From assembly GCA_024653355.1 (NCBI GenBank), contig JANLFQ010000002.1, positions 186,001-250,000 on the forward strand: 64,000 nucleotides of DNA, written 5' to 3'. The notes under the pieces were generated by a model. It searched no databases. It saw only the letters and a program-made list of their open reading frames with translations, and was not told the DNA's origin. The position numbers were made by a program, and so were the translations under genes. Position 1 is the stretch's first letter. Each line of letters starts with the position of its first letter. This stretch comes from a candidate division WOR-3 bacterium. Lineage in GTDB: Bacteria > Hydrothermota > Tepidihabitantia > Tepidihabitantales > Tepidihabitantaceae. Shown one piece after another: positions 1 through 64,000 of this stretch.

Positions 1-773
1 CGGGTTGCTGGATTGGGCGAAATTCGCAGCGAAGGGGTATGAGAGCGAGCAACTTCGCCCGCGCCAGAAGGAAAAGCCCAGCGATAGCCAGCACCGCCAT
101 TGGTTCCGGCGAAAAGGCTGAGTTCCGGGGCATAGACAAACTCAAGGCTGGTTATCCGCAGACATTCCAGCCCTTCGTTCATCTCCTGCCAGCGGGTTCC
201 GGCATCGGTGGAAAGCAGCACCCCGTAATCACCGGCGGCAACGATGGTGTCGGCTGCGTTCGGGAAGATTTTTAGCGCCCGCATGCCGCGCCGGGAAATG
301 AGATTGGTCCAGTTTGTTCCAGCGTCTGTTGACCGGTAGACACCGCCGTTGGTGGCGGCGTAGATAAGATTGGGATTTCGGGGATGGACAGCAAGACTGA
401 AAACGGTTTCAATTGGTGCCTGGCTTGTCCGAGTCCAGTTAACTCCGTTGTTTGTCGAGCGGTAAACCGCACCCAGGCCCGCAACCTCGCCTGCGGCATA
501 GACGATTTCGGTCTGAGATGGGGCGCAGGCGAGCGTATAACAGAAACCGGTGCTTGAGCCCGAAAGGTTGTATCGGGTCCAGTTGCTACCACCGTTGGTA
601 GAGCGGGAGACAACAAAAGACCAGTTGGTCTGGCTCACCGGTCCCCTGCCACCGGTGAAGATTAAGTCGGGATTGGCAGGATGGACAAGGCAGCAACCAC
701 CATCGTCGTAGTAGGAGTCTTTCTGTTCCCAGACGGACCCGCCGTCGGTGCTCTTAAAGAGCTCGGCTGACCC
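1..773 (-). pseudogene. Continuation of the Asp-box protein beyond an in-frame TGA, runs off the window
   Basis: The reading frame of the upstream 774-2012 gene stays open here for about 257 codons, from just after the TGA at 774-776 to the window edge, with no further stop. It encodes at least five more Asp-box motifs (STDGGSVW, STNGGSNW, STNNGVNW, STDAGTNW, STDAGTRW) and continues the same blade spacing, so it belongs to the same protein. No start codon with a ribosome site was found near its beginning. It is either the distal half of a pseudogene, the result of a one-base sequence error, or translated by readthrough. The C-terminal end, possibly a sorting domain, lies outside the window. 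Confidence 0.6.
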
Positions 774-2012
774 TCAACCCTTGCCTTCCAGGGCGTAAAG
801 GATGTCGGTGCCGCTACCGGGCGCAATCCCAATCCCGCAGATGTTGCCGCAGGCGAGAAAGTCGGAACACCGGCGCCAAGTGTTGCCGCCGTTCGTGGAC
901 TTAAAAATCCCGTTCTCATAAAACTCCAGATACACCCGATTGGAGTCGGCAGGACTGACACTGATGGTTGAGATGTGAGCAAACCGCATTCCGGAATGGC
1001 GCTCTGACCAGTTGTTGCCACCGTCGTTGGTCCAGTAAACACCTTTCGGGCAATAGACAAAGGCGCGGTTGGGCACGATTGGGTCGGCAATCATACCGCC
1101 GCCCTTGTCAAGGACGATTCCGGGCTGTGCCACACGCCAGGTTGCGCCGCTGTCGCGGGAGACAAACAGTTGGTAGGATTGGGTTAAAGTGTCGTAACCA
1201 ATCGCATAACCAATTGCGCCATCGGTTAAGGGGAATTGGGCGGCAAGGGCACGGGTAACACCGACGCTTTGCCAGGTTATCCCCGCATTGGTCGAACGGT
1301 AAAGCCCGTACGCTGTGGCGGCAAGGGCGATAGCGCCGTGCTCCGGGTTAACGGACAACACCTGAATCGTGGCGTACGGAGGTAAACCGGTGCTACGGCG
1401 CTGCCAGGTTATCCCGGCGTCGGTTGTCCGATAAACGAGGGAGTCAGAGCATCCGAGCCAGATGACATCTCTAACCGCTGGGTCAAATTCAATACAAAGA
1501 ACTTGCTGGTTAAGGGCGGTTGAGTCAGGAGTCACCCTGACCCAGTGTTCACCGAAATCGGTTGATATGTGCACTGCCGGCAGGTAGTTGCCATTGACAA
1601 CATCATAACCACCGACCAGGAGCCGGCCCGGGGTGTGCGGGTCTGGTTTCAGGGTGAAGTTGAGTGCGGGCAAAGAGCCCGGACGCCAGGATACGCCGCT
1701 GTCGGTTGAAAGAAGTAAATTGCCGCCACCGTCCAGGGCATAAACCCGATGGGCTTGATACGGGTCAATCGCCATTGTTAGGGGGGAGAAACTGCCAAAC
1801 CGGCTCAGTGTCTGCCAGTGGGCGCCAGAATCAACCGTGACAAACACGCGCGGTGTGTCCCGACCTTCATAAGGTATTGCCAGCATCCGGTTCGGGCTCT
1901 GGGGGGCAATTGTTAGAATCTGGATGTTGCCGCCGTCCGGGCCAACTGAAATCCACTCCGCCCGGATTGCTGTCAGGAGAAGAACAATCAGCAAGAGCGA
2001 TTTTGCCGCCAC
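774..2012 (-). CDS. Secreted Asp-box (BNR/VPS10-like) beta-propeller protein, interrupted
   Basis: 412 residues from a GTG start. The N-terminus is a signal peptide: MAAK, a Leu/Ile-rich core, cleavage probably after the Ala near residue 18. It is followed by about eight Asp-box motifs of the form SxDxGxxW (for example STDSGVSW, TTDAGITW, STNGGNTW), which form beta-hairpins in sialidase, sortilin and Ycf48-type propellers. No catalytic residues are recognised, so an extracellular structural, binding or adhesive role is inferred. The start is supported by a promoter whose -10 ends 6 nt upstream. The frame ends at TGA 774-776, but homologous repeats continue in the same frame beyond it, so the natural protein is probably at least 670 residues. 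Confidence 0.75.
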   Translation of the reverse strand: MAAKSLLLIVLLLTAIRAEWISVGPDGGNIQILTIAPQSPNRMLAIPYEGRDTPRVFVTVDSGAHWQTLSRFGSFSPLTMAIDPYQAHRVYALDGGGNLLLSTDSGVSWRPGSLPALNFTLKPDPHTPGRLLVGGYDVVNGNYLPAVHISTDFGEHWVRVTPDSTALNQQVLCIEFDPAVRDVIWLGCSDSLVYRTTDAGITWQRRSTGLPPYATIQVLSVNPEHGAIALAATAYGLYRSTNAGITWQSVGVTRALAAQFPLTDGAIGYAIGYDTLTQSYQLFVSRDSGATWRVAQPGIVLDKGGGMIADPIVPNRAFVYCPKGVYWTNDGGNNWSERHSGMRFAHISTISVSPADSNRVYLEFYENGIFKSTNGGNTWRRCSDFLACGNICGIGIAPGSGTDILYALEGKG

Positions 2013-2018
2013 CGCCTT

Positions 2019-2046
2019 ATAATAACGAGCGAGATAGCGATGTCAA
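2019..2046 (-). promoter_or_regulatory. Predicted sigma-70-type promoter, leaderless
   Basis: TTGACA, 16-nt spacer, TATTAT, then 6 nt to the GTG start at 2012. There is no Shine-Dalgarno sequence between the -10 and the start, so the mRNA is predicted to begin at or next to the start codon. Confidence 0.55.
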
Positions 2047-2095
2047 TACCGCGGGCGGTGGCGATATTTATCTCCGGGAACGCGGGAAATAGAAC

Positions 2096-2122
2096 GGGGC
2101 GTCAGGACGAGCCTGACGCCCC
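2096..2122. terminator. GC-rich hairpin without U-tract after the subtilase gene
   Basis: Perfect 11-bp stem (2096-2106 with 2112-2122) and a 5-nt loop, about 19 nt past the stop of the minus-strand subtilase gene. No T-run follows on that strand. It could be a U-less terminator or an mRNA 3'-end stabiliser. Confidence 0.5.
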
Positions 2123-2140
2123 GCAAGATGCTGGTTAGCT

Positions 2141-4861
2141 TTATCGGGTTTTGATGAGTTTGCGGGTGAGCACGGTGTTGCCTGCGGTGAGCCGGCAGTA
2201 GAAGACGCCGTAGTTGGCACCTTTACCGTTTTTCAGATTACCGTTCCAGATGACGGTGTGGGTGCCAGCCGGTTTTTCGGTGTTGAGGAGGTTCGCGACG
2301 AGTTCGCCGGTCACCGAGAAAATCTGGAGTTTTACCGTGCCGGCTACAGGCAGGTTGAAGCGGAGCTGGACATTGTTGCGGAAGGGGTTAGGTTCTGCTG
2401 GAGCAAGAGATACCCGATTACGGGCAGCAATCTCTTCTTGAATACCGGTACCGGGCAGGATTTCAAACTCAAAACGGGCGGTGTCGTTCCCCGGGTTTTC
2501 GTCGCCGACAAGGGTGGTGAAGGATGTTGCGGTGTGAGTACCGACCGCTTCCGCGGTCCAGGGTGTGAAGTCAAGCGTTTCTGTGGCACCGGCGGCAAGC
2601 GTTACGGTCTGGGTATCGGTGTAGATAGATGAGATGTTGAACACCACCGTGATGTCTTCGTCGGTTGTCCCGTAGTTTTTGACTAGTGCCTGGGGTGTGA
2701 TGACGGTGCCGGAGTCGATGTCACCATTTGGGGTGATGATTGCCATTACGCCGGCATCGTGGGTTGTCGTGCGCAGGGCGAGTGCACCGGTGATTGTCCA
2801 GGCAAATGGCTGCCGGGTGCTGGTGGCGACATTGCGGCCATAAACCCGAATTGTCCACACGCCGGTGTCCGGGGCGTTGATTCGGCAACACTCTTCGGTG
2901 TTAATTGAGTCCCAGCCCGTGGGGTTGGCGATTGACTGGCCCGCGCTGTACTTGTTGCCGCGGTAATAGGTGCCGGTGGGTGAAATCAGTTCTAAGTCCA
3001 GGTTGTTGACAAGGGTGGGGTTGGCGTTCGGCGCCGCGGCGGTGTCCGACCAGGCAAGGGCAACCCTTAACGGGATTTGACCTTCAACCAGGAACTGCTG
3101 TTCGGCATACTCACCGGTGGCGATGCCAATCGTGTCGTCTTTTAAGAGAAGTTTCCGGTTGTCGCCGGCAAAGTAGAGTACCGAGTCGACATCGATTCTA
3201 CCCCAGCCGATGTTGTTGTCCGGGGGCGTGTAGGAACCGATGTTCGGGTCTGCGGAGGCGATGGTCATTGAGCGGAGCAGCGCCGCGGAGATGTAGGAGA
3301 GGCGGTTTTCCGGTGTCGGGGTGCCGGTCGGATAAAACCCTTCCTGGAGGTAGCAGCGGATGAGTCCGACAGCGCCGCTGGTCATCGGCGTTGCCATTGA
3401 GGTGCCGTCCATTGACTGGTAGGTGTTGGTGCCGGTGCGGGTTGCAGAGTAAATTCCCTCGCCCGGTGCCATAATGCTCGGTTTGAGCCTGCCGTCCTGA
3501 GTTGGGCCCCGGCTGGAGAATGAGGCGATGGTATTGGAGGCGGTGCCGTTCTGAAGTGCGCCCACGGTCAACACATTTTTCGCAATGCCGGGATTGCGAA
3601 TTCTCCGGGTGGAGTACTCGTTACCTGCTGCCATAATGTTCAAAAAGTCTTTGTGCGCCCAGATGAAGGCATCGGTTGAGGCGTCCTGAAGAAGATAGGT
3701 GCCTGAGGAGTTGGACCAGCCCCAGGAGCCGGAGTGCTGTTTGATTGGTCGGAGCGAATCCGGCAATCCCCGGCCAAAATAGACCGTGTCCCATAATGTC
3801 CAGAGGTCGGTGCCGAGAACGAAACTGGTGCCGTTGGTCAGGTCAACAAAGTACAGGCGTCCCTTGATTGACATTCCGTCGTAGTAACTGGTGCCACCGG
3901 TAATTGAGTCGTCACCGGCAACGGTGCCGTTGACATGGGAGCCGTGGTACTGACCTTCGGTTGCATCGGCGGTGCCGTACTTTTTGTAGGCGACCACCTT
4001 GCGATGTTCGGGCCAGATGCCCGGCGCGGTAACAGGTAGTGCCGGGTCGCGGAACATATCGTGGCCAAGGTTCAAGCCGGTGTCGGTGGTTGACAAAATG
4101 ACACCCTGACCCCGTACCCCATTGCGCCACACAGGACGCGCCGCGGTTGAGGTGTCGGGTGGTGCGGTGGCGCGCCAGCCTGATTGGGTGACCCATTGGC
4201 CATGGTTGTTAGCGGTGCTCGGTTCGGTCCACTCCTGAATCCAGAACGCCTCAGGCGCGCGGGCGATTAAGGGAATTGCCCAGCCTGAAAGCCGCGCCTG
4301 AATCACGGTGCCAAACGGGCTTTCGGTTGTCTGGACAACGGTTCCACCCTGAAGGGTGATAAGTTGTTCAAGCGGGGTTGCCAGTTCTCCGGGTGTTACG
4401 AGAATCGCGATGTCTCTTGGTTCGGTGCTGTTCAGCAGTTCGGCCTGAATTTTGTAGGCGGGCTGAAAGACGCCGGTCCAGCGGACAAAAGGCAGTTTTG
4501 CGACCTGTTCCCGTTGCAATGGGGTCAAACGGGCGATTGTTGCGTAATAGGGCAGATAGCCGATGGTTTTTACACCGAGGTTTTTAAGTTGGGAAAACCA
4601 GGATTGCTGAATCGGTCCGGTAAACTGGACGATGAAGTAGCGGGCTTCAGCGGGTTCAAGACGCAAATCAACCGGCAGGCTGGGTTCGCCATAGCGGGTG
4701 TCAATGGTAAAGCCGTTGCTGAAGGAGATGAAATTAATTTCCTCACCGGGTTCGGATGAAAAGCGGTGAATTTGCCCGGAACGAAAATGGTCTGCGGGCA
4801 AGGCGGTAGTTACACTGATGCTCAGCACAAAAAAAATGCTGAGGGCGATTGTTTTACTCAC
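2141..4861 (-). CDS. Secreted subtilisin-like serine protease (S8) with C-terminal sorting domain
   Basis: 906 residues from GTG, with a signal peptide (MSKTIALSIFFVLSISVTTA). The S8 catalytic domain spans roughly residues 225-560. The triad is visible as Asp in TDTGLN (about 260), His in GSHVNGT (about 307) and Ser in GTSMATP (about 487). A P/Homo-B-like beta domain follows (about 570-690, with NNLDLELISP), then a CARDB-like Ig domain (about 700-800). The C-terminal 80 residues form a FlgD-Ig/Por-secretion-tail-like domain ending in basic KLIKTR, typical of T9SS type A cargo. It is probably exported and surface-anchored or released. Single gene with its own promoter and a GGAGG site; a hairpin follows the stop. 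Confidence 0.93.
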   Translation of the reverse strand: MSKTIALSIFFVLSISVTTALPADHFRSGQIHRFSSEPGEEINFISFSNGFTIDTRYGEPSLPVDLRLEPAEARYFIVQFTGPIQQSWFSQLKNLGVKTIGYLPYYATIARLTPLQREQVAKLPFVRWTGVFQPAYKIQAELLNSTEPRDIAILVTPGELATPLEQLITLQGGTVVQTTESPFGTVIQARLSGWAIPLIARAPEAFWIQEWTEPSTANNHGQWVTQSGWRATAPPDTSTAARPVWRNGVRGQGVILSTTDTGLNLGHDMFRDPALPVTAPGIWPEHRKVVAYKKYGTADATEGQYHGSHVNGTVAGDDSITGGTSYYDGMSIKGRLYFVDLTNGTSFVLGTDLWTLWDTVYFGRGLPDSLRPIKQHSGSWGWSNSSGTYLLQDASTDAFIWAHKDFLNIMAAGNEYSTRRIRNPGIAKNVLTVGALQNGTASNTIASFSSRGPTQDGRLKPSIMAPGEGIYSATRTGTNTYQSMDGTSMATPMTSGAVGLIRCYLQEGFYPTGTPTPENRLSYISAALLRSMTIASADPNIGSYTPPDNNIGWGRIDVDSVLYFAGDNRKLLLKDDTIGIATGEYAEQQFLVEGQIPLRVALAWSDTAAAPNANPTLVNNLDLELISPTGTYYRGNKYSAGQSIANPTGWDSINTEECCRINAPDTGVWTIRVYGRNVATSTRQPFAWTITGALALRTTTHDAGVMAIITPNGDIDSGTVITPQALVKNYGTTDEDITVVFNISSIYTDTQTVTLAAGATETLDFTPWTAEAVGTHTATSFTTLVGDENPGNDTARFEFEILPGTGIQEEIAARNRVSLAPAEPNPFRNNVQLRFNLPVAGTVKLQIFSVTGELVANLLNTEKPAGTHTVIWNGNLKNGKGANYGVFYCRLTAGNTVLTRKLIKTR

Positions 4862-4890
4862 CAGTCCTCCTTTAAGGTTTATATCGTCAT

Positions 4891-4918
4891 ATTATACTTG
4901 ATAATATCTGCCGGTCAA
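4891..4918 (-). promoter_or_regulatory. Predicted promoter and RBS of the subtilase gene
   Basis: TTGACC, 16-nt spacer, TATAAT, followed by a 29-nt leader containing AAAGGAGGAC (4864-4873) before the GTG start. In contrast to the leaderless genes nearby, this one has a normal ribosome site. Confidence 0.65.
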
Positions 4919-5024
4919 AAAATACCCGAAATTGGTTTTTGAACAGTGCGGATGAACTGTTGCCCCAGTGCCCGGCTTCGTTGTTATGAAATAAGGTTTC
5001 CATTAAGACCCCCAACAATGACAA

Positions 5025-5042
5025 GTATACTTTAAAGTATAC
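5025..5042. promoter_or_regulatory. Perfect 18-bp palindrome, possible operator
   Basis: GTATACTTTAAAGTATAC is its own reverse complement. It lies in the non-coding gap, more than 100 bp upstream of the subtilase promoter. No adjacent regulator identifies its ligand. Confidence 0.35.
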
Positions 5043-5219
5043 AGACCAGGACAGGTTGTTTTTAGATAAAACATTGATATTTTGTGTCTTATACTGATTT
5101 TGCCCGATTTTCCCTACCCAACCCCGGGACGGTATCGGGGATAGTATGGGAAATTCAGGTTGGCGTGGTCCTGTTCTGCCCTCCTTGAGGGCATCTGTTG
5201 ATTAAAATGGCTGGAATTG

Positions 5220-6491
5220 CTATTGCGTTTTACTGATGTAGTAGCGGGCGCCCCTGCCTTTGCCCTTGAGGGTAAGTTTACCCTGTTTTACCATACGGGT
5301 AAGGAGATGGGTTGCCTGGTCGGGTGAGACGCGCAAAAGGGTGCGGACAATCTCGTTGGTGATGAAGCGGGTCTCTTCAGGCCCAGAAAGGTCTTCAAGG
5401 TAATGGATGATGGCGGATTCGGCATAGGCGGATTCGGCACGGCGAAACGGGTAATAGGTGACCGATTTACGGAGCCGGGCATAAGCCATTTTTGATAACC
5501 GGTAAACCCGCCCCTTTTTTTCGCCAAACGGTTCAAGAAGCCCGCGGTTGACCATTGCGGTGAGCGCCTCGTGCGCCTCCCGTTCTGACCGGCCCAGAAT
5601 GGTACGGGCTTCGGTCAGGTCGAGTTCGCGGTTGCGTTTCAGCCAGTTGAGGAGTAGGAGGTCGGCAAGGGTGAGTGCTTTACCCTCCTGCTGGCAGCGG
5701 ACAACAAACCGGGCAAAGTTTTCGTCAATTTTGCCTTCAGCCCGGCCTGAGCGGAGCGTAACCCGGACAAAGTCGGCGCCGGATTCATAAGCGGGTGGCT
5801 CTTTGCCATAGGAGAGGAGGATTTGGAACATCCTTTTGACGCCCATTCCGGCGCGCTCGACCAGGCGAATCCGTTCCAGGATTTCGGCAAGGAGCGGGTT
5901 GCGGCTGATGGGCTCATGGCCAATGATGTTTTCCGGCGTGACATCGCTTAGAAATCCGCCCGGTGAGGAGATTTCCAGCCGGTCAGGAAAGTGGCGGAGA
6001 TAAACCGGTGCCGGGATTGAGTAGTCGCGGTGGGTGAAGGCGTTGAGCAGCGCCTCGCGGTAAACCTCAGGCGGAAAGTCGGGAATTTCGAAGTGAAAAA
6101 GCCCGAACTTGAGGGTGAAGATGCGGTTGTGGGGCTCAACCGAATTGGTGAACTCTTCCAAAAGGGCGAGCAGCGGTTTGGTGGAGTCGATGCGGCGGTC
6201 GTATTCAACATCGTTTTTCATATGGAGGTAGATGGCGCTGTGGCCCGGAATGGTCATACGGAGCAGTTCCTCTTTACCGACAAGGAGCATACCGGCGGTG
6301 GTCAACTTGCCCTGGGCGGTTAAGATGCCCAGACGGCGGAGCATCTCTTCAGCCGGAAGTCCACTCAAATTTGAGCCCGGTTCCTGGGCGGTGATGACCC
6401 GGCGCAGTCTTTCGGTTTCAAGCGGGTCAACCGCCTCAATGCCCAGTTCAAGGGGACGGGCAGAAAGGTCGGCAGCGAGGTTTTCGCTCAT
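5220..6491 (-). CDS. RecG-like ATP-binding (COG2865-type) protein lacking the AlbA_2 domain
   Basis: 423 residues. Residues about 20-270 match the C-terminal part of Schlafen AlbA_2/RecG-like proteins: a GHKL-like ATP-binding region with EALLNAFTHRDY (N-box type), SSPGGF and RNPLLAEIL followed by ERAGMGVKRM. The remainder contains winged-helix segments. Family members usually carry an N-terminal AlbA_2 (Schlafen) domain of about 120 residues; it is absent here. The upstream gap is only 39 bp to the rmlB stop and contains the promoter, so the domain was not missed. Presumed DNA-binding regulator or helicase-associated factor; exact role unknown. The start is fixed by the promoter 7 nt upstream. 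Confidence 0.75.
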   Translation of the reverse strand: MSENLAADLSARPLELGIEAVDPLETERLRRVITAQEPGSNLSGLPAEEMLRRLGILTAQGKLTTAGMLLVGKEELLRMTIPGHSAIYLHMKNDVEYDRRIDSTKPLLALLEEFTNSVEPHNRIFTLKFGLFHFEIPDFPPEVYREALLNAFTHRDYSIPAPVYLRHFPDRLEISSPGGFLSDVTPENIIGHEPISRNPLLAEILERIRLVERAGMGVKRMFQILLSYGKEPPAYESGADFVRVTLRSGRAEGKIDENFARFVVRCQQEGKALTLADLLLLNWLKRNRELDLTEARTILGRSEREAHEALTAMVNRGLLEPFGEKKGRVYRLSKMAYARLRKSVTYYPFRRAESAYAESAIIHYLEDLSGPEETRFITNEIVRTLLRVSPDQATHLLTRMVKQGKLTLKGKGRGARYYISKTQ

Positions 6492-6498
6492 CGGTGAT

Positions 6499-6526
6499 AG
6501 ATTAGCCGATTTCGGATTGGAGTCAA
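6499..6526 (-). promoter_or_regulatory. Predicted leaderless promoter
   Basis: TTGACT, 16-nt spacer, TAATCT, 7 nt to the ATG at 6491. No Shine-Dalgarno sequence fits between them. Confidence 0.5.
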
Positions 6527-6530
6527 TCGG

Positions 6531-7526
6531 TTAAGTCCAGAAGCCCTGCACCCCGCGTTGCAGATGCCGTTTTAACGGTTGCCACCATTCGGGGTGTTCC
6601 TGATACCAGCGGACGGTGCGTTCAATGCCGGTGGTGAAGTCCACGGTCGGGCGCCAGCCAAGTTGGTTGATTTTACTGTTGTCAAGGGCGTAACGGAAGT
6701 CATGGGCGGGCCGGTCGGGCACAAAATCAATCCACTCGTTGTCTTTGCCCAACAGGTTGAGAATCGCCTGGATTAGTTCGATGTTGCGCTTTTCGCAGGC
6801 GCCGCCGGCGTTGTAAACTTCGCCCGTTGTGCCTTTGAGCAGGACCGTTTCAATTGCCCGGCAGGTGTCTTCAACAAATATCCAGTCGCGGATGTTCTGC
6901 CCGGTGCCGTAAACCGGGACCTTTTTACCTTCAAGGAGGTTGGTAATTGCCAAAGGGATAAACTTCTCCGGGAACTGGTAGGGTCCGTAGTTGTTTGAGG
7001 GCCGAATAATAATTACCGGCATATTGAAGGTTTCATAAGATGCGAGGATTAGGAGGTCAGCAGCCGCTTTGGAGGCGGCGTAAGGGGAACGGGGTGCGAG
7101 CGGGTGCTGTTCGGTGAAGGGCGGGGCGTGTTCGGGTAAAGCGCCATAAACCTCATCGGTTGAGATGTGGACAAACCGTGGAATGCTTGCCTGGCGCGCG
7201 GCATCAAGGAGCACCTGGGTGCCGAGCGTATTGGTGTGGACGAATGGCAACGGGTTGACAATTGAGCGGTCAACATGGGTTTGGGCAGCAAGATGGATTA
7301 TCGCATCACAGCCGTTTAATGCGGCGAGCACCGTCTTTTGGTCTTCAATTGCGCCGACAATCAAGCGATAGCGGGGGTTTTTCTCCAGCGGGGCAAGGTT
7401 TTTACCCTGAGCGGCATAGGAGAGGTTGTCGAGGTTGATGATGTGCCAGTCCGGATGGCTGTTCAACAGGTAATAAATCAGGTTTGAGCCGATGAAACCA
7501 CAGCCGCCGGTGATGAGGATTTTCAT
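6531..7526 (-). CDS. rmlB: dTDP-glucose 4,6-dehydratase
   Basis: 331 residues. Short-chain dehydrogenase of the extended type: Rossmann motif TGGCGFIGSN near the N-terminus, catalytic YAASK (Tyr-xxx-Lys), THVDRS and the substrate-binding RPSNNYGP. It converts dTDP-glucose to dTDP-4-keto-6-deoxyglucose in the cytoplasm. The ATG before KILITGG is preferred over a TTG three codons earlier; it begins 1 nt after the rmlC stop. Last gene of the rmlA-rmlC-rmlB operon. Length is normal for the family. No rmlD (4-keto reductase) is visible in the window. Confidence 0.92.
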   Translation of the reverse strand: MKILITGGCGFIGSNLIYYLLNSHPDWHIINLDNLSYAAQGKNLAPLEKNPRYRLIVGAIEDQKTVLAALNGCDAIIHLAAQTHVDRSIVNPLPFVHTNTLGTQVLLDAARQASIPRFVHISTDEVYGALPEHAPPFTEQHPLAPRSPYAASKAAADLLILASYETFNMPVIIIRPSNNYGPYQFPEKFIPLAITNLLEGKKVPVYGTGQNIRDWIFVEDTCRAIETVLLKGTTGEVYNAGGACEKRNIELIQAILNLLGKDNEWIDFVPDRPAHDFRYALDNSKINQLGWRPTVDFTTGIERTVRWYQEHPEWWQPLKRHLQRGVQGFWT

Positions 7527-7527
7527 A

Positions 7528-8022
7528 CTAATCAATCTTAAACGGGCTATCCGGATTGTCTTCGTGGCGGATTTCGTCCACCGGTTCTGAACGGTTCCTG
7601 CCCCGATAGAGCCGGTTCGGGGTGTTGATTACCAGACCGGGAACAGACCCGATGTTTTTATAGCCATGGACAACACCGGGCGGTACGATTAAAAGCGCCG
7701 GCTGGGAAGCGCCCAGGGTTAATTTCAGTTGATTCTGGAATGTGGGTGAGTTCTGCCGGTTGTCCCAGAGAAAAACAAGGAAGTCCGATGGACCAAGAAA
7801 GGCGAATACATCGGTCTGGTAACGGTGTTCGTGCGGACCACGGATTGCACCCGGATTGGTAAAAGAAACATAACCCATCACCGGATTGAGTTCGGTTAAG
7901 TTGGCAGTTTCAAACCAGTCCTGCCGAAAGGTTTCACACAACCATCCCCGCCCGTCGGTGTTGATGAGCGCCGGGGCAAAAAACACACCTTTAATCGCCA
8001 ACTCCTGAAACGGGCTATTCAC
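7528..8022 (-). CDS. RmlC-like cupin, dTDP-4-dehydrorhamnose 3,5-epimerase family
   Basis: 164 residues in a cupin fold. It carries an IRGPHEHR segment where RmlC has its catalytic-His motif, and PGVVHGY in the second cupin motif. The GTG start overlaps the rmlA stop (GTGA), so translation is coupled. Context (rmlA before, rmlB after) says it acts on a dTDP-4-keto-6-deoxyhexose, by 3,5-epimerisation or a related isomerisation. The active-site spacing departs from canonical RLRGLHYQ-type RmlC, so the exact product sugar is uncertain. Confidence 0.8.
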   Translation of the reverse strand: MNSPFQELAIKGVFFAPALINTDGRGWLCETFRQDWFETANLTELNPVMGYVSFTNPGAIRGPHEHRYQTDVFAFLGPSDFLVFLWDNRQNSPTFQNQLKLTLGASQPALLIVPPGVVHGYKNIGSVPGLVINTPNRLYRGRNRSEPVDEIRHEDNPDSPFKID

Positions 8023-9083
8023 AGTTCAACCTCGCTGGAGTCGGAAAGAAGCAGGCGCAGGTCGTGTTCTTTTTCCGGATTCGCCCGGACTTTTACCTGC
8101 CTGCCAATGAGACTGCGGGTTATCCGGTTGACGCCGATGATGGTGCTCTTTTCGAGAACGACCGACCCTTCAATGTGGGAGTTGCGGATGGTGCAGTTGT
8201 TGCCGATTGAGGCGTAGGGTCCTATAGTTGAAGTCTCAACAACGGCACCGGCACCGATCACGGTGGGACCGTAGATTTTTGAATCCACGATTTTGGCGTC
8301 AGGTGCGATGGAAACATTGCCGATAAGTTCGGATTGCGCCACCGTGCCGGCGATAGCGCGCGGGCAGTAGGTGTTGAGGACGATGTGGTTGGCATCAAGG
8401 AGGTCGTCCTTTTTACCGGTGTCGAGCCACCAGCCTTCAATCATAATCGGTTTAACCCGTGCCCCCTGCTCGATTAACGCCTGAATCGCATCGGTGATTT
8501 CCAGTTCATTGCGCGCGGACGGGCGCAGGGTTTCAATCACCGAATGGATTTTCGGTGAGAACAGGTACACACCCACCAGGGCAAGATTGGAGGGCGGATT
8601 TTTGGGCTTTTCCACGAGGCGGACGATGTCGCCCTTTTCCGAGAGAACGGCAACACCAAAGGCAGAAGGGTTCTGGACCGGTTTTAGCATAATCAGGGCA
8701 TCGACATTTTCAGCAAAGAATGTGTTCAGGGCAGATGTTATGCCATCCTGAAGCAGATTGTCACCAAGGTACATCACAAACGGCTCATCACCGAGAAATT
8801 CCCGGGCGATTTTGACCGCATGGGCAAGACCCAGCGGCTCATTTTGCAGTATATAACAGATTTTCGTGTTCCAGTTGGCACCATCGCCGAGGAACTCCTG
8901 GACCGCAGGCCCGGTTTCCGGTGAGATGATTACCCCAACCTCCTTAATCCGGGCAGCAGCGAGATGGTCAAACACATAGGATAAAATCGGGCGATTGGCA
9001 ACCGGGATTAACTGTTTGGCGAATGTATAGGTAAGGGGGCGCAGGCGCGTACCGCGACCGCCACAGAGGACAAGCCCTTTCAT
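8019..9083 (-). CDS. rmlA: Glucose-1-phosphate thymidylyltransferase, long RmlA type
   Basis: 354 residues. The N-terminal nucleotidyltransferase domain has the GGRGTRLRPLT pyrophosphorylase motif and EKPKNPPS. The C-terminal third has left-handed beta-helix hexapeptides (IGAGAVVETS and IGNNCTIRN), as in long RmlA/StrD-type enzymes. It makes dTDP-glucose from dTTP and glucose-1-phosphate. The ATG before KGLVLCGG is chosen; a longer in-frame extension to 9170 crosses the promoter and has no conserved sequence. First gene of the dTDP-sugar operon feeding a surface polysaccharide or glycan. Confidence 0.9.
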   Translation of the reverse strand: MKGLVLCGGRGTRLRPLTYTFAKQLIPVANRPILSYVFDHLAAARIKEVGVIISPETGPAVQEFLGDGANWNTKICYILQNEPLGLAHAVKIAREFLGDEPFVMYLGDNLLQDGITSALNTFFAENVDALIMLKPVQNPSAFGVAVLSEKGDIVRLVEKPKNPPSNLALVGVYLFSPKIHSVIETLRPSARNELEITDAIQALIEQGARVKPIMIEGWWLDTGKKDDLLDANHIVLNTYCPRAIAGTVAQSELIGNVSIAPDAKIVDSKIYGPTVIGAGAVVETSTIGPYASIGNNCTIRNSHIEGSVVLEKSTIIGVNRITRSLIGRQVKVRANPEKEHDLRLLLSDSSEVEL

Positions 9084-9093
9084 AAAACACCTT

Positions 9094-9122
9094 ATTATGG
9101 ATGATACCGCCGATAATGTCAA
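9094..9122 (-). promoter_or_regulatory. Predicted promoter of the rml operon
   Basis: TTGACA, 17-nt spacer, CATAAT, 10 nt to the rmlA ATG. Only a weak AAGGTG lies in the very short leader. Confidence 0.5.
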
Positions 9123-9403
9123 GAAAAGTTGACCGCAAACAAACCGAATCACCTTTCTGAGCGGAGTCAAACGGCTTTAATGATGTAAAACTCAATTTTT
9201 CAAATAGTTACACTATAAAACGGCTGTTTTTTTGCTTTTTTTGTAAAATTTTGATTTTTTCTTGATTTTAGGGGGTGTATTTCGCTAACTTACTACAAAT
9301 TCAACACCTAAAAATACGATAAAAAGATTCAGGTTGGCAGCAATGCGGGCTTTTTTGTGTAAGTTGTTGGAATTCAGCAACTAAACAAGCAAATAAAATA
9401 TCC

Positions 9404-9431
9404 TTGACAGAGGGGGTGGGGTGGGTAAAAT
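9404..9431 (+). promoter_or_regulatory. Promoter with palindromic operator overlapping the -10
   Basis: TTGACA, a G-rich 16-nt spacer, TAAAAT. A perfect 14-bp palindrome GGTAAAATTTTACC (9424-9437) covers the -10 hexamer and the expected start site, as expected for a repressor site. Confidence 0.45.
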
Positions 9432-9437
9432 TTTACC

Positions 9438-9566
9438 GGTTTCGGGTGAGGATAGTTTAAACTTCTTTTTGACATTTTAGCGCTCGAGCCCGACAAAATT
9501 CAGCGGTTACAGGAACCATCGTACCTCCTGACGGCGCCTATGCGGGCGCCGTCATCTTTATTTTTA
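9438..9566 (+). ncRNA. Candidate small RNA, promoter to terminator, no ORF
   Basis: A transcript of about 125 nt is predicted between the promoter at 9404-9431 and the U-tailed hairpin at 9530-9565. No open frame with a ribosome site lies inside it. I do not recognise it as SRP RNA, 6S RNA, tmRNA or any riboswitch consensus I know. It could also be the attenuated leader of the 9857 gene. It contains two short palindromes (GTTTAAAC at 9455 and GCTCGAGC). Confidence 0.35.
9530..9565 (+). terminator. Intrinsic terminator
   Basis: Perfect 9-bp stem GACGGCGCC/GGCGCCGTC (9530-9538, 9545-9553), 6-nt loop, then ATCTTTATTTTT. It ends the predicted small transcript. Confidence 0.7.
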
Positions 9567-9604
9567 CCCGCTTGCTACTTATATTATACTACCCTACGCC
9601 ATTG

Positions 9605-9638
9605 CGCGCCTATTTGCCTGAAACCTGTACCTGATTTA
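9605..9638. repeat. Short imperfect direct repeat, copy 1
   Basis: Shares TTTGCCTGAAACCTG and CTGATTTA with a second copy at 10530-10563. The two copies bracket the 9857-10495 gene. This copy does not form the hairpin that copy 2 does. Confidence 0.4.
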
Positions 9639-9702
9639 CGAGTAAGGTTCTTGGGGTGTAAGCGTTGTCCGTAAGCCACAAGAAACATGCAGCACCTTTT
9701 GC

Positions 9703-9732
9703 TTGACAAGCATCAACTTTTGCCTCTAATTT
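9703..9732 (+). promoter_or_regulatory. Predicted promoter of the YVTN-repeat gene
   Basis: TTGACA, 18-nt spacer, TAATTT, followed by a leader of about 120 nt and an AGGGAGG ribosome site before the ATG at 9857. Confidence 0.4.
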
Positions 9733-9856
9733 ATATGTGGCGATGAGGAGTAATAAAGTTGGAGTTTCAAAAAAGACTAAACTGGCAAAGAAACGGGGAA
9801 GACAAGAGCACAAAATATCAAAGCCCGCATGAGCGGATAAAAAGGGAGGTTATAAA

Positions 9857-10495
9857 ATGTCTGCTCAAAAGAGGCTAAACTGTCTAATAGTGGTGGGGCT
9901 ATTATTTGCCTGCACCATAAATGGACAGTGGCTGAAGACGACAATCCCGGTCGGTGATTATCCTTGTGATATTGCCTGGAACTCAACCAACAACAAGGTC
10001 TACTGCGCTAATGTGTTTAGCGATACCGTCACGGTGATTGATGGTGCAACGAACAGCGTGATTAAAACAATTCCGGTCGGTGATGGTCCCTGTGCTTTTG
10101 CCTATAATCCGATTCAGAACCGGGTTTATGTTGCAAATTATTACGGTTCCAGTATCTCGGTGATTCGTGATTCAATGATTGGCATTGAGGAGGAAGCGGG
10201 GTACAAGAAACAGGAGTCCAAAAATACACTGACCGTGACACCCAACCCCTGCTACGCTGCAACCAGAATCAGATACGGGCTTGCAAAACCCGGCGCAGTA
10301 TCTATTAAGGTTTACAACACCGCGGGCCAATGTGTTAAAACCCTGGTGAGTGCGAAACAGAACCCGGGAATTTACGAACTCAATTGGCAGGGCACGGACA
10401 ACCTCAATCGCAGGCTTAGCCCTGGGATTTACTTCTTAGAAATGGAAGCGGGCGATTATCGGTCGAAATCAAGAATTGTCCTCTTGCAGGATTAA
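9857..10495 (+). CDS. Short secreted YVTN beta-propeller fragment with C-terminal sorting domain
   Basis: 212 residues with a signal peptide, then only two YVTN/NHL-type propeller repeats (KVYCANVFSDTVTVIDGAT and RVYVANYYGSSISVI). About 80 residues of FlgD-Ig/T9SS-type C-terminal domain follow (VTPNPC, VYNTAGQCV, LSPGIYFLEM). Full propellers in this family have 6-8 repeats, so this is unusually short, either a deletion derivative or a multimer-forming unit. Exported to the surface by inference. Start chosen for AGGGAGG at good spacing. A hairpin follows the stop. Confidence 0.8.
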   Translation: MSAQKRLNCLIVVGLLFACTINGQWLKTTIPVGDYPCDIAWNSTNNKVYCANVFSDTVTVIDGATNSVIKTIPVGDGPCAFAYNPIQNRVYVANYYGSSISVIRDSMIGIEEEAGYKKQESKNTLTVTPNPCYAATRIRYGLAKPGAVSIKVYNTAGQCVKTLVSAKQNPGIYELNWQGTDNLNRRLSPGIYFLEMEAGDYRSKSRIVLLQD

Positions 10496-10785
10496 GGGGT
10501 AATAAAGGGTAAAACAAAGGTTTTTTCCCGCGCCAGGTTTGCCTGAAACCTGGCGCTGATTTAAAAGGGGGCGCGGCAGGATACATTTATTCGCATTTAT
10601 TGTATCTCAATCCCAAATAGCAGGGGCGATTCACCTAATAAAACTGGATACGATGTGTTGCCGCTAACATTTAATATTTGACAGACTTAGTCTTTTAATA
10701 TAATTGAAGTAGTAAGCGAAACATGTTACAATAACATGGATGGAGAAAACAGAGTTGCGATGGGCGCTTGAAGTTTGGAGGTAAA
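10496..10785. other. Intergenic region, about 290 bp
   Basis: Contains the hairpin/repeat at 10530-10563 and otherwise AT-rich sequence leading to the ribosome site of the next gene. No gene is seen. Confidence 0.5.
10530..10563 (+). repeat. Hairpin-forming repeat copy 2, possible U-less terminator
   Basis: Perfect 11-bp stem (10530-10540 with 10546-10556) with loop GCCTG, 34 nt past the stop of the 9857 gene and without a T-tract. It is also the second copy of the short repeat at 9605-9638. Confidence 0.5.
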
Positions 10786-11091
10786 ATGAAATATTTATTG
10801 AATTTGTTTCTACTTATCTTTCTCGTCCCGTTGAGGGTCGACGCTGCTGAATATAATGGTCAGAATATTGATGGAATAATCTTTAGTGCTACTGTTTATT
10901 CATATAGCACGGGTGAATATTACTATGTCGATGTCGAATTTGATCGGGACGAGGCAACAATTTATTTCCAGGATGGTGGTTATATTACAGTTAGTTTAGA
11001 CGGTGAAGAAATTGACGACCCTCATAATATCTTAGCCTATGATTATCAACGTAGTGTTTTCTGGGATATCGATGTCGACGGACTTGATTAA
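10786..11091 (+). CDS. Small secreted acidic protein of unknown function
   Basis: 101 residues from the ATG that follows TTGGAGGTAAA; an in-frame ATG six codons upstream lacks such a site. A clear signal peptide (MKYLLNLFLLIFLVPLRVDA) precedes about 80 residues rich in Tyr, Asp and Glu, probably all beta (YYYVDVEFDRDEATIYF, YITVSLDGEEID). No family is recognised. Base composition is more AT-rich than the surrounding housekeeping genes, as is the next gene, so the pair may be acquired. The next gene starts 74 nt downstream on the same strand. Confidence 0.65.
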   Translation: MKYLLNLFLLIFLVPLRVDAAEYNGQNIDGIIFSATVYSYSTGEYYYVDVEFDRDEATIYFQDGGYITVSLDGEEIDDPHNILAYDYQRSVFWDIDVDGLD

Positions 11092-11165
11092 AGAGGTGAA
11101 CAATGCAAATTCTTTTAAGGGTACGTCAACAAGTTGAGTTATGATTTTACAAAAAGGGGGCAGAG

Positions 11166-12005
11166 ATGAAAGATAGGTCGAAATTAAAGAGATTCTTGTG
11201 TCTCTTCATCATATTGTCTATTATTTTAGTCCCGGGGCTCTTAGAAGCCAAAATGGTATCAGTAAGAGGGTACTATAGAAAAGACGGAACTTATGTGCGC
11301 CCTCACTACAGAACAAGTCCGGATGGTAATCCTTACAATAACTACAGTTTCCCTGGTAATTATAATCCAAACACCGGCGAAATAACTACTGGTGACCCCG
11401 CAAAATACTTAGAGCGTTATTATAACAAAAGTCGCTTAAGAGTAGCTCAATTTCCTGTATCGAATCAGACCCCACGGGCGTATAAACCAAAACTTACACA
11501 TTCGATTTCGGGTATATCGAGGATACAGGTAATTATGAATAGCCACAATCCCACTGAGTTTAGCAGTTCCGACACGGTCCAAGCGATTCTCTGGGTAATT
11601 AACAACTTCGGCGACCGAAGAATAACCCCAGAAGTTATTGAGGACACTGCTCGTTATTACGGAATGACTCCCGTGGATGTTGCTATCAGATTGGCAATGC
11701 AACATCCGGCATTTGCTGATTTAGCAAGCAAACTTGGTGGTAAAAATCGTATAGATGCCTTACAATATGTTCTCAGCAGTAAAGGGCAACCTAGCCTACA
11801 ACCCAATGAAGCAATCCAGTTAGCATTATCAATACTTGGTTATGATGTGGGGTCTATTGACGGAATAATCGGGCCTCGAACGCGCCTTGCAATTATTTGT
11901 TTCCAAATAGACCATGATTTGACACCGGACGGAATAGTCGGGCCTCTCACGTTGAGAGCTCTAAGTAACGCGCTCGCTCTCCGAATCAATAATAAACGTC
12001 ACTAA
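11166..12005 (+). CDS. Secreted protein with C-terminal peptidoglycan-binding domain
   Basis: 279 residues. Signal peptide in the first 28 residues, then a YYRKDGTYVRPHYRTSPDG segment. That segment is common just after the signal peptide in small exported proteins of unknown role. The middle (about 110-200) is mixed. The C-terminal 70 residues are a PG_binding_1 domain (LSILGYDVGSIDGIIGPRT and GIVGPLT), a three-helix module that binds peptidoglycan. No catalytic domain is visible. Preceded by an AGGGGGCAG-type ribosome site. Probably a periplasmic, wall-associated protein. AT-richer than average here. Confidence 0.8.
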   Translation: MKDRSKLKRFLCLFIILSIILVPGLLEAKMVSVRGYYRKDGTYVRPHYRTSPDGNPYNNYSFPGNYNPNTGEITTGDPAKYLERYYNKSRLRVAQFPVSNQTPRAYKPKLTHSISGISRIQVIMNSHNPTEFSSSDTVQAILWVINNFGDRRITPEVIEDTARYYGMTPVDVAIRLAMQHPAFADLASKLGGKNRIDALQYVLSSKGQPSLQPNEAIQLALSILGYDVGSIDGIIGPRTRLAIICFQIDHDLTPDGIVGPLTLRALSNALALRINNKRH

Positions 12006-12340
12006 AGTGCATAATGATAAGCGAAGATTTGGGCGAGCACTTAAACTTAACTAAAGCTTTTATGGTAAAACAAAAAGCTAATCAGAGTAAGCGACGGTTA
12101 GGTCTTAGTTGACGATATGCAACAAAAGCAAAAGGGTTTTTGACCTCTTAAATGTAAGCGTTATGACCACGGGGCTCAGATTTTGAAAACCATGGCCAGA
12201 AAATATTTGGCAGAGAGCAAACAAGAAATTACTTTATCGAAAGGTGATCGTGTTCCGCCTTATCACGGGAGAGCCAAAACTTTTTTAATCTGTAAAACCG
12301 AGTGGCGTGGGCAAAGTTTAGACTCTTGTAATCCTACACT
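12006..12340. other. Intergenic region, 335 bp
   Basis: Nothing clearly functional. A promoter-like pair on the plus strand (TTGACC, 16 nt, TATGAC near 12137-12165) precedes a 55-codon open frame (12192-12359). That frame has no ribosome site and overlaps the end of the OsmC gene, so it is not called. Confidence 0.4.
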
Positions 12341-12763
12341 TCACTCCTGGACAATTTGATATGTGTAGTTGACCGGGCAGTTGGGTTTGATAAGTGCCGA
12401 TACCGAACAGTACTTCTCCTGGGAAAGTTCAATCGCCCTTTTGACCGCCTGTTCGTTTACATCTTTGCCGTACACGATGTACTCTAAATCTATTCGGGTG
12501 AAGGTTTTCGGATGCTCTTCACGCCGCTCACCTTTGACCTTGATTTCAAATCGGCTGAAATCGGCCCGCATCTTTTTTAAAAGCGAGACCACATCCATTC
12601 CGGTGCAGCCGGCTAATGCGATTAAAACCAGTTCCATTGGGGTCGGTGCGGTGTTGGCGCCGCCATGGTCGGCTTTGGTGTCCATTACCACCGCATGGTT
12701 TGAGCCGCTTTGCCCGAGAAACTGCATCCCGTTTGTCCATCTAACCAGCGCTTCAAGAGCCAT
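12341..12763 (-). CDS. OsmC/YhfA-family peroxide-reductase-like protein
   Basis: 140 residues. The two conserved OsmC cysteines are present: C53 in ALAGCTGMD and C119 in QEKYCSV. These form the redox pair that reduces hydroperoxides. The sequence GGANTAPTPMEL is also typical. Closer to the YhfA branch (generic OsmC-like) than to Ohr. Cytoplasmic. Preceded by AGGAGAAA and lying 9 bp after the stop of the cytochrome-like gene, so both are probably one transcript. Confidence 0.88.
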   Translation of the reverse strand: MALEALVRWTNGMQFLGQSGSNHAVVMDTKADHGGANTAPTPMELVLIALAGCTGMDVVSLLKKMRADFSRFEIKVKGERREEHPKTFTRIDLEYIVYGKDVNEQAVKRAIELSQEKYCSVSALIKPNCPVNYTYQIVQE

Positions 12764-12772
12764 TTTCTCCTC

Positions 12773-13207
12773 TCAGTTGTTCTTTGCGCCCTGAAGAATC
12801 CAGTCCCGGATAATGCGCAACTGTGCTGTGTCGGGCTTTTTGCCGAACGGATGACCTTTTTGTAAATAGATATAAAGCAAACTCTTTTCTGGTTCGCCCG
12901 GAATCACATTGGGAACAGAGTCGGTACCGGGCGCCATCACCGCTTCGTAGGAGTTGAGCGCATAGTTGCCCGCCATATCTTCTGGCGTGTGGCAGTCCGG
13001 GGCGAGTTTCTGCAAGATGGGCAGGACATCGCTGGCAAAGGACACCTCATTTGCCGGTGTGGTTTTCTCTTCTGCCGCAACTGGTATCGGAGTGCTTTCT
13101 TTTGCCTCAGTGGAGACGGGCGGTTGGGTCGTCTTTTTGGGGTTCGGGCTGGCACAGAGCACAAAGATGAAGGCAAGGAACGAAGATAGATAAAGGCAAT
13201 TTCTCAT
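12773..13207 (-). CDS. Lipoprotein with degenerate cytochrome-c-like (Planctomycete-type) domain
   Basis: 144 residues from the ATG at 13207. That start is supported by a promoter 7 nt upstream; the frame extends further upstream only through the promoter. A lipobox FVLC-A at residues 15-19 predicts a lipid-anchored protein. After a Pro/Thr-rich linker, VSFASDVLPIL and the DWILQGAKNN end match the C-type cytochrome domain often found as PSCyt1. The heme site reads APDCH instead of CxxCH, and no other Cys is available. Heme attachment is therefore unlikely or single-thioether. Paired with the OsmC gene. Confidence 0.65.
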   Translation of the reverse strand: MRNCLYLSSFLAFIFVLCASPNPKKTTQPPVSTEAKESTPIPVAAEEKTTPANEVSFASDVLPILQKLAPDCHTPEDMAGNYALNSYEAVMAPGTDSVPNVIPGEPEKSLLYIYLQKGHPFGKKPDTAQLRIIRDWILQGAKNN

Positions 13208-13214
13208 AGTAAGT

Positions 13215-13243
13215 AATTTTGCCCGGTTGAGCGGCGCTGTCAA
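13215..13243 (-). promoter_or_regulatory. Predicted leaderless promoter
   Basis: TTGACA, 17-nt spacer, AAAATT (weak), 7 nt to the ATG at 13207. No ribosome site. Confidence 0.4.
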
Positions 13244-13305
13244 GGAGTGCAGCAGAAAAAACTTGCCTTAAAGGAAATAATCGGTAAGATAGCGACGGGT
13301 AAACT

Positions 13306-14697
13306 ATGCCGGCGAGAAAAAGACTTAACATCTTAAAGCAACTGCTTGAGCCTGAAATCCGCGAACTGCTTCAGGCGAAAGACTGGCAGGGTATTAAAGA
13401 CACCCTGACCGAATGGCCCGCACCGGACATCGCGGACCTGATTGCCAGTTTACCGGACCCGGACAAGGTGGTTGTTTTCCGGCTTCTGCCCAAGAAGTTG
13501 CAGTCTGAAGTCTTTGCCGAATTTGACCCGGACAAGCAGTTGACCCTGATAAAAAACTTGTCCGATGAGCAGGTCCGGAGCCTGATGGCGGAACTGGCGC
13601 CCGATGACCGGACCGAACTGTTTGAAGACCTGCCACCAGCAGTGATTCAGCGGGCACTTAACCTCCTTTCGCCTGAAGACCGCCGGGAGACACTTTTAGC
13701 CCTCGGGTTTCCGGAAAACAGCGTGGGTCGCTTGCTCACGCCGGACTATGTGGCGGTGTTTTCCCACTGGACCGTAAAACAGGCGCTGGAACACATCCGG
13801 ACAAACGGAATTGATGCCGAGACGATTAACACCGTGTATGTGGTGGACGAAAAAAACCGTCTGCTTGACGACATCCCGTTGCGCCGGCTCATCCTCGCAG
13901 CGCCGGACGAGAAGATTGAGGCGATTATGGACCAGCAGTTCATCTCGATTGAGGCGAGCGCAGACCAGGAGGAAGCGGCGCGGGTGATGGAACGTTACGA
14001 CCTGCTGGCGTTACCGGTGGTGAACAGCGATGGGGTGCTGCTCGGGATTGTGACGATTGACGACATCCTTGATGTCCTGCGCGAAGAGCAAACCGAGGAC
14101 ATCACCAAGATTTCCGGTATTCATCCGGGCAAGATTGACCTGACATTCATCACAAAACTGCGCGAGGTGCCGCTGAAACTGCTCTATCGCAGCCGGGTGG
14201 TGTGGCTGCTGGCGCTTCTGATAATGGACTTAATCACCGGCGGCATCATTCAGGGCTTTTCCGAACTCCTTGCCCAGTATGTGGTCCTGGTTACATTTCT
14301 GCCCGTTTTGGTGGACACCGCCGGGAATGCTGGCTCCCAGTCGGCAACGCTGGTCATTCGAGCGCTGGCGGTGGGTACGGTGCGGATGCGGGACTGGCTT
14401 TTTCTTCTGGGCAGGGAGATTTTGCTTGCGCTGGGTTTAGGGTTGACAATGGGCTTGGGTATCTCAATTATGGGATTCGTAAGGGGCGGACTGAAGATTG
14501 CGCCGGTGGTGATTCTGGCGATGGTTGTAAATGTTATTGTCGGTTGTGCCATCGGCATCGTTCTGCCTTTCATCTTTACCAGATTAAAGCGCGACCCGGC
14601 AACCGCCAGTACACCCCTTATCACCACTTTAGCCGACATCTTTGGCACGGCGATTTACCTGGGCATCGCCTATCTGTTCCTGGGTCGGCCCGGATAA
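13306..14697 (+). CDS. mgtE: Magnesium transporter MgtE
   Basis: 463 residues, the usual MgtE length. In order: an N-terminal helical superhelix domain (about 1-140, MgtE_N), two CBS domains (about 145-270, with DLLALPVVNSDGVLLGIVT), and five C-terminal membrane helices. The pore/selectivity stretch PVLVDTAGNAGSQSATL carries the Asp that binds Mg2+. It imports Mg2+ down the membrane potential and is gated by cytosolic Mg2+ at the CBS/N domains. No strong ribosome site. Convergent with the aldehyde dehydrogenase gene, 2 bp between stops. Confidence 0.95.
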   Translation: MPARKRLNILKQLLEPEIRELLQAKDWQGIKDTLTEWPAPDIADLIASLPDPDKVVVFRLLPKKLQSEVFAEFDPDKQLTLIKNLSDEQVRSLMAELAPDDRTELFEDLPPAVIQRALNLLSPEDRRETLLALGFPENSVGRLLTPDYVAVFSHWTVKQALEHIRTNGIDAETINTVYVVDEKNRLLDDIPLRRLILAAPDEKIEAIMDQQFISIEASADQEEAARVMERYDLLALPVVNSDGVLLGIVTIDDILDVLREEQTEDITKISGIHPGKIDLTFITKLREVPLKLLYRSRVVWLLALLIMDLITGGIIQGFSELLAQYVVLVTFLPVLVDTAGNAGSQSATLVIRALAVGTVRMRDWLFLLGREILLALGLGLTMGLGISIMGFVRGGLKIAPVVILAMVVNVIVGCAIGIVLPFIFTRLKRDPATASTPLITTLADIFGTAIYLGIAYLFLGRPG

Positions 14698-14699
14698 CT

Positions 14700-16145
14700 T
14701 CAGTCGAGGTTAAACGAGACAAACCGGATTTCGGTCATCTCCTGGATGGCGAATTTTGGGCCCTCCCGACCGGAACCGGAATCCCGGACACCGCCATAAG
14801 GTTGATGGTCAACCCGGAAGGTGGCAGAGTCGTTGATGTAAACCGCACCAACCTCCAGTTCCTCAGCCGCCTGAAACGCCCGGGCGAAGTTTGAAGTAAA
14901 AACCCCGGCGCAGAGCCCATAGGCGTAGGTGCCGGCGGTTGAACCCTGGTTGTAGAGTTGAAGCAGCCGGTCAAAATCGGGCGCGGTCTCAATCGTGACT
15001 ATCGGCGCAAATGTCTCTTCATGCACGACCCCCATTTCCGGTGTGACATCGGTGAGGATGGTGGGATAAAACACCGTGCCATCTGCTTTACCGCCTAGTA
15101 GAACGCGGGCACCAGCGGCGCATGCCTGCTCAATTAGCCCGGTGGCACGCTCAATTGCCGCCGGGTCAATCAACGGTCCGATGTCGGTTTCCGGTCTTTG
15201 CGGGTCACCGATAATCAGTCTTGAAGTAGCGGCAACAAACCTTTCAATAAACTCCGAAGCGATTGCCTGATGGACAATCAGGCGCTGGGTGTGGTTGCAA
15301 ACCTGTCCGGAATAGGCAAAGGCACCAAGGACGCAGCGCGCCACTGCCCGGTCAAGCGGTGCGGTCTCGTCAACAATGGCACCGGAGTTGGAGCCGAGCT
15401 CCAGGGTTACCGGTTTCAGCCCGGCGATTTTTTTGATTCTTTCACCCACCGCGGCGCTGCCGGTAAAGGTTATCATCCGGACCCGCGCGTCCGCAACCAG
15501 CATCTCGCCCACACTGTTGCCCGGCCCAATCAGGACATTAAGCGCCTCGGGTGGCAGTCCGGCTTCGAGCAAAATTTTAGCCAGTTTCAGGGCGCAGAAT
15601 GGGGTCTTGGTTGCCGGCTTTAAGACGACCGCATTACCGGCGGCAAATGCCGGGGCGATTTTGTGGGCGACGAGGTTTAAGGGGAAGTTGAACGGCGTGA
15701 CGGCAACGATAACACCGCGCGGCACCCGGATGTAAAACCCGCGGCGCTTTTCCGAACCGGGCACGGCGTCCATCGGGACAGTTTCCCCGGCAATTCGTTT
15801 CGCCTCTTCGGCGGCGCAACGGACGGTCTCTATTGCCCGGGAAACCTCAATGCGGGCAAACTTCACCGGTTTACCGGCTTCCGCAACAATCAGCCGGACG
15901 AACTCCGCGGCGTTCTCCTCAATCAGGTCCGCGGTGTGGTGAAGGATTCGGGAACGGTGATGGGCGGGTAAAGAACGCATCACGCGCGCCCCGGTTTCGG
16001 CAGCGGTCAGGGCGGTGGCAACTTCCGCAGCGGTGGCAACCGATACCTTACCCAGAACCGAGCGGTCATAGGGGTTGACAACATCAGTAGCGACACCGGT
16101 TGTCACCCATTTACCGGCAACAAGCAATTCAGGTGTGGTGTTCAC
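14700..16145 (-). CDS. NAD(P)-dependent aldehyde dehydrogenase
   Basis: 481 residues, standard for the ALDH superfamily. Catalytic Cys in YSGQVCNHT, general base Glu in TLELGSNSG, oxyanion Asn in TPFNFPLN and coenzyme-binding FTGSAAVGE are all present. It oxidises an aldehyde to the acid. Sequence style (VCNHTQR, SNSGAIV) resembles the lactaldehyde/non-phosphorylating glyceraldehyde-3-phosphate group, but the substrate cannot be read from sequence. Transcribed after the small 16224-16592 gene and a strong hairpin; whether they share a transcript is open. Confidence 0.88.
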   Translation of the reverse strand: MNTTPELLVAGKWVTTGVATDVVNPYDRSVLGKVSVATAAEVATALTAAETGARVMRSLPAHHRSRILHHTADLIEENAAEFVRLIVAEAGKPVKFARIEVSRAIETVRCAAEEAKRIAGETVPMDAVPGSEKRRGFYIRVPRGVIVAVTPFNFPLNLVAHKIAPAFAAGNAVVLKPATKTPFCALKLAKILLEAGLPPEALNVLIGPGNSVGEMLVADARVRMITFTGSAAVGERIKKIAGLKPVTLELGSNSGAIVDETAPLDRAVARCVLGAFAYSGQVCNHTQRLIVHQAIASEFIERFVAATSRLIIGDPQRPETDIGPLIDPAAIERATGLIEQACAAGARVLLGGKADGTVFYPTILTDVTPEMGVVHEETFAPIVTIETAPDFDRLLQLYNQGSTAGTYAYGLCAGVFTSNFARAFQAAEELEVGAVYINDSATFRVDHQPYGGVRDSGSGREGPKFAIQEMTEIRFVSFNLD

Positions 16146-16189
16146 TGGATAAAGATAGGGCAGGAGATTGGGCGGGTCAAGACAGGAAG

Positions 16190-16217
16190 GGCGGGTGGCT
16201 CAGATGAGCCACCCGCC
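16190..16217. terminator. Strong GC hairpin without U-tract
   Basis: Perfect 12-bp stem (16190-16201 with 16206-16217) and a 4-nt loop, 6 nt past the stop of the 16224-16592 gene. No T-run follows on either strand. Confidence 0.5.
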
Positions 16218-16223
16218 GGTTGG

Positions 16224-16592
16224 TTACGGAGCGAACGGCGCGATGTCGAACACCTGGGTGCGGATTTTCTCCATCACCGGCACCGCCAAGCCACGCGCTT
16301 CCCACTTGGCAATCAGCACCTGGGTCTCACGGGCAAGGGACGAACCCGAGATTGCCTGCCGGCGCTTGCGCCACAACTCGCGGGCAAAAGCGAGATAGAA
16401 GGGGTACTGGATTATGGAAACGCCTTCACCGTCCAGCACCTGCTTGGTCTCGGTTTCCATCCGCACCAGTTCCGGAAAAACCGCCTGGGTGTTGGCGAGC
16501 ATTGCGGGCCGCAACTCCTCAAGGTTCGCCTTCACCTTATCCGGACTGGTCTTTACGGTCCAGCGGTTGATGCGCTTCATCAGGTCGCTCAT
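16224..16592 (-). CDS. Small helical cytoplasmic protein of unknown function
   Basis: 122 residues from the ATG that follows AAAGGAGGTGAAAAAA; a GTG overlapping the ribosome site is rejected. Predicted almost wholly alpha-helical, with no signal peptide or membrane segment. It is rich in Lys, Arg and Glu in the first 40 residues (KRINRWTVKTSPDKVKANLEE). No family is recognised. The strong ribosome site implies good expression. It stands alone between cstA (divergent) and the aldehyde dehydrogenase. Confidence 0.65.
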   Translation of the reverse strand: MSDLMKRINRWTVKTSPDKVKANLEELRPAMLANTQAVFPELVRMETETKQVLDGEGVSIIQYPFYLAFARELWRKRRQAISGSSLARETQVLIAKWEARGLAVPVMEKIRTQVFDIAPFAP

Positions 16593-16749
16593 TTTTTTCA
16601 CCTCCTTTCTGCGGCAGATTTTTCTGGCGCCATCCCTGCCGCCGGAGACGGCGCGTTTCCTTTTCGGTCATTAAGACCCCGAAGATGCCAAAAATTCACG
16701 GCGTTTTTAATAACCAATTAGCACGGTATTGTTTAGGGCTCTTATTTCC

Positions 16750-16777
16750 TTGACATTATCAGAAAGTGGTTTATAAA
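16750..16777 (+). promoter_or_regulatory. Predicted promoter of cstA
   Basis: TTGACA, 16-nt spacer, TATAAA, then about 20 nt to the GTG start with AAGGAGG at 16786-16792. Confidence 0.6.
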
Positions 16778-16797
16778 TAAGGAATAAGGAGGCTATT

Positions 16798-18423
16798 GTG
16801 AGTTCACTCTTGCTGGTGTTGGGCGCGATTGTGATTTTTGCTTTTGCCTACCGGTTTTACGGCGGGCTTCTGGCGCGGCTGTTTGATATGAACCCGCAGA
16901 ATAAGACGCCAGCCCACACCCATTTTGATGGTGTTGACTATGTGCCAGCAAAGAACTGGCTGGTGCTGTTTGGCCATCACTTTTCTTCCATCGCCGGTGC
17001 CGGACCGATTCTGGGACCGGTGATTGCCGGTGCGGTCTGGGGCTGGGGTCCCGCGGTGCTCTGGATTCTTATCGGTTCCATTTTTGTGGGCGGGGTGCAC
17101 GACTTTGCCAGTTTGATGGTTTCTTTACGCAGCGATGGTAAGTCAATCACCGAGACAACTGAGAGGTTGCTCGGCAGCCGGGTGCGGTTGATTTTTTCGC
17201 TTTTTGTCTGGCTGTGTCTGATTCTGGTGATTGCGGTGTTCGCCGCCTCGGCGGCAAAGACGCTGCAGACGACACCGGAGATTGTGTTGCCGACCTTCGG
17301 GATTGTTTTTGTGGCGGTTTTTGTCGGGCTTTTGCTCTACCGCTGGCGGCTCAATACGATTGTGGCGACGGCAATCGGAATGGTGTTGTTTTTCCTGTTG
17401 ATTGTTGCCGGGTTGCGCTTTCCATTAAGGTGGAGTTATCACGGCTGGCTATTGACACTTTTGATTTTTTACGCCGGGACGGCATCGGTTCTGCCGGTGA
17501 ACATCATCCTTCAGCCCCGGGACTATCTGTCGTTTTTTGTTCTGCTTTTTGGTATGGTGGTTGGGTATCTGGGGCTTTTGTTGACCCACCCGCCGATTCA
17601 GACCCCGATGTTTGTCAGTTTTTCGGGCAGCGAGGGTTATCTTTTGCCGATGCTCTGTGTGACCGTTGCCTGCGGCGCAATCTCCGGGTTCCATTCGCTT
17701 GTTGCCAGCGGTACGACATCCAAGCAGTTGAACCGGGAGGCGGATGCGCAGAAGATTGGTTACGGTGCGATGCTGACCGAAGGGGTGCTGGCGGTTCTGG
17801 CGGTGGTGTGCGTGACCGCGGGGTTGTGCTGGTTTGGTGGCCCGGCCGGGCTGGTTTATCCGGAACTGGTCAGGGGCGGAAACTGGATTGTGGCGTTTGG
17901 TAAGGGCTACGGGGTAATAACCCAGCCGATTCTGCGCGGGCTCGGGATGTTCATCGGGATTACGATGCTCAAGACTTTTATCGTTACAACCCTTGACACC
18001 GCAACGAGAATTACCCGTTACATCGGCACTGAACTTTTTGGCGAGCGGCTGGGGTTTAAGCCGATGAAGAATATGTTCTTCAACACCGCAGTGGTTATCG
18101 GGCTGGCAACCTATCTGGCGTTTGGTGCCTGGCAGTCAATCTGGCCGGTTTTCGGTGCGGCGAATCAACTGGTGGCGGCGCTGGCGCTGCTCGTGGTTAC
18201 CGCCTGGCTTTTCAGCCGGGGTAAACCGACCCTGTACACCTTAATCCCCGGAATTTTTATGCTTCTGGTTACGACCAGCGCGCTGGTGCTTTTGGCGATT
18301 AAGTTTCTCAGCGGGCACAAGGTTGTTCTGGGAATGATTGCGGTTGCCCTTTTGCTCCTTGCCGGGTTTATGGTTGAGGAGACGGTGCGGAATCTGCGCC
18401 GGTTGCGAACGGGTCAGGTTTAG
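16798..18423 (+). CDS. cstA: Carbon starvation protein CstA, peptide/pyruvate transporter family
   Basis: 541 residues, GTG start 5 nt after AAGGAGG. Around 14 hydrophobic helices. The N-terminal region carries the family signatures HFSSIAGAGPILGPV and GGVHDF, and later SGTTSKQLNREADAQKIGYG. CstA proteins import peptides or pyruvate across the inner membrane during carbon limitation. Slightly shorter than E. coli CstA (about 700), as in many bacteria with the compact form. Convergent with dinB, the stops overlapping by 4 bp. Confidence 0.92.
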   Translation: MSSLLLVLGAIVIFAFAYRFYGGLLARLFDMNPQNKTPAHTHFDGVDYVPAKNWLVLFGHHFSSIAGAGPILGPVIAGAVWGWGPAVLWILIGSIFVGGVHDFASLMVSLRSDGKSITETTERLLGSRVRLIFSLFVWLCLILVIAVFAASAAKTLQTTPEIVLPTFGIVFVAVFVGLLLYRWRLNTIVATAIGMVLFFLLIVAGLRFPLRWSYHGWLLTLLIFYAGTASVLPVNIILQPRDYLSFFVLLFGMVVGYLGLLLTHPPIQTPMFVSFSGSEGYLLPMLCVTVACGAISGFHSLVASGTTSKQLNREADAQKIGYGAMLTEGVLAVLAVVCVTAGLCWFGGPAGLVYPELVRGGNWIVAFGKGYGVITQPILRGLGMFIGITMLKTFIVTTLDTATRITRYIGTELFGERLGFKPMKNMFFNTAVVIGLATYLAFGAWQSIWPVFGAANQLVAALALLVVTAWLFSRGKPTLYTLIPGIFMLLVTTSALVLLAIKFLSGHKVVLGMIAVALLLLAGFMVEETVRNLRRLRTGQV

Positions 18424-19664
18424 ACCTGGATTTTGAACACCGGAATTGAGAGTCGGTCCTGAACAGGTGGGCTGGTGCTCGGGGCAAGGCCATCGGTGAG
18501 GATGTTGAGACCTTCCTGGACCTTAAGTCGGTCAACCGCCTGATAAAGGCGGGCGATTTTTTCCAGGCGTACCGGGTCGTCAAACAGGCTCGGCTGGACC
18601 CGGTGCGCGGGAACAAGGTGGGTGAGGATTACGCCGGTCTGGCGATACCAGACCCCATCCTGGAACAACTGGTTGAACCCCTGTTCAAAGAAAGGGGTGA
18701 GGAGCGGTGGATAGGCGCTCGCGGTGGTCAGTTTTAGTTCCACGGCGCACTCTTTGAACTCCTGGGTGCGAAGGAACAGGACCAGGCGCCGGGGTGCCAG
18801 TTGATAGCGCCGGGCTTTGAAACAGGCGTCTTCAAGGTTGTTGCTGAGGTGGGCGAATACGGTCAGCCGGTCAGATGTGGGGGGAAAGGTGCGGGCTTTG
18901 CTGATGGAAAGGTAGGTGGTCTTGGGCTGGGGGTTTACCGGATATACGACGGTGCCGTTTAACTCCTGCCAGATTTCGTAGAACGGTTTGGAGAAGTGGC
19001 GCTGGATGAACCCGGCGGGTTTGCGGGCAAGGTCCAGGGCGGTGTGAATTCCCAATTTGGCGCACCAGGCAGCGGTGTTGGGTCCGATGCCCCACACCTC
19101 ACCGACCGGCAGAAGGCTGAGGTAATGGTGAATCTGTCTGCCGGGGATTAAGGTGAGACCGTCAGGCTTCTGGTGCCGGGAGGCGATTTTGGCAAGGGTT
19201 TTGGTCAGACTGATGCCAACCGATACCGTGATGCCCAGTTCATCCCGGACCGCGGTTTTTATCATCAAGCCCAGTTCTTCATAGGAGGCGTGAAAGGGGC
19301 GGCGTAAGCCGGTGAGGTCAACAAACGCTTCGTCAATGGAATAGGGTTCAACCAGGGGTGAGAAGCGGCGCAGGATTTCCATCAGGCGGAACGAGAACAG
19401 GCTGTACTTTTCGTAGTCTGAGGTGATGAGAATCGCTTCCGGGCACACCTTTTTTACCTCACTGAGGCGCATACCGCGCCTGATGCCCCGGCGTTTTGCC
19501 TCATAACTCGCCGCGGTCACGATGCCCCGTTCTCTACCGACCACAACCGGTTTGCCCTGAAGGCTGGGGTTGGTCGCCTGCTCGCACGCCGCAAAGAAGG
19601 CGTCGGCGTCAATGTGGAGGATGGCGTTGTTCCAGTCGTGGACGAGAAGGGGGGTGTTTTTCAT
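18420..19664 (-). CDS. dinB: Y-family DNA polymerase IV
   Basis: 414 residues. The palm has IDADAFFAACEQ and YSIDEAFVDLTG (catalytic acidic residues), then the helix-hairpin-helix thumb (VWGIGPNTA) and little-finger domain. QPSLFDD near the C-terminus looks like a beta-clamp-binding peptide. It performs translesion synthesis after DNA damage. The start overlaps the lexA stop by 4 bp (ATGA), so it is co-transcribed with and translationally coupled to lexA and hence under SOS control. Confidence 0.93.
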   Translation of the reverse strand: MKNTPLLVHDWNNAILHIDADAFFAACEQATNPSLQGKPVVVGRERGIVTAASYEAKRRGIRRGMRLSEVKKVCPEAILITSDYEKYSLFSFRLMEILRRFSPLVEPYSIDEAFVDLTGLRRPFHASYEELGLMIKTAVRDELGITVSVGISLTKTLAKIASRHQKPDGLTLIPGRQIHHYLSLLPVGEVWGIGPNTAAWCAKLGIHTALDLARKPAGFIQRHFSKPFYEIWQELNGTVVYPVNPQPKTTYLSISKARTFPPTSDRLTVFAHLSNNLEDACFKARRYQLAPRRLVLFLRTQEFKECAVELKLTTASAYPPLLTPFFEQGFNQLFQDGVWYRQTGVILTHLVPAHRVQPSLFDDPVRLEKIARLYQAVDRLKVQEGLNILTDGLAPSTSPPVQDRLSIPVFKIQV

Positions 19665-20245
19665 CGGTACTTCCTGATGACCGCGGTAACGACACCGCCC
19701 AGTTTTAACTCCCGCCGGGGTTTGATCGGTGGGTATTTGGGGTTGGCGGCAAGCAGGACGATTTTGCCCCCCTCTTTATGAAAGAACTTCATTGTCCAGG
19801 CGCCATCCACTTCGGCAATCACGATGTCGCCGTTTTTCGGGGTCAATGAGCGGTCAACGAGCACCGCATCACCGGGCAGGATGCCGGCGCCCGACATCGA
19901 GTCACCGGTTACCCTGAGGAGAAAGGTTGCTGCGGAGTTGGTGACCAGCCAGCGGTCAAGCGACACCCGGTCAAGGAGTTCTTCTTCGGCGGGCGAGGGA
20001 AATCCGGCTTCAACCGTGCCGAGGAGTTTGATGCGGGCGGCGAGATTCTTGGGGATGAGCCGGCCCGAGGTGTCTTTATCGATGATGTTGAGCCGGCGCA
20101 ACTTCTCAACAAGGCGAAACACCGCATTTTTCGAGCGCAGGCCCAAGAGCCGGGCGATTTCCGAATAGGAGGGCATCCGGCCGTGCGCAAGATAGAACCC
20201 CTGAAGCTGGCGCACGCGTTCACCTAAATCCGCTCTCTCTTTCAT
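19661..20245 (-). CDS. lexA: LexA SOS repressor and autoprotease
   Basis: 194 residues. N-terminal winged helix (residues 1-65, [19 protein letters not shown]), a self-cleavage bond at A80-G81 and an S24-type latent protease with Ser116 (GDSMSG) and Lys153 (WTMKFF). The start is set by the promoter 7 nt upstream; the open frame continues another 140 codons upstream through the neighbouring mscL region but without homology. Its own operator lies in the promoter spacer, giving autoregulation. Heads the lexA-dinB operon. Confidence 0.94.
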
Positions 20246-20252
20246 CAACCAA

Positions 20253-20281
20253 ATTATAGTGAACGATTGTTCACCTGTCAA
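20253..20281 (-). promoter_or_regulatory. lexA promoter with embedded SOS box, leaderless
   Basis: TTGACA, 17-nt spacer, TATAAT. The spacer is almost filled by GTGAACAATCGTTCAC (20259-20274 on this strand), an inverted repeat matching the GAAC-N4-GTTC core of Gram-positive-type LexA boxes. Only 7 nt separate the -10 from the ATG and there is no ribosome site. Confidence 0.85.
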
Positions 20282-20301
20282 GAAAAATCCTATGGATTGG
20301 T

Positions 20302-20329
20302 TTGACAAAGGCGTTGGGGTGGTGATAAT
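20302..20329 (+). promoter_or_regulatory. Predicted promoter of mscL
   Basis: TTGACA, 16-nt spacer, GATAAT, about 37 nt upstream of the GTG start. It diverges from the lexA promoter, 21 bp apart. Confidence 0.5.
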
Positions 20330-20366
20330 CAGGGGTGGCGGTTTGATGCAACCGAAAGGAGGTGTG

Positions 20367-20774
20367 GTGAGTTTCTTTAAGGAGTTTAAGGAGTTTGCCC
20401 TGCGGGGCAATGTGATTGATATGGCGGTCGGCATCATCGTGGGCGCGGCGTTCGGTAAGATTGTCTCTTCTCTGGTGAACGATGTGATTTTACCGCCCAT
20501 CGGTTTGATTCTTGGTGGGGTGAACTTTTCCCATCTGGCGATTACCCTCAAGGCGGCGAGCGGGGACAAACCGGCACTGGTGTTAAGATACGGCAGTTTT
20601 ATCCAGACGGTCATCGACTTTCTGCTCATCGCGCTGGCGATATTTTTCGCCATTGTCAAGCCAATCAATCTGCTCAAGCGCCGTCAGCAACAGACACCAA
20701 CACCACCGACGCCGTCAAAAGAGCAGGAACTTTTAACCGAAATCCGGGATTTGCTTAAAGAGCGCCCGCGGTAG
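20367..20774 (+). CDS. mscL: Large-conductance mechanosensitive channel
   Basis: 135 residues from GTG after AAAGGAGG (20356-20362). Pore helix TM1 ([20 protein letters not shown]), the conserved DVILPPIGL turn, a periplasmic loop, TM2 and a C-terminal cytoplasmic helix ([16 protein letters not shown]) are all present. A pentameric inner-membrane valve that opens on hypo-osmotic shock. An upstream extension of the frame has no homology. The following lipoprotein gene begins 30 bp downstream with its own ribosome site, possibly the same transcript. Confidence 0.95.
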
Positions 20775-20804
20775 CAGTTGGATGCGATAATGAAAGGAGG
20801 AAAA

Positions 20805-21983
20805 ATGTCGAGGTTTGTTAGGGCGGGTGCTGTTTGGGCGGCACTGTTTTTAACCTTTCTTGCCTGCGGCAAGAAGGAGACAGGACCGAGAATAAAATGG
20901 CAATTCACTGGTGCGGCATTTTTGAATTCACCGGCACTCGGCGCCGATGGCACCGTCTACGCCTTCAGTGAGAGAGACACCCTTTACGCACTCAATCCGG
21001 ATGGCACGGTAAAATGGCGCCTGGGTTTGCCCGATACCGTGTTCTATCATCCCTCAAACATCTTCATCACGCCGGTTGTGGCTTCAAATGGCACAATCTA
21101 CATCTTTGCCGCTGATGGTAACCTTTACGCCATCAACCCGAACGGCACGGTCAACTGGCGGTTTCCGATTAGAACGGACTTCCCGACGATTTGTGGCACG
21201 CCGGCGCTCGGTGCGGACGGCACGGTTTATGTCTATGCGCCGGAATCGCTCTATGCCCTGTCTCCTGCCGGGACGATTAACTGGGTCAGTTATGTGGGTG
21301 GCGGCTCCTGTATAACATTTCCTGCCGTGGCAGGAGACAGCACAATCTACATTGGTGCGGACCGGGACCTGGTTGCCCTGAACCCGGATGGCAGTGTGAA
21401 ATGGGCAGCAGATATGGCGCCGCTCATACATACCGCAGACCGGATTGCACTTGGCCCTGATGGCACGGTCTATATCTTTGGCACCGGGTTGAACTTTCAG
21501 GGCAATCTTATGGCGTTTACCGCTGAGGGCGCTTTGCGCTGGACCTGCACGGTGCTCGACAGCAACTGTATAAATGTCGGCACGCCGGTTATCGGGCTTG
21601 ACGGCACAATCTATCTCGGCAGCGCCACCGACGCGGAAAGGGGTAGGCTCTATGCGGTTTCGCCAACCGGACAGGTGCGCTGGGCAAAACAGACCGTCAG
21701 TTATTTGCAGGAGGCTTATGACCTGACGATTGATGCCGAGGGCACAATTTACACTGTTGAGGGTGCGTTTGACACCGAGGGCAATCTGAAATGGCGCTAT
21801 CCATTAGGGAATGTCGTGGTGTTTTCGGTCGGCGCGCCGGCAATCGGTGCTGACGGCACGATTTATGTCACCAGCGCCAGCGGACTTTTTGCCTTTGAAG
21901 GCAATTCTACCGGGCTGGCAAATTCGTCCTGGCCCAGGTCGCGGCACGACAACCGTAATTCGGGCAATGTTTTGAGCCCGTAA
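20805..21983 (+). CDS. PQQ-like beta-propeller lipoprotein
   Basis: 392 residues from the ATG after AAAGGAGGAAAA. Signal peptide ends in a lipobox FLAC-G, so it is lipid-anchored. The rest is made of seven to eight repeats with GADGTVY/LYALNPDGTVKW signatures, the PQQ_2/BamB-like propeller blades. No enzyme active site is seen; the role may be binding or scaffolding at the inner face of the outer membrane or on the surface. Repeats are strikingly regular at DNA level too, suggesting recent internal duplication. Confidence 0.85.
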   Translation: MSRFVRAGAVWAALFLTFLACGKKETGPRIKWQFTGAAFLNSPALGADGTVYAFSERDTLYALNPDGTVKWRLGLPDTVFYHPSNIFITPVVASNGTIYIFAADGNLYAINPNGTVNWRFPIRTDFPTICGTPALGADGTVYVYAPESLYALSPAGTINWVSYVGGGSCITFPAVAGDSTIYIGADRDLVALNPDGSVKWAADMAPLIHTADRIALGPDGTVYIFGTGLNFQGNLMAFTAEGALRWTCTVLDSNCINVGTPVIGLDGTIYLGSATDAERGRLYAVSPTGQVRWAKQTVSYLQEAYDLTIDAEGTIYTVEGAFDTEGNLKWRYPLGNVVVFSVGAPAIGADGTIYVTSASGLFAFEGNSTGLANSSWPRSRHDNRNSGNVLSP

Positions 21984-22047
21984 ATGTGGTGGGTAACTTT
22001 CTCTCGTCAAGTCAGGAAAAATTTTTTATAACCTGTAAGGGGGCAAA

Positions 22048-23070
22048 ATGAAATTAACGGTCTGGTCCGGGGTTGTTTTTCTGGGACTGGTGGCTGGGTT
22101 GCTTGTCTGTCACAAAGAGGAGACCCTGATTACGCCGATTGATGCGCCCGTGCTACCGGGCCGGGGCTTCTTTATGGGTGTTCTGCCATCGCCGGCACAG
22201 AGTCAGGATTTTAGCGCCGCCTATCAGCAGGCAGCAGGCTATGCGGAGTTTGTCCCGGTCTGGGGCAGGCCCACGCCGTTTTACAACCTTGCGGCGGATT
22301 TGAAGGGCGATTGGGGAACAACCTTTGTTAAAGGTTATATCCGGGGCAACGGGATGTTTCCGCTTGTTCATTTGTCTTTTATTGATGCCGGAGTGACTCT
22401 GGCAACCCCGCCTGGAATGAGCGGCGCAACTTTAAGCGATTCTGCCTGGCGCGCGGCTTACAAAAAGGCGGCGCTGGATGTAGTGCGGGCAATAAAACCA
22501 TATTACCTGTCGCTCGGCAATGAGGTCAACCGCTGGTATGAGAAGTACGGGATGGACGGTGCCAACGGGTTCAGCCATTATGTCAGCCTGTACCACGAGA
22601 TTTACGATGCGGTGAAGGCGCTCGCGCCCGGGACCAAGGTGTTCTGTACCTTTGCCCGGGAGATTGTTGCCAAGAATCGGGAGGCGGACCTTACTGTTCT
22701 TGCTCTGTTTGACCCGGAGAAACTGGACCTGCTGGTCTTCACCAGTTACCCCTATGCGTTAGGCTGGATAAGTCCGGAAAGTGTGCCGGACGACTACTAT
22801 AGCCGGGCAGCAGCCTATTTCCCCAATAAACCGTTTGGCTTTTCGGAAATCGCCTGGTCATCTTTGCCCGCGCTGGGCGGTGAGGAGGCGCAGGCGGCGT
22901 TCCTCAATCAGGCGGTAAATCGTTTGACCCGGGACCAGGGGCTGGATTTGAAACTTTTGGGCTGGGCATGGCTTCACGACTTAAGCGTTGATGATGGCAA
23001 CGGGTTAATCAAACTTGACGGTAGCGAGAAGCAGGCTTACCAGGTGTGGAAACAAATATCGGGCCGATAG
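22048..23070 (+). CDS. TIM-barrel glycosidase-like lipoprotein (clan GH-A type)
   Basis: 340 residues. Signal peptide with lipobox LLVC-H near residues 18-22. The barrel has the two-glutamate arrangement of clan GH-A hydrolases: acid/base Glu in LSLGNEVNRW on strand 4 and nucleophile Glu in FGFSEIAWSS on strand 7. This suggests a retaining glycoside hydrolase acting outside the inner membrane on a polysaccharide. Family number and substrate cannot be assigned by eye; GH53-like and GH5-like are possible. Its stop is 1 bp before that of the convergent flavodoxin gene. Confidence 0.75.
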   Translation: MKLTVWSGVVFLGLVAGLLVCHKEETLITPIDAPVLPGRGFFMGVLPSPAQSQDFSAAYQQAAGYAEFVPVWGRPTPFYNLAADLKGDWGTTFVKGYIRGNGMFPLVHLSFIDAGVTLATPPGMSGATLSDSAWRAAYKKAALDVVRAIKPYYLSLGNEVNRWYEKYGMDGANGFSHYVSLYHEIYDAVKALAPGTKVFCTFAREIVAKNREADLTVLALFDPEKLDLLVFTSYPYALGWISPESVPDDYYSRAAAYFPNKPFGFSEIAWSSLPALGGEEAQAAFLNQAVNRLTRDQGLDLKLLGWAWLHDLSVDDGNGLIKLDGSEKQAYQVWKQISGR

Positions 23071-23071
23071 A

Positions 23072-23548
23072 TTAATCGGCGGTTGAGGTGCGTAATTGCT
23101 GGACGAACCCGGCAAGGAGCTGGGGAAACTGTGCGGTTTGGACCGTGAAGCGGTGAAAATGGGCGGTTGCCACCGGCTTCTTGCCCGACCAATTCTCAAG
23201 GGTTGATAGTACCTTTTGCTCCCGCGGGTCGGCAGAGGTGCTGAAAAATGCCACTTTGGGCAACCGGCTTTTGTACAAATCAAGATAAACCTTTACCGGT
23301 AGCGGAGGACGCCCGGCCCAGGTTGGGGCACCGATGATTACGAGGTCATAAGAGCCGGGGTCAAATTTTTGCGGTTGCAGGGTCAACTTCTTTTTCCTCA
23401 GGAAAAGCCCGTACCAGATAACCGAAAACATGTTTTTGTACTCGTTACACTTTATCTCTTCAAGGTCAGCCTTCAGGGTCTCGGCTAAATACCGGGCAAC
23501 TTTAGCGGTAATGCCGCTCCAGGAAAAGTAGACAACCAAGCATCTCAT
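23072..23548 (-). CDS. Flavodoxin-family protein
   Basis: 158 residues. Phosphate-binding loop at the N-terminus (YFSWSGITAKVA), second FMN loop around IIGAPTWAGRPPLP. It has the length of a short-chain flavodoxin but with the SWSGIT variant seen in stand-alone flavodoxin-like oxidoreductases and WrbA/MdaB relatives. Probably a cytoplasmic FMN electron carrier or quinone/flavin reductase partner. Promoter only 5 nt upstream and no ribosome site. Confidence 0.85.
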   Translation of the reverse strand: MRCLVVYFSWSGITAKVARYLAETLKADLEEIKCNEYKNMFSVIWYGLFLRKKKLTLQPQKFDPGSYDLVIIGAPTWAGRPPLPVKVYLDLYKSRLPKVAFFSTSADPREQKVLSTLENWSGKKPVATAHFHRFTVQTAQFPQLLAGFVQQLRTSTAD

Positions 23549-23553
23549 AATTT

Positions 23554-23581
23554 AGTTTACGCCGCGGTGGTGCCGGGTCAA
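23554..23581 (-). promoter_or_regulatory. Predicted leaderless promoter
   Basis: TTGACC, 16-nt spacer, TAAACT, only 5 nt to the ATG at 23548. Confidence 0.5.
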
Positions 23582-23598
23582 GAGCACCGGTTGCAACT

Positions 23599-24588
23599 TT
23601 ATTTTGCAAACAGTTTTAGATAGGCGCTGTAGCCCAGACGGGGCAGTTCGCTTTCGGGGATGAAGCGTAAGGCGGCAGAGTTGATGCAGTATCGGAAACC
23701 GGTCGGGGTGTTGTCCGGAAAGAGATGACCCAGATGGGAGTTGGCGTGGCGGCTGCGCACCTCGGTTCGGGTCATGCCGTGGGAGGTGTCAATGCGGGTG
23801 ACGATGTTCGGTGGTTCTAAAGGTTTGGTGAAACTGGGCCAGCCGGTGCCGGAATCAAATTTGTCAAGAGAGGAGAAGAGTGGCTCACCTGATACCACAT
23901 CAACATAGATGCCGGCTTGATGGTTGTTCCAGTATTCGTTGTTGAAAGGGGGTTCGGTGCCGTTCTCCTGGGTCACCTGATAGGACAAAGGCGTAAGGGT
24001 CGCTTTCAGGAGTTCGCGCGCCGGTTTCTGATAGCCGAGCCAGTACGATTGCCGTTCCGGGAAGAGGCGAAAGTTTTCATACCCCTGCCAGAACCTTTTA
24101 ACCGTTGCCTCCCGACCCGAGGCGCGGTGGTAAGATTGGAACTGTTTTGGGCGCTTTTTGTAGTACTTCTGGTGGTAATCTTCGGCATACCAGAACTTCT
24201 TTGCGGGCAGGATTTTTGTCTCGATGTGCGGGAAGATGCCACTGGCGATGAGCCGTGCTTTTGCCTCCAGGGCGAGTTGCTTCTGGGTTTCGTCGGTGTA
24301 GAAGATGGCGGTGCGGTACTGTTCGCCCCGGTCGTAGAACTGACCGCTGTCATCGGTTGGGTCGATGTTCTGGAAGAACACCTCAAGGAGCCGTTCGTAA
24401 GAGAGGGTTTCCGGGTGATAGGTTATTTCAATCGCTTCCCGGTGTCCCGTGGTACCGCTGCATACCTCCTGATAGGTGGGGTTATCTTTTGTGCCCCCGG
24501 TATAGCCAACTTTGGTTTGTGCCCCCAAAAAGGAAAAAGCGAACTCCATACACCAGAAGCAGCCCCCGGCAAATATTGCCGTTGCCAT
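23599..24588 (-). CDS. msrAB: Fused methionine sulfoxide reductase A/B
   Basis: 329 residues. MsrA domain 1-155 with GGCFWCMEF (catalytic C10) reduces the S-form of methionine sulfoxide. A linker of about 35 residues leads to MsrB (about 190-325) with GTGWPSF and the catalytic Cys in [11 protein letters not shown] for the R-form. The zinc CxxC pairs of some MsrB proteins are missing, as is usual in MsrAB fusions ([10 protein letters not shown]). No signal peptide, so cytoplasmic. GAGAGG ribosome site. Thioredoxin is the expected reductant. Confidence 0.94.
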
Positions 24589-24687
24589 CTTTACCTCTCT
24601 TTTTTTACCCTTGCCAGACTTTTAACAGAATGCCCAGCAGTTTCAACAGGATATGTTAAACCCTTTTACCGAATTAGTCAAGATGTG

Positions 24688-25500
24688 CTAAACCTCCTCA
24701 ACCTTCACCTTGCCTTCTTCCGCTGCCGGAATGGCGATGAGATAGCCCTTTTTTAAGCCGAACTCCTTGACATAGAAACTGAACTCCTCTTTCTCCTCTT
24801 CAATATCTTCGTCGTCTTCGTAAGTTACCACCGTTGCCACTGCACCGTCGGGAAAGGCGAATTCAAACTCATATTCATAAACCTTGTGACACTTGTAGAG
24901 CAGGTCGTAATTGGTTCTTGTGAAGGCAACGCCCCGGAGCCGGAGTTCAACGCCGATTGCGGCGGGAAACAGTTTTTCGGTATCTTCCCGGTAGATAAAC
25001 TCCCTGCCAAAGTAGTCAAACACCTCCTCAGCAGCAGACCGCAATGTGTTCATCAGTTCGGCGGTTGAAGGCTTTTCCCGGGGGTCTGCGACCGTGATGT
25101 TCAGTGTTCGGTCCGGTTTGGCAACCGGCTCCAGAAGCACCTCATCACCGAAACTCAAAACCGCACCCTGGTCGATATTGAGTGAGACCATATAAACCTG
25201 TGCCTGGCGGCGGTGCGATTCGGTGATTTTCTTAACCGCTTTCAGTTCCAGAACAGTCTCTTTATCGCTGGTTTTCGCCCAGAGCGGGTTGATGATTAAG
25301 TCCGCCCGACCATCGCTTACTCTGTAACCCTTGTAGAGGATTTCAAAGTTGCGCTGTCGTTCGTAGGGGATTTTTCGGATACGCAACTCGTGAGCGAACG
25401 CCTCTTCGTAAACATTTTCCTTGTAGCCCGGTCCAAGGATTTCCAAAACCTCTTCGGCTGCCTGCTTGATTGATTCATTTATGTCATTCTTGCTGGTCAT
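24688..25500 (-). CDS. GxxExxY family protein with a second, degenerate nuclease-like domain
   Basis: 270 residues. Residues 1-130 are a GxxExxY domain (GYKENVYEEAF) with a PD-(D/E)XK-like core: Asp in GRADLIINP and ExK in LELKAV. These small proteins are common in environmental genomes; their role is unknown, though nuclease ancestry is inferred. Residues about 145-230 repeat the layout (FGREFIYREDTEKLF, YDLLYKCHKV) but lack the ExK, so this half looks inactive. An acidic stretch (DDEDIEEEKEE) follows. GAGGTTGAAAT ribosome site. Confidence 0.75.
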   Translation of the reverse strand: MTSKNDINESIKQAAEEVLEILGPGYKENVYEEAFAHELRIRKIPYERQRNFEILYKGYRVSDGRADLIINPLWAKTSDKETVLELKAVKKITESHRRQAQVYMVSLNIDQGAVLSFGDEVLLEPVAKPDRTLNITVADPREKPSTAELMNTLRSAAEEVFDYFGREFIYREDTEKLFPAAIGVELRLRGVAFTRTNYDLLYKCHKVYEYEFEFAFPDGAVATVVTYEDDEDIEEEKEEFSFYVKEFGLKKGYLIAIPAAEEGKVKVEEV

Positions 25501-25586
25501 ATTTCAACCTCCAATCTAAACAATAAACGGTTCCCGGACCATCTGAGGTCTTCGGGAAAAGCCGCTGGTTGCTAAACGCGCTAAAA

Positions 25587-25823
25587 CTACTTCCGGACCA
25601 GCGGATTGCCGCGGGCATCTTTTAACTGGCCCGTGGCGATGAGAATCACATCAATCAGCCACCAGATTCCCAGTCCGCCCAAGGTGATGAGTTTCAACAC
25701 ACCCAGGCCGGTGTAGCCGAGAAAGAAACGGTCCACGCCCAGTTGACCGAGAAAGATGGACAACAAAAGGGCGGTGAGCCAGTCTTTGCCTTGCGCCGGC
25801 GTTTGGTTGGTTTCGGTTGACAT
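25587..25823 (-). CDS. TM2-domain membrane protein
   Basis: 78 residues with two membrane helices joined by the conserved [14 protein letters not shown] motif of TM2 proteins. Function of the family is unknown; members are small inner-membrane proteins, often associated with stress or envelope. AGGAG ribosome site and a promoter (25850-25877: TTGACA, 16 nt, TATGAT). Confidence 0.85.
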
Positions 25824-25849
25824 AGATTACTCCTTGTTTGGTTGGGGCT

Positions 25850-25877
25850 ATCATATAGAATTAATAGTAACTGTCAA
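25850..25877 (-). promoter_or_regulatory. Predicted promoter of the TM2 gene
   Basis: TTGACA, 16-nt spacer, TATGAT, with a 26-nt leader carrying AGGAG. Confidence 0.5.
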
Positions 25878-25999
25878 TATGTTTCATCTTCGGCGTCCCG
25901 GTTTTCAACGGACGATGCCAACCGCCGGTTGGTGTTGTCAATTGTAAAGTGCAGTTCCTGGGTTGATGAGTATTCAGGAGCGGGCGATAATTTCAGCGC

Positions 26000-27409
26000 T
26001 TACCTTTCATAACAGCCGATGTCAACGCCACCACCCTGAGGTCGGGGTTGATATTCGCGGTCAAAACCCGGTGCGACTGAGGCATCACCGGCATCAACCG
26101 CCGGACTGCTGGCGTTTAAATGGTAGTCGCCGGCGCTCTGCCAGCCGGTGCGGACAAAGAGCGGATTGCCGTAGATGTTGCCGGTACCAATCTGGCTGAC
26201 CTCAGCCGCAGTGTAGGTTGTGTCACCCTGAATTAACAGCCGGTCGTCTTGCGGCGTGTAGAAAAGGTTGTGGTGGATGTCGTAGTTGACGGCAGTGCCA
26301 AGCCAGAGTGCGGGCGCATTTGCTCCCCGGCTGGAAAATATCGTGTTGACAACACGCAAAAAAACCGGCACCGCAGGGTTGTCGTACTGGACATGCATCA
26401 AGTAATTTTCGCCCAGTGAATCGTCAACAGTGCAGTTCACGATTTCAAAATGGGCGTGCGCGTTCTCGGTACTGATGACAAGCGGCGACCAGGGCGTAGT
26501 GGTGTTGTCGCCATCGCCCCGGCCATAAATCAGGGTGTTTACCACCCTTGAAGAGTCACCCCACAGTTTTACGCCGTCACAGGAGTTGCTGGCAACCAGA
26601 CATTCGTGGATAAAGGTGCGCTTTGCCTTGGAGTCCAAGCCATCGCCGTAGTTGTGAGTGACGGTCGTGTTGACAATCTCAATCGGTCCTTCGGACGCCT
26701 CAATACCAAACCCATCGGGTCGGTCATAAGGTCGGTTAGAACCGTTGCCACCCTGATAGTAATGGCCGCTGTAAGAAAGGTCACAATCTTTAATCAGCAC
26801 ATTGCGCAAACCACCCTGTTGTCCTGCCGGACCGCCAATACAGCCAAATCCGCAGTAGGTAAACTGGCAGTTGATGATTTGCAAATCGTCGGCATCGCCG
26901 ATATCAACGCCAAACTCGTCAATGTGATGGACTTTGATGTCTTTCAGAACAATATGGGCAATTGGACCATTGGTGCCGGTAAAGGCTTCGCGAAACTGCC
27001 GACCGTTATTACTGGTGATTTCCAGATTTTCAATCCGGAGATACTGACAGTTGGATATGTCAAAGGCGGTGCTGAGGTTGTTTTCCCCGGCGATTACGGG
27101 CGTGCGGCTGCGGTCGCGGGCAAACACCACAAGGGTGTCACCCGGTTGAAGATGCGTTACCGCATAACTGAGCGTCTGAAAGGGCGCTGTAACGGTGCCC
27201 GGGTTTGCGTCACTGCCGTCCGGTGCCACATAGTATTTGCCCGTATGGTTGCCGCCGATGATGGTCACCCATTGCTGAGCGGCTCCTGAGGGCGGGAAGA
27301 CGATATCGGACTCCCGGCTTAACAGATAGTCGTAATCGCCCTGCGGCGCTGGTGCTTTACAGCGCAAAATGGCAAGCAGAATTAACAAGAAAATATAGAC
27401 CTTTTTCAA
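26000..27409 (-). CDS. Right-handed beta-helix lipoprotein
   Basis: 469 residues from TTG, chosen because AAAGGAGGCTAA lies just upstream. Lipobox ILRC-K near residues 14-18. The N-terminal segment YYVAPDGSDANPGTVTAPF is the DUF1565-type start of secreted pectate-lyase-like beta-helices. It is followed by about ten short repeats (LRIENLEITSN, IEIVNTTVTHNYGDGLDSK) and a C-terminal VDIGCYE end typical of the choice-of-anchor group. No lyase active site is identifiable. Probably binds or modifies polysaccharide at the cell surface. It borders the AT-rich island. Confidence 0.82.
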   Translation of the reverse strand: MKKVYIFLLILLAILRCKAPAPQGDYDYLLSRESDIVFPPSGAAQQWVTIIGGNHTGKYYVAPDGSDANPGTVTAPFQTLSYAVTHLQPGDTLVVFARDRSRTPVIAGENNLSTAFDISNCQYLRIENLEITSNNGRQFREAFTGTNGPIAHIVLKDIKVHHIDEFGVDIGDADDLQIINCQFTYCGFGCIGGPAGQQGGLRNVLIKDCDLSYSGHYYQGGNGSNRPYDRPDGFGIEASEGPIEIVNTTVTHNYGDGLDSKAKRTFIHECLVASNSCDGVKLWGDSSRVVNTLIYGRGDGDNTTTPWSPLVISTENAHAHFEIVNCTVDDSLGENYLMHVQYDNPAVPVFLRVVNTIFSSRGANAPALWLGTAVNYDIHHNLFYTPQDDRLLIQGDTTYTAAEVSQIGTGNIYGNPLFVRTGWQSAGDYHLNASSPAVDAGDASVAPGFDREYQPRPQGGGVDIGCYER

Positions 27410-27469
27410 TTAGCCTCCTTTTATTAATTTTATGGATGGCTGTATTGCCGTGTCAATGGCAAAATTTTC

Positions 27470-28702
27470 CTATTGTAAAACACTAAGAACATCAATACAG
27501 GATAAAAATTGGATTATATCCGCAACATAATCTTTTATACTATAGTCCTCTCCTGACGACTTAAATATTATTTCCGCAGGGGTCGGTCTTATGGCTAGTA
27601 AATTCTTATCATATTGTTTTATCATCTCAATTACCCTATCTGTAACTTCTTCTAATGTTATATTATTCCTATTTAACTGGAACTTGCTGATTTCTAATAA
27701 AATTTCATTATTTTTCGAAATTGAGATTACATAATTGTTCAAGTTTTTATTTTTCTTGAAATTCTGGTCTAACACCGACCTTTCACTAATCGTAATTATT
27801 TGTCCCAACCATAGGTCATCATACAACATTTCTTCCAGCTGTTTCTTAAAATGCTCAATATCGTACTGTTGCTCGCCCACAAAAAGGCTCTTAATAACTT
27901 CATTTCCATAAACAGCAACAATATTGACCTGTATTCCATCAATTATAAATTCTATAAGAAATGCCTTTTCAGGTAGCTTTTCTTCATAAATATTATGTTT
28001 AATATTTTTATCTTGCAGGGTTTTAATTATGTCGTTTTTACCCCTCAATAGACCATTATAACAGATACCCCATTCTTCATCTTTTTGCGTTGAGGCAGGT
28101 TCTCCTTGAATATCAAATAAGATTCCACCAATGAGAAAAACATTTCTTATGCCAGCATTCTTAATGCAGTTTCTAAAAGATTGATTCCCAATGATCAACT
28201 TTGCGAATTTATTAAACTTCTCCATCATTTCAACCCTTCCTGCAGTACAACCAGAGTAAACCTTCATTTTCAACTCACAAAAAGCAAGGTTATCTTTGCT
28301 CTTGCTAACAATGTCAAATTTTTGTTTTGTAAGTTCAGACTCCTCCAATTCGATAGTTTCTCCTAACCATTGGGGCAGTTTCATCAAAGCAAATTCAAAC
28401 TCCATCCATTCTTTGGTTCCTAAGTCTTCCAATAGTTTGGCGACGAGACTTCCTCTTCCAGCCTGACTATGTTGATAATAGGATGTTATCGTCAATAAAG
28501 ATTCATAAAGGCTATATAAGTTTTCATTCACAAGTGATGCTTGCGATAATCCATGAAAAACCTCATCAAAAATATTAAAAATTGATTCCATACTGAGCGT
28601 TCTTTTAAACATTTCTTGCACTCTCTTTAGGTACATTCTTTTAAGTCCTGCCTCTATTTCATTTCTTGGATCTGTACAAATGAGTAATTTTCTGAGTCGC
28701 AT
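27470..28702 (-). CDS. Putative type II restriction endonuclease (PD-(D/E)XK)
   Basis: 410 residues, very AT-rich. A likely catalytic core sits near residues 128-150: Asp in QKFDIVSKS and ExK in CELKMKVYSG, matching PD-(D/E)XK nucleases. The start is 3 bp downstream of the stop of the DNA methyltransferase gene, which is the usual arrangement of a restriction-modification pair. No specific restriction family or recognition sequence can be named from sequence. The base composition differs sharply from the flanking genes, pointing to horizontal acquisition. Confidence 0.75.
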   Translation of the reverse strand: MRLRKLLICTDPRNEIEAGLKRMYLKRVQEMFKRTLSMESIFNIFDEVFHGLSQASLVNENLYSLYESLLTITSYYQHSQAGRGSLVAKLLEDLGTKEWMEFEFALMKLPQWLGETIELEESELTKQKFDIVSKSKDNLAFCELKMKVYSGCTAGRVEMMEKFNKFAKLIIGNQSFRNCIKNAGIRNVFLIGGILFDIQGEPASTQKDEEWGICYNGLLRGKNDIIKTLQDKNIKHNIYEEKLPEKAFLIEFIIDGIQVNIVAVYGNEVIKSLFVGEQQYDIEHFKKQLEEMLYDDLWLGQIITISERSVLDQNFKKNKNLNNYVISISKNNEILLEISKFQLNRNNITLEEVTDRVIEMIKQYDKNLLAIRPTPAEIIFKSSGEDYSIKDYVADIIQFLSCIDVLSVLQ

Positions 28703-28705
28703 AAT

Positions 28706-30043
28706 CTACACTCCCGCTGGTTTATGACAAATTATTACACTTTCTCCTCTTATTGCTCTATTACGCGCCCCCAACAGTGGATTGAATATCAATTTTTCAA
28801 ATTTAAATCCTGTCTCTTCACAAAATTTCTTAGTTGTCATTGTCGTTGGGATTTTTTTGCCATTAACTGTACTATCACCAATTATGATTGCTAACTTTCC
28901 ACCTGGTTTCAATGCCCAATAAATATTTTTTATGGATTCTTTCAAGTCCTCATAATACATAGCCACTTTTGTAGGCAAGCCACTATAATTACCTTTTGGC
29001 TTCCCATTTTTCATGCCCAGATATTTGGATTCAATTTTTTTCATATCTACACCTAAATAATCATAAGCGATCTTATCTTTGCCAACATAGTCTATTGAAA
29101 AATAATAAGGTGGACTTGTAATGCAAGCATCAAACCTTTCATTCATTTCACTCATATTTTTAAGTTCAAGTATATCCCCTTCTATGATTTTGGCGCGTTC
29201 AAATTTAAGCTCATATTTATCTTTAATTTCCATTGTTTTTTTATAGCAACTTGTTATGTAGTTTAATTTTTCAATGAAGAGCCCTACCTTACCTTTTTTA
29301 TTATATCTTGAGGTCCTTACAAAGGCATCTATAGTATCAAAATATACTGCTAACATTAACTTATGTATTGTAGAATCGGAATGTTTCCATTTTTTATCTT
29401 CTATTGCCTGTAATATATCCTGTAATTCTTTTGTAGTGAAATTTAACTTTTGTTCGTTAATAAATAGCAAATCATTTTTCAATTCAGATAAAACAATCCC
29501 CATTGGCGTAACATCTATGCCTACACTTTTGATTCCCATAAGAGAAGCCTCGTGAGTAGCAGTCCCAGAGCCGTTAAAAGGGTCGAGAATAAGTGAATCA
29601 TGATTCAATCTAAAAGCGTTAATTAAAGTTCTTACAACTCTTGGATAAAATTTTCCCTTATATGGATAAAGATTATGGAAAGCGTAAGCGTTAGTATCGC
29701 CAAACTTATCCACTAAATCAGTATAGAGGGTTGTTTTTCCTTTTACTTTTTCAAGGTGGGCAACCCTTAATCTTACAAATTCCCCATCGCCTTTGAAGTT
29801 AACTACTCTATTTACTGGATCAATTGTATATTCATCAGTTAATCCTTGTAGTTCCAAATCCAAAAATTCTAAATCAGCTAATGTCTGCATCCAGAAGCCA
29901 AAAATTGTATCCCCCTTAGGAAGAATATAATTTGCAAATTCCTTGGCATAAGCTTCTATTATTTCTTCATAAGATGGAAATTCATGAGTTCCAAACATTG
30001 TCGCTTGTTTTGTCTGTTTTTGAAGCAAGGTTTTTTTAGCCAT
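28706..30043 (-). CDS. DNA methyltransferase of a restriction-modification system
   Basis: 445 residues. AdoMet motif I is DPFNGSGTATHEA (about 153-165) and catalytic motif IV is TSPPYYFSIDY (about 308-318), so motif I precedes IV with about 145 residues between, which may hold the target-recognition part. SPPY is typical of N4-cytosine and some N6-adenine enzymes. AGGAGC ribosome site. First gene of a pair with the nuclease gene 3 bp downstream; the host would be protected and foreign DNA cut. AT-rich. Target sequence unknown. Confidence 0.88.
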   Translation of the reverse strand: MAKKTLLQKQTKQATMFGTHEFPSYEEIIEAYAKEFANYILPKGDTIFGFWMQTLADLEFLDLELQGLTDEYTIDPVNRVVNFKGDGEFVRLRVAHLEKVKGKTTLYTDLVDKFGDTNAYAFHNLYPYKGKFYPRVVRTLINAFRLNHDSLILDPFNGSGTATHEASLMGIKSVGIDVTPMGIVLSELKNDLLFINEQKLNFTTKELQDILQAIEDKKWKHSDSTIHKLMLAVYFDTIDAFVRTSRYNKKGKVGLFIEKLNYITSCYKKTMEIKDKYELKFERAKIIEGDILELKNMSEMNERFDACITSPPYYFSIDYVGKDKIAYDYLGVDMKKIESKYLGMKNGKPKGNYSGLPTKVAMYYEDLKESIKNIYWALKPGGKLAIIIGDSTVNGKKIPTTMTTKKFCEETGFKFEKLIFNPLLGARNRAIRGESVIICHKPAGV

Positions 30044-30227
30044 ATTTTGTTAGCTCCTTTTATCGATATTTAATTTAACCAATGATATCTTACTAAATAT
30101 TCTTTTCCTTTTCAAGCGACCAATTGCGTATAACTTTTGCGTATAGCACAAGTTGCCAGAGGCAGGTGAATTCGGGTTAGTGCCGTAGGACACGAAATGC
30201 AAATCATGGATGAGGCAAGGGGCTTTG

Positions 30228-30821
30228 TTATAATGCATCGTCTTCAAACTCTTTCTCCATCAATTTTAACTCCTGTATCAGCCGCTCACGCTTTCTTTGA
30301 TAACCGGCAAGCGTGCGCTCAATCTGGTCATCCTTCTTCTCCCGGGATTGTAATTTTGCAATGATGTGTTCAAGCTCAGTTAGCGCCGACTTTCGAACCC
30401 AATACCGGAAATAACTTTGGACCTCAGTGTCAATCTTCAGAACATCAAACGACCGGCCCTGGCCTATTTCCCGGTCCGTACTGGTGTCATAACAGACCCA
30501 TTGCCCCTTATCGCCCCAGATATAAGCACCCGGTGCGAACTCCTTTGCCAGCTGCGCCACATCGTCCTTTGTGATGTCGGGAATGAAAAGCGAGCGTTCT
30601 GGTACACCGTCCCAATAACCTTTAATCGGGACATATCCATATCCCATTTCCCTGACCCTATCCATCAGTTTTGCCATCGCCGCAAGATTTTCCTTTTTGG
30701 GTCGGTCGCGAAACGCGGACACAATCCCAAAACGCCCGTTTTTGAATTGGTGCGACAACCGCCGCAGTGCGAGTTCTAACAGCATCTTCCCTAAAAAATC
30801 GTCCGGGTGCGCAACAATCAT
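30228..30821 (-). CDS. Uncharacterised protein resembling DUF3293-type small proteins
   Basis: 197 residues. The centre has the layout of DUF3293-like phage and plasmid-associated proteins: FGIVSAFRDRPKKENLAAM, then GYGYVPIKGYW, then ERSLFIPDI and GAYIWGDKGQWV. The C-terminal 60 residues are a charged coiled coil (QSREKKDDQIERTLAGYQRK). Function unknown. Less AT-rich than the flanking island genes, more like the host. Start set by a promoter 8 nt upstream; no ribosome site. Confidence 0.55.
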   Translation of the reverse strand: MIVAHPDDFLGKMLLELALRRLSHQFKNGRFGIVSAFRDRPKKENLAAMAKLMDRVREMGYGYVPIKGYWDGVPERSLFIPDITKDDVAQLAKEFAPGAYIWGDKGQWVCYDTSTDREIGQGRSFDVLKIDTEVQSYFRYWVRKSALTELEHIIAKLQSREKKDDQIERTLAGYQRKRERLIQELKLMEKEFEDDAL

Positions 30822-30829
30822 ATCAACCC

Positions 30830-30857
30830 AATATATTTATGCGTAATCTGCGGTCAA
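30830..30857 (-). promoter_or_regulatory. Predicted leaderless promoter
   Basis: TTGACC, 16-nt spacer, TATATT, 8 nt to the ATG at 30821. Confidence 0.45.
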
Positions 30858-30871
30858 GCAGGATAAACGAT

Positions 30872-31621
30872 TCAGAAAATCTGGCCTTGGTTAAACTGGA
30901 AATTTCTTTGTGTTGCCTTTAAATCATTTTTTCTACAAAAATCTTCAACATCTTTCCAGGTAAGATACCCCCAATTCTTGATGCTCCAGTCTTGAAAATC
31001 AGGTGGATTATAATTTTTAAAGTCCATCTCGTAAAATCTTTTGGCATCTGAAGGATCTACCGGGACCAATGCAACAAAAAATGCATCATCAAGGTACTCC
31101 CCTAATATTATATTTACTGCCCGCAATACTACGCCATTCTTCCCAATTTTTCTGATTTTCTTTGTAGAACACTGTGGGAATGGTATCCCCTTTTCTTTAA
31201 GTTCTTCAAGCGCGGCTGTGCCGCCACTTTGTAATTTTTTGAATAGCCGGGTCTTGTGGTAGAGTTGGGTAAACAGATTGGATGAATCGACTTCATCTTT
31301 GAGCCCGTGCTTAAAATCATTAAATTCTTTGTCAAGAGACCTGAATTTACGATGAGAAGTTTTTACTTTTGCCTCAATAAATACCGATTGCTTATGACCG
31401 TCGTTGTTTATGAGTAATACAGCGTCAGCAACCCCAAAATCAGAGAATGATTGTTCAATTAATATCTTAACATCATTTTTAAGTTTAAAATGGACATCCC
31501 GATATGGAAAGGAAACTAAGGATATAAATTCATTAAGAAGGGCTTGGTTTCCGGGCAAGTAGTTTATCTCATAGAATAGTGAATTAATCATTCCTCTTTC
31601 GGAATAGCCCGTGATTTCCAT
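30872..31621 (-). CDS. Predicted PD-(D/E)XK-like nuclease-fold protein
   Basis: 249 residues. Around residues 63-90 the pattern GVADAVLLINNDG followed by VFIEAKVKTSHRKF gives the D...ExK spacing of PD-(D/E)XK enzymes, with adjacent basic residues. The rest is mixed alpha/beta, ending in a helical region. AAAGGAGGAAA ribosome site. AT-rich, in the defence island, so a restriction or nuclease effector role is inferred, but no named family is recognised and no partner is evident. Confidence 0.55.
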   Translation of the reverse strand: MEITGYSERGMINSLFYEINYLPGNQALLNEFISLVSFPYRDVHFKLKNDVKILIEQSFSDFGVADAVLLINNDGHKQSVFIEAKVKTSHRKFRSLDKEFNDFKHGLKDEVDSSNLFTQLYHKTRLFKKLQSGGTAALEELKEKGIPFPQCSTKKIRKIGKNGVVLRAVNIILGEYLDDAFFVALVPVDPSDAKRFYEMDFKNYNPPDFQDWSIKNWGYLTWKDVEDFCRKNDLKATQRNFQFNQGQIF

Positions 31622-31882
31622 TTTCCTCCTTTTAATTCCACCTTTTCTCTAAAGAATACGTTGCCATCGTTTCACCCAAAGGCTGTTTCCCGGGCATTAT
31701 ATGCAGGGTTAGAGGCACTGCCCGCGCCGCTATTTTAAGCTTTCGACTCGGCATCGCCGAAATGTAATTAATAAAAAATTAAAAGTCAAGAAATGCGAGC
31801 ATTTTTAATTTAGTTTCCCAAGATGCAATTGGGGTCCTACTTTTTGTAATTAAAATGGTTTTTTGCGCCCGGAGCCGTGGTT

Positions 31883-32140
31883 CAGGACTTTTGCGACGAT
31901 TTCGGACGCGGTGGTGTATTCGGGGTAGCGGGTGTAGACATAGCGAAGATGGTCAGGGCGGTTGGGTTTATTTAAATGGCGCGTTTGTTGACCATTAGGA
32001 TGAAGCAAAGCGACATCGACCTTTTATGCTGTTAGGCGAAGAGCGTCAAACATCTTTCTTTTCCCACCTGTAGAGCCTTCTTGCTTTTTCCATACAGTCA
32101 TTATAGGTGGTTTTGCTTCTCAGGAATGAATATTTCTCGT
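31883..32140. repeat. 258-bp direct repeat, copy A
   Basis: Differs from copy B (33161-33418) at about three positions in 258. Includes a displaced 3' fragment of the Panacea-like gene (reading LRYVYTRYPEYTTASEIVAK) and an AIPR 3' remnant. Confidence 0.85.
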
Positions 32141-32157
32141 TGCTAATGTATTCGTGA
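32046..32157 (-). pseudogene. 3' remnant of an AIPR-type gene
   Basis: Reads EYISNEKYSFLRSKTTYND to the stop, matching the C-terminus of the intact AIPR protein (EYINDEKYSFLRSKTTYND). The few upstream codons differ, so it seems to be left from a second, slightly diverged AIPR gene that was replaced or deleted. Confidence 0.6.
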
Positions 32158-32238
32158 AGTTGCTTAAGGGTAATTTAGGTGAGCTTGCAAGGCGAACGCG
32201 GGGGCTAAACGAGCAACAGTATGGCGCCGGCACACACC

Positions 32239-33087
32239 CTAAATTTTTTTCCAATTATAATTAACTAATTTAAAATTACCTATATTTAAACTTGGATACC
32301 CCTTAATATTTTTTAAAACCGAAGCGAACGATCGAATAGTATGATCTTCTATTTGTTGTAGTATACTTGAAAATTTAGGCTTAATAATATCATATCTAAA
32401 AAGATCCCAATCACCTGGCATATTTTGATGCTTTTTTCCTGGTTTAACTCTTTCCCCTAATGTTTCGGCTTTGCCGATATAAAGTAATTTCCTCTTCGTA
32501 TTCGCTAAATAGTATATGACATTAACTGCATTCCGATGTTTTTTAAAATCTTTGACTTTTATCCAATCAGTGCTTCTTTGAATGAGATGTTTTCTATCCT
32601 TTTTATCAAAAATCCAACCAAAAACATTTTCATCTGCAAGTCTTTGGAATAAAGTATTCCATTTGTTCTCTATTTTTATAAAAACTTCACATTTAATTTC
32701 TTTTGCATTAATTGGGTGAAAAATCATAACTTCCTGTTCTCCTCCCTCAAGTTGTGTTCTAAAATGTTTTTTCTTTTTTTCAGTAATATCAAATAGCTCT
32801 TTTTGGCTTTTTATATTTACATAACTTTGGATAAAAGTTTTTCTCAATTTTTTTAAGAAGTCTTTGTTATTGTCCCACCTAATTTGATAAACAGGATGTT
32901 GATTTTTTCTATTCCAAAAACATAGTCTTACAGGAAATTTTTTATTGTCCCATTTTAAAATTACCTCTCTTGAACGGCCAAGTTTAATTTTTTTTCCGGC
33001 TAGAAAGTCATTGACATAATCCTGAGGTATTGTAAAACCCCAGTCCAGCATACTTCGATCGATTTTTTTGTAATATGGTTTATACAT
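32239..33087 (-). CDS. GIY-YIG nuclease-like protein
   Basis: 282 residues, AT-rich. The C-terminal part has a GIY-YIG fold core: VIYYLANTKRKLLYIGKAET, with a following Arg in LGERV as in the catalytic arginine position. The N-terminal half (DWGFTIPQDYVNDFLAGKK) looks like a DNA-binding restriction-type domain of the kind found in Eco29kI-like or ScoMcrA-related enzymes, which is a weak suggestion. AAGGCGG ribosome site. Flanked by the two 258-bp repeats, so it was probably inserted here as a unit of defence DNA. Confidence 0.65.
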   Translation of the reverse strand: MYKPYYKKIDRSMLDWGFTIPQDYVNDFLAGKKIKLGRSREVILKWDNKKFPVRLCFWNRKNQHPVYQIRWDNNKDFLKKLRKTFIQSYVNIKSQKELFDITEKKKKHFRTQLEGGEQEVMIFHPINAKEIKCEVFIKIENKWNTLFQRLADENVFGWIFDKKDRKHLIQRSTDWIKVKDFKKHRNAVNVIYYLANTKRKLLYIGKAETLGERVKPGKKHQNMPGDWDLFRYDIIKPKFSSILQQIEDHTIRSFASVLKNIKGYPSLNIGNFKLVNYNWKKI

Positions 33088-33092
33088 ACTTA

Positions 33093-33226
33093 CCGCCTTT
33101 TATTCGTGGTCTTAATCTAACCACGGGTAGTCAGTCTGTCAACTTTGGAGCCGGTTTGCCCAGGACTTTTGCGACGATTTCGGAGGCGGTGGTGTATTCC
33201 GGGTAGCGGATGTAGACATAGCGAAG
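33093..33226. repeat. 134-bp att-like direct repeat, copy B (displaced 3' end of the Panacea-like gene)
   Basis: Nearly identical to 36311-36445, which is the genuine 3' end of the gene at 36350-37120. Read on the minus strand it encodes LRYVYIRYPEYTTASEIVAK, then VLGKPAPKLTD and the stop in the correct frame, so it is a fragment of that gene separated by over 3 kb of cargo. Confidence 0.8.
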
Positions 33227-33418
33227 ATGGTCAGGGCGGTTGGGTTTATTTAAATGGCGCGTTTGTTGACCATTAGGATGAAGCAAAGCGACATCGACCT
33301 TTTATGCTGTTAGGCGAAGAGCGTCAAACATCTTTCTTTTCCCACCTGTAGAGCCTTCTTGCTTTTTCCATACAGTCATTATAGGTGGTTTTGCTTCTCA
33401 GGAATGAATATTTCTCGT
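33161..33418. repeat. 258-bp direct repeat, copy B
   Basis: Partner of 31883-32140. It carries the 3' terminus of the intact AIPR gene plus its downstream spacer and part of the displaced Panacea-gene 3' end. Confidence 0.85.
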
Positions 33419-35078
33419 CATTAATGTATTCGCGATATTTTCCCCTCTTAAATGTTTCGCTAAAGATAAAACGTATTTTCTTTGAGGCTATATCTTTTAA
33501 CAGTTCCGTGTACTCCCCCTGAATTATCAACGAATCCCCGTACTTCTCAATGTATTCTTTCAACTTTTTGTCGTTCAAAAGACCTTGAATTAACAATGCC
33601 CATAATAAGTTTCTCGACTTAGTCACATAATAATACTTATTTTCACCCCTGCTAAGAATTTCTCCAATGATACTGGTAAGTCTGTACTGTATTTTATAGC
33701 AGAGAATCAATTTTCTGGCATCTACATGGAGATATTTATCCTTAAAAGTACTTTTGTAATAGTTTTCATTTTCAAAAACTTCGCTTATTTTTGACATTTT
33801 ATCAATTTCGCCCTGGATAGCCAGAAGTGTTTGGGCAAATTTTTTGATTTCAATAGCTTTATCATCGTTTATACCCATTTGTTCCAGATCCTCATTAGTC
33901 AAGTTTTCAAAAGCATTTTCCCTTCGCTCGTAATAGATGTGTAATTCTTCTCTAAATTTATCTTCAAAACTCGATTGTATTAAGTCATTGGCCCTTAAAT
34001 TCCAAGGCATGATGGGGTTTTGCCTGTTATTGTTTATTGTGACCTTGTTAAGAAACTCATCCTGTGAAGACTTAACAATACGCGCCATTACTTTTATCTT
34101 GGATAATTTTTCTGATAGTCGAGTATCTGTTTTATTTTCTTCTACAAAGCGCTTCAAAGTCATCACGGTTTGGGCACCATTTAATACCCTTGGTTCAATT
34201 ATCAACATAGTATTGTCGTTTTGAACTAATTGCCCGGCGGTTAACGATATTCCATTGTGATAAAAAGTAAAATTTTCGATGGGTTCTTCTTCGGCGACGA
34301 TTCTCTTCAGTGAACGCTTTATTTCCCGATTTGTTGCTTTTCCTTCGTCTAGTCCTGACCGGATATTCTTGTGGAACAGTTTTTCTCCCAAATCATTGTA
34401 CATTTCAAGCAATTTGTTGAGGGATATAAAGGTTATAATCAGTTCGTTTTCACGGGATGACAATTTTAATGGATTTTCGCACTGAATCTCGTACTTATGA
34501 GATTCTTTCTTTTGAACTACTTCACTTACCAATCTTTGATTGGAGATGTATTGAAAAACTAAGCCAACTTCGCGGTTAAAGAAGCTATTAATAAGATGTG
34601 TTTTACTTTCCAGGTCTTCTTGCAGGTTGGCAAGAACTTTACTCTGCTCGGCTTTTTTGGGGTCGCCATCGAAGACAAAATGGATGAATATTCTGTTAAT
34701 AATATCTCGATTCTCCAAGATGCAACTTCTGAGTTTAATTAATACTTGATTTTTGTTCCGGTCTTGAGGTGGATTACCAAAAACTCTTTCTAAACCATCT
34801 TTTATTAGTCTTTGAAAAGAGTCTTTAAATAACAGGGGGTTTGAGGACCACTTGAACTGGTACAAATACAGATTTTTTCTTTCTTGGTCAAAAAAGAAAC
34901 CATCAATACCGTAGTCGTTTCCCCCAAAGGCAACAAATTGAGCGGCATCATCGAGTGTCAGATTGAATTTCTTGGACAAATACAACAAGCCAAAATAGTC
35001 TTCTTTGCGTCCTTCATACCGCCTACTCAAGTTTTTGTAGGCATCATTGATCTCGGCTTGGGTTATCTTGGTTATCAT
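33324..35078 (-). CDS. AIPR family abortive-infection/phage-resistance protein
   Basis: 584 residues from an ATG 8 nt after GGAGG; a TTG and an ATG further up are rejected because they overlap the ribosome site. The N-terminus has a nuclease-like GNDYGIDGFFFD ... YQFKWS pattern. The central AIPR domain shows the signatures YHNGISLTA, LNGAQTVMTL and NNNRQNPIMPWNLRAND. AIPR proteins are tied to phage resistance and degrade nucleic acid by an (inferred) PD-(D/E)XK mechanism. AT-rich, in a defence island, alone in its cassette. Usual length about 500-700. Confidence 0.88.
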   Translation of the reverse strand: MITKITQAEINDAYKNLSRRYEGRKEDYFGLLYLSKKFNLTLDDAAQFVAFGGNDYGIDGFFFDQERKNLYLYQFKWSSNPLLFKDSFQRLIKDGLERVFGNPPQDRNKNQVLIKLRSCILENRDIINRIFIHFVFDGDPKKAEQSKVLANLQEDLESKTHLINSFFNREVGLVFQYISNQRLVSEVVQKKESHKYEIQCENPLKLSSRENELIITFISLNKLLEMYNDLGEKLFHKNIRSGLDEGKATNREIKRSLKRIVAEEEPIENFTFYHNGISLTAGQLVQNDNTMLIIEPRVLNGAQTVMTLKRFVEENKTDTRLSEKLSKIKVMARIVKSSQDEFLNKVTINNNRQNPIMPWNLRANDLIQSSFEDKFREELHIYYERRENAFENLTNEDLEQMGINDDKAIEIKKFAQTLLAIQGEIDKMSKISEVFENENYYKSTFKDKYLHVDARKLILCYKIQYRLTSIIGEILSRGENKYYYVTKSRNLLWALLIQGLLNDKKLKEYIEKYGDSLIIQGEYTELLKDIASKKIRFIFSETFKRGKYREYINDEKYSFLRSKTTYNDCMEKARRLYRWEKKDV

Positions 35079-35555
35079 CCTCATCACCTCCAGCAATGAT
35101 CTGTATATCTTATAATGACAGATACGGGGAGATATGATTGCAGTGTAGGGTCGATATTATTCACAATTTTTATACCTTTTGTACCCTTTACTGCTTTATG
35201 TACATTTTATATTTAATTTTTCTAAAAAGTCAAGTAAAAAATTGGTTGGGATTACGATTAGAAATAGCACATAAGTTTCCAGCATTAAAGAAGTTTTTGC
35301 GAAGCCCCAATTGGGGTGAGTGCCCTGTAAAATTTTTGTTCTTTGGTCATGGGCTCAATGTCCTGTTTGCGCTATAATGCCTGCCGCTGTCCCGAAGATA
35401 AAGTTTCATCCTACTCCCACCAAATTAACGGTTTAATAAGCTTATAATCCAAATCTTCAATGTTAATTTTTGTCCCGTCTTCAAACTCTACTTCGTCTTC
35501 TTTTATTTTTTCTTAATCCATTTACCGGTAAGATTAGATAAAGTTTCGGCGATGT
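35079..35555. other. Intergenic region, 477 bp
   Basis: No gene. Contains a perfect 12-bp palindrome CCCCAATTGGGG (35305-35316) and copy 1 of a 57-bp repeat (35331-35387). Confidence 0.55.
35331..35387. repeat. 57-bp direct repeat, copy D1
   Basis: Aligns with 36258-36314 with about three differences, starting AATTTTTGTTCTTTGGTCAT and ending CTGCCGC. The pair brackets the small membrane-protein gene pair. Confidence 0.8.
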
Positions 35556-36038
35556 CTATGTTTGGCATAAAAGCTTTGTTACAAGCACTACCAGTAAAAT
35601 GATTGCTAATATCAATGTCCCTACTTGAAGCCAAACAAATATGGTACAAGATTCATTTGGAATATTTTTTTGCATTTCTTTGACCTTTTCTGAAATGTTA
35701 TCTTTATTAATTTCCTCCTTCACAATTCCTTCTACAATAGCGAATTTAGCGCGAGCCCATTTCTTAAAGTAGAAGTAGTCAATAAAAAATTGACCAATGC
35801 CAAAAATTAAAGAGAGGGTTAAAAATATAAAAGCGCATATTAAAATATGTTTATCGCAAACGCTGATTTTCTTGATGAAATCGCCGTTTCCGAAAACAAT
35901 TGCTAAAACCGAAAGGAAGGCGGCGTCAACGAGGATAAGTTGTCTGGTTAGTTCTCTAAAAACTTCATTTGTTTCTTTTCTATAGCTTTCAGCGTAATCC
36001 TCAAATTTTCTCTGTTGTTCTTTAAGATAATCACTCAT
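35556..36038 (-). CDS. Small membrane protein of unknown function
   Basis: 160 residues from the ATG at 36038, which sits 4 nt after the stop of the small upstream gene (36043-36237), so translation is probably coupled. An amphipathic, charged N-terminus (EQQRKFEDYAESYRKE) precedes three membrane helices (about 38-60, 66-95, 133-158). No family is recognised. A longer frame running over the upstream gene is rejected because the ribosome site and the start belong to the other frame. AT-rich, within a repeat-flanked cassette; possible effector of a defence pair. Confidence 0.5.
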   Translation of the reverse strand: MSDYLKEQQRKFEDYAESYRKETNEVFRELTRQLILVDAAFLSVLAIVFGNGDFIKKISVCDKHILICAFIFLTLSLIFGIGQFFIDYFYFKKWARAKFAIVEGIVKEEINKDNISEKVKEMQKNIPNESCTIFVWLQVGTLILAIILLVVLVTKLLCQT

Positions 36039-36042
36039 TATT

Positions 36043-36237
36043 TTACTTGCGGTCAGCCCTATTTGTTCCACCGCCTTGGTTGCTTTGCGAATCTGGTTTG
36101 TCACCCCCGGAGGTTCCTGTTGCATTCCCCGATGAATCGGGTTTATGATTCGGTGGCGGCGGGTCTGTATAAGTTGGATTTCCCAACCCCTTGTCCCTTT
36201 CTTCTGCTGTTTTTTTTGGGTTTTTGTCATCTATCAT
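36043..36237 (-). CDS. Small disordered, Pro/Gly/Asn-rich protein
   Basis: 64 residues after AGGAGGTAAGG at ideal spacing to the ATG. Composition is polar and low-complexity (PPPPNHKPDSSGNATG, QSNQGGGTNRADRK), so it is probably disordered. No homology is recognised. Forms a two-gene unit with the membrane protein immediately downstream. It may instead be an upstream cistron that mainly serves to couple translation. Confidence 0.4.
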   Translation of the reverse strand: MIDDKNPKKTAEERDKGLGNPTYTDPPPPNHKPDSSGNATGTSGGDKPDSQSNQGGGTNRADRK

Positions 36238-36257
36238 ATCCTTACCTCCTAAAACTT

Positions 36258-36314
36258 AATTTTTGTTCTTTGGTCATAGGCTCAATGTCCTGTTTGCTAT
36301 ATAATGCCTGCCGC
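36258..36314. repeat. 57-bp direct repeat, copy D2
   Basis: Partner of 35331-35387. It runs directly into the 134-bp repeat copy C, so the two scars abut. Confidence 0.8.
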
Positions 36315-36445
36315 CTATTATTCGTGGTCTTAGTTTAACCGCGGGGGCATTAGTCTGTCAACTTTGGAGCCGGTTTGCCGAGGACTTTTGCGACGATTTC
36401 GGACGCGGTGGTGTATTCCGGGTAGCGGGTGTAGACATAGCGAAG
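36311..36445. repeat. 135-bp att-like direct repeat, copy C (native 3' end)
   Basis: Covers the last 32 codons and the downstream flank of the intact Panacea-like gene. It repeats at 33093-33226 and in part at 31871-31958. Confidence 0.8.
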
Positions 36446-37120
36446 GAGCTGGGTTAAGGGGAGGGAGGCGAAGTTGGTTTTGACAATCTGTAAGCCGGGG
36501 AGGAGGTTTTTTTTCTGCCGGGAGGCGGTCTGGGCGAGAAGGCGGGCGATTTGTTTGCCCTGCGGGGTGAGGGTGAAGGCGAGGTTGACGGCGTCCAGGC
36601 GTTCGGTGGCGGTGATGCCGGAGTTGAGGGTGGCAAGGAAGGTTGCCAGGGCGCGGTCAAGGTTGATGATGGGCACACCTTCGGGGTCAAGGGGATGGGC
36701 GGTGATGATGCCGAGGTCGGTGAGGGTTTTAAGGTCGGTGTAGAGTTCGGGGCTGAATGGCCCGAGTTTGTAGGGGACAAAGCGGTAGGGGTTTTTTATG
36801 ACTGTGTCAAGGGCGAGTTCCTGGAAGGCGATGAAGAGGAGTTTGGTGATGCGGGTGATGCCGAGGATGGGTTCGCAGAGTTTGCCCGAGATGCCGCGCA
36901 GGTAGAGGAGGAGTAAAAGGATGTCTTTGCGGTCGGTAAGGCGGATGCTTGCGGGACGGGTTTTGAGCTGGGCAATGCGCCGGGAGTAGGTCCGGCGGTC
37001 TTTTTCGGTGAGTCTGGTCTGGAGTTTTTGCCAGAGGGGGCTGGGGTCAAGTCCGTTCAGGTAGTGTTCAATTTCCTGGCGGAGCTGGTTGAGGAGGAAT
37101 TGAATCTGTTTATCTTGCAT
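36350..37120 (-). CDS. Panacea/DUF4065-like (YwgA-type) protein
   Basis: 256 residues from an ATG 6 nt after GGAGGG. The middle carries the Panacea/SocA-like signature: GITRITKLLFIAFQE, then FVPYKLGPFSPELYTDL and LTDLGII. This domain is found in SocA/PanA antitoxins and YwgA-like proteins, where it binds partner proteins or DNA. The start overlaps the end of the ECF sigma gene by 11 bp. Its 3' end is the site where defence cargo has been inserted repeatedly. No separate toxin gene is adjacent; the sigma factor is the obvious partner. Confidence 0.7.
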   Translation of the reverse strand: MQDKQIQFLLNQLRQEIEHYLNGLDPSPLWQKLQTRLTEKDRRTYSRRIAQLKTRPASIRLTDRKDILLLLLYLRGISGKLCEPILGITRITKLLFIAFQELALDTVIKNPYRFVPYKLGPFSPELYTDLKTLTDLGIITAHPLDPEGVPIINLDRALATFLATLNSGITATERLDAVNLAFTLTPQGKQIARLLAQTASRQKKNLLPGLQIVKTNFASLPLTQLLRYVYTRYPEYTTASEIVAKVLGKPAPKLTD

Positions 37121-37697
37121 ATTTTTCCCTCCGGATGCGGCGCTGGCGCATCTTTTGTAGTTTTTTGATGCCGCGGTTGAGGCGCATCGCCGCGGCGTTT
37201 TCCGGGATGCCGAGGGCACGGGCAACTTCGGGGAGTTTTAAGCCGAGGATATGGCGCAGGGTGATTGCCTCGCGCTGGGTCCGGGGCAACTGGTTGAGGT
37301 CGTGGTAGAGGTGTTTGAGTTCTGCGGCGGTTTCAAAGCGGGTTTCAAGGGGCGGGGTGGCGAGTTTGTGTTCCGGGCAGGTTTCCAGCGGTAGGGTGGG
37401 CAGGCGGCGTTTGTGTGCGCGGTGGTGTTTGCGGATGCGGTTTAAGGCAACCCGGTAAACATAGGTGGACAGTTTTGCCTCACCGCGGAACTTTTTTATG
37501 CCCCGGGCAAGGTCTTCAAAGGTTTCAATCGCACAGTCTTCGGCTTCCGCGGTGTCGGCGATGTGGGATAAAGCAAGCGCCATTACCGGTCGCCAGAAGG
37601 TGTGGAACAGTTTTTCAAAGGCACCGGGCTTTTCCGCTTTGAGTTCCTGGACGAGTTGGGCATGTTCATCGGGCACCGGTAGAGGATATTGTGCCAT
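37110..37697 (-). CDS. ECF-type RNA polymerase sigma factor
   Basis: 195 residues. Region 2 (about 20-90, with AEDCAIETFEDLARGIKKF and TYVYRVALNRIRKHHRAHK) and region 4 (about 130-185, LPRTQREAITLRHILGLKL then VARALGIPENAAAMRLNRG) are clear. It directs RNA polymerase to special promoters. It overlaps the Panacea-like gene at its 3' end and follows the 118-residue protein gene by 9 bp. These three genes form one operon. A classical membrane anti-sigma factor is missing; one of the two neighbours may take that role. Confidence 0.9.
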   Translation of the reverse strand: MAQYPLPVPDEHAQLVQELKAEKPGAFEKLFHTFWRPVMALALSHIADTAEAEDCAIETFEDLARGIKKFRGEAKLSTYVYRVALNRIRKHHRAHKRRLPTLPLETCPEHKLATPPLETRFETAAELKHLYHDLNQLPRTQREAITLRHILGLKLPEVARALGIPENAAAMRLNRGIKKLQKMRQRRIRREKYAR

Positions 37698-37706
37698 TTG
37701 GTGTCG

Positions 37707-38063
37707 TCAAGGTAAGAGGGCACGGACATTATGTTCTATCTGTTCGAGGACGGTTTCGTTTAAGCCCTGTTTTGCCCAGTACTGGCGCAGAATTTGGATT
37801 TGCCGGTCGCCGGTTTTGCCGGAGTAGCGCCGGGCGGTTGCCCAGACTTTTCTGCCGTAGGTGAGGTAGTGGACAAGAAATAGGGAGGGGACATTTTGTT
37901 CGGCGAGGACGGTTCTTACCTTCTGGTCAACAAGGGCAATCCGGCTCTGGGCAATCGCATAGTTGTCTATCATCTGTTTTATCGTTTCGCTGGGCAGGAC
38001 CCCTGCCATATTGCGGACGACTTTTCTTCGGTAGCGTTCAATTGCGTCTTTTGTTTTGCGCAT
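37707..38063 (-). CDS. Small basic helical protein of unknown function, first gene of the sigma operon
   Basis: 118 residues after AGGAGAAAC. Mostly helical, basic and without a membrane segment or known domain (RKTKDAIERYRRKVV, QKVRTVLAEQN). Its position, 9 bp before the ECF sigma gene, suggests a role in sigma control or DNA binding, by context only. Confidence 0.6.
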   Translation of the reverse strand: MRKTKDAIERYRRKVVRNMAGVLPSETIKQMIDNYAIAQSRIALVDQKVRTVLAEQNVPSLFLVHYLTYGRKVWATARRYSGKTGDRQIQILRQYWAKQGLNETVLEQIEHNVRALLP

Positions 38064-38279
38064 CGGTTTCTCCTTTCTTTTTTCGACCTTTTAGAGCCAC
38101 TTTTTTTAAAAAATTAACGCGGTTTTTTTGGGTCTTATCGGTCTTTGGGTTGTAAGTTTCTTGTTTGTTTGTGGTTATGGAGTTGAGTTCTGGGACGGGA
38201 AGGGTATCGGGAACGGAGGAGGGGATTGTTTCGGGGGTTGTTTGACAGGTGGGTCTGGTGGTTATATAATATCGGACAA
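38064..38279. other. Intergenic region upstream of tRNA-Val
   Basis: AT-rich with T- and G-runs and no gene. It holds the upstream leader of the minus-strand 37707-38063 gene and, at its right end, the tRNA promoter. Confidence 0.5.
38242..38270 (+). promoter_or_regulatory. tRNA-Val promoter
   Basis: Consensus TTGACA, 17-nt spacer, TATAAT, ending 9 nt before the tRNA. Confidence 0.8.
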
Positions 38280-38353
38280 GGGCGATTAGCTCAGTTGGCG
38301 AGAGCGCCTCCCTTACAAGGAGGAGGTCACCTGTTCAATTCAGGTATCGCCCA
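38280..38353 (+). tRNA. tRNA-Val (anticodon UAC)
   Basis: 74-nt cloverleaf: 7-bp acceptor stem GGGCGAT/ATCGCCC, D arm, anticodon stem CCTCC/GGAGG around loop CTTACAA giving UAC, T arm ACCTG/CAGGT with TTCAATT loop. The CCA end is not encoded, so it must be added by the CCA-adding enzyme. Confidence 0.95.
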
Positions 38354-38497
38354 TTGGGGGTTTTAGGGTCGCTTGTTTGTGAATCTCCTGTCCGTGTTGT
38401 GATGTCTAATAGTATCAGGGGGTAGGGATGGGAAGTGGTGGTTTTGATAAGTTACATATTTTCAATGTGAAGCGGTATTATAAAAAGGAGGAACAGT

Positions 38498-38791
38498 ATG
38501 AAGATTAAACCCTTACAGGACCGCATCCTTGTGGAGCGGGTTGAAGAAGAGGTTAAGAAGGGCGGTATCATAATTCCGGATACCGCAAAGGAGAAGCCGC
38601 AACAGGGTAAGGTGATTGCGGTTGGACCGGGCAGGATTGATGAGAAGGGGAACCGGATTCCGATGGAGGTGAAGAAGGGCGACTACATCCTGTTCGGGAA
38701 GTACTCCGGTAATGAGATTCGGATTGACGACAATGAGTATCTGATTATGCGCGAGGACGATGTCCTGGCGATTATTGAAAAGGAAAAATAA
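38498..38791 (+). CDS. groES: Co-chaperonin GroES
   Basis: 97 residues. Starts [18 protein letters not shown], mobile loop near residues 20-32, roof [12 protein letters not shown]. Forms the heptameric lid of the GroEL chamber. The AAGGAGG site is good. Upstream is a modest promoter candidate (TTACAT, 18 nt, TATTAT); no CIRCE (TTAGCACTC) element is present, so HrcA control is not supported. groEL follows after 16 bp. Confidence 0.97.
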
Positions 38792-38807
38792 AGCGGAGGT
38801 ATGAAAA

Positions 38808-40454
38808 ATGGCAGCAAAGGATTTACGGTTTGAAGAAGAGGCAAGACGCGCAATTTTGCGCGGTGCCGAGAAACTGGCTCATGCGGTCAAGGTTACCCTT
38901 GGTCCGCGGGGGCACAATGTTTTGATTGAGAAGAAGTGGGGCGCGCCCACCGTGACCAAGGACGGTGTCACGGTTGCCAAGGAGATTGAACTGGAAGACA
39001 AGTTTGAGAATATGGGCGCGCAGATGATTAAGGAGGTGGCGTCGAAGACCTCGGATGTGGCGGGTGATGGCACGACTACGGCAACGGTGCTGGCAGAGGC
39101 AATCTATCGTGAGGGTTTGAAGAATGTGACCGCGGGTGCGAATTCGATGGCGTTGAAGCGGGGTATTGACAAGGCGGTTGAGGCGGCGGTTGCGGAACTG
39201 AAGCGGATTTCGAAGAAAGCCTCGGGCCGGGAGGAGATTGAACGGGTGGCGACGATTTCGGCAAACAACGATAAGGAAATCGGGAAGTTGATTGCCGATG
39301 CGATGGAGAAAGTTGGCAAAGAGGGCGTGATTACGGTGGAAGAGGCGAAGTCGGTTGAGACGACGCTTGAGGTGGTGGAGGGTATGCAGTTTGACCGTGG
39401 CTACCTTTCACCTTACTTTGCCCTTGAGCCCGGGACAACTTCGCCCCAGAATCAGAAGATGGAGGCGATTCTTGAGGATGCGTTTGTCCTTTTGTATGAG
39501 AAGAAGATATCTTCAATGCGCGACCTTTTGCCGATTCTTGAGAAGGTGGCGCAGCGGGGCAAGCCCATCCTCGTGATTGCCGAAGAGGTTGAGGGCGAGG
39601 CGCTTGCCGGTCTGGTGGTGAACCACATCAAGGGCACCCTGCGGTGCTGTGCGGTGAAGGCACCGGGCTATGGCGACCGGCGCCGGGCGATGCTGGAGGA
39701 TATCGCGGTCCTGACCGGAGGGCGGTTGATTTCTGAGGATTTGGGTATCAAACTGGAGAACATCCAGATTTCGGACCTCGGCATTGCCAAGCGGGTGGTG
39801 ATTGACAAGGAGAATACGACGATTGTTGAGGGTGCGGGCAAGAAGGCGGACATCCAGGCGCGCATCGAGCAGATTCGCAAGCAGATTGAGGAGACGAAGT
39901 CGGACTACGACCGGGAGAAGTTGCAGGAGCGGCTGGCGAAGCTTGCCGGCGGCGTTGCGGTCATCAATGTTGGTGCGGCAACTGAGGTGGAGATGAAGGC
40001 GAAGAAGGCGCTGGTTGAGGATGCGCTCCATGCGACCCGGGCGGCGGTTGAAGAGGGCGTGGTGCCAGGCGGCGGTGTGGCGCTCGTGCGCTGCATTCCG
40101 GCGGTGGAGAAACTGAAACTGGAAGGCGACGAGTTGATTGGCGCAAACATTGTCAAGCGGGCGCTCGAGGAGCCAATCCGGCAGCTGGCGCAGAACGCCG
40201 GGGTTGACGGCTCAATCGTGTTCAATCGGGTCAAAGAGGAGAAGGCGAACTTCGGGTTCAACTGTGAGACCCTGGAGTATGGCGATATGTTTGAGATGGG
40301 TATCATTGACCCGACGAAGGTGACCCGGGTGGCGCTGCAGAATGCGGCGAGCGTTGCCGGGTTGATGATTACGACCGAGTGCGCCATCGCCGAGTTGCCC
40401 GAGAAGGAGAAGGCACCACCGATGCCAGGCGGTGGCTACGGCGGTGAGTACTAA
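38808..40454 (+). CDS. groEL: Chaperonin GroEL
   Basis: 548 residues. Apical, intermediate and equatorial domains in the normal order, with [11 protein letters not shown] for ATP binding and [14 protein letters not shown]. The C-terminus is [12 protein letters not shown] instead of the usual GGM repeats. Tetradecameric folding chamber with GroES. Operon with groES, ribosome site GGAGG, hairpin after the stop. Confidence 0.98.
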
Positions 40455-40466
40455 TTAGGCGGTAAC

Positions 40467-40490
40467 GGGGGCGGGAGGTTTCCCGCCCCC
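40467..40490. terminator. GC hairpin after groEL, no U-tract
   Basis: 10-bp perfect stem GGGGGCGGGA/TCCCGCCCCC with loop GGTT, then AAACCG. The FmdB gene begins 17 bp later. Confidence 0.5.
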
Positions 40491-40506
40491 AAACCGAAAG
40501 CAAACT

Positions 40507-40767
40507 ATGCCAACTTACGAATACCGATGCCGCAAGTGCGGACATAAGTTCAGTCAGTTTCAGAAAATCACCGAGCCGGCATTAAAAAACTGTCCGAAGT
40601 GTCAAGGGAGAAATTGCGTTGAACGGCTGATTTCCGGCGGCAGTGGCTTGATTTTTAAGGGCTCGGGGTTTTACATTACGGACTATAAAAATAAGAGTTC
40701 TGCCGGAGAAAAGAAGCCGGAAAAGGGTGGCGAGAAGAAGTCGGGGACAGGCGACAACACCCCTTAA
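40507..40767 (+). CDS. FmdB-family zinc-ribbon protein
   Basis: 86 residues. Two CxxC pairs: CRKCG (C8 and C11) and CPKC (C29 and C32), within the MPTYEYRC family N-terminus. After a short glycine-rich stretch and FKGSGFYITDY, the tail is Lys/Glu-rich and disordered. Putative regulatory protein, small and cytoplasmic; function unknown in most bacteria. May be co-transcribed with groESL through a leaky hairpin. Confidence 0.88.
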   Translation: MPTYEYRCRKCGHKFSQFQKITEPALKNCPKCQGRNCVERLISGGSGLIFKGSGFYITDYKNKSSAGEKKPEKGGEKKSGTGDNTP

Positions 40768-40855
40768 AAGTTCCTGTTTAACAATTTCGGCGGCAGATAA
40801 TTAAGTCATTGATATTTTGAAGGTTAGTTGATTAAAAATTATTTAAAATAGTTGC

Positions 40856-40883
40856 TTGACAAGAGAGAAATTTTGTGTATCTT
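40856..40883 (+). promoter_or_regulatory. 16S rRNA promoter
   Basis: TTGACA, 16-nt spacer, TATCTT, about 90 nt upstream of the mature 16S. A boxA-like antitermination element GCTCTTTGATA lies at 40901-40911. Confidence 0.65.
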
Positions 40884-40914
40884 TTAATTACAGAGGTATC
40901 GCTCTTTGATAATT

Positions 40915-40945
40915 CGGATGTAACCCAAGCGTGCTCGGGTTGTGC
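40915..40945 (+). promoter_or_regulatory. Left arm of the 16S processing stem
   Basis: CGGATGTAACCC followed by AAGCGTGCTCGGGTTGTGC pairs, with two small interruptions, with 42517-42550 downstream of 16S. It is the expected RNase III substrate bringing the two ends together. Confidence 0.75.
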
Positions 40946-40971
40946 TATGTGAAAAATTCCTTCTAAGCTTT

Positions 40972-42506
<1,535 letters not shown>

Positions 42507-42516
42507 TACGAGTTTC

Positions 42517-42550
42517 GCGCAACCCGAGCACGCTTTAAGTGTTACATCCG
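42517..42550 (+). promoter_or_regulatory. Right arm of the 16S processing stem
   Basis: Complement of 40915-40945 (see there). Confidence 0.75.
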
Positions 42551-42569
42551 CAAACTGTGAGAAAGAAAC

Positions 42570-42599
42570 GAAGGCGTTGGGGTGACGCCTTCTTTTTTT
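42570..42599 (+). terminator. Intrinsic terminator of the 16S transcript
   Basis: Stem GAAGGCGT/ACGCCTTC with 7-nt loop, then seven T. Confidence 0.85.
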
Positions 42600-42633
42600 G
42601 TCAATAGGAGCAGTTGGCGGGGCGAATGGTATT

Positions 42634-43287
42634 TTAATTTCTGATGAACAACAAAAAGTGCCGTTCGATTTCAGAAAAGGGAAGGGTTATTATTGCCGGA
42701 TTTTTCAGTTGAAGGTTGTAACGGTTGATGACTTTTTTCTTTTTTTCTATCTCAGCCTGCCAGTTCCCGGTTTTGTAGAGGACAATTGCGCCGCCCGGTT
42801 TTAGGTGCGGGGCGGCGTAGTGAAGCGTCTTTTCCAGTGGTGCGGTGAGGCGGCTGAGAATTACATCGCAGTTGAGCGGCGGCACCGTTTCTGCCCGTTC
42901 GCAGTAGATTGAGCAGTTTTTCAGATTGAGTTCTTTTACCGCTATTTCAAGGAACCGGCACTTTTTTTTGATTGACTCAATGAGGATGAATGCGGTGTCG
43001 GGTCGGATTAGCGCCAGGGGTATTCCAGGAAAACCGGCACCACTACCCAAATCACAGCAGCGGGCATTTTGCGGGATAAAGGAGTGGGCAGCGAGGGAGT
43101 CGATGATGTGGTAGGTGAAAATCCGGTGGGTGTCCTGGCGCGAGACGAGGTTGATTTTCTGGTTGTACTCTCTGATGAGTTGGGCGTAGCGGCAGAGTTG
43201 ACCGTAGGTTTCCGGAGTTATATTTAAGCCGATAGTTTGGGCGGCACGGGCAAATTCGGTAAATTCCGGGTCGTGCCCTACTGGCAC
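42634..43287 (-). CDS. rsmG: 16S rRNA (guanine-527-N7) methyltransferase
   Basis: 217 residues. AdoMet motif CDLGSGAGFPGIPLAL and the family sequence INLVSRQD are clear. Methylates G527 of 16S rRNA. GTG start; overlaps the end of the YhaM-like gene by 10 bp, so translation is coupled. Last gene of porV-yhaM-rsmG. Usual association is with gidA and parA; here it is isolated. Confidence 0.92.
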   Translation of the reverse strand: MPVGHDPEFTEFARAAQTIGLNITPETYGQLCRYAQLIREYNQKINLVSRQDTHRIFTYHIIDSLAAHSFIPQNARCCDLGSGAGFPGIPLALIRPDTAFILIESIKKKCRFLEIAVKELNLKNCSIYCERAETVPPLNCDVILSRLTAPLEKTLHYAAPHLKPGGAIVLYKTGNWQAEIEKKKKVINRYNLQLKNPAIITLPFSEIERHFLLFIRN

Positions 43288-44243
43288 GGGTCGTTCTCAG
43301 GCTGGTCTTTGATGTAGATGTCGGTGTCGAGGAAGTCGTTGAAGTCGGTCCAGCGCACCCCTTTGTTTTTCTCCATCGCGGCGCGGAAGATGGCGAGGCG
43401 GGAGTCGAGGTAGTCAAGGAAGAATACGATGAACGCCTCGGGAAATTTGGGCGTTTTGGGCGAGCCGTACTCGTTTTCGCCGTGGTGGGCTAATATCATA
43501 TGCAGGACCATCTGGCGCAGTTCTTCGGGGAATTCGGGGATGGAGTTGATTTTTTCTAAGACCATCTGGTAGCCGAGCACAATGTGACCCAAAAGTTTGC
43601 CTTCATCGGTGTGTTCAATTACCAGGTCGTAGGAGTATTCGCGGATTTTGCCGACATCGTGGAGGATGGCGCCGGTGCGGATGAGGTCTTTGTCCAGTTC
43701 TGGATAGGTGGCACAGAGCGCATCAATCTGCCGGCACATCAAGACAGTGTGCTCTAAGAGGCCACCGAGGTAGGCGTGATGGACACGCACCGCCGCCGGT
43801 GCGAGGGTAAACTGTTCGGTGAATTTCGGGTCGTCGAAGAAGGCGTTGAGGAGTTTACGCAGAAACGGGTTTTGGATGGCGTTGATCTGGGTTTTCAGTT
43901 CTTTTAGGAGTTCGGTGCGGTTGAACCGGGTGACGGCGATGAAGTCGCCCCGTGACACCTGGCTCGGGTCAACAGGAAACAAGCCGGTCACGGTAACCTG
44001 AACCCTGCCCTGGTAGTCGGCGGCTTTACCCTGGATATGGCAGAAGCCGCCCGTGCCGATGTAGGTCAAGCCGTCTTCGATGTTGTCCCACATTATCGCC
44101 GAAAGGGCACCGGTGCGGTCGCGCAGTTCAAAGGTGATGAATCTGCCCCCATCGCGGCGGTCTTTGATGTCGAGCCGGGCGCAGAAGAACACATCGTTGA
44201 CCAGCGTACCGGGCTTTAAATCTTTGACAAACTGGCGTTTCAT
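43278..44243 (-). CDS. YhaM-type 3'-5' exoribonuclease (OB fold plus HD domain)
   Basis: 321 residues. N-terminal OB-fold (about 15-105) and C-terminal HD domain (about 160-290) with HAYLGGLLEHT and ILHDVGK. It is the standard two-domain YhaM layout, which degrades single-stranded RNA or DNA from the 3' end. Starts 11 bp after the stop of the porV gene. Confidence 0.9.
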   Translation of the reverse strand: MKRQFVKDLKPGTLVNDVFFCARLDIKDRRDGGRFITFELRDRTGALSAIMWDNIEDGLTYIGTGGFCHIQGKAADYQGRVQVTVTGLFPVDPSQVSRGDFIAVTRFNRTELLKELKTQINAIQNPFLRKLLNAFFDDPKFTEQFTLAPAAVRVHHAYLGGLLEHTVLMCRQIDALCATYPELDKDLIRTGAILHDVGKIREYSYDLVIEHTDEGKLLGHIVLGYQMVLEKINSIPEFPEELRQMVLHMILAHHGENEYGSPKTPKFPEAFIVFFLDYLDSRLAIFRAAMEKNKGVRWTDFNDFLDTDIYIKDQPENDPCQ

Positions 44244-44254
44244 TGTCCCGGAAT

Positions 44255-45148
44255 TTATAAGGTGAAGCCGAAGGAGATGCGGTGCGCGGCGCCGAGCACG
44301 ACCATCGGCACAAAGGTGTAGTCCAGTTGGTAGCGGTTGTAGCGGATGCCGATGCCGGCGGCAAATCCGGCAAGAGGGTCGGCACCAGAACCTGACATCA
44401 AATCTGAGCCCAAAGAGTTGTAACCGGCACGCAGGGCAAGAAACTGGTTGACCCAGCCTTCGATACCGGCACGGATGTTGAAACGGTTGCCCTGGGGTTT
44501 GCTTAAATTGAGATTGAGGTTGAGACCAGGTGTTGGCTCGTAGCAGGCGCCCAGGCTGAATTCCAGCGGCATCGGGTCGCGCGTGCCAAAGGGTTTTATC
44601 TGGACACCGAGATTTCGGGCGCTGAAACCGAGCCGCAGCCCGGTGACCGGTGGTTCGTAAGTTGCACCGAGGTTGCCAACGAGACCAACCGAGAAGAAGG
44701 TGTCAATCGTGCCGTAGAGACCGGCAATACCGATACCGATTAAAAGGCCACCGGTGGGCTGGTAGGAACCGCTGAGGTTGAGCGATGTGAAGGAGGCGCC
44801 AAATGTCCCCAGTTCTTCGCCCTGTTCGTTGGTCTTCTTCATCGTGCCGGCGTTGAGGTAGAAGATGCCGACACCAACACCTTTGGTGTTGTCGAGCGGC
44901 TGGGTGTAGGCGGCAGAGCCAAGATGGATGCCGGCCGGGTAGTTGATGTAGGTAAATTGGGCACCGGTAAGGGCGCCGGTGGCTGCCGGGTTGTAATAGA
45001 AACCAAAGGCGCCATCAGGTTTTGCGGTAGTGGCACCGGCAAGCGCCGCCTCGCGGGCGGTGGGTGTAATGTGCAGAAAGTCAAAGCCGGTGGTGCCGGC
45101 GCCGGGGTCAATGGCGATAAGGGTCAGGGCAAGGACGATTGCGGTCAT
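44255..45148 (-). CDS. PorV/PorQ-family outer-membrane beta-barrel protein
   Basis: 297 residues. Very Gly-rich amphipathic strands from residue 30 to the C-terminus, ending in a Phe/Leu motif (RISFGFTL), typical of outer-membrane barrels. The early ARE-ALAGA segment (TPTAREAALAGAT) and FGFYYNPAA are diagnostic of UPF0164/PorV proteins. PorV is a T9SS shuttle component, matching the sorting-domain proteins in the window. N-terminal signal peptide is short. Promoter 6 nt upstream, no ribosome site. It diverges from acpP. Confidence 0.82.
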   Translation of the reverse strand: MTAIVLALTLIAIDPGAGTTGFDFLHITPTAREAALAGATTAKPDGAFGFYYNPAATGALTGAQFTYINYPAGIHLGSAAYTQPLDNTKGVGVGIFYLNAGTMKKTNEQGEELGTFGASFTSLNLSGSYQPTGGLLIGIGIAGLYGTIDTFFSVGLVGNLGATYEPPVTGLRLGFSARNLGVQIKPFGTRDPMPLEFSLGACYEPTPGLNLNLNLSKPQGNRFNIRAGIEGWVNQFLALRAGYNSLGSDLMSGSGADPLAGFAAGIGIRYNRYQLDYTFVPMVVLGAAHRISFGFTL

Positions 45149-45154
45149 AAGTTT

Positions 45155-45183
45155 ATTAAAGAGGAAATATTGTTTATTGTCAA
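45155..45183 (-). promoter_or_regulatory. Predicted leaderless promoter of porV
   Basis: TTGACA, 17-nt spacer, TTTAAT, 6 nt to the ATG at 45148. Confidence 0.5.
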
Positions 45184-45225
45184 GTTAAACACCGGGGCAA
45201 AGAGTCAAAGGCGTGCGGTGATTTC

Positions 45226-45254
45226 TTGACACAAGTTTATAAGATTGGTAAAGT
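45226..45254 (+). promoter_or_regulatory. Predicted promoter of acpP-fabF
   Basis: TTGACA, 17-nt spacer, TAAAGT, with a 40-nt leader holding AAGGAGG. It lies back-to-back with the porV promoter. Confidence 0.6.
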
Positions 45255-45294
45255 TAGTATATTGTTTTAAAAAATTTAACCTCAAGGAGGACAT

Positions 45295-45549
45295 ATGGCG
45301 TTAATAGATGAAGTGAAGGCGATTATCGCTGAAAAACTGCCCGATGCCGCGGGAAAGTTGACCCCGGACGCCCGTTTTCAGGAGGATTTGGGCGCTGATT
45401 CGCTCGATATCGTGGAACTGGTCCTGGCGTTTGAGGATAAGTTCGGGATTAAGATTCCGGATGAGGACTCGCAGCAGTTGACCACCGTGGGCAAGGCGGT
45501 TGAGTATTTAGAGCGCAAACTGGCAGAAAAGAAAGCCGCTGCCGAGTGA
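45295..45549 (+). CDS. acpP: Acyl carrier protein
   Basis: 84 residues. The phosphopantetheine Ser36 lies in GADSLDIVEL. Acidic helix 2 and the KFGIKIPDEDSQQL segment are standard. Carries growing acyl chains in type II fatty acid synthesis. Strong AAGGAGGAC site; fabF follows after 27 bp. Confidence 0.97.
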   Translation: MALIDEVKAIIAEKLPDAAGKLTPDARFQEDLGADSLDIVELVLAFEDKFGIKIPDEDSQQLTTVGKAVEYLERKLAEKKAAAE

Positions 45550-45576
45550 TTTGCGGTTAACGCGGTGGGTTGAGCT

Positions 45577-46836
45577 ATGACTGAAAAACGGCGCCGGGTT
45601 GTGGTAACCGGTCTTGGTATCGTTTCACCTTTGGGTCCTGATGTGCCAACCTACTGGCAGAATCTGCTTGCCGGCGAGAACGGCATTAGCCGAATAACCG
45701 CATTTGACCCCTCAGATTTGACGGTGCAGATTGCTGCCGAGGTGAAAGGGTTTGACCCGAAGGCGCGGCTCGATGCGAAGTTGGTGAAACGTGCGGACCG
45801 ATTTACCCAGTTTGCCCTGTGGGCGGCAGTTGAGGCGGTGGCAGATGCCCGCCTGGAGTTTGATAAGGAGGATAAGGACCGGGTCGGGGTTGTGGTTGGT
45901 TCTGGAATGGGTGGAATCGCCACCTGGGAGGAGCAGCATTCGGTCTTTTTGAGTCGGGGTCCGCGGCCGGTTTCGCCGCTTTTAATCCCGATGATGATTC
46001 CGGATATGGCATCGGGACAGATAGCGATTTTGTACGGGTTGCGGGGCCCGAACTACTGCTCGGTTTCAGCGTGCGCTTCCGGGGCGCATGCGACCGGGGT
46101 GGCTTTGCGCCATATTCAGCAGGGTGATGCCGATGTGATGATTACCGGTGGGGTTGAGGCGCCAATCACGAAGTTTACCGTTGCGGCATTTGCCAATATG
46201 GGTGCGCTGTCCAAGCGTAATGACGCACCGGAGCGGGCATCAAGACCTTTTGACCGGGACCGGGACGGGTTTGTGGTTGCCGAAGGTGGCGGTATTTACA
46301 TCCTTGAGGAGCTGGAGCATGCCCGACGCCGCGGGGCGAAGATTTACTGTGAGGTTGTTGGCTATGGTGCAACCGCGGACGGTTACCACATAACCGCGCC
46401 CGACCCCGAGGCAAAGGGAGCGGCGCTGGCGATGCGCCGGGCGCTGGAGGATGCGGGGCTTAAGCCGGAGGATATTGATTACATCAACGCCCATGGCACA
46501 TCAACGCCGTTGAACGATGCGGCAGAGGTGAAGGCGATAAAGGATGTTTTTGGCGAGCACGCCCGGCGCTTGGTGGTCAACTCGACCAAGTCGATGATTG
46601 GTCATGGGTTAGGTGCCGCGGGTGCGATGGAGTTTGTGGCGACGGTGCTTTCGGTTAAAGAGGGCAAGGTGCACCAGACGAGAAACTTTGAACAGCCGGA
46701 CGAAGGTGTGGAACTGGATTTTGTGCCCAAAGCGCCCCGGGAATTAAAAATCCGGGCGGCAATTTCCAATTCGTTCGGGTTTGGTGGCCACAACTGCTGT
46801 TTGTGCGTGAAACGGTTTGAGGAGGGTGTTGCTTAG
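45577..46836 (+). CDS. fabF: 3-oxoacyl-ACP synthase II
   Basis: 419 residues. Catalytic Cys166 in VSACASGAHA, His near 306 in NAHGTSTPLND and His near 343 in MIGHGLGAAGA; the Lys in NSTKSM is also present. Condenses malonyl-ACP with acyl-ACP to elongate chains. Operon with acpP. No fabD, fabG or fabH in the window, so the fatty-acid genes are scattered. Confidence 0.97.
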   Translation: MTEKRRRVVVTGLGIVSPLGPDVPTYWQNLLAGENGISRITAFDPSDLTVQIAAEVKGFDPKARLDAKLVKRADRFTQFALWAAVEAVADARLEFDKEDKDRVGVVVGSGMGGIATWEEQHSVFLSRGPRPVSPLLIPMMIPDMASGQIAILYGLRGPNYCSVSACASGAHATGVALRHIQQGDADVMITGGVEAPITKFTVAAFANMGALSKRNDAPERASRPFDRDRDGFVVAEGGGIYILEELEHARRRGAKIYCEVVGYGATADGYHITAPDPEAKGAALAMRRALEDAGLKPEDIDYINAHGTSTPLNDAAEVKAIKDVFGEHARRLVVNSTKSMIGHGLGAAGAMEFVATVLSVKEGKVHQTRNFEQPDEGVELDFVPKAPRELKIRAAISNSFGFGGHNCCLCVKRFEEGVA

Positions 46837-46891
46837 TGAACCTGATGCTATTTTCCCAACGGACAATTTTTGAGATAAAAGGAGTGGCACG

Positions 46892-47680
46892 ATGAAGATT
46901 GTATGTTGCATTAAACAGGTTCCTTCAACCGAAACCAAGGTGCGGATTAACCCCCAAACCGGTTTTGTCGACACCAATGAGGTTGAGTGGGTGATTAATC
47001 CGTACGACGAGTATGCGCTGGAGATGGCGTTAAGGATTAAGGAGAAGTTGGGTGCCGGTTCGGTGACCGCGGTCAGCCTTGGTCCAGAGCGGGTGAAGAT
47101 GGCGCTGCGTACCGCACTGGCGATGGGTGTTGATGATGCGGTCCAGGTTTCGGACCCGGCTTTTGAAGGGCTTGATGGGCTGGGTATTGGCCAGGTGCTT
47201 GCCAGCGCCGTGGCACGGATTGGGTTCAATCTGATTTTGTGCGGGAAACAGGCGATAGACGACGATATGGCGTGGGTGCCGCAGGCGGTTGCCCATTTTC
47301 TTAATGTGCCCCATGTGGCGGTTGTTCCTGATGTGGAGATTGCCAATGCCGAGGCACAGGAAATCGTTGCCCATCGTGAGGTGGAAGGGGCAACCGAGAT
47401 TGTCCAGGTGCGCCTGCCCTGTTTGTTGACGATTCAGAAGGGTAAGTATCAACCCCGTTATCCAACTTTGAAGTTGATGATGGCGGCGAAGAAGAAGGAA
47501 ATCCCGGTCTGGGGCGCAAACGATTTGGGGCTGGACCCGGCAAAACTGTCGCGCCGGATTGTCCAGTTAGGACACAGTTTACCACCGGAGCGCAAGGCAG
47601 GACGGGTGCTGGAAGGAGAGTTGAATCAGGTGGTGCCGGAACTGGTGCGGCTACTGCGCGAGGAGGCAAAGGTCATCTGA
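46892..47680 (+). CDS. etfB: Electron transfer flavoprotein beta subunit
   Basis: 262 residues. MKIVCCIKQVP and NPYDEYALEMALRIKE start, the AMP-binding region LCGKQAIDDDM and the C-terminal helix are typical. Normally heterodimer with EtfA, carrying electrons from acyl-CoA or other dehydrogenases, possibly in flavin bifurcation. No etfA is found in the window: the next gene, coaE, overlaps by 1 bp. The partner must lie elsewhere. Confidence 0.92.
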   Translation: MKIVCCIKQVPSTETKVRINPQTGFVDTNEVEWVINPYDEYALEMALRIKEKLGAGSVTAVSLGPERVKMALRTALAMGVDDAVQVSDPAFEGLDGLGIGQVLASAVARIGFNLILCGKQAIDDDMAWVPQAVAHFLNVPHVAVVPDVEIANAEAQEIVAHREVEGATEIVQVRLPCLLTIQKGKYQPRYPTLKLMMAAKKKEIPVWGANDLGLDPAKLSRRIVQLGHSLPPERKAGRVLEGELNQVVPELVRLLREEAKVI

Positions 47681-48327
47681 TGTTTGACCGGCAACTGGTT
47701 TTACCCCGGCTTGTCGTCGGTATCGGCGGCAATATGGGCTCGGGTAAATCAACCGTTGCCGAGGAGTTGCGGCGCTATGGCGCGCGGGTGATTGACGCCG
47801 ACCAGATTGCCCGCAACCTCCTGCGCAAGGGCAGCGCCGAGTACAAGAAGGTGGTCGCCGCTTTTGGCAAGGATATTCTGGACAAAAAGGGGCAGATTGA
47901 CCGCAGGGCGCTGGGACGCCGGGCGTTCAGTTCCAAGACCAGTTTGAAAAAGTTGAATGCGATTATGCATCCGCCAATCATCAAACGGATTGAGGACGAG
48001 ATAGCAAAAACGAAAAGCGGGCTCTTGGTGGTGGATGCGGCGCTCTTATTTTCCTGCGGGCTTGACAAACAGGTTGATGTGTCGATTCTCGTCACGGCAC
48101 CGGACACGCTGCGGCTGAAGCGGATGACGAAACTGGGTTTCAGTGCCGAGGAGGTGGCACAGAGGCTTGAGGTCCAGGGTTCGGACCGGAAGTACTGGTC
48201 AAAAGCCGATTTTGTCCTGGAAAACAAGGGGTCAATCGCCGAGTTGAAGCGCAAGGTGCGGGCGCTCTGGAACTTCTTTTACAGCAGTCGGGTCGAAGAA
48301 CTCAGGGCGAGGAAGACGGGTTCGTGA
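47680..48327 (+). CDS. coaE: Dephospho-CoA kinase
   Basis: 215 residues. P-loop GGNMGSGKSTVAE and the family DADQIARNLL motif; the C-terminal helices are normal. It phosphorylates dephospho-CoA in the last step of CoA synthesis. ATG overlaps the etfB stop by 1 bp (TGATG-type). Next gene overlaps by 4 bp. Confidence 0.93.
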   Translation: MFDRQLVLPRLVVGIGGNMGSGKSTVAEELRRYGARVIDADQIARNLLRKGSAEYKKVVAAFGKDILDKKGQIDRRALGRRAFSSKTSLKKLNAIMHPPIIKRIEDEIAKTKSGLLVVDAALLFSCGLDKQVDVSILVTAPDTLRLKRMTKLGFSAEEVAQRLEVQGSDRKYWSKADFVLENKGSIAELKRKVRALWNFFYSSRVEELRARKTGS

Positions 48328-49373
48328 AACTGAATCAGGTACCGCTGCGCGAACTGGAGTGCGCGGGCGGTGTGGTCAGGGCGTCAACTCCGAACATCCT
48401 GGAATACAAGGAGGTTGCGGATTTGGCACAGGACTTCTTGCAAGTTTATCAGGAGTTGATAAACCCGGCGGCAGAAAGGTTGGGACCAAAGGAGCGGGAG
48501 GCGAACGCCGAAAGTTATCTCCTTCTGGGCAGGGATGTGGAACTGGGCCGGTTGCATTTCATCTACGACCTTGAGGAGACCCGGCTGGCGTTTGAGGTCG
48601 GAGAGCCCGCTGCCAGTAAGGTGTATCGGTTGTTGCGCGAACAGCGGATTGTTGTGCCCGATTTAGGTGCCATCCGGGAGATGATGTCCGGGAATCTTGC
48701 CGAGACGGTGGCGGCAATCTTCTGGCAGATTGGGGCAATCAAGGTGAGTCTTGGTGACCTCAGGCCGCTGTTCAAGGTTGATGACAATCGGAACTACAGC
48801 CCGATTTACATCGATGTCAAAGGGCTATCCAACTACCCGGCGGTGAACGACTTTGTGTTGAGCGCCAGCGCGCTGCTCGTGAAGAATCTCAATTTTGATG
48901 CGATTTGCGGGATTGAAGCCGGCAGTATCGCCATTGCCGCGCTTCTGGCACAGAAACTGGCAAAGCCGATGTTTTTTGCCCGCCGGGAGTTACGCTATCC
49001 CGAGGCAAGCCCGTTTGAAGGGGTGAAACGGCACGAGTTGTTCAGAAAAAAGGTGCTTCTGGTGGACGACACCTTAGTTCACGGCTGGACCAAAGCCCGG
49101 GTTGTGGAAAAGATTCGGGATTGGGGCGCAAAGGTGGACGCCTGTTTTGTGCTTTTTGACCGCCAGCAGGGTGGTGAAGAGGAGCTGGCACAAACCGGGG
49201 TGAAACTTTACTCTCTGACCAATCGGGATGCCGCCCTTTCAGAAAAGATACCCCGGGAGGTAAGTTATCTCACCGATGGCGAGTTTGCCGAGGTCCGGGA
49301 GTACTTTCAAGACCCGGCAGCCTGGCATAAACGCCGGGGGCTAATGTTTCACCCGCCAACCGCCTACCGCTGA
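48324..49373 (+). CDS. Phosphoribosyltransferase, PyrE-like, with a long N-terminal extension
   Basis: 349 residues, GTG start overlapping coaE. The C-terminal half (about 165-330) is a type I phosphoribosyltransferase domain: PRPP motif KKVLLVDDTLVHGWTKA, CGIEAGSIAIAALLA as the pyrophosphate loop and RRELRY. Closest in shape to orotate phosphoribosyltransferase, but residues 1-160 are an added alpha-helical domain not seen in PyrE. Substrate is therefore uncertain (orotate, other base or regulatory). Co-transcribed with etfB and coaE. Confidence 0.75.
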   Translation: MKLNQVPLRELECAGGVVRASTPNILEYKEVADLAQDFLQVYQELINPAAERLGPKEREANAESYLLLGRDVELGRLHFIYDLEETRLAFEVGEPAASKVYRLLREQRIVVPDLGAIREMMSGNLAETVAAIFWQIGAIKVSLGDLRPLFKVDDNRNYSPIYIDVKGLSNYPAVNDFVLSASALLVKNLNFDAICGIEAGSIAIAALLAQKLAKPMFFARRELRYPEASPFEGVKRHELFRKKVLLVDDTLVHGWTKARVVEKIRDWGAKVDACFVLFDRQQGGEEELAQTGVKLYSLTNRDAALSEKIPREVSYLTDGEFAEVREYFQDPAAWHKRRGLMFHPPTAYR

Positions 49374-49496
49374 TTAAGAAACAACAGGCGACCGCTAAAA
49401 AAAACTTGACAACGGGAATTTTTCTCTTCACAATTTGATTGCGCCGAAGGGAGAAACCGCTTTCGGTGCTGAGGAGTTTTTTAAAAGGAGGTGGAG

Positions 49497-50342
49497 ATGA
49501 CCTGGCATTACAACTGCCCGAACTGCGGTTATCCGCTTGCGGTGGACTGGTCGCGGCATAAGGATGAGGTTGTGTGTCGGCAGTGTCGCACCCGGCACTA
49601 TCCGCCGACACCAGACGAAGACCATTTTGCCTATATCTGCGGTCAGAAGTGGCCACCGGAGATGGAGCAGGTGGTGATTGCCCGGCGCGGTACAACCTGT
49701 GTTGCCCCGGGCTGTTTTGCACCCTACAACACCCTGACCCTGCGCAAACCAATTTCTCAAGGCGGCAGGATATGCGTGGACAACCTGATACCGGTTTGCT
49801 TTAAGCACGCCCGGGAAAAGGGGGAGCGGGATTACGACGAATGGGTACGGGAGTTGCAGGAGATGAGCGGATCAAAACCGGTAATACCACCCGAGCCAAC
49901 GATACCGGAGACACCACCAGTTGCCGCATCCGAGGAGCCCGAGCCGGTGGTAAGTTATGTGCTGTCAATCGCCCAGGGTTGCAACCTGCGGCTGGAACCG
50001 TTGCCGAACAACCGTCCGGTGATAATGGCGCCTTTTATCCGTGGTCCGGTGCGCAGGCTGCTTTTTGATTACGAGTGGCAGGTGCGGGGCGGTGCCGAGT
50101 CCGAGGTGATTCTTGTCGCCTGGCCCAGAGGTGAGGAGCCAGATTGGGCTGAAATCAACAGCGATGGATTCGGCGGTGTGATGGCGAAGAAGGAGTTGCA
50201 GGTGGAGCGTGATGCCCAGGGTCAGGGCTGCGTGTGGCTGGAGTTGCCACCAGGCCATCCGGGACGGTGGAATGTGGCGGTGATACTGACCGGTAATGGC
50301 AATGTGGCGATTACCGAATATGTCCTTGCCGGGACCGATTGA
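49497..50342 (+). CDS. Zinc-ribbon plus HNH-like treble-clef protein of unknown function
   Basis: 281 residues from the ATG after AAAGGAGG; the GTG two codons earlier overlaps this site. N-terminal zinc ribbon: YNCPNCGYP and VVCRQCRTRH. Then a treble-clef resembling an HNH nuclease (TCVAPGCFAP ... NLIPVCFKHAREKG) but lacking the first catalytic His (LRKPIS instead of VDHIIP). After a Pro/Glu-rich linker the C-terminal 130 residues are all beta. A role in binding nucleic acid or protein is inferred; catalysis is not supported. Confidence 0.6.
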   Translation: MTWHYNCPNCGYPLAVDWSRHKDEVVCRQCRTRHYPPTPDEDHFAYICGQKWPPEMEQVVIARRGTTCVAPGCFAPYNTLTLRKPISQGGRICVDNLIPVCFKHAREKGERDYDEWVRELQEMSGSKPVIPPEPTIPETPPVAASEEPEPVVSYVLSIAQGCNLRLEPLPNNRPVIMAPFIRGPVRRLLFDYEWQVRGGAESEVILVAWPRGEEPDWAEINSDGFGGVMAKKELQVERDAQGQGCVWLELPPGHPGRWNVAVILTGNGNVAITEYVLAGTD

Positions 50343-50357
50343 CAACCGCTTTGGGCG

Positions 50358-51608
50358 TTAAGAGTTGAGGATTTCCCGGATGCGGTTGACAATATCGGCA
50401 TGGGAAACCTCAGTTTGCGCTCCGGATGAGAGGTCTTTGAGCCCGTAAACCCCGCGCTTCATTTCTTCGGCACCAACAACAACACAGAGCCGGGCCTGGG
50501 CAAGGTCGGCAAGGTGAAACTGGCGTTTCAGTTTCGGGGTTTCGTAACTGATAAGGGCGGGGATGTTTTCTGCCCGGAGTCGGTCAACTAATTCCCGGGC
50601 CGCGGGCAGTTCCTCAGCGCCGGTCCAGACGATAAACACCATTTGCCGGAGCGGAGCGGTTTCTGGTTCTGGCAGGGCAAGGAGGGTGCGTTCCAAGCCA
50701 ATTGCCAAGCCGATGGCGGGCGTGGGTGGACCGCCAAACTCTTCAATCAGGTAGTCGTATCTGCCACCGCCGCCGAGACTGATTTGCTCTCCCAGCACCG
50801 GTGAGACGAATTCAAAGGTTGTCCGGTTGTAGTAGTCAAGGCCCCGGACCAGATGCTCGTTCAGTTCCCAGCGCACCGGGGTATTTTTCAGTCCGCTGAG
50901 CACGGCGGCGAAATGTTTTTGGCATTCCGGGCAGAGGTGCTGATGGGGCAGCGGCGCCGCCTCAAGGACCTTCTGACAGTGCGGGTTTTTGCAGTCAAAG
51001 GTGCGCAGCGGGTTGTGTTCGAGCCGGCTGGCGCAGTCCGGGCACAGTTCCTCTTGATAAGGGCGCAGGAAGTTGAGCAGTTTTTCCCGGTAGTGCGGTC
51101 GGCACAAACGGCAGCCGATGGAGTTGATTAAAACCAGGCAGTCGTTGATGCCGAGCCGGGCGAAGAATTCGGCACCGAGTTGAATCGTCTCGGCATCAAC
51201 CAGCGGATGGGCTTCGCCCAGCGCCTCGGCACCCAACTGGTAAAATTCCCGATAGCGTCCCTTCTGCGGTCGGCTGTAGCGAAAGCAGGGGGTGATGTAG
51301 AACAGCCGGCAGGGCAAACGCAACTGGTTTTCCAGCACGGCGCGCACCACACCCGGCGTCCCTTCGGGTTTCAAGGTCAAACTGCGGCCGGCACGGTCGT
51401 TAAAGGTGTACATCTCCTTCTGGACGATGTCCGAAGTGCTGCCCGAAGATTTGATGAACACCTCGGTGTGCTCAAAGGTCGGGGTGACGATTTCCCGGTA
51501 GCCGTAAAGGTGTGCCAGACGCCGGAAGGTTTTTTCCGCCCAGAACTTCTTTTCACTCTGCGGCGGCACAAAGTCCTGAGTCCCTTTGGGGCGATTGGAT
51601 TTGAGCAC
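50358..51608 (-). CDS. hisS: Histidyl-tRNA synthetase
   Basis: 416 residues, class II. Motif 1 region RPKGTQDFVPPQS, motif 2 FRYSRPQKGRYREFYQ, histidine-binding GLDYYNRTTFEF and motif 3 GLAIGLERTLLAL, followed by an anticodon-binding domain (about 330-416). Contains a Cys-rich insertion (CRLCRPHY ... CPDC ... CKNPHC), probably a zinc-binding element. Charges tRNA-His. The vanZ-like gene ends 2 bp upstream; operon atpD-vanZ-hisS. Confidence 0.96.
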   Translation of the reverse strand: MLKSNRPKGTQDFVPPQSEKKFWAEKTFRRLAHLYGYREIVTPTFEHTEVFIKSSGSTSDIVQKEMYTFNDRAGRSLTLKPEGTPGVVRAVLENQLRLPCRLFYITPCFRYSRPQKGRYREFYQLGAEALGEAHPLVDAETIQLGAEFFARLGINDCLVLINSIGCRLCRPHYREKLLNFLRPYQEELCPDCASRLEHNPLRTFDCKNPHCQKVLEAAPLPHQHLCPECQKHFAAVLSGLKNTPVRWELNEHLVRGLDYYNRTTFEFVSPVLGEQISLGGGGRYDYLIEEFGGPPTPAIGLAIGLERTLLALPEPETAPLRQMVFIVWTGAEELPAARELVDRLRAENIPALISYETPKLKRQFHLADLAQARLCVVVGAEEMKRGVYGLKDLSSGAQTEVSHADIVNRIREILNS

Positions 51609-51610
51609 GG

Positions 51611-51946
51611 CTATTTCAGACGGGTTGCCAGTTCGTAACAGATGATACCGAGACCCAAACCGATGAGGTTTGAGAGCAGGTCAACCTGATTGAATTCGCG
51701 TTTCGTGGGCAGCAGCCGTTGCAGGTATTCAACACCGAAGGCGATGGGCGCGGTGATTAAAATCCCGCTCCAGGGCAAAGCGGCCTGTCCCAGAACACCC
51801 ATCACAACAAACATCCCGGTGTGGATTGTCTTATCAAGCCCGCGCTGGATAAGCCGGTTGGGTTTGCCGAGCGGTATTGACATCGCGAAGATGGTGACAA
51901 TCACCCAGATGACAAACAGAACCCGGCTCGCGCTCCGTTTAGCCAC
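51611..51946 (-). CDS. VanZ-like membrane protein
   Basis: 111 residues from GTG after GAGGAGG; an in-frame ATG eight codons upstream is rejected because it lies within the preceding gene. Three to four membrane helices with GLDKTIHTGMFVVMG and LPTKREFNQVDLLSNLIGL, the VanZ signature. VanZ-like proteins are small inner-membrane proteins with a weak link to teicoplanin resistance; the role here is unknown. It overlaps the V-ATPase D gene by 8 bp. Confidence 0.8.
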   Translation of the reverse strand: MAKRSASRVLFVIWVIVTIFAMSIPLGKPNRLIQRGLDKTIHTGMFVVMGVLGQAALPWSGILITAPIAFGVEYLQRLLPTKREFNQVDLLSNLIGLGLGIICYELATRLK

Positions 51947-52574
51947 GGCGTTCCTCCTCACCGCGGACAATCTCCTTGATCCGCATCAGCCGGGTCAGGT
52001 CCTGGCGTTCGGCTTCGGCCAGTTTGAAGTTGATCATCCGGATTGCCTCTTCAATTGAGGGGATTAAAACAAACTCCAGGGCGTTGACCCGGCGCCGGGT
52101 CCGTTCCAGTTCGCCGGCAAGGATTTCGAGTGTCTTCTCCTTTTCGGCAAGGATAAAGAGTGCATCCAGGAGGTTGTCAAGGGCTAAAAGCGCCCGGTCC
52201 AGTTCCGGTGAGGTTGTGGCAAAACCGTAGCAGCGGAGCGCACCCGTGACCTTCTTGGTGAAGACCGGGACCTCGATGTTCATCATCCGCCGGGTGGCAA
52301 CGGAAAGTTCAACCCGCCGCGTCGGGACCAGGACCGCTTCGTCCAGAAACTGCGGTTCGTAGGCGGCGCGGGCGAGGGCAAACTGGCCCAGAATCGCGCG
52401 CATCGCCTTGCGCACGCGGGTGCGGTGCCGGCGAATTTCGTGAATCAGTTCCAGAAGCCGGCGCATCAACTCCTGCTGTTTGTCTTTCAGCAGTTTGTGA
52501 CCACGGCGGGCGATGACAAGCCGGCGCCGCAGCCGCATCAGTTCCATCCGGGTGGCGCTTACTGAAAGTCTCAT
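51939..52574 (-). CDS. atpD: V-type ATP synthase subunit D
   Basis: 211 residues. A long antiparallel coiled coil, N-terminal VSATRMELMRLRRRL and C-terminal LEFVLIPSIEEAIRMI, the standard fingerprint of subunit D (the central stalk rotor). It couples ATP turnover in A3B3 to proton or sodium movement. The other V-ATPase genes are not in this window. Promoter 7 nt upstream and no ribosome site. Confidence 0.92.
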   Translation of the reverse strand: MRLSVSATRMELMRLRRRLVIARRGHKLLKDKQQELMRRLLELIHEIRRHRTRVRKAMRAILGQFALARAAYEPQFLDEAVLVPTRRVELSVATRRMMNIEVPVFTKKVTGALRCYGFATTSPELDRALLALDNLLDALFILAEKEKTLEILAGELERTRRRVNALEFVLIPSIEEAIRMINFKLAEAERQDLTRLMRIKEIVRGEEERRG

Positions 52575-52581
52575 CGGGCAG

Positions 52582-52609
52582 ATTTTAGCCGAGAACCGGG
52601 CAAAGTCAA
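52582..52609 (-). promoter_or_regulatory. Predicted leaderless promoter of atpD
   Basis: TTGACT, 16-nt spacer, TAAAAT, 7 nt to the ATG at 52574. Confidence 0.55.
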
Positions 52610-52616
52610 AATTCCG

Positions 52617-53777
52617 CTAACGAGACGCTGCCGGCCGGTCAAGGCGCAGGACGATAATATCTCTGGTTTGTCGCATGCCATCTATTGCGACAAACACATC
52701 GCGGTCAACGCCGATGGCGGCGCTTTGGACATCAAAGCCGGGGTCAATGTGGTGTTCCCAGACGCTGGTGGCGTTGGGCTGGTATTCAAACACAAGAAGT
52801 TTGCGGCGCTTGGGCGTGATGAGAATGCCGGAGATAAAAATTGCGCCCTTTTCGGTAATCATTAGACCGCCGGCTTCGGCTTGCGCCGCGGCACCGTATG
52901 CGACCTTGCGCACCGCGCCACCGTCCGGCGTGTATTCCAGGACAACACAGCGGGTGGAATCATCGGTGCGGGCGGTGCCGAGACCGACGATGTTGCCAAA
53001 CCGGTCAACACCAACCGCTGCGGGTAGGTCATTACCGCCCGAGTCGTAGCGCCGGGTCCAGAGGGTATCGCCGTTCGGTTTCGTGTGCATCAAGAGCATG
53101 TCCTGTCCGGAACAGGAGGCAACCCGGCAGAGCACGGTCAGATTGCCATCCGGGTGCACGGCAAGCGCCACGGCATCCGCACCCTGGTCAAACTGGTAGT
53201 TGCGCGTCCAGACCGTTTTGCCGGCGGGATTGAGCAGGGCGAGATAAACCTCCTGCCCCGATGCGCTTTGCACACCACCACAGAAGACAATGTTAGAGTC
53301 AAGGGCAGCGAGACCGTTTGCCCAGCAGGCGTTACCGCTGAAAATCCCCTTTTTCCAGATGGTTTTTCCCTCCGGTGTGACCTTGACAATCAGGGCAAAG
53401 GTGGTGTCGTAAAACCGGGCATAGCCGGCAAGCAACAGATTACCGGCGGAATCCAGGGCGGCGCTGCGGCAGATATTGACACTGCCTTCGGCAAACGGCT
53501 GGCGCCGGACAAAATTGCCCTTGCGGTCCAGAATCTGCACAAACCAGACCGTCCTGCCCTGTTGTTGATTACCCTGGGTGCCGGCGACGATAACCTCATC
53601 ACCGCGGGTCAAAACCGCAGCGAGCTGGTCATCGGTACCGGTATCAAGCACCTTCTTCCAGGTTACGGTGGGTTTACCACACCGCCCAAAAAAGGGCAAA
53701 AAGGAGCAGATTAAGAGGGTGATAGATATCAGTTTTGGTAATGGTGACTCCCGGTCAACTCCGCACCAACTCATCAC
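52617..53777 (-). CDS. Beta-propeller lipoprotein
   Basis: 386 residues from GTG (an ATG follows directly). A signal peptide ending in a lipobox-like FGRC-G near residue 33 is preceded by an unusually long 14-residue lead. About eight repeats with a LDSAGNLLLAGYA or VDRFGNIVGLGTA pattern form a propeller of the SBBP/NHL type. Function unknown; probably anchored outside the inner membrane. The promoter 6 nt upstream (53784-53811) fixes the start. Confidence 0.75.
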   Translation of the reverse strand: MMSWCGVDRESPLPKLISITLLICSFLPFFGRCGKPTVTWKKVLDTGTDDQLAAVLTRGDEVIVAGTQGNQQQGRTVWFVQILDRKGNFVRRQPFAEGSVNICRSAALDSAGNLLLAGYARFYDTTFALIVKVTPEGKTIWKKGIFSGNACWANGLAALDSNIVFCGGVQSASGQEVYLALLNPAGKTVWTRNYQFDQGADAVALAVHPDGNLTVLCRVASCSGQDMLLMHTKPNGDTLWTRRYDSGGNDLPAAVGVDRFGNIVGLGTARTDDSTRCVVLEYTPDGGAVRKVAYGAAAQAEAGGLMITEKGAIFISGILITPKRRKLLVFEYQPNATSVWEHHIDPGFDVQSAAIGVDRDVFVAIDGMRQTRDIIVLRLDRPAASR

Positions 53778-53783
53778 AGATAT

Positions 53784-53811
53784 AGTTTATCAAAACGGGC
53801 GTAAAAGTCAA
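53784..53811 (-). promoter_or_regulatory. Predicted leaderless promoter
   Basis: TTGACT, 16-nt spacer, TAAACT, 6 nt to the GTG at 53777. Confidence 0.45.
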
Positions 53812-54245
53812 ACCTGCGCGGGTCGGCTTCGGATACAGGACAGTGCAAACGGTACTGGAGACGGTACCGGAAACGGTCCCCCCGTCCATCTCGGAGGCGG
53901 TTTCCACCGTTATTGATAAATCGGCAGATTATTGATAAATATAAACTTACAGCAACGGGCGAAAAAAGGGCGGGTTAAACCCCGTTAAGAAAGTGAGAAA
54001 ACCGGCTCTAAATGGATGAAGATACCGGTCTAAGATAGCGCTGGGACTTGACTTAAAAACAAGATTACTTACATTTTACCCAATGGGCATAATATCTTAT
54101 GAAGATGAAAAAGAAAATGTCTGACGCAGAGCCGAAGTGGCAGCACCCGGACGGGAGACAACTCGCAGAAGGCGGGGCAAAACTGACCGATAACGGGCAG
54201 GGTTCGAGTTAAAAAGTGTAAGGTTAAATAATACAGGATTTCGGG

Positions 54246-54274
54246 TTGACGCCGGCGATTCAGGGGTTTATAAT
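54246..54274 (+). promoter_or_regulatory. glmM promoter, leaderless
   Basis: TTGACG, 17-nt spacer, TATAAT, then 7 nt to the ATG. No ribosome site. Confidence 0.6.
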
Positions 54275-54281
54275 CTGAAAA

Positions 54282-55634
54282 ATGAGCGGTCTGATTTTTT
54301 CCGTTTCCGGTTTGCGCGGGGTCGTGAACCGTGATTTGAGCCCGGAAACAGTTGAGATGTTTGCCGGCGCTTTTGGGCGGTTTGTGGGCGGTGGCAGGTT
54401 GGCGCTGGGCAGGGATGCGAGATTCAGCAGTGAGGAACTGGCAAAGGCGGCAACGATGGGTTTAAATGTTGCCGGCAGTAGTGTGGTTGATTTGGGCGTT
54501 TGCCCGACCCCGACCGTGGTCCATTTTGTGCGGCAGCAGGGTTTACAGGGCGGGTTGGTGATTACCGCAAGCCACAATCCTGCGGAGTGGAACGGGATGA
54601 AGTTTGTCCACAGTTCCGGGCGGTTTCTTGCGCCCGAGGAGTTTGAGCTTTTTCGGGCTGAGGTGGAGAAGGTTAAAAATGGTAATGGGTCAGGAACTTT
54701 CCGCACAGTAACGCGCAGCGTGGTGGCGGATGGTGTTGCCGGTCACATTGCGGCGATTGAGGAAAGTTCTTTGTTGCAGGGGATAGATGGTAAAGGGCTG
54801 CGCATCGGGGTTGATGCGGTTGACGGTGCGGCATCGGTTGCCGCGCCCCGGCTTTTGCAACGGTTGGGCTGTACGGTGCGCGAAATTTTTTGTTCCATCG
54901 GGAGAAATCAAGGTTTTCCCCGACCACCAGAGCCCAGGGCAGAGAGTTTAAGTGCGCTTTGTGATTTGGTGCGGCAGGAGAAACTTGATGCCGGTTTTGC
55001 GTTTGACCCGGATGGTGACCGGTTTAGTTGTGTTGATGAGTTGGGTGTGCCTCTGGGCGAAGAGGCGACATTGGCGCTGGCAGCGCTTTTTGTGCTCAAG
55101 CGCCGGCACGGTCCGGTGGTGGTGAATCTGTCCACGAGCAAGATGATTGATGATATCTGCCAGCGGTTCGGGGTTGAGGTTGAGCGCACGAAGGTGGGCG
55201 AGGCGTTTGTTGTGCAGCGGATTGTGGAACGGGGTGCGGTTTTGGGTGGTGAGGGTAATGGCGGGGTGATTCTGCCCGAAATCAATTTGACCCGGGATGG
55301 GCTGGTGGCGAGCGCGCTGGTGGTGGCGCTGATGAAGACAAGCGGGAAAAAGCTTTCCGAGTTGCGGCAGGAGTTGCCCGAGTATCATATGGAAAAGGTA
55401 ACGGTGCCCGGGGAAAGGTTTAGCGCCGATGATTTTGTTTCCCGGCTGGAACAACGGTTGCCTTTTACCGGTCTTGACCGTACCGAAGGGGTGCGGCTTT
55501 TCGGGAAAGACTGGTGGGTGCACATCCGCAAGAGCAACACCGAGCCGATTGTGCGGGTTGTTGCTGAAGCCCGAACCAAAAAGGAGGTTGAAAACATTTT
55601 GCAGGTTGTCACCGGTTTGGTGAACGAGAGTTAG
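54282..55634 (+). CDS. glmM: Phosphoglucosamine mutase
   Basis: 450 residues. Phosphoserine loop ITASHNPAEWNGMK (Ser97), metal loop FDPDGDRF, sugar-binding GEGNGG and phosphate-binding RKSNTEP. It converts glucosamine-6-phosphate to glucosamine-1-phosphate for UDP-GlcNAc. Preference over phosphomannomutase comes from glmS 8 bp downstream. Start set by the promoter. Confidence 0.9.
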   Translation: MSGLIFSVSGLRGVVNRDLSPETVEMFAGAFGRFVGGGRLALGRDARFSSEELAKAATMGLNVAGSSVVDLGVCPTPTVVHFVRQQGLQGGLVITASHNPAEWNGMKFVHSSGRFLAPEEFELFRAEVEKVKNGNGSGTFRTVTRSVVADGVAGHIAAIEESSLLQGIDGKGLRIGVDAVDGAASVAAPRLLQRLGCTVREIFCSIGRNQGFPRPPEPRAESLSALCDLVRQEKLDAGFAFDPDGDRFSCVDELGVPLGEEATLALAALFVLKRRHGPVVVNLSTSKMIDDICQRFGVEVERTKVGEAFVVQRIVERGAVLGGEGNGGVILPEINLTRDGLVASALVVALMKTSGKKLSELRQELPEYHMEKVTVPGERFSADDFVSRLEQRLPFTGLDRTEGVRLFGKDWWVHIRKSNTEPIVRVVAEARTKKEVENILQVVTGLVNES

Positions 55635-55642
55635 GAGGAGCG

Positions 55643-57466
55643 ATGTGTGGTATTGTCGGTTATATCGGACCGAGGAATGTGGTTAATGTGGTGATGATTG
55701 GGCTGGAGCGGCTGGAGTATCGGGGTTATGACTCCTGCGGTATTGCGGTGGTGGATGGCGGGATTAAAATCCGCAAGACCGCGGGTCGGCTGCAGCGGTT
55801 GAAGGAGATTTTAGAGAAGAGTCCGGTTGCGGGCAGGCTGGGTATTGGCCATACGCGCTGGGCAACGCACGGCGCGGTGACGGACGAGAATGCCCATCCG
55901 TTTGTTGACTGTCAGGGCAAGATTGCGCTTGTCCACAACGGAATCATTGAGAACTACCGGGAGTTGCGCAAGGAGTTGATGGACGCCGGGCACCGGTTTA
56001 GTTCCAGTACCGATACCGAGGTTCTGGTTCATTTGATAGAGAGTTTTTACCGGCGGAATATGCTCAGCGCGCTGCGCAAGACGGTGGCACGATTGAAGGG
56101 TGCCTATGGCCTGGTGGTGGTTTCCGCCGATGAACCAGACCGGCTCTATGCGGTGAAGATGGGCAGTCCGCTCTTAATCGGCAAGGGTAAGGATGAGTTT
56201 ATTGTCGCTTCTGATGCGCCCGCTCTGGTCGGGATTGCGCGGCGGATGGTGGTGATGCAGGACGGTGAGATAGCGGTTGTGAAGCAATCGGGAGTGAAAC
56301 TGTTTGATTTTGAGGGCAAGGAGGTAGTACGACAGTTTGTGCCGATTGAGTTGAAGGCGAAGGAGATTTCCAAGGGCCGGTATCCGCACTATATGCGCAA
56401 GGAGATTTTTGAGCAGCCCGAGGTGCTGGAGGCAAACATCAAGCGGCGGTTTCGGGAGGATGGGGTTGTGCTCGACCCGGAGTTTTTGCTCTACCCGGAC
56501 TACATTGAGCGCATCGGTAGGATTGTGATTCAGGCGTGTGGCACTTCCTACCATGCGGGTCTGGTCGGGCGCTACTACTTTGAGAAGTTGAGCCGGATTC
56601 CGGTTTCGGTGGAGATAAGTTCTGAGTTGCGGACCGCGGATTTTATTTTTGAGAATGAGTCGCTGATGGTGGCAATCAGCCAGTCCGGTGAGACCGCGGA
56701 TACGATTGCGGCGTTGCGTGATGCCCAGCGCCGGGGGGTGAAGACGCTGGGGGTGCTCAATGTACCCCGTTCATCAATCGCCCGTGAGGCGGATTCGGTT
56801 GTTCATATCCATGCCGGTCCGGAGATTGGTGTTGCATCAACCAAGGCTTACACCGCCCAGATTTTGACCCTGCTTGTTCTCGCGCTCTACTTTGGCAGGG
56901 TGCGCAAGGTGATAACCGATGAGCAACTTTGCCAGGTGCGGGAAGAGGTCGGGCAACTGCCCGAGAAGTTGAAAAAGATTCTGGAACTGGACCGGCGGAT
57001 AAGGGAGATTGCCACCCGGCTGGCGTTTGCCCACGACTTTATCTTTCTGGGACGGGGGATAAACTATCCGAGTGCGCTGGAAGGCGCCCTGAAGTTGAAG
57101 GAGATTTCTTATGTCCATGCGACCGGTTATCCAGCCGGCGAGATGAAGCATGGGCCAATTTCGCTCATCAACGAGCAGGTGCCGGTGATTGGTATTGCGC
57201 TGCGCGATTCGGTTTACGACAAGATGATTTCCAACCTTGCCGAGGCAAAGGCGCGGCGGGGCAGGATAATTGCGATTGGCACCGAAGGCGATGAGGCGCT
57301 GGAAGAGATTGCCGAAGCGGTGCTTTATCTCCCGCCCGTGCCCGAGTATCTGTCACCGATTGCGGTGGCACCACCGCTGCAACTCCTTGCCTATCACATT
57401 GCGGTTTTGCGGGGCTGTGATGTTGACAAGCCGCGCAATCTGGCAAAGTCGGTTACCGTGGAGTAA
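55643..57466 (+). CDS. glmS: Glucosamine-6-phosphate synthase
   Basis: 607 residues. Class II glutaminase domain with Cys2 (MCGIVGYIG) and two SIS isomerase domains (SQSGETADT, GRGINYPSALEGALKLKE). Makes glucosamine-6-phosphate from fructose-6-phosphate and glutamine. AGGAGC ribosome site; operon with glmM. No glmS ribozyme-like element is present in the 8-bp gap. Confidence 0.97.
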   Translation: MCGIVGYIGPRNVVNVVMIGLERLEYRGYDSCGIAVVDGGIKIRKTAGRLQRLKEILEKSPVAGRLGIGHTRWATHGAVTDENAHPFVDCQGKIALVHNGIIENYRELRKELMDAGHRFSSSTDTEVLVHLIESFYRRNMLSALRKTVARLKGAYGLVVVSADEPDRLYAVKMGSPLLIGKGKDEFIVASDAPALVGIARRMVVMQDGEIAVVKQSGVKLFDFEGKEVVRQFVPIELKAKEISKGRYPHYMRKEIFEQPEVLEANIKRRFREDGVVLDPEFLLYPDYIERIGRIVIQACGTSYHAGLVGRYYFEKLSRIPVSVEISSELRTADFIFENESLMVAISQSGETADTIAALRDAQRRGVKTLGVLNVPRSSIAREADSVVHIHAGPEIGVASTKAYTAQILTLLVLALYFGRVRKVITDEQLCQVREEVGQLPEKLKKILELDRRIREIATRLAFAHDFIFLGRGINYPSALEGALKLKEISYVHATGYPAGEMKHGPISLINEQVPVIGIALRDSVYDKMISNLAEAKARRGRIIAIGTEGDEALEEIAEAVLYLPPVPEYLSPIAVAPPLQLLAYHIAVLRGCDVDKPRNLAKSVTVE

Positions 57467-57526
57467 AGGGACAACAGAGGTCAATACGAACCAGGTAAAA
57501 AGCGGTTGACAATCAGGGAAAAGGTG

Positions 57527-58297
57527 TCAGGGCAAAGCGGGCAGGGTGTCGGTTACTGCGACTGAAAACCCAACAAGCCGGGTCTCGGTGCCGTTCTCGC
57601 TGTCCCGAATGGCGATGAGCCGGTGCGGTTGGGCAAGTTCATAGAGGAGCCGGAGCTGACGCCGCTGGGAAACGGCGCTGACCTCACGGCACAGAATGTC
57701 ACCGAGCGGGGTTGATACCATTTTGGTACCGAGCACGGTGACATCAACCCGGGCGGTTCGGAACTCAAGCGGGATGACGATGTTGAGGTGGAAGTTCAAG
57801 CCGGGGTCAAGGGGCAGTGCCCGGAACAGATGCTGGAGCATCTCAATCCCATAGGTGTTTTTCACCTTTTTGAAATCCTTTTTTTCACTGCCATCAACCG
57901 TGGTCTTGCGCAGTTCAATCTGTTCGGGTTCAAAATCGGCTTCAACCTCGGTGATTGAGATTTCAGTTGCAACCACGCGATAGGACCAGAGCGGTGTCAA
58001 GGTGTAGCGGGTGAGGGCAAATGTGGTGGAGTCAAAGAAGTAAAAGGGAACGGTTTGACTCCGGACAATGTTGGTGATGACAACGGTCGGCTCATCCTCC
58101 TCTTCGTCAAACTGGACAACGGTCTTGCGGGTGTAGAGCACCGAGTCGTTGCGGACAATTTCGTAAAGGGCGGTTTCGCCATCCTGCCAGTCGGGCGGTG
58201 TCAGTTCGGGTAACGGTTGGGGTGCGGACACGCAGCAGGGCAAGAGCAGGGCGTTGATTACGAGAAAAAGGAGGAGAGAAAAAAGGTGCCGTTTCAT
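57527..58297 (-). CDS. DUF3108-like exported lipoprotein
   Basis: 256 residues. Signal peptide with LLPCC-V lipobox. The rest is beta-rich, with a pattern reminiscent of DUF3108 proteins (ETALYEIVRNDSVLYTR, then PLGDILCREVSAVS), which are envelope proteins of unknown role. Overlaps the rluD gene by 4 bp. End of the smpB operon. Confidence 0.65.
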   Translation of the reverse strand: MKRHLFSLLLFLVINALLLPCCVSAPQPLPELTPPDWQDGETALYEIVRNDSVLYTRKTVVQFDEEEDEPTVVITNIVRSQTVPFYFFDSTTFALTRYTLTPLWSYRVVATEISITEVEADFEPEQIELRKTTVDGSEKKDFKKVKNTYGIEMLQHLFRALPLDPGLNFHLNIVIPLEFRTARVDVTVLGTKMVSTPLGDILCREVSAVSQRRQLRLLYELAQPHRLIAIRDSENGTETRLVGFSVAVTDTLPALP

Positions 58298-59301
58298 ATC
58301 TTTTTCTGGCGGGCAAGGTCTTCAAGGTAGAGAAGCAGTTGTTCCATATCGGGCGGTAAAGGGGAGGTGAATTCAAGGTACTTCTGAGTTCTGGGGTGGA
58401 CAAATCCCAACCGGGCGGCATGGAGTGCCTGGCGCCGGACGATAGTTAGTATCTGCTTGAAGACCGGCTGGTGTTCCTTCTGGGTGAGAACCGCCGGGGT
58501 TCTGCCGCCGTATTCCGGGTCGCCAACAACCGGATGGCCAATGTGCTGGAGATGGACACGAATCTGGTGGGTACGGCCGGTTTTCAGGCGGAGCTGGAGA
58601 TAGGTGCAGATGGAGTAGCGGCGCAGGACTTCGTAGTTGGTGATGGCGGTGCGGGCGGCAAAAGGTGTGACCGCCATCCGCAACCGGTCAATGGTGTGCC
58701 GGCCAATTGGGGCGTCGATTGTGCCCGCGGACAGTTCAAAGTCGCCCCAGGCAAAGGCGAGGTACTCACGGACAACGGTGCGGTGCTCAATCTGGGAACC
58801 GAGATGGCGCAACGCCTCATCGGTTTTGGCAAACATCAGAAGCCCGGTGGTGTCCTTGTCAAGACGGTGGACAACGCCGGGGCGCAGAACCGAATCAGGG
58901 CGCAGTGGTAGCGCCCGACAGTGGTACAGAAGCCCGTTTATCAGCGTGTTGGTCCAGTTACCGCGCGCCGGATGGACAACAAGTCCGGCCGGTTTGTCCA
59001 CGACAACCACATCGTCATCTTCATAGACGATGTTCAGTTCCATCGGCACCGGTTCAATCGTGATTTCCGGTTCGTACTCAAACTCGGCAAGGATTTCGTC
59101 CCCGGGTTTTACGCGATAACTGGGTTTTACCCGGTTGCCATTGACCAGCACCTTGCCCGCTTCAATCAGGGCGCTTGCCCTGTTGCGGGAGACGCCGATG
59201 CCGGAAAGCACCAGATACACATCAAGCCGTTTACCCTGCAAGCGCTGCGAGGCGATACGCCGGAACTGTTTGACCCGGATTAGTTCCTGTTCCGTGCTCA
59301 T
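58294..59301 (-). CDS. rluD: RluD-type 23S rRNA pseudouridine synthase
   Basis: 335 residues. N-terminal S4 RNA-binding domain (RLDVYLVLSGIGVSRNRAS) and a pseudouridine synthase core with catalytic Asp in HRLDKDTTGLL (about 145). Modifies uridines of 23S rRNA. Overlaps neighbours by 4 bp on both sides. RluC or RluA specificity cannot be ruled out. Confidence 0.9.
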   Translation of the reverse strand: MSTEQELIRVKQFRRIASQRLQGKRLDVYLVLSGIGVSRNRASALIEAGKVLVNGNRVKPSYRVKPGDEILAEFEYEPEITIEPVPMELNIVYEDDDVVVVDKPAGLVVHPARGNWTNTLINGLLYHCRALPLRPDSVLRPGVVHRLDKDTTGLLMFAKTDEALRHLGSQIEHRTVVREYLAFAWGDFELSAGTIDAPIGRHTIDRLRMAVTPFAARTAITNYEVLRRYSICTYLQLRLKTGRTHQIRVHLQHIGHPVVGDPEYGGRTPAVLTQKEHQPVFKQILTIVRRQALHAARLGFVHPRTQKYLEFTSPLPPDMEQLLLYLEDLARQKKI

Positions 59302-60695
59302 CGCTTCTTGCTGGTGCCGTTGAGCCGGGATTCGTAATCCCGGGTAAAGTTCTTAATGCCCTGAGCGATGGCGCGGGCGATTTTCTCCCGGTGTGCGGGG
59401 TTGCGCAGCAGTTTCTCTTCCTGGCGATTGGAAAGAAATCCGCACTCCACCAGAACCGCAGGCATAAAGATGTTGCGCAGGACATAGAAGTTTGCCTGCC
59501 GGACGCCGCGGTCCTGAGCACAGATTGCGCTCAATGCCGCTTCCTGAATTCGGCTGGCGAGTTCGCTGGACTCAAACAGAAACTCGTTCTGGGCTAAATC
59601 GGCAAGGATAAGTGTTACCGGGTCGTTGTCTTTGATAAGCGGGTTGGCAAGTTCCCGTTCAAAGGCGGCGTTTTCCCGTGCCGCCACCGCCCGTTCCCAG
59701 TCGGTCTTTGCCTCAGACAGAAAGTAGGTTTCAAGCCCGGTGGCGCTGCGGTTTGGTGCGGCGTTGGCGTGGATGGAGACAAACAGGTCGGCGCCGCTCT
59801 TTGCCGCCTTTTCTGCCCGTTCGGCAAGGGAAACATAGTCGTCCGAATCCCGGGTCAAGATGACCTCAAAACCCTGCTGGGTCAGGTGTTTTTTCACCCG
59901 CCGGGCGATGTCAAGGACGATGGTTTTCTCTTCGGTGCCCAGCCTGCCGATGGCGCCCGGGTCTTTGCCACCGTGTCCGGGGTCAAGAATGATTTTGTTC
60001 ACCCGGCGTTGCGGTTTGGGCCAGAGCCGGAGTTCAATGCCGTTGGGTCCCAAGAGTATTGTGTCCTGGGTGGGCTGGCGAAAGTTCCAGAACAGGTTGG
60101 CTCCAACCGACAGGGTGTCTAAATGGACACCGTTGAGCATACTTCCGCTGGTCAGGGAGATAAGGCGCAAATTGGAGGCAAAACCGCTGTCCGTGCGACA
60201 GCCGAGCGTGAGGCGCAGTTCCAGGCTGGACTTCCGGTCCCGGATGAAAAGCAAGTTACCGGACTTTTTCTGCACCGGGTTAAGCAACAACCGGACGATA
60301 AGGGTGTCTGCCTTTTTATCGGTTTCAACGGTTGAAAGGACCGGGACATCAAGTTCCGGTAACATGCCGGCAATCAGCACCGCCGGCAGGTAAAGTTGCC
60401 CTTTATCAACGAGCGGGGCGATGGGGAGTTTCAACCGCCTGCCATTGTGCAGGACGACGCTGCTGTCCGGAATAAAGAGGTACTCGTTAAAACTGGAGTC
60501 CGAGCCGGGCAGGAGGGCGATGAACCGGTTTTCCACCCAGTAACATTTACCGCCGTATTTTGCCACCACTCCGGACAGGGGCAAATAGTCAATACCGTTG
60601 ATTTGGCGCAAACTGGTTGTGCCGCTGGTGCCGGCGATGCCGGCGATAAAAATCAGGAGTGCCAGCAGGTGGAACCAGAAGCGCTTCATCGTCAA
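59298..60695 (-). CDS. N-acetylmuramoyl-L-alanine amidase
   Basis: 465 residues. Signal peptide, then a beta-rich copper-amine-oxidase-like/AMIN-type N-terminal region (about 28-225) and an Amidase_3 domain (about 230-455). In the domain are the zinc ligands His (LDPGHGGKDPGA), Glu, His (SIHANA) and catalytic Glu (VLVECGFLSN). It splits the amide between muramic acid and L-Ala of peptidoglycan in the periplasm, for cell separation. Overlaps smpB and rluD by 4 bp. Confidence 0.93.
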   Translation of the reverse strand: MTMKRFWFHLLALLIFIAGIAGTSGTTSLRQINGIDYLPLSGVVAKYGGKCYWVENRFIALLPGSDSSFNEYLFIPDSSVVLHNGRRLKLPIAPLVDKGQLYLPAVLIAGMLPELDVPVLSTVETDKKADTLIVRLLLNPVQKKSGNLLFIRDRKSSLELRLTLGCRTDSGFASNLRLISLTSGSMLNGVHLDTLSVGANLFWNFRQPTQDTILLGPNGIELRLWPKPQRRVNKIILDPGHGGKDPGAIGRLGTEEKTIVLDIARRVKKHLTQQGFEVILTRDSDDYVSLAERAEKAAKSGADLFVSIHANAAPNRSATGLETYFLSEAKTDWERAVAARENAAFERELANPLIKDNDPVTLILADLAQNEFLFESSELASRIQEAALSAICAQDRGVRQANFYVLRNIFMPAVLVECGFLSNRQEEKLLRNPAHREKIARAIAQGIKNFTRDYESRLNGTSKKR

Positions 60696-61144
60696 TAACG
60701 CTCCTTGAAGCCGGCACGGCGTTCATCCTCTTCCATTGCCCGGCGCTTCAAGTCGGCGCGGCGGTCATACGCCTTCTTGCCCTTACACAGCGCCAGTTCC
60801 ACCTTGGCGATGCCGCGGTCGTTAAAGTAGAGGCGCAGGGGGATCAGGGTGAAGCCGCGCAGGGTGGTTTTGCCGAAGAGCCACTTGATTTCGTCTTTGT
60901 TCAAGAGGAGTTTGCGCCGGCGCCTGGGGTCGCGGTTGAAGATGTTGCCCTGGCGATAGGGTGCGATGTTGACATCGTAGAGGAACACCTCGCCGTTTTC
61001 GACCCGCGCATAGCCGCCGTCAAGGGAAGCACCGCCTTCCCGCAGTGATTTAACCTCGGTGCCATATAGAGCGATGCCGGCTTCAACCTTATCGTGCACC
61101 GTATAGTCACGCAATGCCTTGCGATTGGTGGCAACGACCTTCAC
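60692..61144 (-). CDS. smpB: SsrA-binding protein SmpB
   Basis: 150 residues. VVATNRKALRDYTV start, YGTEVKSLREGGASL and the basic C-terminal tail. Works with tmRNA to rescue stalled ribosomes. GTG start 6 nt after the -10, no ribosome site. First gene of a four-gene operon with 4-bp overlaps. The tmRNA gene is not in the window. Confidence 0.95.
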   Translation of the reverse strand: MKVVATNRKALRDYTVHDKVEAGIALYGTEVKSLREGGASLDGGYARVENGEVFLYDVNIAPYRQGNIFNRDPRRRRKLLLNKDEIKWLFGKTTLRGFTLIPLRLYFNDRGIAKVELALCKGKKAYDRRADLKRRAMEEDERRAGFKERY

Positions 61145-61150
61145 CCGTTG

Positions 61151-61178
61151 ATTATAAAAGTTCCCTCAAATCTGTCAA
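61151..61178 (-). promoter_or_regulatory. smpB operon promoter, leaderless
   Basis: TTGACA, 16-nt spacer, TATAAT, 6 nt to the GTG at 61144. Confidence 0.7.
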
Positions 61179-61193
61179 CCTTGGCGCCTATGC

Positions 61194-61222
61194 TTGACAG
61201 CAATGGCAAAGGTTAAATAATA
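61194..61222 (+). promoter_or_regulatory. Predicted promoter of the 61242 gene
   Basis: TTGACA, 17-nt spacer, ATAATA; its -35 lies 15 bp from that of the divergent smpB promoter. Leader holds AAGGAG. Confidence 0.55.
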
Positions 61223-61241
61223 GTAGAGAAAGGAGTGTGAT

Positions 61242-62630
61242 ATGAGGCAGATGTTATTTGCCGTCTTGATTACCGTTGCGGCGGTATGGGCGCTGGAGTG
61301 GCAGCCTGAGGTCCGATTGACGGAAAACAACTACTCGGACTACTCATTCTGGAGCACCCAGCGCCGGGTGGCGGTTGACCCGCAGGGCAGGGTGCACTGC
61401 GTCTGGTATGTGATGAACTCGGCACTGGGCACCTATCGGTTTCAGGTGTATTACAAGCGGTTTTATCCGGGTCAGGGCTGGACTCAGGATACGATGATTT
61501 CGTTTGACCTGTACAACCGGAATCTGAACTGCAAGTATCCGTCACTGGCGATAGACTCTTCAGGCGTGGTCTATGCGGTCTGGGCAGCAGGCGGTACGGA
61601 CGATGCCGATGAGTATATCTATATCAAGAGTTGTGTGCCGGGCGGAAGTGGCAACGATGGCTGGGAGGAAAGTTCCAGGCTGATTTCGGTCAGCGCGCCC
61701 GCAGTAGAAAAAGGTTGTCCGACCGTGGCTTCTGGTCCAGATGGCAACATTCAGGTGACCTGGCTTGAAGGGGTAAACATCGTTCATCGGGAGCGAAGGG
61801 ATACGGTGTGGCTGGAGCCGCGGGTTGTTGAAGGTGGAACCAATTACAAGGCGTATCCGGCGGTTGCGGTTGGTCCGGACAACAGGGTTCATCTCGTATG
61901 GTATGGCAGGGAGGGTGTTAGCGGATATTACGATGTGTTCTACAAGGTGCGCACCGATACGGTATGGGGTGCAACTGAGAATGTGTCGCAGGCAAACCGG
62001 CATCAGATGTACCCATCAATTGCGGTGAATCCAGTGACCGGGAATCCCCATATCTTATGGCAGTCTTATGGCACCGACAACCACCGGCGGATTGTGCACC
62101 GTTTTCGCACCGGTGCGGGCTGGCAGTTAGCGGACACCGTTTCCGGAACCGGGGATACTTTGAACCAGGAGCCGGGTCAGATTGTTTTCACCCGCAACGG
62201 TATGGGTTATGCTCTCTGGACCGGGAAGAGCGAATCTTCGCTTGTTGTGGTGCAGGTGCGGTGTGCGGAAAGGGCGGTTAATGGGGTCTGGGGTCATGCC
62301 TATGATGTTACCCGGGCAACAAACACGCGGGAAAGACCGGCGGTTGCTGCGGGTAACGGTGGCGCACCAGATGACATCGTGGCAATCTGGACCGATTATC
62401 GGGATGGCAATGCGGAGATGTACTTTGCCAGTGCCAGCCCTGCCCAGTTTATTCAAGAGGGGGTGCGGTTTGAACCGAAAACGGTGCCGGCAACATTAGT
62501 TTCCCGCAATTGGTCTGGTTTCAAAGGGCAACTATTTGACCCGCTGGGCAGAAAGGTGGGGCAGTTGAAGCCCGGACTGTACTTTTTAAAAAATGGGGCA
62601 GACTGTTATCGGCTGGTGGTGGTAAAGTAA
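61242..62630 (+). CDS. Secreted sialidase-like propeller protein with short sorting tail
   Basis: 462 residues. Signal peptide (MRQMLFAVLITVAAVWA), then six or so repeats of the form VAVDPQGRVHCVWYV / IAVNPVTGNPHILWQS, resembling BNR-like propellers. The C-terminal 40 residues (QLFDPLGRKVGQLKPGLYFL) are a reduced T9SS-type tail. No sialidase Arg triad is visible, so probably non-catalytic. Homologous to the next gene. Confidence 0.8.
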   Translation: MRQMLFAVLITVAAVWALEWQPEVRLTENNYSDYSFWSTQRRVAVDPQGRVHCVWYVMNSALGTYRFQVYYKRFYPGQGWTQDTMISFDLYNRNLNCKYPSLAIDSSGVVYAVWAAGGTDDADEYIYIKSCVPGGSGNDGWEESSRLISVSAPAVEKGCPTVASGPDGNIQVTWLEGVNIVHRERRDTVWLEPRVVEGGTNYKAYPAVAVGPDNRVHLVWYGREGVSGYYDVFYKVRTDTVWGATENVSQANRHQMYPSIAVNPVTGNPHILWQSYGTDNHRRIVHRFRTGAGWQLADTVSGTGDTLNQEPGQIVFTRNGMGYALWTGKSESSLVVVQVRCAERAVNGVWGHAYDVTRATNTRERPAVAAGNGGAPDDIVAIWTDYRDGNAEMYFASASPAQFIQEGVRFEPKTVPATLVSRNWSGFKGQLFDPLGRKVGQLKPGLYFLKNGADCYRLVVVK

Positions 62631-62638
62631 AATTTTGC

Positions 62639-62667
62639 TTGACAAGCAGAGATGGTGGTGTTATAAT
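62639..62667 (+). promoter_or_regulatory. Predicted strong promoter of the last gene
   Basis: TTGACA, 17-nt spacer, TATAAT, followed by a leader of about 115 nt in which GCGCCCG (62718) can pair with CGGGCGC (about 62750). Confidence 0.65.
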
Positions 62668-62790
62668 TAAGCGCCACCAGGAAGGGTGACATCCGAATTA
62701 AAAGCGGTAAGTAAAAGTGCGCCCGGACGCAGGGCTGTTGGCGTAAACGGGCGCTGAGCATCAAAGGTAAAACAAAAAAGGAGGCTAAGT

Positions 62791-64000
62791 ATGCGTAAAT
62801 GGGTAACACTCTCCCTGCTTCTCCTCGCGGTGGTGGCTTTTGCCGCAACACCAGAGCCACCCCGGATTGACCCGGAAACGGGTCTGCATGAGGAGATTCT
62901 GCCGGAGAGGGTAACGCAAAAACAGCCGGGACAGCCGAGCGAGGAGTACTTGCAGTTCCTCGCCAGGCAGGCTGAAGGGCAGTGGGCAGAGACCGATGCC
63001 CAGTGGGGTGATACGGTTCGGTTAACCAACAACTCGGTCACGGACTACACCGCACAATACGGCCGCGAGGCGGTGGCGGTTGACCCGTCAGGCAGAGTCC
63101 ATGTGGTCTGGATGTCTTATCAGACACCGGGCACATATTCACCGCAGGTTTATTACAAGCGGTATTATCCGGGCTCGGGCTGGACTTCAGACACCTGCAT
63201 CAGCGCCGATTTAGCCACATCCGGCTACTCTTATTATCCGTCAATCGCGGTTGACTCTTCGGGCTATGTCCATGTGGTCTGGTACCATTACAAGGTTGCG
63301 AGTGCACCGACCGGTTATTACATCGCCTATAAGCGGTGTATTCCCACCTCATCGGGCAATGGTGGCTGGGATTTGACCAGCACCCGAATCACCGAAGACA
63401 CCTTACTCTGGTACAAATACTATCCTTCAATCGCCTGCACACCGAACGGCAATGTCCATGTAGTCTGGTACACCTATTATTCTACTTTGGGCTATGCGAT
63501 TGGCTACAAGGAGCGGACATCATCAGGCTGGCAGCCCAGGGTCTGGGTTGACTCCGGTTCTACGAGCCAGTACAAGTGGGCACCGGATGTGGCAGGCGGC
63601 AGGGATAACAATGTCCATGTGGTCTATTACGGTTATCATTCCAGTTCCTCTTATTATCAGGTACTATATCGGGGCAGGTTTGCGGGCACCTGGGGCGCAA
63701 TCCAGAATGCGTCTAAGTGGCCGTATTACTGCTACTATCCGTCTGTGGCGGTCAACCCGACCAACAACCGTCCGGCAATTACCACCTGGACCTATACCAT
63801 GCCCAACTACTGGTATCTGGTTGGCTTCAAACAGAGGCTGGGCAGTGGCTCTGCCGACACCTGGCCCAACGCCTTTGAGGTTGCCAATGATACCCTGCTC
63901 TATGTCGTTAGTAGTTACGGCGCGTGTTTGAACTTTACCAAAGACGGCAGGGCGCATGTGGTCTGGTCGGGCTATGCCTCATCCAGCGAGACCAATTACG
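62791..64000 (+). CDS. Secreted sialidase-like propeller protein, 3' end beyond the window
   Basis: At least 403 residues, open to the window edge. ATG after AAGGAGG. Signal peptide (KWVTLSLLLLAVVAFA), a 50-residue linker, then repeated VAVDPSGRVHVVWMSYQ, IAVDSSGYVHVVWYHYK and similar blades rich in Tyr and Trp. A paralogue of the upstream gene; a sorting domain would be expected outside the window. Confidence 0.8.
   Translation, partial: MRKWVTLSLLLLAVVAFAATPEPPRIDPETGLHEEILPERVTQKQPGQPSEEYLQFLARQAEGQWAETDAQWGDTVRLTNNSVTDYTAQYGREAVAVDPSGRVHVVWMSYQTPGTYSPQVYYKRYYPGSGWTSDTCISADLATSGYSYYPSIAVDSSGYVHVVWYHYKVASAPTGYYIAYKRCIPTSSGNGGWDLTSTRITEDTLLWYKYYPSIACTPNGNVHVVWYTYYSTLGYAIGYKERTSSGWQPRVWVDSGSTSQYKWAPDVAGGRDNNVHVVYYGYHSSSSYYQVLYRGRFAGTWGAIQNASKWPYYCYYPSVAVNPTNNRPAITTWTYTMPNYWYLVGFKQRLGSGSADTWPNAFEVANDTLLYVVSSYGACLNFTKDGRAHVVWSGYASSSETNY

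Follow-up and report, generated by a model that had tools for sequence, protein, structure and literature searches.

The locus at positions 9404 to 9566 of the window raises the question of whether a gene-free stretch carries a gene for a small RNA, and which mRNAs such an RNA would act on. The window is the whole stretch of DNA that was analysed, 64,000 nt in length (G000:C2:186001-250000), from the 1.88-Mb genome G000. A sequence-only reading had proposed a small RNA with an operator over its -10 box. The small-RNA reading was strongly supported, as promoter, core and terminator recur in five genomes of two genera and in two gene neighbourhoods; the operator was not. With a probability of about 0.63, the locus is the gene of a trans-encoded base-pairing antisense sRNA of ~124 nt that would repress two chromatin-like proteins. 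Two unlinked genes are complementary to the core region, and this complementarity is conserved, with moderate statistics.

Organization of the unit

The features of the unit and its upstream region are as follows.

9271 to 9312, plus strand: upstream block A, GGGGGTGTATTTCGCTAACTTACTACAAATTCAACACCTAAA, a candidate regulator site with many invariant columns in 5 genomes
9355 to 9386, plus strand: upstream block B, TTGTGTAAGTTGTTGGAATTCAGCAACTAAAC, a candidate regulator site conserved in 5 genomes
9404 to 9409, plus strand: -35 hexamer TTGACA, identical in 5/5 homologues
9424 to 9437, no strand: 14-bp palindrome GGTAAAATTTTACC, judged incidental
9426 to 9431, plus strand: -10 hexamer TAAAAT, TAnnAT with a 16-nt spacer in 5/5 homologues
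9438 to 9561, plus strand: putative sRNA of ~124 nt, placed from the promoter and terminator positions
9505 to 9517, plus strand: possible small hairpin GGUU-loop-AACC adjoining the recognition stretch
9515 to 9528, plus strand: recognition core ACCAUCGUACCUCC (anti-Shine-Dalgarno and anti-AUG), with U at 9529 next
9529 to 9554, plus strand: terminator hairpin TGACGGCGCCT-ATGC-GGGCGCCGTCA, 11 pairs
9555 to 9566, plus strand: T-rich terminator tail directly 3' of the hairpin

Several of the features read from the letters at this locus were confirmed. The promoter TTGACA-16-TAAAAT at 9404-9431 matches the consensus at 11 of 12 positions. The hairpin with a U-tract was found as an 11-pair hairpin at 9529-9554 followed by the T-rich tail, and 98.2% of its cells were paired in the alignment of the 5 homologues. 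The roughly 100 nt described as ORF-free indeed contain no sense ORF of at least 20 aa between promoter and terminator; a 44-aa sense ORF begins within the terminator hairpin, at 9540. The gene-free gap, given as 770 bp, measured 773 bp from the start of an rfbA-like gene (ATG at 9083, minus strand) to an ORF at 9857.

Scans of positions 8400-10600 found 6 promoter-like sites (3.5 +/- 1.7 in shuffles) and 2 terminator-like sites (3.2 +/- 1.7 in shuffles). By themselves these scans are not above chance; the unit rises above chance because it is conserved.

The bounds of the RNA were set by assuming a start 7 nt past the -10 hexamer and an end 7 nt past the hairpin, and this single rule, applied to all 5 homologues, gave lengths of 110-135 nt. 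All 14 bases of the core ACCAUCGUACCUCC are invariant in the 5 homologues, and the core is only partly unpaired in folds of the full-length RNA. The GGUU/AACC hairpin keeps 4/4 pairs in 5/5 homologues. Since these pairs never vary, they give no covariation support, and the hairpin is absent from some full-length minimum-energy folds of the homologues.

Conservation and gene context

A DNA match to the unit was found by blastn in 5 of 61 genomes, its own included. The carriers were G000, G001 and G002 of genus g1, together with G006 and G010 of genus g5, to which G014 also belongs. All five carry TTGACA-16-TAnnAT, the 14-nt core ACCATCGTACCTCC, a GC-rich hairpin and a T-rich tail. A covariance model built on the core region (R1) recovered the unit, with scores of 73-82 bits, in 5 of the order's 28 genomes, so that the conservation check suggested with the first reading came out in favour of its small RNA. 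The same 5 genomes were matched among 147 of the phylum, in a search whose stricter filters mean that distant relatives may be missed. Neither sequence nor covariance-model searches found the RNA gene in G014. Other R1 matches appeared in the order-wide search at E 0.005 to 0.5; two of them (L083 and L076) were rejected, as they look like ordinary terminators without the core when aligned to the model. A search of 4227 Rfam families, with E up to 5 allowed, gave no match to the unit.

The gene context of the unit falls into two types. In G000 and G001 it adjoins the rfbA-like nucleotidyltransferase gene (Pfam NTP_transferase for the copy in the window), and in G001 it lies between this gene and an OsmC gene. 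In G002, G006 and G010 it is convergent with a TonB-receptor-like barrel gene, identified by Pfam on the G010 copy. G000 carries its barrel gene on a different contig, and the stretch that follows this gene lacks the core. The fact that the unit occurs in two different gene contexts indicates that it is a gene of its own. The sequence evidence, with a stand-alone promoter and an intrinsic terminator kept in 5/5 homologues, makes a conserved, non-coding RNA gene a well supported assignment.

Elsewhere in the window, a 16S rRNA gene was located at 40972-42505 with tRNA-Val (38280-38353) 2.6 kb upstream of it. Since no 23S rRNA scored above threshold within the window, the rRNA genes may be unlinked.

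Palindrome and upstream blocks

The palindrome over the -10 hexamer is perfect over 14 bp at 9424-9437, as had been claimed, and it has no special status. It is one of 5 perfect 14-bp palindromes in the window, and it is not kept in the relatives. The corresponding position reads GATAAAATTTTACC in G001, TACCATTTTTGC in G002 and TACTATTTTAAG in both G006 and G010. Because such palindromes are common in the window and this one is not kept in these four relatives, it gives no evidence for an operator, and an operator over the -10 was rejected.

Blocks A and B, 18-133 bp upstream of the -35 hexamer, are better candidates for regulator sites. They have in common the motif AATTCARCAMCTAAA, whose two copies are 73 bp apart, and with up to 2 mismatches this motif occurs in the window only in these blocks (expected number, 0.61). 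A direct repeat (D1) of 71% identity was also found at 9298 and 9371.

Complementarity to a lysine-rich ORF

The reverse complement of the core, GGAGGTACGATGGT, reads as ribosome site plus start codon. In 5/5 carriers the core is complementary to the Shine-Dalgarno sequence and start codon of a 28-aa lysine-rich, histone-H1-like ORF. The best other place in G000 is C1:5039-5052, where AGGAGGTACGATGGC has one mismatch to the core complement and forms the start of MACMKRGVKKTAKKTAKKTVKKTAKKKK; within 1 mismatch of ACCATCGTACCTCC, the start of this ORF is the only place in G000 besides the RNA gene. The ORF (L008, positions 1501-1650) has TTGACA upstream and a hairpin past its stop, and was present in 6/6 genomes searched. 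Its product had no Pfam match, and annotation could easily overlook the ORF.

With the U after the core counted in, the duplex is 14 bp long in G000 and in G001; in G002, where the RNA has A in place of this U, it is 13 bp long. Both G001 and G002 match the 13-nt sequence exactly at two places only, the RNA gene and the lysine-rich ORF. The site in G006 and G010, GGAGGTACGAATGG, contains one inserted A and forms 14 pairs with a one-base bulge. G014, in which the RNA gene was not found, carries both target sites, GGAGGCACGATGG at the lysine-rich ORF and ACGATGGTTTACTAACC at the second target described below, one of them with a mismatch.

Besides the RNA gene, 24 AGGAGGNNNNATGG sites occur in G000, and the TACG spacer is present in a single one, that of the lysine-rich ORF. 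About 0.09 such sites with the spacer are expected by chance, the orthologues being non-independent draws.

Longer lysine-rich proteins preceded by GGAGGTCCGATGG were observed in G007 (L038) and G011 (L021) of genus g6. The covariance-model search found no RNA gene in either genome; genus g6 could have a related RNA that is changed to match.

Complementarity to the leader of a SWIB-domain gene

The second complementarity lies in the 5' leader of a gene for a protein of 93 aa with a SWIB domain (the G001 copy matches PF02201 at E 5e-16). One R1 match each in G000, G001, G002 and G010 was antisense to this leader, each of them weak (E 0.06 to 0.3). In G002 and G010 the RNA gene and this leader were the sole matches. 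G000 and G001 each had three matches outside the RNA gene, and the leader was not the best of them, the terminator L083 scoring above it in G001. No SWIB gene was detected in G006.

The leader sequence GGAG-ACGAUGGUUUCU-AACCGC pairs with GCGGUU-AC-AGGAACCAUCGU-AC-CUCC of the RNA. The duplex comprises 6 + 12 + 5 bp in G000 and 6 + 12 + 4 bp in G001 and G002; in G010 it is more interrupted, built around a 10-bp block, with 1 mismatch in the first twelve pairs. Some pairs differ between G000 and G002 with pairing kept: pair 10 changes from G-U to A-U, pair 11 is G-C in G000 and A-U in G002, and pair 12 is A-U in G000 and G-C in G002. The number of events behind the two swapped pairs depends on gap placement because the G002 core is one base longer, and they may represent a single event. 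The leader letters of these pairs also pair within a leader hairpin.

The distribution of the site was compared among SWIB leaders, five distant SWIB-like proteins (34-42% identity) being left aside. ACGATGGTTT was present in 5/5 leaders of genera g1 and g5, G014 included, and in 0/6 leaders of genus g3, in which no RNA was found.

Pairing energies and other possible targets

Duplex energies of the RNA with its own two targets ranged from -29.5 to -33.0 kcal/mol in four genomes, before the cost of opening the RNA. In eight comparisons, 0 to 3 of 2000 shuffled cores equalled these energies. Other segments within ~106 kb of own-genome sequence reached -32 to -35 kcal/mol, and the mean for 149 ORF starts with SD-like sequences was -18.8 kcal/mol. 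Energy alone is not decisive for the targets; position and recurrence at the same orthologues single them out.

These values bear on the possibility that the sRNA is real and its CCUCC core acts as a general anti-Shine-Dalgarno seed with many loose targets, the lysine-rich and SWIB genes being just two of them or in part chance. We consider this unlikely. In its favour, the 14-mer has 14 places in G000 with up to 2 mismatches, counting the RNA gene, and the reversed control has 1. A scan of the inspected loci of five genomes, with the 14-mer for G000 and the 13-mer for the other genomes, gave 148 places with up to 2 mismatches, 98 of them with an ORF of at least 25 codons that starts at the site. 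Many starts with up to 2 mismatches recurred as orthologues between close relatives (G000/G001 and G006/G010), and one such ORF recurred across both genera (L017 in G000, L121 in G006, L203 in G010; start CGAGGGACGATGG or CGAGGTACCATGG; no Pfam match). However, recurrence of 2-mismatch starts between close relatives is expected from descent, and the duplexes of L017, L121 and L203 are weak (-19.8 to -20.1 kcal/mol), near the mean of the SD-like starts. Among all 148 places, the lysine-rich ORF was the only start that recurred in more than one genome with no more than 1 mismatch, and the SWIB match runs past the Shine-Dalgarno seed into GCGGUU. The lysine-rich ORF and the SWIB leader are probable targets.

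Proposed action of the RNA

An RNA transcribed from the unit would pair through its core with the Shine-Dalgarno sequence and AUG of the lysine-rich mRNA, and ribosome entry would be blocked. The RNA would also pair with the SWIB leader, most likely repressing this gene too, for example through a standby site, activation being the alternative direction there. The upstream blocks would couple synthesis of the RNA to some regulator, and through this coupling the cell could lower both chromatin-like proteins together.

The site in the SWIB leader covers -47 to -26 from the start codon in G000, over the loop and arms of a hairpin, and leaves the Shine-Dalgarno sequence uncovered. The hairpin under the site was predicted in G000, G002 and G010 and is absent from the minimum-energy folds of G001 and G014. 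Masking of the site costs a predicted 7.6-10 kcal/mol and the ribosome site stays open. For this reason repression at the SWIB gene is no more than the likelier direction, and activation fits this site as well. An RNA that mainly activates SWIB, melting the leader hairpin and freeing the ribosome site, with the lysine-rich match as a secondary matter, is nevertheless improbable as an account of the whole. Predicted openness of the SWIB Shine-Dalgarno sequence does rise with masking from 0.47 to 0.86 in G000, but it hardly shifts in G002 (0.65 to 0.68) and G010 (0.68 to 0.68), and the lysine-rich pairing, over Shine-Dalgarno sequence and AUG, has the classical geometry of repression.

The least probable explanation, to which we give very little weight, is that no sRNA is made, the 3' part being a piece of a terminator or leader, or a short peptide gene on the minus strand with GGAGGTACGATGG as ribosome site and start: the reverse complement does resemble a ribosome site with an ATG and begins ORFs that are 18 to 35 codons long, but the antisense peptides form three dissimilar groups (G000/G001, G002 and G006/G010) and were rejected as not conserved across the five genomes, the T-rich tail and TTGACA-16-TAnnAT are plus-strand features of the unit in 5/5 genomes, and the two gene contexts have no common downstream gene in the direction of transcription.

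Two further observations concern the SWIB region. The SWIB leader is long (L093-L103; G000:C3 ~73030-73117), with predicted hairpins and z values of -3.1 in G000 and -0.7 in G014. Its last hairpin, which directly precedes a GGGCAGAAAGGA-like sequence, is shared by 11 leaders from three genera; 7 of these come from genomes where the sRNA was not found. RNAalifold on these 11 leaders returned only this last leader hairpin and two coding-start pairs, without covariation. It is possible that the predicted hairpin may serve as a cis-regulatory element. In G010, a TonB-receptor-like sequence (L151 and L152; G010:C2:461729-462813) lies approximately 470 bp upstream of SWIB; it has in-frame stops and looks decayed.

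Comparison with known systems

A base-pairing repressor of an antisense type, as favoured here, has its closest analogue in IhtA of Chlamydia trachomatis. PMC4355289 describes IhtA as a 107-nt RNA ending in a rho-independent terminator; it occludes the initiation codon of histone-like hctA and also represses CTL0322. The CTL0322 product, DdbA, is characterized as small and basic (PMC8343073). According to PMC4355289, the contact around the AUG is made by a 7-nt loop region of IhtA, with no Shine-Dalgarno interaction. IhtA is given as conserved across Chlamydia (PMC3469542), and Chlamydia is stated to have a topoisomerase with a SWIB domain (PMC12445093). The putative RNA of the present unit resembles IhtA in being small and terminator-ended, in its complementarity to the start of a histone-like gene and in having a second candidate target; this is an analogy of logic, compared by description. 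It differs in that the match is 13-14 bp over Shine-Dalgarno sequence and AUG and not a 7-nt loop, in its gene neighbours and in its second target, the SWIB leader.

Two other kinds of RNA share features with the unit. RsaE-like trans-encoded sRNAs have a C-rich anti-Shine-Dalgarno seed and a 3' terminator and act by occlusion of the ribosome site. The unit has a CCUCC-type seed and a 3' terminator like these, and occlusion of the ribosome site is proposed here as well; unlike in these, the complementarity exceeds the Shine-Dalgarno sequence, and no Rfam family was matched. In type I toxin-antitoxin systems, an antisense RNA encoded beside or across the toxin gene acts on a very short ORF for a hydrophobic membrane peptide toxin. 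Complementarity of a small RNA to the start of a very short ORF is common to both. However, the RNA gene of G000 is on contig C2 and the ORF on C1, with neither adjacency nor overlap, and the peptide is lysine-rich and not a hydrophobic membrane peptide.

The unit would represent a new family of trans-acting sRNAs, to judge from the lack of an Rfam match. We put forward more tentatively the view that this undescribed family is dedicated to chromatin-like proteins and that the logic of IhtA was invented independently, outside a known developmental cycle; this is somewhat less probable than its alternatives taken together. Our search of a literature collection found no report on sRNAs of WOR-3, none that brought together SWIB, histone H1-like genes and sRNAs in bacteria, and none on base-pairing sRNAs in metatranscriptomes of uncultured candidate phyla.

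If the proposed regulation is real, control of histone-like proteins by an RNA at the start site would not be peculiar to Chlamydia and would have arisen at least two times, and an uncultured lineage would have two of its predicted chromatin proteins in one regulon. For uncultured bacteria, genomes alone may then be enough to propose sRNA targets, when the sRNA and its targets are tracked across relatives.

Follow-up and report, generated by a model that had tools for sequence, protein, structure and literature searches.

The window, a stretch of 64,000 nucleotides from a candidate division WOR-3 bacterium (G000:C2:186001-250000), contains an operon in which the gene of an ECF-type sigma factor is followed by a gene encoding a Panacea-like protein. 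We put the probability at about 55% that the two products form a sigma/anti-sigma module and that, independently of this, the operon's 3' end is a hotspot for insertions. The direct basis for the module is the constant pairing of the two genes, the overlap of their frames, the location of the second gene in the slot of anti-sigma genes, co-inheritance at family level and a Panacea-type fold. From these observations we infer that the Panacea-like protein binds the sigma factor, that this binding is inhibitory and that it responds to a cue. All features of the operon and the adjoining island are compiled in Table 1.

Table 1. Features of the operon and the adjoining island (positions in the window).
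Feature	Position	Strand	Basis or remark
118-aa helical protein (P0003)	37707..38063	-	ORF; first gene of the operon in this genus
ECF-type sigma factor, 195 aa (P0002)	37110..37697	-	Pfam Sigma70_r2 and Sigma70_r4_2 above cut-offs; TIGR02937
Panacea-like protein, 256 aa (P0001)	36350..37120	-	Family alignment, transitive PF13274 link, PADLOC, AlphaFold fold
A1: 3' end of Panacea-like gene, source of the repeats	36352..36445	-	Repeat D2; G001 synteny stops within it at 36373
Sigma70-like promoter of first cargo gene; -35 TTGACA within last Panacea-like codons	36332..36361	-	
Post-stop sequence of Panacea-like gene	36304..36345	-	Repeat D4: 83% copy after A2, 33086-33127
Spacer before first cargo gene	36258..36314	-	Repeat D3: 95% copy at 35331-35387, before AbiU/AIPR gene
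Cargo: 224-aa protein with hydrophobic segments (read from sequence), 37% GC	35556..36230	-	ORF, GC
Cargo: AIPR/AbiU-like abortive-infection protein, 36% GC	33324..35096	-	PF10592 6e-23; PADLOC AbiU 1.8e-29
275-nt stretch: AbiU/AIPR gene end, spacer and part of A2	33161..33435	-	Repeat D1: 97% copy at 31883-32157
A2: stranded gene-end copy, 94 nt, 97%, 3 differences, frame kept, 54% GC	33133..33226	-	
Cargo: GIY-YIG-like protein, 29% GC	32239..33087	-	Weak PF01541 match, E 0.03
A3: second stranded gene-end copy, 65 nt, 98%	31884..31948	-	
Island remainder: 249-aa protein, DUF3293 protein, type II methyltransferase (28706-30043), 410-aa protein	27470..31621	-	

Pairing of the ECF gene with the Panacea-like gene

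The sequence-only reading had described a three-gene operon with an 11-nt overlap, and the open reading frames were found at exactly these positions, all on the minus strand. The gene of the 118-residue protein is separated from the ECF gene by 9 nt, and the ECF gene overlaps the gene of the 256-residue protein by 11 nt. On the opposite flank of the operon, tRNA-Val and groES/groEL are located. The sigma factor, with its 195 residues, matches Sigma70_r2 with 44.2 bits and Sigma70_r4_2 with 48.3 bits and thus qualifies as an ECF sigma factor.

The Panacea-like family is present in 12 of the 28 genomes of the order; the remaining 16 are devoid of the pair. An ECF gene was found directly upstream in 12/12 carrier genomes, so the pairing is not accidental, and these 12 loci of one order constitute the sample for the pairing as well as for the hotspot. 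Overlaps of 4-32 nt exist at eight of the 12 loci, and the frames overlap in G027, too; gaps of 2 nt and 72 nt were found in G019 and G020, respectively. In the assembly of G022, the reading frame of the ECF gene is interrupted (L027:12400-13003), and its 3' part still reaches the Panacea-like gene. The outer neighbours of the pair differ between genomes, and no toxin gene is a constant neighbour of the Panacea-like gene across the 12 loci. G025 and G026, which belong to one genus, have retained the pair, and no adjacent toxin or defence gene was recognised there. Weak family matches in three other phylum genomes proved to be either fusions of Panacea with DUF488 or a Panacea-like gene next to one of HD type (domain names from sequence resemblance), and an ECF gene is absent at these three loci.

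The ECF tree and the Panacea tree recover the same family-level groups. In an expanded ECF tree, the Panacea-paired ECFs are located on one side of a branch with a weak support of 32/81; hence, a single origin is unproven and the pairing might have arisen repeatedly. The earlier proposal would have been refuted had most homologous sigma operons lacked the Panacea gene, which was not the case. The proposal also envisaged a new type of sigma control. A constant partner in the anti-sigma slot agrees with this; however, the pair is specific to the order (12/28 genomes) and we therefore regard it as a local variant of sigma control, not as a widespread one.

The 118-residue protein had been listed as part of the three-gene operon; a role as dedicated third partner had to be rejected. 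It is one of a family of small helical proteins that occur in multiple copies, about 2 to >20 per genome, in 27 of 147 phylum genomes, every one within this order; furthermore, G006 and G010 have no such gene upstream of the pair. Relatives adjoin other ECF sigma genes in G005 and G027, so that some link to ECF sigma factors is possible, yet not that of a dedicated partner. Further relatives were found, for example, at loci L171, L172, L177, L182 and L183.

A Panacea-like protein in the anti-sigma slot

For the 256-residue protein, no Pfam match was obtained at E-values up to 10 and no NCBIfam match, and PF13274 directly matched none of the 12 order relatives. The 12 proteins of the order, with 29-77% identity of the relatives to the window protein, share the pattern GITR..K.LF / Y.F.PYK.GPF..E.Y.DL / L..LL.Y.Y..YPEYT..SE in the family alignment. 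A search of public contigs yielded 0 loci with the window sequence alone and 39 loci with the family alignment; the family profile retrieved archaeal and bacterial Panacea-type proteins. One of these, a Natrialba protein (tblastn 5e-15), matches PF13274 SocA_Panacea with 31.7 bits at a cut-off of 25.7, while others scored below the cut-off. Additionally, the PADLOC defence candidate PDC-M19A matched the window protein directly (5.9e-13). The AlphaFold model with a mean pLDDT of 85 consists of two long N-terminal helices followed by a mixed Panacea-type core, and the closest solved fold is DarG of the DarTG toxin-antitoxin complex (7yk3; probability 1.00, E 4e-3). The matched chain is the part of DarG that contacts DarT. 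All matches from PDB sequence searches with family profiles were weak; 7yk3_B was one of them. In contrast to DarG, the protein has no macrodomain, and no DarT-like gene was recognised adjacent to it.

The label "Panacea" of the sequence-only reading is thus justified by fold and remote homology, reached through intermediates and a common fold, and not as a direct match to the family model. The transitive PF13274 link, PDC-M19A and the DarG fold led us to accept the protein as a diverged Panacea-type protein.

Two side observations concern Panacea-like proteins elsewhere. A search of BFVD returned a Panacea-like fold in uncharacterised proteins of Sulfolobus spindle-shaped virus 4 and ellipsoid virus 1 (probability 1.00). 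Panacea-like loci of Planctomycetales (L088:9632-12931), Chloroflexi (L090:1490-4360) and Clostridia (L092:7077-9403) apparently have a common operon layout, in which a protein of ~133-210 aa is followed by one of 440-472 aa; those tested gave no Pfam match, and this layout is possibly an undescribed system.

The other ECF genes of the phylum were compared with respect to their downstream genes. In 25 of 29 cases the downstream gene encodes the anti-sigma zinc motif H-x3-C-x2-C; of the remaining four, two are followed by a membrane protein without the motif (L135, L196) and two are located at a contig end. All four downstream genes tested matched zf-HC2, one of them just below the cut-off. Some of these 29 ECFs belong to genomes harboring the Panacea pair as well (G001, G014, G020, G025). 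Because the ECF gene is located directly upstream at 12/12 loci and a zinc-finger gene follows 25/29 of the other ECFs, the Panacea-like gene occupies the anti-sigma slot: it lies directly downstream of one ECF gene and is co-inherited with it.

The operon had been proposed to lack a membrane anti-sigma gene. This was confirmed, as the 256-residue protein showed neither a zinc-finger anti-sigma match nor a clear transmembrane segment, membrane segments being judged by hydrophobicity and not by a dedicated predictor; values of 1.8-1.9 were reached inside the Panacea core of three diverged relatives (G019, G021, G022). The pair resembles ECFs with class I zinc-finger anti-sigma factors in its two-gene operon, with the regulator directly downstream and usually overlapping, and in the N-terminal helices that precede a further domain. 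The family differs from class I (ASDI) in that no Pfam zf-HC2/ASDI match was found in it, a membrane anchor is not evident and a Panacea-type core takes the place of the further domain. In an hhalign comparison (probability 0.75%), no homology was detected between the N-terminal helices and the phylum's zinc-finger anti-sigma proteins.

As an antitoxin domain, Panacea is known for its high promiscuity, and those who described it suggested that it can serve as a sensor. In multidomain PanA antitoxins, sensing is attributed to Panacea and neutralisation to another segment. The window protein shares the Panacea-type core with PanA antitoxins (PF13274) by transitive sequence similarity and fold, and an additional N-terminal segment in front of Panacea with multidomain PanA (PMC10440598); however, its constant partner is a sigma factor instead of a toxin, and on its own it falls below Pfam detection. 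In the literature searched, no paper was found that names both Panacea and an ECF sigma factor. Because of its position, its coupling to the ECF gene and the protein-binding record of Panacea antitoxins, the Panacea-like protein most likely acts as a soluble anti-sigma factor or sensor, which would bind the sigma factor.

Copies of the gene end in the defence island

The defence island postulated next to the operon is real, as Pfam and PADLOC matches were obtained among the neighbouring genes. Synteny between the window genome and its sister species G001 stops at position 36373, inside the 3' end of the Panacea-like gene, and resumes at 27429. The 9-kb island in between (27430-36372) is absent from G001; DNA comparison revealed that only gene-end copies are common to both, and the cargo between the flanks differs. 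The G001 island comprises AbiJ, GmrSD, AbiEi/AbiEii and a methyltransferase together with an MjaI-type restriction enzyme. Across the genomes, the gene downstream of the pair varies and includes those of AbiEii, MNT-type, DUF3800 and AbiJ-type proteins; some of the cargo represents complete restriction-modification genes. Most of the window cargo has a GC content of 29-37%, whereas the window as a whole has 52% and the stranded copies have 54-56%; the copies therefore resemble host sequence enclosed in foreign DNA.

Copies of the 3' end of the Panacea-like gene were found stranded in 4 of the 12 genomes, each resembling its own host gene, with 97-100% identity in G000, G010 and G020 and 86-88% in G027. 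In the window, the 275-nt repeat D1 flanks the insertion with the GIY-YIG gene. The G010 copy (84 nt, 99%) is located one gene away, and synteny with G006 breaks at the very nucleotide where the identity of the copy stops. G020 carries its copy of 76 nt past a DUF3800 gene; in G027 the copy lies past a nucleotidyltransferase gene and is accompanied by older fragments. Among 299 ORFs of these loci, detached 3'-end copies are almost confined to the Panacea-like gene and its islands, other 3'-end repeats being mostly tandem repeats, paralogues or secondary repeats within islands. With non-homologous content between fixed flanks and copies of the target gene end, the site has the properties of an insertion hotspot.

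Three other origins of the copies were dismissed. A diversity-generating retroelement does not fit, as the differences show no adenine specificity and none of the island genes was recognised as a reverse transcriptase; a dispersed genomic repeat does not fit either, as the gene-end sequence is found solely at this locus in the window genome. In a tandem duplication of the whole module the genes between the copies would not differ as they do.

Further repeats were observed at related loci. In the G001 island (L019:18199-18955, L163:2402-4332), the last part of the MjaI-type restriction gene is overlapped by a direct repeat of 300 nt (99%); moreover, two neighbouring ORFs have most of their first 120 nt in common (92%). 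Tandem units of 102 nt are located directly downstream of the Panacea-like gene in G006 (L021:9387-10286), inside an ORF of 299 aa on the opposite strand. In a euryarchaeon (L120:4403-8701), the 3' end of a Panacea-DUF488 gene (102 nt, 92%) is copied 2.1 kb downstream together with the post-stop sequence. These copies flank Fic- and RelBE-like genes and are followed by another toxin-antitoxin-like pair, so the same kind of stranded end occurs in an archaeon. In Ardenticatena, it is the 5' region of a Panacea-DUF488-type gene (61 nt, 95%) that is duplicated upstream (L122:8461-8523 and 9845-9910).

The putative promoter at the gene end (Table 1) shows 10/12 consensus matches, a score equalled by 1% of shuffles, and the same arrangement is present after A2. 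Sigma70-like promoters follow the gene end in G000, G010, G020 and G027; no outstanding promoter signal was found after the gene end in G001 and G006, nor after the G020 copy. The location of the -35 element inside the last codons may be the reason why the gene tail has remained associated with the next promoter. ECF-type promoters repeated before the cargo were considered as well and were not supported, the sequences after the gene end looking sigma70-like; an ECF motif upstream of the operon could not be established.

Defence genes of foreign origin, often equipped with sigma70-like promoters of their own, would have entered right at the end of the Panacea-like gene, and every entry would have rebuilt the gene tail, stranding the older tail downstream. 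The most likely route would be homology-facilitated illegitimate recombination, in which the conserved gene end serves as anchor and the second junction is formed illegitimately. Such recombination was proposed for T6SS immunity arrays of V. cholerae and Rhs loci (PMC5361080). These arrays and the orphan modules of Rhs/CDI loci (PMC5361080, PMC3150448) show the same insertion at a conserved gene end and the same downstream displacement of the older 3' end; in contrast, the target here is the sigma-Panacea operon, and the cargo consists of defence genes instead of effector/immunity pairs. Defence hotspots flanked by core genes, e.g. in P. aeruginosa (PMC10250203), have the same variable defence content at a fixed place, whereas at the present locus the boundary is intragenic and serial insertions are documented by the gene-end copies.

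The main rival for the hotspot is a recombinase acting in trans, which would integrate at the 3' end of the gene as at tRNA genes and turn the stranded ends into att sites. Several copies indeed begin at the same codon (L-R/K/E-Y) and finish at or near the stop codon, and the G020 copy is 100% identical over its 76 nt. However, a PF00589 search revealed no tyrosine recombinase gene in the window island, which thus lacks the integrase of a tyrosine-recombinase genomic island. Only two PF00589 genes exist per genome, by their number probably XerC and XerD, and in the window genome both are located on another contig. Furthermore, copies in G010 and two fragments in G027 have other start points, and a different repeat, the one of 275 nt, flanks the second insertion in the window. 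Finally, the target gene diverges widely between genera and each copy matches its own host, so that an element would need a host-tuned att site. We regard integration at att sites as unlikely, albeit as an explanation to be taken seriously.

Function of the pair

The variable genes at the operon end bear on the function of the Panacea-like protein, too. It could be the antitoxin of an ordinary PanAT system, directed against whichever toxin is currently encoded downstream, with partners swapped at the 3' end and the ECF merely controlling expression. Panacea antitoxins exchange toxin partners freely (PMC8832971, PMC10440598), the downstream gene does vary, with AbiEii, MNT-type, DUF3800 and AbiJ-type proteins among its products, and the first cargo gene of the window encodes hydrophobic segments. 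We nevertheless judge this improbable: several cargo genes have sigma70-like promoters of their own and are thereby uncoupled from the Panacea-like gene, others are complete restriction-modification genes, and in G025 and G026 the pair exists without such a neighbour. The constant partner is the ECF.

Quite improbable is also a role as co-activator or DNA-binding partner of the ECF instead of an inhibitor. Winged-helix regulators resembling MarR and PadR turn up among the family's weak matches, both by fold and in Pfam; however, DarG, an antitoxin, is by far the best structural match, and the gene sits where anti-sigma genes are found. That the pair is a hitchhiker without joint function, adjacent by common descent of unrelated genes, would agree with its presence in 12/28 order genomes only but is hardly credible, since adjacency and mostly overlapping frames were kept across 29-77% identity and differing outer neighbours.

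In the sigma/anti-sigma module that we prefer, the Panacea-like protein would be a soluble regulator whose variable N-terminal helices hold the sigma factor inactive. Its Panacea core would sense a cue and then free the sigma factor, comparable to the split between sensor and neutraliser in multidomain PanA. A more far-reaching idea, which we consider rather doubtful, is that a Panacea domain was recruited as phage-sensing anti-sigma factor and that the operon end became a landing site for collecting and exchanging anti-phage genes, with gene tail and next promoter travelling together.

Through a conserved pairing with a sigma factor, the partners of Panacea would come to include the transcription machinery, and the ECF/Panacea pair would offer a clean system for asking what Panacea senses. 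Serial acquisition of defence genes is usually inferred only from differences in content; here, the stranded gene ends are a readable record of successive defence-gene acquisitions at one chromosomal site.
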